DNA of 64,000 bases from Bolinopsis microptera. Its lineage: Eukaryota > Ctenophora > Tentaculata > Lobata > Bolinopsidae. Both the position numbers and the translations under genes were made by a program. Within the stretch, counting starts at the first letter, position 1; every line of letters starts with the position of its first letter. The notes under the pieces are model-generated. The model ran no database searches. It saw nothing but the letters and a program-made list of their open reading frames with translations, and had not been told where the DNA came from. Location: assembly GCF_026151205.1 (NCBI RefSeq), contig NC_087073.1, forward strand, positions 6,097,001 through 6,161,000, written 5' to 3'. Below are positions 1 through 64,000 of this stretch, piece after piece.

Positions 1-798
1 GGTATCTTTGGTTGCACTGAATTAGTCTAAGTTACGAATAATTCTCTTTAATAATAATAGTTAAATGTAACTCAGAAAGGCTTTCTTGTAGTTTTAGTAG
101 GTATTTCTATTTATAAATAGCTAAGATAAGTAGCATCCGCTAACTAAACCACAAACTGCTATTTTGTTTTGACTTGTTTGAAACCTGATATGGACACAAT
201 TAAAAAGAATGTATGATGTAGTAGAAGACATTTTACTAGCTGGCCCTTGGCGCCTCTAGTCCTATCTGAGTACGCACGTGCGGTTTGACACTGCGCGTGT
301 ACCGGCCTTTAGTTGTACACTCATTTATAATTTACCGTTTTAGTTTGCTGTGACTTGAATGTAAAGCGTAACGAATGTGGATGTGTTCGTCACGTCTGCT
401 ATGCTTGGTATAATATTGCTTGGTGTAATAGTTGCAAATCTTGCTTACATTATAAGTAGTGTCACATAGTGAGTTAGAACTTAAAAGCTTGGTGCTTGGT
501 GCTTGTCCAACTGGAATGAAGACATGCATTTCATACCTACCCGATCCATTTTTATTAGGACCGTGTTGTGTTGATATGACATGTTGATATATCAACTGTG
601 GTACGAAACAGGGAGTTGCTAGGTGTTACGTTGGGAGCTATAAATATACATAATTTACATGCCTTTCTGTGTGACTTCAATCTTATTTCAGGTGTATCTC
701 GGCTCATGGTTATCGTAGGGTGATAATTCTTTTTTCAACCGGTTTTTAAAAACCGGTCTCCTCTCCATTGGTTATAGGCTCGTTCGTATCGTAAATTG
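1..798. other. Non-coding, no gene seen
   Basis: AT-rich sequence without an open frame that resembles a protein. Around 240-310 there is a short GC-richer stretch. No splice-bounded exon of the neighbouring receptor gene was recognised here, although its missing signal-peptide exon could lie in this stretch or off the window. Confidence 0.5.
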
Positions 799-1667
799 TT
801 ACCTTATCGGACCTTATTTGGACGGACTTTACTTGAACGCTGGAGGCCCTAGCGTTCATCTTAATGTCCGTTCAAATAAAGTCCGTTCAATTAATGTCCG
901 TCCAAGTTAAAGTCCGTTGAAATTTTTTCAAAAATTTTTTCATTTCGAACTTTTTGTCCAGAATATGACAACTTTGAGAAATTTATTGTGCCGTAAGTTA
1001 ACGATGGAAAGGTTCTCCTTGGTCTGCCGGAGGCACAGAAAACTCTACTAGTATATGATATTTTCAAGGGTCACTTGGCGGAAAAAAGTCAACGAAATTA
1101 TGGCACTCAACAACATAGTTCATGAACTAGTCCCCGCCAACATGACAAACTTGTTCCAGCCTCTAGATATTACGGTAAATCGTGTTTCCAAGGACATTGT
1201 CCGACGTTGTTATAGTTCATATTACTCGGGGGCGGTCATGAAACAGTGCTAGGAAAGCTCCACGTGATGTTAAGGTTAACCTAAGTTGTCTAAGATAAAA
1301 ACCACTTCACGCCGAATGGCTTGTAAAAGTTAACACTGAAATGCAGGACCGGGGTAGTTTGATAAAAAAGGTTTCCATAAAGCTAGAAATCACTGATGCT
1401 TAACCCATTTGATGAAGATAATATGTGATATTAGACACTGATCATGTACACATATTTTAACATTTTTACTGCTCAATGACTGCTTTTCTTACTTACTGTA
1501 TAAAAAATGGATTTAAAAATCATTTGCTGAAATTAAAAAAACGTCAAAAAAATTGAAAAAATTCGGATTTTTGATGGTTTTGAATGCCTTCGAGCGTTCA
1601 TATTAATGTCCGTTCATAATTATGTCCGTTTATGTAATGTCCGTCCAAATAAGGTCCGATAAGGTAA
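799..1667 (+). mobile_element. Degenerate pogo/Tigger-like DNA transposon
   Basis: An 869-bp element is bounded by 29-bp perfect terminal inverted repeats (799-827 and 1639-1667) that begin TTACCTTATCGGACC. Directly repeated subterminal blocks related to AGCGTTCATNTTAATGTCC occur near each end. Inside, 1036-1250 encodes the end of a DDE transposase. One frame reads LLVYDIFKGHLAEK, which resembles the segment with the second catalytic Asp, and after a frameshift near 1087 another frame reads HELVPANMTNLFQPLDITVN, which matches the conserved PAN-T-xLQPLD block of the DDE_1 (pogo/jerky) family. The rest of the transposase is missing, so the copy is inactive. A TA target duplication is not intact at the left end. 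Confidence 0.8.
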
Positions 1668-2212
1668 TGTATTCTTAATTAGTAATTTAGTCGCTCATTT
1701 TACCTGTATTTCTATATGCGCGGATCAGAGCAACTCACATAATTGACGTCACAGGTTCAAATTGTTTTAGCTGGATATCTCGGCGCGCGAATGAAATACA
1801 ACTTTGCGGATTTCACTAAAGTGGTTTATACGATTAATGTAATAAAAGGATTTGCACGAGAAAAAAACTTTTTCTAAGGTCCCCTCATCCTTTAAATTTC
1901 CTTGAATACGTCTGGATGTTATGTCTGAAGAAGACTATTTGATAAAACAGTACCAATAATTAAAGAATTAGTACAAAATACCAATAATTAAAGAATTAGT
2001 ACCAATAATTAAAGAATTAGTACCAATATTTAAAGAATTAACAATACGGTCAGAACAGATTCAGTAATGTTTTAACATACACTTTCTTCTGTTGCTGATG
2101 TATTCCAAGTCTTTCAAAACTAAGCGTGTAGTGCAACTTTAAAAACCCAATTTCCGATTTTTTTACACAAATTAGGACCAGGAGAACTTCGCATAAACAT
2201 TAATTGTTCCAG
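1668..2212. other. Upstream or intronic DNA of receptor gene
   Basis: No gene recognised. It holds the 22-bp tandem repeat at 1950-2041. The sequence ends with the splice acceptor (TTGTTCCAG) of the first receptor exon I can read. Confidence 0.5.
1950..2041. repeat. Short tandem repeat, about 4 units of 22-25 bp
   Basis: Units read ACCAATAATTAAAGAATTAG with small variations. The array lies about 170 bp upstream of the first recognised exon of the receptor gene. Confidence 0.85.
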
Positions 2213-5200
2213 ATTGGGAGTTTAAGGACGCGATTCTAGTTCGACAACATGACAACGGAACTGTAACTCCGTCCGGAGATGAAGGACTGTTGTATGTTAC
2301 ACTCGTCAACAAGGAAACCGGAGAGGAGAAGAGAGGGACAGTGTGTGGTTATTATGTTTTGGACACTGCACCTCGTCTCTTCTGTCAGAATATGGGATAC
2401 CCTGTTAAAGAACCAGCTACTGGCAGGACTCCAAGTTACAAATATGTTTCTGAGTAAGTTTTTAATTAAGTTACCATGATTATCATAAGTTTGAGGACAT
2501 CGAACGATTTGATTTTTAAATATATTTAAGTTTGACAGATTTACTGAGTCAACTTTATAGGAGTTGGTTGGATTTGAACGATGTTCCAATGACTGATGTG
2601 GAGTGTGACGATGACGATAAGAACATCTCGGACTGTAGTGTTAGCTTCAGCATACGCAACTGTGATCATAGAAGCGATGTCTGGCTGCAGTGTAAAGGTA
2701 AAATTGTAGTGTTATTCACGAATATAATCATAGCATTACAGTCATCCTACCATATCGGACTTTATTTGTAGGGCAATTATGTTCCCTCGGCAAGATACAA
2801 GCCCATATCCATAGCGTTTTTGCAACAAATAGCTTTAAATAATCATTCTTGTATTATATTATATTATTCTCATTTGTGATAAGAGTAACGTTTTTACTGA
2901 AATAGAGCTTTTAAAACGGCGGAAATTAGGCCAAACATCACTGTAAAAATGATAATTAGTAGTACACATCTCATCTGAAATTATGCTTGGTGTAGCTCGT
3001 TGGGTCTTGGGATAGTATAGGAATTCTGGTTCCTATAATGAGGTAGTTGTCTGTTCACAGATCGCCCTCTAAACTTACAAGGAAATATTTCACATAGATC
3101 CTTGGTATATAAGCAACATTTGACAGAGCATAGTATGGAGTGAGCTATGTGCCCATCCTTGGAGAACCCGGTGGATGTCCTTGCTGTACGGCAGTGTTAA
3201 ACAAGGAACTGAAACCGAAGGGTTCCGTTCAGGCCCTTCACACTTTGTTTCTGTCTAGTTCTAATGTACCGTCACAATAGTGACTTTAATATAAGCAGTT
3301 ACTGTGCAGCAAATATACAGAATTTGTTTAAATAATGACATTGCACTATCTACCCTATCACATACTCACATAACGGAGGTATAATGGCTATTTTAGCTAT
3401 CACATCAGTAAAACAGTGTCAGTCATTAGTATTACGTCCTCTCGAGGTTGTCAGCCTCAAATTTATTTTAAAGGAAAATAAATAAAATGCTATCATTCAG
3501 AAGAATGCTACATTGGAGAACATGGCGGGTTCCTAAAGTACAAATGTCCCCCTACAAGAGAAGACAGAGAGAAGTTCAAGTGTCACAACACGGAAGAGTT
3601 CTACTATGGCCATGACGTGTATTACGCTAACAGGTTTAAACAATCGTTATGCTCTGAGGACCCCTACTACTATCAGGCTTGTAACACAAGGTTTGATGGT
3701 TTCATGATAAGTAGCAGTGATAAATTATGTGAGAATTATTTGTGTCGGAGTGTGAGTGATAGAAATGAAATGATTTTACTTAGCACTTTGAGAACAATGG
3801 GATTGCTTTGTGATGGTATCAAACACTGTGAGGATAATATGGATGAAAAAAATTGTACAGATAAAACTATGTTACGTAGTGGTCTAGCAGTAGATCCTCG
3901 CTTTATATGTAATGATATATGTGACACTTGGTCCTGTGAGGATGAAGCATACTGTAATGGTCTGACTTATGGAATTTATTGTAAGTCCACTTCCAACAGT
4001 GGAACTGTCAATCTTAACAAATACTTTCCTCCAAGTTTTATATGCGATGGATCATATTGGTGTGATTACGGAGAGGATCAGTTCGACTGCAATGCTTTTC
4101 AGTCCTCCGCCGGACTGTACACCGCCGCAGTGACTTCCGCCACAGTGACCGGTTCCCCTTTTGACCAAACAAAGAACACATGTACACACTCTGCTACTGG
4201 TAGACTCGTGCCGGTCCACAACTTCATCAAGTGTGGAGTACTGAGCGGACAAGATTCTCAGGATCCGGATTATAGACAAAATCCGTATATTAAGTATTGT
4301 GAAGACGAAGATCTAAAGAAATATCAAACAAATTGTACAGACCAAGCTAGGGAAGGAGGATCGTGCACTATAGATGGATACAGGTCAACTTTTTCTAAAT
4401 ATATGATTTGCATGGAAGACAAACAAGCTCAAATATGTGATGATCACCTGGAAAGTCAATGTCAGGACATCTCAAAATCATGTGTTAATAAACACAAACA
4501 CGTGATGTGTGACGACCTCCCGGATTGCAATGACAGATCCGATGAAACACACCCAATCTGCCGTAAGCAAACGGAAACCACCTGCCAAAGAAGGGTTGGA
4601 AAAGCAGGTGAATTAAGGTTACCTTTAACCTGGCTAGGTGACGGTATAGAGGACTGTGTAAATGGTATTGATGAACTGGAAATCTGGCCAACATGTGGAA
4701 AGGATAAGTCCCGAAGATTAGTAACCAGCAATAAAACTTGCGAAAATGTTCTCCTGTGCCCCTCAGGAGATCCCGGCTTCGTCGAATTAAACGATCTATG
4801 TGACGGACTTGAAACATGTGGTAATGAGAAAAGAATGTGTTCATTATCCCAACATTCCTCTACAATCTTCACTTCAGTCTCCAGCAAAGGAAATAGCTTT
4901 GTCAAGTATCTATCATTTTGTATGAAAGGACTAAGGAGTATCAGCTATCTCAAAAAGGACAACTGCGCACAAGAGCGTTTCATCTTTCCAGATCATCACT
5001 TTTTTGGAGTGGACACAAAAACAGAGTTGCATCTCCCTGACAGTAAGCAACATTGTGACCACATGTATGGGGAGCAATATGTCTTCACTAGCTGCACAGA
5101 TAGATGTAAAAACTCAACCTGCCCACTAAAGAACCTGCCAAAATACGATGCTTGTTCTAATCAATACCCTAATAGGATAGGAACCATTGCCAACAACAAA

Positions 5201-6856
5201 TACCTGGTGTTCTTCACCAAATCACGCGAAAACTTATACTCGAATAAGTATTTTGTGTGCGATAATAATGTCACATGTATAAATTATTCTCAAGTTTGTG
5301 ATTTGGTTGATAATTGCGGCGACAGATCTGACGAGTTGGCATGTACAAATGGTTTCATATGCGACTCTACTCGTATCATTACCAAAGTTAAGAAATGTGA
5401 TGATAAGTTCGATTGCTTCGACATGTCTGACGAATGTAATCTGGAGTGCTCAAGACAGATACTGGAAAACGTAGCTCTGAAAGTAAGCTCATTAGTCATA
5501 GGGGGGCTAGCTGTTTTAGCAAACCTGATCATAATGGTAAAGAACATAGGATCTCTGAAACACTGCAGGACATCTGTTTCCTTGGCTAACAAATCTCTGA
5601 TAATCTTGATATCTTTGGGAGACTTCTTAGTGGGTTGCTATTTGTTAGTCATAGCAATATATGACGCGGTTATTTTCAAGAAAGACTACTGCAAAAGTCA
5701 AATTGAATGGATGACTAGCCTTCAGTGCTCCACAATAGGTGTTGTCAGTACCATAGGATCCCAGATCTCCTTATTTGCCATGGCAGGGTTGAGCACCATT
5801 AGGCTAAATGGAATAAGAGGTTCACTCAGAGTCCCAGGTGAAGTCAACTTTGCAAAATCTGTTAAGGTGGCACTAGGGGTACTTTGCATCGTGATGACAT
5901 CTGCAGCCATTGCCATCGCACCAATAATTAGCTCATTTGAAAACTTTTTTGTAAACGGATACAAATTTTCTGATGAGCTTAGACTTTTTATCGGAACTCA
6001 AACCAAACAAGAAGTCCTCGCAGTCCTTGAAGCTTACTATGGACGGATGAAAGGAAAAAACCTGAGTTGGGAAACGATCCTAAAGATGTACCGTGGCATG
6101 TTCTCTCATGATGTAGGATATCCAGACCACACCGATACAGTCACAAAGCTTGATTTCTATGGCAATGACGGTGTATGCCTCTTTAAGTATTTTGTCGACA
6201 ACAACGACCCCCAGAGAAACTTCGTTTGGGCGATACTCACCGTAAACTTTGTCTGCTTCCTATTCATTTCAATATCATACATTTTAATAGGAATTGTTTC
6301 TAGAAATTCCTCAAAAGGTCTTGCTAATCCACAGAACAATCGACAAATTAGTAATCGAAACCGAAAAATGGGTAGAAGGATAACAATCATCATCACTACT
6401 GACTTCTGTTGTTGGGTGCCTTTCATCGTTATCTGTGTGCTACACTCCCTAGAAGTGTTTGATGCAACTCCATGGTACAGTATATTCTCAATGATCATCT
6501 TGCCAATAAATTCTGTGATAAACCCATTCCTTTATGAAGATTTTTTCACAGGACTACTCAGAGCATCTTTTAACTCAACCTCAGCCAGAATCACCAATTC
6601 ATCCATTTACCAAACTTTCATCGCACGTCTCAGTACTGCCCAACCTGAAGTTATTGAGATGGAGCAGATAGAAGTTCCAAGAAGAGAACCTGCTAGTAGT
6701 GTTCTCAGTACTGCCCAACCTGAAGTTATTGAGATGGAGCAGATAGAAGTTCCAAGAAGAGAACCTGCTAGTAGTGTTCTCAGTACAGAAGAAAAGCAGA
6801 AAGAACCTGTCGAACCGAAGACAATAGCTGATATTCCATCACGCGGTGATATGTAG
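2213..6856 (+). CDS. SRCR/LDL-receptor-A/7TM G-protein-coupled receptor, 5' partial
   Basis: Three phase-consistent exons (2213-2453, 2561-2697, 3501-6856, stop TAG) encode about 1240 residues. Exons 1-2 form one scavenger-receptor Cys-rich domain (RGTVCGYYVLDTAPRLFCQ, then DVECDDDDKNISDCS and NCDHRSDVWLQC). Exon 3 carries about seven LDL-receptor class A modules; the two next to the membrane are most canonical (CGDRSDELAC, CFDMSDEC). A rhodopsin-family 7TM core follows (about 5475-6540) with TM2 Asp in SLGDFL, TM6 CWVP and TM7 NPFLY. The TM3 DRY position reads TIRL, so the acidic residue is absent. LDLa ectodomains joined to a class A core occur in RXFP relaxin receptors and snail GRL101, but no leucine-rich repeats are seen here. 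Ligand and G protein are unknown. The signal-peptide exon was not found. Confidence 0.88.
6629..6778 (+). repeat. 75-bp perfect tandem duplication in receptor tail
   Basis: Two identical 75-bp copies encode a 25-residue repeat in the cytoplasmic tail (STAQPEVIEMEQIEVPRRE at its core). The unit length is a multiple of three, so the frame is kept. Complete nucleotide identity suggests a recent duplication. Confidence 0.95.
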
Positions 6857-7973
6857 GTGATGGAGTTACCGGTCTCCAAAACCAAGCTAGAGATAAAGAA
6901 GGGGAATCATCTTCAGCAAACGTTACAGGCGAGGACAGGTGTGCTTGGTTAAAAGGAACAGCTGATGATGTGATAGTTAAGGTACATTCTCCATTGGTGC
7001 AGCAGAGAAATGATCCTGAAGTCATCTCTCAAACCATCAACAAAGATGCAGAGGTAAAAACGATGTAGCGATGTTAAAGATGTAGAGCTGCGACTAACGG
7101 AAGACGTTATTACTAATGTGCATTCTGAGGAGGTGCAGCACATACAAGATCCTAAAATTCGTCCTCAAATCACGGACAAAGATCTTAATCAGAGTGAACC
7201 TCGTGGTATAGTTTCGAACTTGAGTGGAAATATTTGTGTATATTGATAGCTTGGGATGAGGTTTTTGTTCATCTTGACTGAAACTGTAAGAAAAGTAAAA
7301 TGTATGAACTTATGCAGTGAAACCTCTTTATACTGGGCTTATGCAACTCGATATGCACTCATTTTATATGCAATAAGCGATGTGAGCTCTGATGAATCAC
7401 CAACTGTCCAAACTCCAAACACAGATCGGGGGAAGAAATGAGCACGGTGTAAAGAGGTTCACGGTAAATATACATTTTTATATTGACATAAAATTGAGAT
7501 GAACGCTAATATAATTTTGAAAAAATTGCGAAAAAAGCTAGTACGGAAATTGCTATTTAAATATTTGCTGAAGTTATTTATACGTGATACGAGGAACTGA
7601 AACCGCTAGACTCCATGCTTAGCTGGCTCCATTCTGTGTTTATGTTAATGAATGACATATTTCTTTTAATTTATATACAGTAAATCAACTGTACCAGTTA
7701 CATTTATTCTCCATTATATCTAACATGACGTACTGCAGTACGACACATTAAGATAACTGATTCGGTTGCGAAATTTCGAGTTTTACTGTTAACATATGCG
7801 ATTTTAGATTATTTCCTGAATAGATATTTGACAGATTTGGTGAACTTTTTCCCCCAGTGACCAATAATAAGTTCGATAACTGAGGATGGTATGAGACCAA
7901 ATTGAGGTACTACCGGAAGTCAAAATCCCAGAAAAAATGGAAAAATCGTATTGTCCTTTTCTCTGTGCCATTT
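6857..7973. other. Receptor 3' flank with decayed coding-like sequence
   Basis: After the receptor stop, 6850-7067 is open in a shifted frame and contains DDVIVKVHSPLVQQ; 7104-7210 contains a diverged relative, EDVITNVHSEEVQH. They look like two copies of a former tail repeat lost to frameshifts or stops, but could be 3' UTR. The rest (about 7250-7970) is intergenic. A minus-strand AATAAA at 7703-7708 lies about 270 bp past the stop of the next gene and may serve it. Confidence 0.4.
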
Positions 7974-10900
7974 TCAATTTTTTCTGGATCGAAATTTCAC
8001 GAAGCAAATAATGAACGACACAAAAATGTGGCTGACCAGGCGTTTGTTGTTGTGTTTTCTCTGTTTTTCATCCTCACAACTCTCTGCCAAAACCATCTTG
8101 AGGTGTTTTTCAAACGAGTCACTCTTCGCTTTCTCCCCCTGAAACATCACAGTTGTGAGCTAACTTTGACAGCTACTGATTTAAAACAAACTGTTCCCGG
8201 AATAAGCTCTGGCTCTGAAGAACTTACATTCCAGGGCAGGGGTTAATCTCTTAAATTTTTACAAACCTGAAGTCGCCATTTCAGAGAAGCGATGGTTTTG
8301 GTTTTATGTCCAGAGTCCTGTTTCAGTTTGTTGATCTGGCCTGCAAGTTCATTCTTTTCAGATGTCATATCAGCTATTTTGTTGGATTCAAGCCCAGTCT
8401 CCTTTACAGCTGCTGTCTCTGCCTGCTTGAAATACTTAGTTGTTAACTGGTATAATTTCACATACGCTATATTCGGAATGCTGTAATATTAGAATGACAG
8501 AATTCTGTAATGTTAGAATTCTGTAATATTAGAATGCTCTAATAATAGAATGCTAGAATTCTGTAATGTTAGAATGCTGTGCTACACACGGAGATGCTCT
8601 TGCGAAGAAGTGTGGTCTGTATTTTAGACAGATCAAAATTCAAACACATTACACAGGAAGCTTGAAAACAGTTTTTATAAACAGTTTCAAAGCCTTCCAT
8701 TCAACCTACAGTTGGCACAGCAATTTCACCAGCATTCGCTACAGCTAGCTGAGCCACATTAATTGCAGCTCCCTCAAAATAACTTCTCTTCTCCGCTTCT
8801 TGACATCGTGTCAGTAAAACCTTCATTTCTTTCTCTTTCTCTTCCTTCAAGCTTTCTAGTTTTGTCTGCAAATATTCATCGCTAAATAAAACTTACGGCC
8901 ATTTCAAGAACAATTGTTGGAGAAAAGAGCCTAGACAGATCGAGAATAGTCTGTGAAACTGTTACAACTATAACTGAACAATGTTAACATACAATGTATG
9001 TTAAATGTTAATAACATACATTTAGGTCTGCTTGAGACTTGCTTAATCGCTCATTGTTTTCTTTTATTGAAGTAGCCTTGGTTTTCTCCAGCTCTAAAGC
9101 AAGTTCCAGCTTCTTTTTGATCTCATCATTACCCTCAACCTTGTCCTCAAACGAGGCGAGCCTAGGAATAATTTGATATTTGAAAGATTTACAAGTACAT
9201 GTTTCCGCTAGTGATAAATGATATAGTTTATACTTATAGATGTATAATGTATATGATTTTAGTTTTACTGATAAATTACTGGTTAAAACCAAGCTTCAAA
9301 GCCATTCAGTCTGATTCGATCTAACATAAGAAATTTGGCGATCTGATGGACATGCAACACTGAGGTTCAAACGTTGGACTCCAACGCCTGTGTGCATAAG
9401 ACGAATACAAGACAAAGTCCTTATTCAGTCCAAAAGTTAAATAATGGACCACACGTGTTCACTAAAATCACCTGTCTTTGTACGATTGGATAGTTTCTTG
9501 TGCGTCCGGTGGTAGTTCAGCAAGTGTCTTTACTTCCAACTCAGATATCTGTTTTCTCAGTTCAGCAATAATCTAAGAAACTTATTATTAGCCATCTATC
9601 AAATCTTACCTGTTAGCATATGCTTCGTGACCAATTTTCAAGATCTAAGCCTAACAAACTATTCGAAACTTACATCTTGTTTGCTTTGTAACTCTGTTTG
9701 ATGAGATTTGGAGTTAGCTTCTGTCAGTTTCTTCTCATCTTCAAACTTCTTCTCATTTTCTTCTTCCTTTTTCACCATCTTCTCCTGTATGGACGTAACT
9801 TCTTCTTTACTGCTGTTCAACTGAAAGATAATAGTATGAAGCCCCAAGGCAACACGAAGAAGAGCTCTTTTCCGCTTGTTTTTGCTTGACTGAGTTAGCA
9901 AGATTTGAAATACTGATATAACATCGAATCATAGTTACTTAGCTTTTCAGAAAATACCAACCTCCGAATTTAGCTGTTCCAGATTGTTCTTGAGATCAAT
10001 ACGTTCTTTACTGGCAGTCTCCTCTACCAGATGCTTTGTTTTCTCTGCCTCTTGACACCTTATCAGTAGAGATTTGTTTTCTTTCTCTTTCTCTTCTTTT
10101 ACATTCGATAGCTTTGTCTGCGGATAGAAATGTAGTCACAAGTCGTAACCTTTCAGTTTAATAATACAAATCAGCATTATTGGGGGGGGGGGGGGGGGGG
10201 GGGGGCCACTATTCACCCAGACAACTCCCAACAAATAAACCAATCTGTGGGTAAGATGGAAAATGAAAATAAAAACTAACACTCATGTCTGCCAGGGATT
10301 GATTTAATCTATGAAGGTCTTCTTGAAGTGAAGTAGCTCTAGTTCTCTCCAGCTCAACTGATAGTTCCAGTTTATTCTTCAGTTCATCCTTACTTTCAAC
10401 TTCTAGCTCCAGTGTGACCAGTCTGCAATATCATCACTCATCAGTTAAGCTAAATTACTATAGTAGAACTTTGAATATCTTTGAAGAACTAAAAGTAAAA
10501 TGTTTAACATTTTATATGGGATTTACCTATCTTGAGCAACTAGGTTAAGGTGTTTGTAAGGATCCCCATTTTGTGCCGGTTTTTATTAGTACAAAACTGT
10601 TGTATTACCTGTCTTGGAATGTCTGGATAGTTTGTTGAGCATCTTGTGGTAAATCAGCTATAGTTTTTGCTTCTAAGTCTGTTATCTGTTTCCTCAAATC
10701 AGCAATTACCTGACGGGTGACAAGTTGTGAAAGCCAAATACACAGCGATAACAGAGAAAGTTTGAAATTGTTTTAAGCATTGTTTTATTTATAATACAAT
10801 ATATTTCGAATTAAAACTTACATCTTGTTTGCTTTGTAACTCTGTTTGATGAGACTTGGAGTTAGCTTCTGTTAGTTTCTTCTCATCTTCAATCTTCTTC

Positions 10901-13900
10901 TCATTTTCTTCTTCCTGTTTCACCATCTTCTCCAGTACGAACTTAACTTCTTCTTTACTGCTGTTCAACTGAAACAGAATCAAATGTTACCAAACCAAAT
11001 GTGCGACTCGTGTGTAAATTAAAAGGTGAGATGGGAAGGAACTAGGAAACAATTCTCTGGGGGTGTGAAGAACAAACCTACCTCTGATTTGAGTTGTTCC
11101 ATATTGTTTGTAAGTTCTCTGGGGTGTGAAGAATAAACCTACCTCTGATTTTAGTTGTTCCATATTGTTTGTAAGTTCTCTGGGGTGTGAAGAATAAACC
11201 TACCTCTGATTTTAGTTGTTCCATATTGTTTGAAGTTCTCTGGGGTGTGAAGAACAAACCTACCTCTGATTTTAGTTGTTCCATATTGTTTGTAAGTTCT
11301 CTGGGGTGTGAAGAATAAACCTACCTCTGATTTTAGTTGTTCCATATTGTTTGTAAGTTCTCTGGGGTGTGAAGAACAAACCTACCTCTGATTTTAGTTG
11401 TTCCATATTGTTTGTAAGTTCTATGACCACTTGATTAGTGGACGGAGAGTTTGTCATCTCTAGTTGAGATGGAGAAGTTATGTTTGCTATAGCTAGTTGA
11501 GTAACGTTGATTGCCGCTCCCTCGATCTGCTTTTTCTTTTCTGCATCTTGACATCTCGTTAGTAAAGCTTTGACTTCCTGGTCTTTGTCTTCTTTTAGGT
11601 GTAAGAGCTTTGCCTGTAATAATAAGCTGTTGATATTAAATCAAATCACTAGAAAATAGAGCATCCTAGCGTAATATCATCATCGATAAATTGGACAGTA
11701 ATCTTACTATATATAAAGCGAGACGATATATTATATCTGTTACCATTTTACTGACACCACGACATCCGCGAAAACCGCGGGAGATATATTATTAAAATTT
11801 CTTTTGGCTGGGTCAAATACTTTTATGGCCTTTTTTTTAAAGAACATTTGAATATAATTTGAAACATTACAGAAATGTTGTACAAATCGCTCAAACACAC
11901 ACACAGCACACTCGGTTTTAATTCGGTAAAATTCCATTCGAAAATTAAATGATTCTCAAAATGTAGGTGTCTAATGAAAATGTGATACTGATATCTGGAT
12001 ATTATCCGGTTGGAAGAGACAAGGACAAGTGAAACAAGGAAGTTAGGAGTAAGGGCAAATTTTCGGCGTCAACGCCATCTTCAGGCTCAATAAATGTAAT
12101 AGATTTGTAGTGTTGTAATTAGTTTAAAACTAATTACAACACTACAAATCTATTACATTTATTGAGCCTGAAGATGGCGTTGACGCCGAAAATTTGCCCT
12201 TACTCCTAACTTCCTTGTTTCACTTGTCCTTGTCTCTTCCAACCGGATAATATCCAGATATCAGTATTTCAATCATGAGACTAATAAACAGCGAACTACT
12301 CCGTTATTTGAAAATGTGATACTGTGTGACAAAGTTAAGAATGTCGTAGTGAAAGAGAGTTAAATGTCGATAAATTCATGTGAGGTACTTTCGAAGTTCA
12401 AAATGTTGTGATGGGTGACATGATAATGACTGATAAGAAAAAGTTTTCATGTCAACTGTGCCAAATCCATAACAGTGTGATGACTGTCAAAGTGTCTACC
12501 ACTAGGTACTTGGACGAACAAGTGTACCCGAGGTGTTCTGAGAGAATAAGGGGACAGGCTCGGGAACACGAACGCGCGCTAGTCGCTAGGGCAAAAAAGT
12601 GAAATGCACAGTAGGCAAGTTAAAAAACGGAAAATTAAAATGCCGTTTGGGCCAAATGCAGTGAGCCAGTAAGGTACGGTCGTAGGAGCAAGTGGCTCTG
12701 AATACTAAAACTGATGAGGCTGATGCTGAAAATGAAGACTGAAAGAGGGGGAAGCAAAGGAGAAGGACAGGATGCAGGGGGACAAGAAAAAAGAAACAAG
12801 AGTGGAGACAAACCACCTGCTGAGGTCTTTTGACCAGTATATAGAAATACAAAAATTGGCCAAGGAATAAATAATTTAGGTCCCGAAAATTGGTCCCCAG
12901 GTGGTGTCAAAATCACAAAATAAATAAATATTGTTGTCTCTTGACACCACTTTAGAGTTAAACGGTTTAGAGTTCCAGAACTATGCTAGTAGTAAACTAT
13001 AGTATATTCTAGTAGTAAACTTAATTACTAGTAAACTACTAAAAATAATATTGTAAACATAAATATAGAAACTCACACTCAAATCAGCAATAGTCTGGTT
13101 CAATCTGCCAACATCTTCATCCAGAGAAGAGGCTTTAGTTTTCTCTAACTCTACCGACAGTTCCAGTTTGTTCTTCGCCTCATCGTTTTCCTCAATCTTT
13201 TGTTCCAACACTGTTAACCTGGTGGGAATGGTTTCCAATTTGTGAAAGTGAAAGTGAAAGTATTAGGTCGCACAAGAGTGCAAATATTACACAACTTGTC
13301 ATTTCTGATGATAAGGAAAACAAATGTTTATCAAAACCAAGTGGTTATAAGAAGCCAATTTATCAGGAAGTAAGAACTCAACACCCGTGGAGTTCTGATT
13401 CACGGTACATACCTGTCTTGGTATGTCTTGACTGTGTCCTGGGCATCAGTTGGTAGAGTAGCCAACTTCTCTGATTCCAAACTTGAGATCTGACTTCTCA
13501 AATCAGTAATGATCTGACAGTGATAAATATTAACGTTACAGGATCGTTAATTAATGAATATTACAGTCATAATAGGATATTAATACCGTGTACTTTGTAT
13601 AAGTAAGTAGAACAGTGTGTATAGATCTACAGAGAGTGTGCTCCTTACATACAGGTTTAACTTACATCTTGTTTGCTTTGTAATTCTGTTTGATGAGACT
13701 TGGAGTTAGCTTCTGTCAGTTTCTTCTCATCTTCAATCTTCTTCTCATTTCCTTCTTCTTGCTTCTCCATCTTCTCCAGCACGGACTTAACTTCTTCTTT
13801 ACTGCTGTTCAACTGAAAAAATTGTAAATGATAAGAATTATAAATGATGAATGGTGGGTCAACCCAACAATGACAAGAAAAGCTCTTTTTTGTATGATTG

Positions 13901-14690
13901 TGAATTAAAAACGAAGAACGATTAGAACATACTATCAATCAATCCTGATAACTAATTATCCTAATTATCATAATAATCATAATAACTTAATTCTTCCAGT
14001 GTTCACCAACCTCCGAATAAAGCTGCTCCAGATTATTTTTGAGTTCAATAATTTCTAGCTCTTTATTTGCAGATTCCTTCCCAACAAGCTTTGTTGTCTC
14101 TGCCTCTTGACACCGTATCAAGAGAGATTTGTTTTCATTATCTTTCTCTTCTTTCACATCTGATAGTTTTACCTGCAAAAAGTAACAGCGTATCACAAGC
14201 TATCACAAATGCTACTAGCTCTATAGAATCAATCAGATTGAGGAAACTGGTATATTATTACAAATATAACGGGCAATAAAATTAAATAAAAGAAAATGAA
14301 AATGAAAATGAAAACTTACGTCCATGTCTGCCAGGGATTGATTTAATCTATGAACGTCTTCTTGAAGTGAAGTAGCTCTAGTTCTCTCCAGCTCAATTGA
14401 CAGTTCCAGTTTATTCTTCAGTTCATCCTTACTTTCGACTTCTTGCTCCAGTGTGACCAACCTGTAGAATCATCAATTAAGTGGGAGTAATGACCTACTA
14501 ACGGTATGTGTTTCATTACCTGCAATATCTTAACCAGAATATGATCGCACCGCAAATCAAAACAAATGTTCAAAAGAGATCCCTATCAGTAGTTAGTGAC
14601 TAAACAGTTGACAGGGTTATTGTTATGAAAATGAAATAATGGCGTCTGGATTTGGGAGCAGCTCACAGTACCTTACATTAAAGCCTTCTG

Positions 14691-14728
<38 letters not shown>

Positions 14729-16239
14729 TACCATATATTGCTTATAAAGGTTGAGTAAGGAGCTGCTAAACCAATGGGCCTCTAAATTCAGTAAACTGCT
14801 GTTTGGGGGGGGGGGGGGGGGGGGGGGCGGCTGTTTTATCACCTGTCTTGAAATGTCTGGATAGTTTGTTGAGCATCTTGTGGTAAATCAGCTATAGTTT
14901 TTGCTTCTAAGTCTGTTATCTGTTTCCTCAAATCAGCAATCACCTGACGGGGACAGGTTGTGAGGTAATTCCACAGCGATAATAAAAAGAGTTTATTTTA
15001 CAGAAAACTATTAGTTCTCAACCAGTAAGTTCTATTAATGCTTTTCATACAAGGTTACGACAAATTCTTCTTGTTATGCATCCTGGGTTTGGACAGGATA
15101 TGACCCGTTTAAAATATTTCAATCACGTTACATAATTCTGAAACATATTATATTTACAATAAATTATGCAATCACAACATTGTAATCAACAAAATAAATT
15201 TAATCACAGAATCTCAGATACAAATAATCATAAATTAAGCACAAAAACAAATTAAACAAGCAATAAATGAATATGTAACTGAACAGCAACTAAACTGAAC
15301 AGCAACTAAACTTACATCCTTTTTGCTTCGTAACTCTGCTTCACGAGAATTAGAGTTAGCTTCAGCTAGTTTTTTCTCATCTTCAAATTTCTTCGTATTT
15401 TCTTCTCTTACTCTTTCTACCTCCTCTCTTGCTAGCTTCGTTTCTTCTTTAGCATTATTTAACTAACAAGGAAGAGGTTGAGTGCGAAATTTCAAATTGA
15501 TAAATTTTCCGTTCAAATTTCAGGAAACTGTTGAAATACGGATACATCTGAAGTCTGAACCCGTGATTAAAAAATGAAATTTACACTAAAAGAGTTCATG
15601 GATTAGTGTAAATTGTACATTATGCAAGTCAACCAATAACAGACCTCAATTATAAGAAGTTCCATTTTGTTCTTCAGCTCAACATTTTCTCTGTTTGTTG
15701 ATAAATCATGTTTATCAATAGACACACTATCAGGGGAAGTTGTTGTAGAAGACTCAGCGCCAGGTGCTTGTTCTGGTTCAAGACGTTCCGTGCTTTCACT
15801 TTCAGCGGCAGCAAGCACTGCTGAAGCAAGCACTTCTGCTGTAGCAAGGACTGCTGCGGAGTGCTACAGTGTTCCAGTCAGAATTTGGAACTATAACTTT
15901 ACATAACAGATAGCAGATTTATTAACGGAACACGTGAATTACAGCTAAGCTAAATAATATAAATTAGCAACATTTAATTTGCCAGCACAATGAATTCCGT
16001 CTGATTTACAACTAATCAGGAATATTACCGTTACCTCAGATTATGGGGGGGGGGGGGGGGGGGGGGGGGTAGTATAGTTACTAGGTTACTAGTGTAGTTG
16101 CTAGGTTACCTCAGATTTGATGTGCTCCAACTCAGCTGACTTCACCTCTTCCTCACTTTTAAACTCCTTCAGTCTTTGGTTCTTCTCGTGCGTCACTTCC
16201 GCTTCCGCCTCCTCCTGTTCTACCTCCGCTTCTCTCAGC
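7974..16239 (-). CDS. Long coiled-coil protein with duplicated exon cassettes and hydrophobic C-terminus, 5' end unresolved
   Basis: Twenty exons, all phase-consistent, give at least 980 residues: 16239-16110, 15863-15645, 15462-15316, 14943-14843, 14461-14320, 14172-14011, 13812-13666, 13513-13413, 13218-13077, 11613-11386, 10968-10822, 10709-10609, 10422-10281, 10117-9962, 9820-9674, 9572-9472, 9161-9020, 8865-8710, 8434-8267, 8138-7974. Sequence is rich in Glu, Lys and Gln with leucine spacing typical of coiled coils. The C-terminus ends in a short hydrophobic stretch (HIFVSFIICFV) flanked by basic residues, compatible with a tail anchor. No catalytic domain is seen and I do not recognise the family. 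The first exon expects a partner ending in phase 2; none was found before the pentraxin gene, so the start is either beyond that gene or missed. Confidence 0.75.
10182..10205 (+). repeat. Poly(G) tract, 24 G
   Basis: An uninterrupted run of 24 G on the plus strand inside an intron of the minus-strand coiled-coil gene; its transcript carries poly(C). Confidence 0.95.
11054..11418 (-). repeat. 61-bp minisatellite, each unit carrying an exon end and a 5' splice site
   Basis: Six copies of a 60-61-bp unit overlap the 3' end of the 228-bp exon. Read on the minus strand, each unit holds the last coding bases of that exon (AACTAAAATCAGAG), a consensus donor (GTAGG) and the first intron bases. The first copy ends the exon at 11386; the other five lie in the intron. 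Long stretches of the array stay open in more than one frame, so a downstream donor would add residues rather than stop at once. Confidence 0.93.
11975..12324. repeat. Perfect 141-bp palindrome flanked by 16-bp direct repeats
   Basis: Arms 11985-12125 and 12127-12267 are perfect reverse complements around a single A at 12126. The direct repeat TGAAAATGTGATACTG occurs at 11975-11990 and 12309-12324, as expected of a target-site duplication, with about 40 bp of non-palindromic sequence at the right end. The element lies in an intron of the coiled-coil gene. A relative of its central sequence (CAATAAATGTAATAGATTTG) recurs near 25460, so it belongs to a dispersed family. Confidence 0.9.
12325..13076. 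other. Intron of coiled-coil gene, nothing further seen
   Basis: No exon-like sequence with matching phase and no recognised mobile element. The surrounding intron (11614-13076) is the longest of the gene, mainly because of the palindrome next to it. Confidence 0.5.
14697..14827 (+). repeat. Two poly(G) tracts, 29 G and 23 G
   Basis: Runs of G at 14697-14725 and 14805-14827 lie in one intron of the coiled-coil gene, 16 bp from the exon at 14843. They are strong candidates for G-quadruplex formation on the plus strand. Confidence 0.95.
16045..16069 (+). repeat. Poly(G) tract, 25 G, beside a duplicated splice donor
   Basis: The run lies in the intron after the first recognised coiled-coil exon. 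The exon-end/donor sequence (plus strand GTTACCTCAGAT) occurs twice, at 16030-16041 and 16105-16116, so the tract sits between two copies of a 5' splice site. Confidence 0.9.
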
Positions 16240-16671
16240 CTGGCAAAGTTAAGTTGATATCAGCTTAATACAAGCTATAATGAAATGTTTATTTCTTCAT
16301 AACTTTACAAACCCCAAAAAATCTCAATTTTCTCACCCTCTTCACAACAACATCTACCTTAAAAGCTAAAATAATCGAGAACTTTCTGGTGCACCGAGAA
16401 TCCATTTCAATGTTAATATTTAGATGCGTAATGAGTTGTCGGAATTGTGATATTATGATTAATACACCAATCTTATCGTAAATTGAATTTAGAGCATTTT
16501 ATATTATGCAACGGCAATTTTTAAACGATCGGATGTCGTAATGACTCCACAAAATACCAAAAGTTCCCACTTTTGACCAGAATGCATGATGAATTATTGT
16601 AGCACTGTAGTAAACTAATCCCCCTCTTTTAAAGAGATTTTGATGATTAAGTCATTACAATATCCATATTA

Positions 16672-16677
16672 TATAAA
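16672..16677 (+). promoter_or_regulatory. TATA box of pentraxin gene
   Basis: TATAAA within TTATATAAAT lies 41 bp before the pentraxin ATG. A CA-type initiator (CCTCACTGC) sits about 10 bp further on, giving a very short 5' leader. Spacing fits a core promoter; this is inferred from sequence only. Confidence 0.55.
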
Positions 16678-16717
16678 TCACCTCACTGCGTCCCACTAGC
16701 TTATTCCAGTTCTCACG

Positions 16718-19700
16718 ATGCGACTTACGTTCCCTCTTGCTCTGTGTGCCCTGGCCGCACTCTGTGTTGCAGGCTCTCTAGACAAACTACTCCGCTTCCC
16801 GGAGGAGTTGTCAACAAGTAACTTCGTGATCCTAAAACCTGATCTCAGTGCTGCACAACAGGAGTTTTCTGTCTGTACTTGGCTCAAGAAAAGGCTTGAT
16901 CAGAGCAGACTCGGGGTTCCTTGGTTCAGCTACGCAGTGGCAGGTAAAGATAACTCCATCCTTCTCAAGGCAGCTCGTCATCACCACATCACCACAAATG
17001 TCAGACTGTTTAATGTGGAGTACGACACTACGATTATGCGGGACGAATGGTACCACCTCTGTTTCGCCTGGAAATCTGGAAGAGCAGACTTCTACATGAA
17101 CGGAGTGTGGGTTTACATGAGTGGAGTCCACCCTACAGGGCAGATACCACTAGGCGGTACTCTGGTCTTAGGACAAGAACAAGACACTCCGGGAGGATCT
17201 TTTGATATAAACGATGTGTTTGCAGGTAATCAGGATCTAGGATTAACTTTTTTGATACGACATAAATTGTACCATAAATTATTTCTGTTTTTCTTCATCC
17301 ATTGATTTTATCAATATATTAATCAAAATGCGAAGAAACCAGAGGTTATGGCCATCGGCAAGAATACATCACAGAGGCCGTATACTGAAGCAGCAACGGT
17401 GGACATTACAGTAGGAGACACGGCTATCCAGCAAGTCAGCAACTTCACTTACCTTGGGTCGATTATATCAAGTGATGGGACTATTGACCGGGACTTGTCT
17501 GCACGGATCCAGAAAGCCTCAGGAGCATTCAATCAGCTCGGTAATATTTGGAAGAATCGCAATATCCAAACTAACACCAAAATACAGATATATGTTGCAG
17601 CGGTTCTAACAATATTACTTTATGGAAGCGAAGTCTGGAACACTACTTCAAAGCAACTACATCGCTTCGAAGTTTTTCATCAAAACTGTTTGAGGAGAAT
17701 CCTTCGAATTAAGTGGTTCCACCGGACGAGCAATGTTCAAGTGTTGGAGCGGGCAAGAATAAACCCGGTTATAACCTACATCAGTGCTAACCGTCTTCGC
17801 TGGTTTGGACATGTTTCTAGAATGCCGGACACCAGGCTACCAAAGTATCTATTTGATTGGACACCTGCTCACGGCCGAAGATCACGTGGGCGGCCAAGAA
17901 AGAATTGGCGAACCTGTGTCCTAGAAGACGCAGTAACATTCACAGGAGATCCAGACATTGTATTTGATAAGGTCCGAGAGTTGGCAGGAAACCGAAAGCA
18001 CTGGAGAGAGATGATACGACATAAGCGGCAATTCCTTGGTGCAGGCCACTCGAATGATTGAGGAGACCTTATCAAGTATCAAGTAAGTAAGTATTAATCA
18101 AAATTAATTTTTCATATTTTGAAATTAGTGTAGCTTGTGTTGCAAATATCGAGCTCTCTTATCTTTTGTAAATTTGCAATAAGTTCAGTTTGCTGCTACC
18201 GTGTAGTTTACCTTTGCGTGTGTACTTGTACATTACTATACAAGTACACTATGGGGGATGACCCAACTTTGACCCGATCCCAGGAGTTGATTAAGGAGTT
18301 CAACTATGATCAACAGGAAGATGTGGAAGGCTGTGTTGCACGCTGGTCCGATAAGTTAGAAAAAGACCTGCATATGGACTACCGTGAAATTGACTACGAA
18401 AGTCGTGAAAAGATCAAGACTAAGGATAAACAGACTCTGTCTGGCTGGATTGTGGATGCAGTGGACCTTGTTCGTCGGCAGAATAGTCAGATGTATCTCT
18501 TGAAGGAGATCATCGAGTGCTTCAAGACGGAAGCACTAGCAGACAAAGAAAAGGTGATCAGACTGCAGGGCCAGCTGCTGATGCAGAAGGACGAACAACT
18601 ACAGTTGCTTAAGACGTCTGTTGAGGAGACAGTCCAAACAACGGTGGAGTCAGGGATTCAGAACTATAGTGCAGCTGTTCAACAGAACAGTGCAAGTGGT
18701 ACGGTCTGCAACAGTAAAATCCTGAAGAAGGTGATGAAGAGTGTGGCTGCAGAGGAGGACAGGAGCAAGAACCTGATCGTGTTTGGGCTGAAAGAAGAGG
18801 AGGAAGAACAGCTTCCAGCGCTAGTTACCGCAGTTTTGGAGGAGATCGGGGAGAAACCTCACTTCGAAGCGACTAGAGTCGGTTGGAAGAGGCCAGGTAG
18901 TACGGCTATCCGACCAGTCAAGATCACCGTCCCAAGCTCAACAGCGGTTCATCAGATTCTGATGAAAACAGGGAGACTGAGGGAGAAGCACAAAGATGTA
19001 TGGATATGTCCAGACAGATCCAGCGAAGAACGAGCAACAAGGAAGCATCTGGTCACTGACCTGAAGAAGAAGAGGGCGGAACAGACTCATCTCGACCACT
19101 ACATCCGGTACGGGAAGGTATGTAGCCGTGATAAGAAGTCATCATGAGTTACACTCTCGGACACTGATCAGTATATATGAAGGAGTGATGATTATTTTAA
19201 GAATTTTCAGACGTTATCTGTATTTAAGAGACAACTATATATTTTGAATATTTTATTATTTGATTGTTTCACACTTTTCACGTTTCATAATTTTATTACT
19301 AGGTGGAGGTGATGTTATTGAGACTTTGGGCGGCCATAAAACTCCTGTTTTGAAAGTTGTCCTCTGTACTTGTTTCACTGACCCACGCTTTATAGCATTT
19401 ATACATTTCGGCCCATTTTATATGTTTGTTCGACTTGCTGTACATTTGTATATTTGCTATTTTGTAAAAGTTTCAAATCAAATCAAATCATATAAACTGT
19501 TGCAGGCGACATGTACCAGCTGAACGTGTTTAAGAAGAAACTGACGCTGGGGGAAGTGACCGAGATGTACTACAACGGACGCTGCGCAGATCTGTGCCGC
19601 GCACTTGCGTACGAGGTGGTCCTCAGTTGGGATGACATTTTAAAGAAGGGAGTGAAGAAAGGAGACGTAAGGGAGGAGGATAGCGAGTGTAACAACTGGG

Positions 19701-19759
19701 GCCTTGTGAGCGACGTGGCTGACTTGCTGGTTCAGCATCTCAACACAAGACCTCGTTAA
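16718..19759 (+). CDS. Secreted pentraxin (CRP/SAP-like lectin)
   Basis: Two exons (16718-17225 and 19506-19759) join in phase to encode 253 residues. An N-terminal signal peptide (MRLTFPLALCALAALCVAG) is followed by a single pentraxin domain. Hallmarks seen are YHLCFAWKSG, matching the H-x-C-x-S/T-W-x-S/T signature except for Ala at the fifth position, and LGQEQDTPGGSFD, the conserved Ca2+-ligand loop of CRP and SAP. The C-terminal part (GDMYQLNVF) follows the family's GEIGDLYMW element. Pentraxins are secreted, calcium-dependent oligomeric pattern-recognition proteins. The 2.3-kb intron is almost entirely transposon. AATAAA at 19932-19937 is a good polyadenylation signal. The start is chosen for the signal peptide and the nearby TATA box. 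Confidence 0.93.
17330..18091 (+). mobile_element. 5'-truncated RTE-like LINE insertion in pentraxin intron
   Basis: The 762-bp insertion is flanked by a perfect 13-bp target duplication TATTAATCAAAAT (17317-17329 and 18092-18104). It keeps only the end of a LINE ORF2, open at 17348-18061. Typical C-terminal motifs of endonuclease/reverse-transcriptase polyproteins are present: TYLGSIISSDGTID, ILLYGSEVWNTTS, LRWFGHVSRM and RGRPRKNW. The 3' tail is a short AAGT-type microsatellite, as in RTE elements. The polymerase and endonuclease domains are lost by 5' truncation, so the copy cannot move on its own. The intact duplication and open frame point to a recent insertion. Confidence 0.92.
18137..19492 (+). 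mobile_element. ORF1-only LINE derivative, CR1/L2-like
   Basis: A second non-LTR element in the same intron. It has a 5' UTR-like leader, an intact ORF1 (18251-19147), a 3' UTR of about 330 bp and a CAAAT-type microsatellite tail (near 19474-19489). No reverse transcriptase lies between ORF1 and the tail. The left boundary is approximate and no clear target duplication was found. A diverged copy of its ORF1 is at 36220-36545. Confidence 0.7.
18251..19147 (+). CDS. LINE ORF1-type protein (nucleic-acid-binding chaperone)
   Basis: An intact 298-residue frame starts MGDDPTLTRSQELIKEF. An N-terminal helical, coiled-coil-like part (to about residue 150) is followed by an RRM-like core: RSKNLIVFGLKEEEEE, ATRVGWKRPG, RPVKITVPSS and VWICPDRSSEERATRK. 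This arrangement is typical of ORF1 proteins of CR1/L2/Tx1-like LINEs, which bind element RNA as chaperones. The reading frame has no internal stop although ORF2 is absent, suggesting either recent origin or mobilisation in trans. It is a transposon protein inside the pentraxin intron and not a host gene. Confidence 0.75.
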   Translation: MGDDPTLTRSQELIKEFNYDQQEDVEGCVARWSDKLEKDLHMDYREIDYESREKIKTKDKQTLSGWIVDAVDLVRRQNSQMYLLKEIIECFKTEALADKEKVIRLQGQLLMQKDEQLQLLKTSVEETVQTTVESGIQNYSAAVQQNSASGTVCNSKILKKVMKSVAAEEDRSKNLIVFGLKEEEEEQLPALVTAVLEEIGEKPHFEATRVGWKRPGSTAIRPVKITVPSSTAVHQILMKTGRLREKHKDVWICPDRSSEERATRKHLVTDLKKKRAEQTHLDHYIRYGKVCSRDKKSS

Positions 19760-20497
19760 ATGAACTGACTTTGGTCAATGAAGTTTTGCCTTAGTAGCCG
19801 TAGTTAATGGTTTTAATAGTTAATAGTTGTATTTTACTTTAGAAAAAAAAAATTATATATACAAATTTTTTTTTAAAAATCATAGTTTATATTATAGTTT
19901 TTGTCAAAAATGTTATGTAGATGATTCTCAAAATAAATTTTCTTTTGAAGAATTTCGTTTAACTGCTTCTACTCAACCAAAATCCACGTGATAATCTCCA
20001 GCAGATTGAGCTGTAATTCTCAAATATTTTCCAAATAATAATTCAACAAAAATTCAGCAGATTAAAACGTCATGTAACAGACGTTTTAATTGACTTGTAG
20101 AAAATTAGTTAGTCTTTATCATTTACATCACCATTTAAGTCATGAGCACAAATAAGAAAGTAAAATTAAATACCACCGGTAACAGGGTAATAGAGTGGTT
20201 CCAGGGGCCGGTGCAATGAGAAGTCACGTGGTATCACGTGGTAGCAGTGCTCCTTAACAGTTACATGGATATCCAGCAGGTGAGGGTTGTAACCTACAGC
20301 TAGCAATTAACTTAGAAGTAAATGCTGATCATTGATGCATGACTGTTATTTCTCCATGTAAGCTGCGATGTCTTAGTCTACATAACAAGGTTCTGTCCAC
20401 TATATTGTCTTAGCATTTAGTAGTACAATGGGGTCCAAGTTTGTAGTACACCTTTAAACTCGTTAAATATCGTACGCCTTGTAACCTTGTTAACATA
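19760..20497. other. Intergenic between pentraxin and small secreted protein
   Basis: AT-rich. It holds the pentraxin polyadenylation signal. Beyond it no coding signal or repeat family is recognised. Confidence 0.5.
19932..19937 (+). promoter_or_regulatory. Polyadenylation signal of pentraxin gene
   Basis: AATAAA 173 bp after the pentraxin stop codon, followed by a T-rich stretch. It is the only canonical hexamer close downstream. Confidence 0.6.
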
Positions 20498-20821
20498 ATG
20501 AGAACTTATCTTCTCCTTTTTCTTCTCGGTTATGATGTGGAAACAAGTTGCTGGCACTATTCCAAATCTTATAAAAATGTAAATATCACGTCTGCCTCAC
20601 AAACGAAGCAAGTCAGTCTCCAAGAGCTGGAGGAGTATTGCAGAGACTTCTGTTTGGGAGATGAGGGGTATAAAGCAGTGTTGTTAGATGCGAGAAACTG
20701 GTACTGTTGGGTCTTTGACACTGCTGATGCTGAGAGAGTTAGGAACGCCCCAGAGGTTGCTGTAGCTACCAGATCATGTTTGGAAATGCAGTATGGTGGG
20801 TTAAATTGTGTTCCTTACTAA
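20498..20821 (+). CDS. Small secreted cysteine-rich protein
   Basis: A single open frame of 107 residues. It starts with a short hydrophobic leader (MRTYLLLFLLGY) that may be a signal peptide and has six or so cysteines spaced like a disulphide-bonded domain (EEYCRDFC, NWYCWVF, RSCLE, LNC). The N-terminal pattern YxNVNITSASQ and the paired cysteines loosely recall PAN/apple or WSC modules, but I cannot assign the family. No splice site is needed to keep the frame; it could also be the first exon of a longer gene. It lies on the same strand as the pentraxin, 740 bp downstream. Confidence 0.55.
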   Translation: MRTYLLLFLLGYDVETSCWHYSKSYKNVNITSASQTKQVSLQELEEYCRDFCLGDEGYKAVLLDARNWYCWVFDTADAERVRNAPEVAVATRSCLEMQYGGLNCVPY

Positions 20822-21012
20822 TTACATCGTTATTGCATGTTACATGTTGTTTTTGTGGTAAATCTAGTGGTACAACGTTGTGTCCCCAGTTCACCTGGTA
20901 CAGACTCTGACTTAGCTTGTGTCAAGTGATCTATTGGTGCGGTGAGGGAGTGTGTGAAGTCAATATTTATCCTAAATCTTAACAAAGATATTGGAACGTT
21001 TTGAGAACGTTT

Positions 21013-21430
21013 TCTTATCTTATCTTATCTTATGAGGATTCGTTGCGACGCAACAAGGCCATCGAATGAGTCGACCACCTTTGTTATTTTACTTCGGCAT
21101 TACCTGCATTACAATGTAAACCAGCACTTTCAAGGAAGAGCTTTACAAGAAGCCGAAGGATCGTTCCTAAGGCCAGCAACGGTTAAGGCACTATGCCACA
21201 CTTTCTTCGCCCGAGGCTTCGCTGTGTTGATCAAGCACAGCTCCTCATTTAACCCTCACACCCGATTTCTCGAGCATTCGGCTGAGTGAACCGTGGGGCT
21301 ACATAGACCACTCGGGATCCTTAGCAGAGCGTCAACGATGCTCACCCCACGACTAGGCAGGCAGTGGGATTCGAACTCGCAATCTTACGATTACAAATCC
21401 GATGATCAACCAACTACGCTACCTGGCCGT
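21013..21430 (-). mobile_element. tRNA-derived SINE
   Basis: Read on the minus strand, the element starts at about 21430 with a tRNA-like head. Its A box TAGCGTAGTTGG fits TRGCNNAGYNGG exactly, and its B box GAGTTCGAATCCC lies downstream. A non-tRNA body follows, ending in an ATAAG microsatellite tail (plus strand TCTTA repeats at 21013-21033). Pol III would transcribe it from the internal boxes. The 85-codon open stretch inside it on the plus strand is not a gene. It sits just past the polyadenylation signal of the coiled-coil gene. Confidence 0.88.
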
Positions 21431-21466
21431 TTTAACTTCGAGATTGCCTAACAATGAGAGTAATCC

Positions 21467-21472
21467 TTTATT
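21467..21472 (-). promoter_or_regulatory. Polyadenylation signal of 21.5-24.8 kb gene
   Basis: AATAAA on the minus strand, 16 bp after the stop codon at 21488-21490. It implies a very short 3' UTR that ends at or inside the SINE. Confidence 0.65.
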
Positions 21473-21487
21473 AAACAGGAAGATTCA

Positions 21488-24400
21488 TCAACTTCCTATG
21501 CCCTCATCACAATAATCTACTAACTGGTTTTCGGCGTAGTCCATCTTCCCCAAAAGAGTCTGCTTCTGGGACTCGTGGAACTGGATGTTCGCCAAAGAGT
21601 TCCTCATTTTCCGTTCTGTTCTCCGCTTATTTACCTCCAATTCTTCCTAAAGATAATTGCTAAAAACAAATAGATCAAGCAAAAATGTTCAGCCTGGAGC
21701 AATTGAAGTTTATCAAAATGTTTCACTCAACTAATCTCAGATAAACTGAAAATGATTAGTCAGGATTGAGCTCTAAGAATCTAACCATGATTCTCTTTTT
21801 CTCCTCCTCAGAAGCTACAGTTCTGACTCGCTCCATCTCTGCCTTGCGCTGAACCTCAAACTCCTTCATATCCTCTTCAACTTTCAACTTGTATTCTGAC
21901 AGTGCATCCTCGTGTACCTTTTACAAATTGCAGGTTATAATTTGCTGAACACAGTAAACAGTACACAGTACACAGTACACAGTACACAGTACACAGTACA
22001 CAGTACACAGTACACAGTACACAGTACACAGTACACAGTACACAGTACACAGTACACAGTACACAGTACACAGTACACAGTACACAGTACACAGTACACA
22101 GTACACAGTACACAGTACACAGTACACAGTACACAGTACACAGTACACAGTACACAGTACACAGTACATAGTACACAGTACACAGTGTACACAGTAGACA
22201 GTACACACATCCTGAAATAAAGCAGGACTATTTTAACCATATATAATGTTCATTTGAAGTTTGATATTTAATAAACATGTACTTATTGTACCGTTATCTG
22301 TGACTCGCTGTCTTCAATAGTTTTGTTGAGTCCATCTATCTTCGTCTGAAATTCCCCATTAATGAGGTCCCGTTCAGCTAGCCACTCCTTCTCCAACTTA
22401 TCTCGTTCCTCAGCAATCCTTTTAGGAAATAAATCAGATTCGGTGCTACATATTATTACAGTATGATTATGAGGTAATATTTTTTGATATAATTGAGTTT
22501 GGAATCCTTTATGACTGAGAAATAAAAGATCAGGATCAGACTGGACTTAACGTGAAATTATTGCTCAGCTAAAGTTTAACTCACCTTTTAATCTCTTCCT
22601 CTTTCTCATTCTGAAGTTTCTCTAACCTCACCCTTTCCTCCTCCCTCATCTCGATCATTCTCTTCTCTTCTTCATCTGCTGCTGCTTTCAGCTCCAGGAT
22701 GTGAGATTCCCGCATCTCAGCAAGTTTGCCCTCTTTTTCTTTGGTCTGCGTGTCGTACTGATTCGCAAAGACACCTTCTCTCAGTTGTATGTTCTGAAGA
22801 AAATGTCATTACTAGTAACTTGATGCTGACTGCTGAAATGAGGTGTAGACAGTAGAATATTCTACAATATTCTATGCAAGCTGCTAAAAAGCATTTTCTA
22901 AAAAATACCGATTGATGCTGTTTGATGAGGATGTCAATCTTCCTCCTATTTCTGTCCTCCATTTGTTGGATGTGAATCTCATATTTCTCTCTCAATGATT
23001 CCTCTCTAGCTTGTAATGATAATAGCAGTTGTCTTCGTTCTTCTGTCATTGCTTGTCTTAGCTGTGCTATTTCTTTAGCCTGAAAATATGATGTTATCAG
23101 AAGGTGCAGCGTATGATAACAAAGAAGTGTTTTTAAAATATTGCTCTGTGTAAAACATATTATACTCCAAATTAAGAAACCCGTAAATTATATAATTACA
23201 TTATCAATTCAAGTGTGGTATATATGCTCTCACTTTCAATTTTACTTACATTATTTTTACTGAGCATATCTTTCTGTTTCTGGTTATACTCGATCAATTC
23301 ATTCACCTCTCCAACAAGCTTTAAATTAGAATCCTTCAAACTCTGAATAAAAAAGGAAGTTGAAGACTAGTCAATACTAATCATAATATATTTTTCTATT
23401 ATATGCGATAGTTTTTTCACTTGTGACTAATATTCGTTTTAATGCTTTCGGTAATTACCTCAGTTTGTAGTTTCCAGTCTTCCTCTTTCCTTGCATTGTC
23501 CTTCATGCAGATGTCAATAATGTGGGTAAAAGCTTTAACTTTATCCCGATAGTCGTGCCTTAGCTCTGTCACAAACTCCGTAAACGTACTCTGGGGGTAG
23601 TACATCTAGTTAAAATCACAAATGATATAATTATTCTTAAATCAAATCAACTGAGATGTCATCAATTATGTGAGTCACATACATATTTATCACATTTTTA
23701 CCTGAGTTTCGACTTCAATCTCTTTATAGATCCTGTTAACATCCGTCAGTGCCCTCCTGTGGTCCTCCCTCATCAGATTCATATCAGAGATGACTCTGTT
23801 AATATTCTTCTTAGCCACATTGTATGGAACATATGCTTGAGGGCGCAATGCAGAGAGATCATCGCCCAAGGTTCTGTTGCTTTCTCTGGATGCAGTTGAA
23901 CTCTTTCTGGAGCCCATGTCACGTTTAATCTGTTCATCCCAAGCTGTTCTAACAGGTGTAGGAGCTCTTGTAATCTCCTCTATAACATTACTTTCTGGTT
24001 TCAATGCTTCACCTTCTATAGCAGCTTTGTTGACAAAGTTTATACCATCTGGTACAGGAATATTTTCATTGGAATCCTCAGATGAGGCCCAGGCAATCGG
24101 AGATTTTACTCTTTCATTGGATACATCTTCAGCCACAGGATTTTCAAATGATGTTTCCTCTTTGATTGTAGCAGAGATAGGGTCAGGGGTAGCCACAGCA
24201 GTTGGTGCTGTCCCTGGCCGTTCAGTCATCTCAATTACTGGCTGAATCTTGCCTGCTGCAGACCATGGTCTCTTAACTGAAATATTGGACCATATTAAAT
24301 TATCAAGTACCAACCTCAATTAACATAATCTTAATATTTACGATTTTAGGAATTACTGATTAAAGTCTATATAATAATTATCGTATATATATATATGCAC

Positions 24401-24755
24401 CTTTTTTGAAGAGATCTATCGGTTTAGATTGTTTCACTTCCCAGTTTTGTACTTTTTTTGTAAACTTTGTCCTCAAATCACTGGTGGAATCCCCTGTGGA
24501 ATCATCTAGTTATTGTCAAGTTTAACTTCTAGAAAATAGAATTTAAAGAAGGAAGGAATGAGACAATTTTCTGAGTTTATGAGTAGAATAATCCAAACCT
24601 TTATCTTGAGAATCACTTTCCGTATCAGGGAATGCATTCACATCATGAGTAGGCACAAGGGGGAATGAAACATCTTCAGGTAATTGAACCTCTTCATTAT
24701 CAGTATGTTGCACTCTAGGTCTAGGTTTATGGGATGTTCTTGGTCGCTCAGCCAT
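21488..24755 (-). CDS. Coiled-coil protein, about 620 residues, ten exons
   Basis: Phase-consistent exons: 24755-24599 (ATG), 24493-24401, 24276-23702, 23605-23459, 23342-23250, 23079-22909, 22793-22585, 22418-22292, 21917-21786 and 21646-21488 (TGA). The first 250 residues are acidic and disordered (MAERPRTSHKPRPR start). A conserved-looking stretch follows (YVPYNVAKKNINRVISDMN, then FTEFVTELRHDYRDK). The rest is continuous Glu/Lys/Arg-rich coiled coil ending NIQFHESQKQTLLGKMDYAE. No enzyme motif or membrane segment is seen. The style fits a cytoskeletal, centrosomal or ciliary protein, but I do not recognise the family. Whether it shares transcripts with the coiled-coil gene downstream on the same strand is unresolved; its last exon has its own stop and AATAAA. 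Confidence 0.85.
21951..22207. repeat. Heptamer microsatellite (ACAGTAC)n, about 37 copies
   Basis: Nearly perfect 7-bp repeats in the intron before the exon at 21917-21786, beginning about 30 bp from its splice acceptor. Because 7 is not a multiple of 3 and the unit lacks stops in most frames, long spurious open frames appear on both strands. The unit differs by one base from the CCAGTAC heptamer at 47743-47801. Confidence 0.97.
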
Positions 24756-25361
24756 TTTTCTTAAAACATTTCAGCTTCGTTTGGATTTTACAACATGCTA
24801 AAAGATAAATGGACATTAATGAGGACACCAAATTATAGAAAATCACTAATCAAATTATTACTGGACCGACTTTTATTCAGATGTTTGCATACAGCAGTGT
24901 TTTTGATCAGACTTTTCCAGAAATTAGACCACTGTTCTTGGTAAAACTGGGACAGTTACCCACAAAAAAGACTTCTAACGTATTTTCAAGAAAATAAGGT
25001 TCAGGGTTCGAATCACTTAGTTTAGGGAGTGGGGAGATAAATAAGGATCCGTTGGATCTATGCAAAATGACACATTTGTGTAATGACTTCTTGGTTGTGT
25101 CAGCCAAATGATCAGATCTCCGTTACTGAGTATTAAATTGGGAAGGGCCCTACCAAAAGATCAAAAATCTTTTTAGGATCAAGATCTTCTCAGGATTCAC
25201 CTTCAGTACATTTACGATTCTACGTTGTAGTGTACTGTAAAAATAGTAGGCTTAGTGTTCATCTCTGATGCCACTAGTGCATCAAACAATTTGAATTGGT
25301 TTCATATTAATGCTTTTCACACAAGTTACAACAAAGTCTTCATGTTATGTATCCTGGGTTG

Positions 25362-25415
25362 CTCTATCCAGAGCCCTTGCGCTTGCAGTGGCGCGAAAGC
25401 ACATGGTTAGGTGAA
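25362..25415. mobile_element. Short MITE copy with about 12-bp target duplication
   Basis: A 54-bp insert (CTCTATCCAGAGCCCTTGCG start) interrupts a dispersed repeat. TATCCTGGGTTG flanks it on both sides (25350-25361 and 25416-25427). A relative of the host repeat at about 15030-15125 is uninterrupted at this point. The termini match the longer elements at 25861 and 26741. Confidence 0.7.
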
Positions 25416-25860
25416 TATCCTGGGTTGGACAGGATATTACCCGGAGTTACATAATATTCAATAAATGTAATAGATTTGTAACGTGTTGTAATTAGATCAA
25501 AAGGGGTTGCAGCGTGTGTTAAAAAAGTTGCGTCGAGAGTCAAGAACAGTTGAAAAATTTAAAAAAATATAGTATAAGTAATAGTGTGGGAGTATTTCGA
25601 TGCAATAGACTCATTTTGATGGGAAAAGTGAAAAATTTTTAAATAAATTTTGGGACTTAAGATTAAGTTTTTACGACAGCAAACCACAATTAGCAATTTC
25701 CCGGCCCTCTTTTACATTTTAGCTAAAATTTAAAATTTATGAACTTCGAAGTTGCTAAATAATTTTTTTTAAAACAAAAGTTTTTTCTTTATCATAACTC
25801 GACTTACTCGACTTAGGGCGGCTTCAACGTCCGAACAAAAACTAAATCTTAAATAAACAG

Positions 25861-26054
25861 TTGCTCTATCCAGAGCCCTTGCGCTTGCAATAGCGCGCGC
25901 CCGCCTCACGGCGGTAAAAAGGGTTCTTCACATAGCCATGTGTATACGCGTACTGCGTCACGCGCTTGTTTCACAAGTAGAATATCCCGTTTCACAAGTA
26001 GAATATCCCGGCGGTCGTGCGCTACTGCAAGCGAGAGGGCTCTGGTTAGAGCAA
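25861..26054. mobile_element. MITE with TTGCTCTA..TAGAGCAA inverted ends
   Basis: A 194-bp element. The left end TTGCTCTATCCAGAGCCC and right end GGGCTCTGGTTAGAGCAA form about 28-bp imperfect inverted repeats. The GC-rich interior contains CGTCACGCGCTTGTTTCACA, found again in reverse at 26827. No open frame. Confidence 0.8.
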
Positions 26055-26740
26055 CCCTCTCGCTTGCAGTACCGCGTGACCGCCGAAGTATTCTACTTGT
26101 GAAACTTAAGCGCGTCACGCAGTATGCGTGAAGCTGGTACACACATGGTTTTAACTCACCTGGCACGCCAATCCCAATGCGCGGCGCTCTTTTTGAGCTT
26201 CTCGCGTATATGTGAGAGGACGATTGAGCAATTATAGACTAGCAAGCTGTGTAAAGTAAACACTGCTTTCTTCTCGAAATATTAGTGCTATATATATTAA
26301 GAAGTAGCACGCATTTGTATCACGTCGTGACCCCCATTGTCGTTTCACTTACTAGTGGCGAAAGCCACAATAATGAATAAGCTGCGCACTCGTGCACGGC
26401 AGGTCTACAACGCGTGACAAGCGCGCACCAGGTCAGTACATTTAATTAACAAATGATAACTGACAATAACGAGAAAAACTTTTAAAATATTTGTTTTGAA
26501 TAAACTGTTGTTGACCGATGTTACTCGTCTAAATTTCTTCGAAGTAGCGCCGCGCGCGCCGCTTTTTTCCGAAATTTTAGCCCCATGCGAGTGCTAGTCC
26601 ATCATGACAGTAAACTAGACCGTTGACGGACGCTAGTCCAACCCGGCGTTAATGTAGTACACGGTGCGTTCACCTAATTTAACCATGTGCTTTCGCGCTA
26701 CCGCGGGCGCACTTGTTTCACAAGTCAAGAATTACCCTTT

Positions 26741-26903
26741 TTGCTCTAACCAGAGCCATCTCGCTTGCATGGCAGTATTAGCGCGCGACCGCCGAAGGCG
26801 GCACGGGATATATATTTTACTTTTGAAACAAGCGCGTCACGCAGAGCGCGTATACGTACATGCAACATGGCTATGTGAAGCGAGAGGGCTGTGGTTAGAG
26901 CAA
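26741..26903. mobile_element. MITE, second copy of the GCTCTA family
   Basis: A 163-bp element with ends TTGCTCTAACCAGAGCC and GGCTGTGGTTAGAGCAA. Interior modules are shared with the 25861 copy but in the opposite order, so the copies appear inverted relative to each other. Confidence 0.78.
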
Positions 26904-27006
26904 TGTACCAGCTAAGATCAAGACGTGCAGTAATGTAGTTTCAAAATTTCTTCACCCGGCTCAGCCTTGTAATACGTCATACGTTTGACGTTGCATGTAT
27001 GACCCG

Positions 27007-27180
27007 CCGCGCACGAGTGCGCGCGGCTCCCTCTGTCTCGTAGAAACTCTACACTGTAGTAAAACGACTATGGGGGTCACAACGTGATACAAGCTTTACC
27101 TCCACTTTCATGGCATGGCAAAGAATTTTAAAAAAGTAGCTTGGAATGTTATGGCTGAAATGTTTTGAATTTTGGTCTCG
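27007..27180. repeat. Inverted copy of 28893-29150 (uninterrupted version)
   Basis: From CGCGCACGAGTGCGCG to AATTTTGGTC this segment is the reverse complement of 28893-29150, minus the 78-bp insert there. It therefore preserves the empty insertion site (plus strand GGGGGTCACAACGTGATAC). Confidence 0.85.
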
Positions 27181-27992
27181 ATAATGAATAAGTAGGCCGT
27201 GCGTTAATTGTAGGTTTACAACCTACCAAGACGCGCGCCGAGTTGAACTCGTCGACGGTCATGGAACAAATATTTTACGAGTATCACCCGCGCGTTAAGC
27301 CGTGCACCATCGACCGTAAGACGCGCGCGCTGACCAATGGTTTTTTAGCTCGTATTTCGGCCAGCACATTATTTCGGAAACAATCAAAAAGTTATAATAC
27401 TTCCCAGGCCATATAACAATTTTGTTGAAATTTGGTCAGCTTACGTAAACACTTATGTTCTACTGAACCTAAATTAGTTTGAGCAATTTCGATGGTCAGA
27501 ATTTGAGTTATCAACGAATTTATACCTATTTTGTCATTTTTAGACCTCTTAATCAAGGCCAATCTCTCCCAACTAATTTAGGTTCGGTAGTTAAGTATGA
27601 TTGCAAGGTTCTGACAAATTTTCAGAATGATTTATGTTCAGGAACCGAAGATACGATAGAATAATACGACAAAAATCAACGAATTTCGTAAAATTACGCG
27701 GCTTTTACATTTTACACCTAATTTTGCTCCAAAAGCCGCGCACGGCGAAACTCACTGATCATTCCAAAAAGGTATGACAAATTTGGTATTGTGAAAAAGC
27801 TCACATTCTCAAGAAAACAATGGTACAAAAATTTTAAAAATCCGAGCAAGTTTAGTTTTATCGTGTAACATTTTTGGCCGTTTTATATTTATAATTTATG
27901 TAGACTCTTAGTCTTACAACGAAAATGGGAATATGCGCATTCTGGAGATCAAATTGTCACCATATATGTCCATGTCAGCCGCTTCGACATTT

Positions 27993-28178
27993 ACCTGGGG
28001 ACCCCAGGCTATCAATATCATGTTCATTCGGCGGAATGACAGGATGAGCGCCGCCCAGTGGCAGTACTGAGTACGTAACTTCGACATTGGCTTTTTCCTG
28101 AGCGTGCTTATTCTTAACTTACTGGGCGGCGCCGAATTTTTATGTTTATATAAACATGATAGCCTGAGGTCCCCAGGT
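27993..28178. mobile_element. MITE pair, ACCTGGGG family, head-to-head
   Basis: A 186-bp unit starts ACCTGGGGACCCCAGGCTAT and ends with its near inverse ATAGCCTGAGGTCCCCAGGT. It consists of two copies of the element at 28989 in opposite orientation separated by about 50 bp. Confidence 0.8.
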
Positions 28179-28359
28179 AAATTCTTAACGAGTTAAATTT
28201 AATCACTCTACACTTGATTTTTCTAAAAGTTGAAACCAACAGTTAAAACCAATTTTGAACTTGTATCGCATCGATGTATTCTCGAATGCTGATTCCGAAT
28301 CACCCTCCGTGACATTAGGTTAAAATGCTCACCTGGCGAAAAAATGGATGATGATTAAT

Positions 28360-28700
28360 CACTCTACACTTGACTGTCACGTGACTTTTTCAACCCGTTC
28401 TCTAGTTGACCATTGTTAATGATCTGGCCCGGCGCGCGCTACTTTGTAGCACTTGCCATCGGGAGAAGAAAGCGGAGCGCGCTACTTCGAAGAAATTTAG
28501 ACGAGTAACATCCGTCAAGTTCTCTAGCTGGTCCTGAACGACTATTTGAAACCCTAACCCTCTATAATCTGATCCCAACCCTTACCCTAACCCAATCCTT
28601 AGCAAAAGCGTATGCTGAAACCCTAACCCTAACGAGAAATTAGACTAACTTCCCTTATACGGTCATATCACGTGATCGAGACAGTTTTTCGCCAATATCT
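28360..28700. repeat. Arm of an inverted duplication with 29265-29715
   Basis: Sequence from the ACTCTACACTTGACTGTCAC block to CACGTGATCGAGACA reappears in reverse order and complement at 29265-29715. The two arms hold different insertions. Degenerate CCCTAA repeats are in the middle of each arm. Confidence 0.75.
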
Positions 28701-28988
28701 CGGCAGGGAGCATTTTACCCCTATGTCATAGGGGTGATTCGGAATCAGCGTCCGGAAATACATTGTATTACGTCGTGACCCCCACGGTCGTTTCACTATT
28801 CTACTTGTGAAACAAGCGCGTCACGCAGTATGCGTAGACACATGGCTATGTGAAGGTCTTTACGATACATGGGGAGCCGCGCACTCGTGCGGACCAAAAT
28901 TCAAAACATTTCAGCCATAACATTCCAAGCTACTTTTTAAAATTTTTTTGCTATGCCATGAAAGTGGAGGTAAAGCTTGTATCACGTT

Positions 28989-29066
28989 ACCTGGGGACCC
29001 CAGGCTATTATGCTCATAAACATAATAAAAATTTGATGGAATGACAGGCTGAGCGCCGCCCAGTAA
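28989..29066. mobile_element. 78-bp MITE with 10-bp target duplication
   Basis: The insert runs from ACCTGGGGACCCCAGG to GCCGCCCAGTAA and is flanked by GTATCACGTT on both sides (28979-28988 and 29067-29076). The inverted copy at 27007-27180 gives the empty site, which fixes both boundaries. Confidence 0.87.
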
Positions 29067-29315
29067 GTATCACGTTGTGACCCCCATTGTCGTTTTACTA
29101 TAGTGTAGAGTTTATACATGGGGAGCCGCGCACTCGTGCGCGGTGGGTCATACAACGTATGACAAAAATACATCGATTACAACTGTCGGGGGCCCTTTTA
29201 GTTTTAGAACAATCTCGAAGATCGAATGTAAAGTGATTTAGCACGCTCGCAAAAAATGTCTCGATCACGTGATATGACCGTATAAGGAAGTTGGTCTAAT
29301 TTCTCGTTATGGTTT

Positions 29316-29571
29316 AGGGTCTGCCCACACTACGCCATGTGGCGACGGGCCACATGGGCCGATTAACCTAAACACACTGTGCCACTTGGCGTGGATTTAG
29401 CAAATCCGCGCCTCTATTCAGAGGCACGGATTTCCTGCCCACACTACGCCATGTTGCGACGGGCCACATGGCGTGGGTCAAAAGGCACAGTGTGTTTAGA
29501 GCTCCCGCTCTGTGGCCCGTCTATCTAAACACACGGGCGACGGGCCACATGGCGTAGTGTCGGCAGACCCT
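29316..29571. mobile_element. 256-bp MITE with AGGGTCTGCC inverted ends
   Basis: Terminal inverted repeats of about 28 bp: AGGGTCTGCCCACACTACGC at left and the inverse ending TCGGCAGACCCT at right, with one gap-like mismatch. Internally the CACTACGCCATGTNGCGACG block is repeated. It is inserted into degenerate TTAGGG-type sequence; the empty counterpart is in the other arm near 28620-28640. Confidence 0.82.
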
Positions 29572-30567
29572 AGGGTTTCAGTATATACTTTTGTTAGGGA
29601 TTGAGTTAGGGTTAGGATCAGATTAGAGGGTCGGGTTTCGAATAGTCGTTGAGAGCCAACTAGAGAACGGGTTGAAAAAGTCACGTGACAGTCGAGTGCA
29701 GAGTGATTAATGATCTTCAATTTTTTCTAATATAAAATAATTTTCATAACATTGGTTATTGATAATGATATAATTATAAGCGGGAATAAATATTTCATAT
29801 TTTGAGTTAACATTGGCTGGCACGTATGGAAGCACGTCGGCAAAGAGGAGTCAGCTTCGACCACATCTTTAAATAATCAATTGAAATTTACAATAACATA
29901 AATATAATAAAGCAAACAAATCTCTTTTTCGCATAAGTTTGAAAGAGCTTTTACAATTGCAATCAAAACAAAATTGGCAAAATAACAAGTCAATGAATAA
30001 CAAATAAACACGAAACAAATAAATAATATTAATAGTTAAATAGTACGCTATTTACATGGTTTGATTTTAATGGAGAAATAACCGTTCTTTGTTAAGTTTA
30101 AATCCAGTCCATATTTATGACATGTTCTGGGCAAAATTGAGCGTTTATATGACAATTTATAATTCATGTAAACAAATACAAATAACATTAAATGACGCCG
30201 GTTGAGAAAATACGAAATAACAATCACTCATTATTAATCACTAACTCTATATAAAATTTCAACCAATTTTTCTTGGAAGTGCAAGAGATTTTTTGGACCA
30301 CAGCTTCTAAATCTTAGCAGCACAGATGATAGACACTTAACCTTACTGACATGTGGCACAATTCACACCTTTCACGTGAAGATGATTGAGATTCAAGTCC
30401 AACTCGGTGGTTTTGACTTTTGAGACGCCAAAAACGCTGCGGACTACTAAACTAGTGGTTAATCACACTCAACTCCCATTCAACAGTGTCTTCTACCAAC
30501 AGAATCAATATCTCACTAGCTCAGGAACTTTGTCGTTTCAAGTCGAAATAAATTATCTTGATGTCGT

Positions 30568-64000
<33,433 letters not shown>

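Follow-up and report, generated by a model that had tools for sequence, protein, structure and literature searches.

Host gene and its exon modules

The window analysed here is a 64,000-nt stretch of the genome of the ctenophore Bolinopsis microptera (NC_087073.1, positions 6,097,001 to 6,161,000); coordinates are those of the window unless another sequence is named. Its minus strand carries a gene whose product, read by eye, has a coiled-coil-like sequence and whose central portion is made up of successive four-exon modules, A-B-C-D. The module protein that we tested matched no Pfam family. The exon at the centre of this work, its neighbours and its paralogous copies are listed below, with a slash at the exon-intron border.

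Exon A2, 11386 to 11613, minus strand: 228 nt, phase 0 at both ends, coiled-coil; contributes its last 37 nt to repeat unit 1 as the exonic part
Intron A2-B2, 10969 to 11385, minus strand: 417 nt from donor 1, 113 nt from donor 6
Exon B2, 10822 to 10968, minus strand: 147 nt, phase 0 to 0, the next exon; frame kept if skipped
Paralogous exon A1, 9962 to 10117, minus strand: donor GAG/GTTGGT, one GAGGT in junction and intron, no array
Paralogous exon A3, 14011 to 14172, minus strand: donor GAG/GTTGGT, one GAGGT in junction and intron, no array
Paralogous exon A4, 15645 to 15858, minus strand: 5' border uncertain, donor GAG/GTCTGT, one GAGGT in junction and intron, no array

The borders of exons A2 (11613-11386) and B2 (10968-10822) are predicted from the in-frame paralogous modules, and A2 is supported by its in-frame translation and by the paralogous exons A1, A3, A4 and A0. 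When the exons from A2 to A0 are joined the reading frame stays open. In comparisons between module exons, dN was lower than dS in 15 of 18 cases and the remaining three yielded no dS, a pattern suggestive of selection to maintain the protein, although this is a weak test as the exons are short and related.

The three copies of exon B (B1, 9674-9820; B2, 10822-10968; B3, 13666-13812) show 8 to 12 differences over their 147 bases. Where B2 matches B1 and B3, the similarity ends within a few bases of the exon, and B1 and B3 lie within a longer block of 72% identity; either gene conversion or constraint at the level of the exon could account for the limits of the B2 match. Ahead of exon A2, the intron contains a perfect inverted repeat (11985-12267, two arms of 141 nt separated by 1 nt), which may be a small mobile element.

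A minisatellite with a splice donor in every unit

TRF reports a tandem repeat at 11053-11422 with a period of 61, 6.1 copies, 97% matches and a score of 696. Read directly on the minus strand, positions 11422-11057 consist of six head-to-tail units of 61, 61, 61, 60, 61 and 62 bp. Each is made up of the last 37 nt of exon 11613-11386 (36 nt in unit 4) followed by the start of the intron, which contributes 24 nt per unit and 25 nt in unit 6. All six units carry the identical donor GAG/GTAGGT, with its GT at 11385, 11324, 11263, 11203, 11142 and 11081; one of these is the normal donor and five are extra. The preliminary description of a minisatellite that holds the exon end and a donor in every unit, with equal donors in series, is thus borne out by TRF and by direct reading. 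Its count of six units also stands, but not its uniform length of 61 bp.

Unit 1 with donor 1 (GT 11385), 11362 to 11422, minus strand: 61 bp; exon end, taken as ancestral, the sole frame-keeping donor
Unit 2 with donor 2 (GT 11324), 11301 to 11361, minus strand: 61 bp
Unit 3 with donor 3 (GT 11263), 11240 to 11300, minus strand: 61 bp; contains the stop that closes donors 3 to 6
Unit 4 with donor 4 (GT 11203), 11180 to 11239, minus strand: 60 bp; exonic part of 36 nt with one A fewer, candidate microexon
Unit 5 with donor 5 (GT 11142), 11119 to 11179, minus strand: 61 bp
Unit 6 with donor 6 (GT 11081), 11057 to 11118, minus strand: 62 bp
AGAA, start of the unique intron tail, 11053 to 11056, minus strand: the same four bases open each unit; candidate founding microhomology

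Any two units are separated by 0 to 4 changes, with no difference at all in two of the pairs. In the 264,652,675-base assembly (264.65 Mb) to which it belongs, the array had one match. A 28-base pattern over the donor, searched with up to 3 mismatches, matched six times assembly-wide, always inside the array, while the reversed pattern used as a control had no match in the assembly. These searches score the best candidates only, and the single locus is a finding of that search.

The array is known from a single assembly, in which we found no second haplotype copy of it, and in a real animal it might be shorter or absent. We regard such an assembly or haplotype artefact as the least probable of the explanations considered in this work: the units can be told apart by substitutions and two indels, and a single locus was found in the assembly. 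A minisatellite coding for a peptide repeat does not fit either, as the units are 61 bp long and one of the three unit frames contains two stops.

Relation to known arrangements

The array is real and its kind of arrangement is already known, with similar cases in human genes. Its units are short, highly identical and in tandem, and the donor of the adjoining exon is present in each of them (six GAG/GTAGGT in six units), as in minisatellites or VNTRs over a splice donor of the ABCA7 type. A minisatellite in the human gene 6-16/G1P3 is said, in the title of a 1995 article by Turri et al., to give multiple splice donors in an interferon-induced transcript; the gene is presumably IFI6, going by the papers that cite the article.

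The nearest parallel with measured transcripts is human ABCA7. There a 25-bp VNTR in intron 18 (PMC5954066) includes the donor of exon 18, each unit beginning with the donor GT; the array has 23.7 units in the reference, is polymorphic and has had its transcripts measured. The transcript that retains one unit is frame-shifted and reaches a premature stop; its level is apparently 2 +/- 1%, going by the order of the text (PMC5954066). The Bolinopsis array resembles this VNTR in being a tandem array that includes an exon's donor and in which retention of one unit would shift the frame and lead to an early stop. It differs in its 61-bp units, which carry 37 nt of exon as well, in its six copies and in being known from DNA sequence alone.

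Other systems share parts of this arrangement. A survey of internal tandem repeats at exon-intron boundaries in human duplicated genes describes minisatellites that alter splicing (PMC2812944). These are likewise minisatellites at an exon-intron border, but they have transcript support and units of about 30 bp on average. Tandem duplication across an exon-intron border can also yield new introns, the duplication bringing splice signals along as it does here (PMC4974935). In those cases the new intron is spliced; in the Bolinopsis array a GT-AG segment of 24-25 nt lies between copies. The IR1 (W) repeat exons of EBV also have splice signals in each tandem unit, yet in this viral repeat every unit holds entire exons, which undergo splicing and translation (PMC12451641), and the likeness is an analogy only.

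Origin of the array

Four paralogous A-to-B junctions, those of A1, A3 and A4 in the window and one in the 10-kb neighbour L018, have the same exon end segment; exon A0 is without it. All four have one GAGGT in junction and intron, and none of the four has a tandem array. Because these junctions have a single donor and no array, donor 1 would be the ancestral position and the array a later local duplication. The array would accordingly be younger than the module copies, the sole argument being these four junctions, among which A1 and A3 share a longer block and are not independent. Unit identity is not usable for dating, owing to homogenisation by turnover.

The AGAA that opens each unit also stands at the start of the unique intron tail that follows unit 6. 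This fits a founding duplication assisted by microhomology, a step that we infer. We propose that a tandem duplication of about 61 bp, which by chance took in the last part of exon A2 together with its 5' splice site, founded the minisatellite and that later expansion gave the six units. Without the five extra units the intron would be 113 nt long, as the same intron is in the L018 paralogue, and the sister introns in the window, of 141, 182 and 198 nt, are all longer than this.

As a control for array frequency, 20 stretches of 10 kb from the contig that carries the array were searched for units of 20-200 bp in at least 3 copies with at least 85% matches. There were at least 3 such arrays in 200 kb, and in one of these the unit included a donor-like site with a score of 9.39. 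Overlapping rows were reduced to the smallest period, so that these counts are lower bounds; in the window the same reduction kept one array and lost a 32-bp array at 46748-47445, most likely to an overlapping 16-bp row. As far as this small one-contig sample without gene annotation goes, arrays are fairly common, and some could therefore land on exon borders by chance.

Donor choice and the reading frame

Splicing from donors 1 to 6 would extend the exon by 0, 61, 122, 182, 243 and 304 nt, that is by 0, 1, 2, 2, 0 and 1 modulo 3. The cycle of three that had been expected from donor use is therefore not a clean one. Donor 1 alone of the six keeps the downstream exons open. Donor 2 leads to a stop after 100 residues from the exon start, 11 nt into exon B2, while donors 3 to 6 all lead to a stop after 113 residues from the exon start, in unit 3. 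Long open stretches do exist inside the array in more than one frame, as had been noted (the longest runs in the three frames are 80, 49 and 76 codons), but the frame in which the exon enters the array stops in unit 3. Idealised arrays built from 2 to 10 identical units had one open path each, that of donor 1, and copy number alone would thus leave the productive product unaltered. Frame cycling as a source of protein variants is rejected for the real and the idealised arrays, as both are open with donor 1 only.

Probable decoy donors, or possible regulated splicing

We consider it probable that the array is no more than an ordinary minisatellite that overlaps a donor, and that donor 1 is productive while the other donors are decoys or a minor leak into unproductive splicing. 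The gene would stay functional, most productive mRNA coming from donor 1. The other five would be neutral decoys, and a minor share of transcripts would leak through them, acquire premature stops and be expected to meet nonsense-mediated decay. Skipping of exon B2 (147 nt, in frame) may also occur, by analogy with ABCA7. Against this reading, identical donors compete, and the gene might put up with a shortened protein or make use of it.

Trans-acting factors could shift the balance between donors. SRSF1 favours intron-proximal donors and hnRNP A1 intron-distal ones (PMC5585400). In this array the preference of SRSF1 would fall on donor 6, which is unproductive, and that of hnRNP A1 on donor 1.

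Alternatively, the array may determine what fraction of transcripts is spliced from downstream donors and then degraded, so that the number of copies adjusts the gene's level. Each of the five extra donors leads to a premature stop that is followed by further exon junctions, but any unselected duplication of this kind would equally give stops. The score of the donor, 11.72 from a small within-gene matrix, exceeds the best of the 16 gene donors (11.64, leave-one-out) and is reached at 7 of 399,240 positions in the 200-kb sample. The matrices draw on this one gene, with 16 donors and 16 acceptors of which many are paralogous, and all scores are a rough guide. In ABCA7, longer arrays go with lower expression and more skipping of the next exon, but the form that retains a unit stays constant whatever the VNTR length (PMC5954066). 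Only one allele has been seen at the Bolinopsis locus. On balance we find regulated unproductive splicing unlikely, if less so than the remaining alternatives.

A bolder version of this idea, which we find more doubtful still, is a copy-number-dependent trap for U1 snRNP and the spliceosome, in which array length tunes gene dosage and unit 4 is becoming an in-frame microexon. Productive output would depend on donor 1 beating n-1 identical downstream donors, and the one-base difference of unit 4 would have begun to make that unit an in-frame microexon. If this were true, the locus would offer a natural series of identical 5' splice sites with a nearly even spacing of 61 nt.

Hiding of the extra donors by RNA structure found no support from folding of the units or of the whole array. 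The whole array was less stable than 100 of 100 shuffles (a rough control, as shuffles of a repeat are not repeats), and three unit variants were no better than shuffles.

A candidate microexon in unit 4

The candidate microexon can be judged in its own right. Every unit ends with a pyrimidine-rich stretch and CAG. In an exonised repeat, donor 1 would be joined to the acceptor-like end of unit 3 through a 146-nt intron that is possible on paper, and unit 4 would form a 36-nt in-frame microexon adding RTSNNMEQLKSE. If the acceptor-like unit ends are counted as acceptors and introns have at least 40 nt, 2 of 32 splice paths are open, namely the normal path and that of the microexon, which exists because unit 4 has one base fewer; the same two are the only open ones (2 of 144) when 24-nt introns are allowed. 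Such mini-introns were judged unlikely, the GT-AG segment between copies being 24-25 nt long and the shortest of the 16 introns listed for the gene 101 nt.

With a score of 1.72, the acceptor-like site before unit 4 outranks 3 of the 16 gene acceptors (leave-one-out), but a score of this size occurs about once per 76 positions on both strands of the 200-kb sample. Moreover, in an idealised array an extra path was opened by 160 of the 265 scored single-base deletions and by 823 of the 1095 scored insertions (out of 305 and 1220 respectively, those that broke the 8-base donor pattern being dropped). The microexon path is not special, because many single-base indels open an extra path, and we hold exonisation of unit 4 to be very unlikely, only slightly more credible than an artefact of the assembly.

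The locus is of interest in two respects. With six identical donors at nearly even spacing on one natural exon, it provides a clean test of 5' splice site choice at equal strength. It also shows how a duplication that arose by chance at an exon border could be retained, since at any copy number the first donor still gives the right protein. Otherwise the array looks like an ordinary by-product of minisatellite formation.

Other duplications in the gene and its neighbourhood

A second duplicated donor lies in the same gene (16110-16035, minus strand), with GAG/GTAACC at 16110 and GAG/GTAACG 75 nt downstream. A run of 25 C lies between the two; the added length is divisible by three, but stops occur within it. 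Four runs of 23-29 G (C on the gene strand) occur at 10182-10205, 14697-14725, 14805-14827 and 16045-16069. They are the only G/C runs of at least 15 bases in the window and all fall inside the gene span; the 200-kb sample has nine such runs.

A candidate retrocopy at G000:C2:6091741-6092175 was considered as a record of the spliced junction and rejected, as it is a neighbouring paralogue in which exons B, C and D are fused and the other introns retained, and is silent on donor use. The neighbouring paralogue in L018 has its exons B, C and D joined in a single open stretch of 390 nt (4735-5124, minus strand) that lacks the two introns; this length is exactly that of the three exons together (147, 101 and 142 nt). 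The exon upstream of this fused stretch seems, by eye, to be frame-interrupted.

L018 also contains a 49-bp array (272-615, 7.0 copies, 98% matches) and a 30-bp array of 12.8 copies. Elsewhere in the window, an exact in-frame tandem duplication of 75 bp (6628-6786, 2.1 copies, 100%) lies near the C-terminal end of a long open frame that matches 7tm_1 and Ldl_recept_a.
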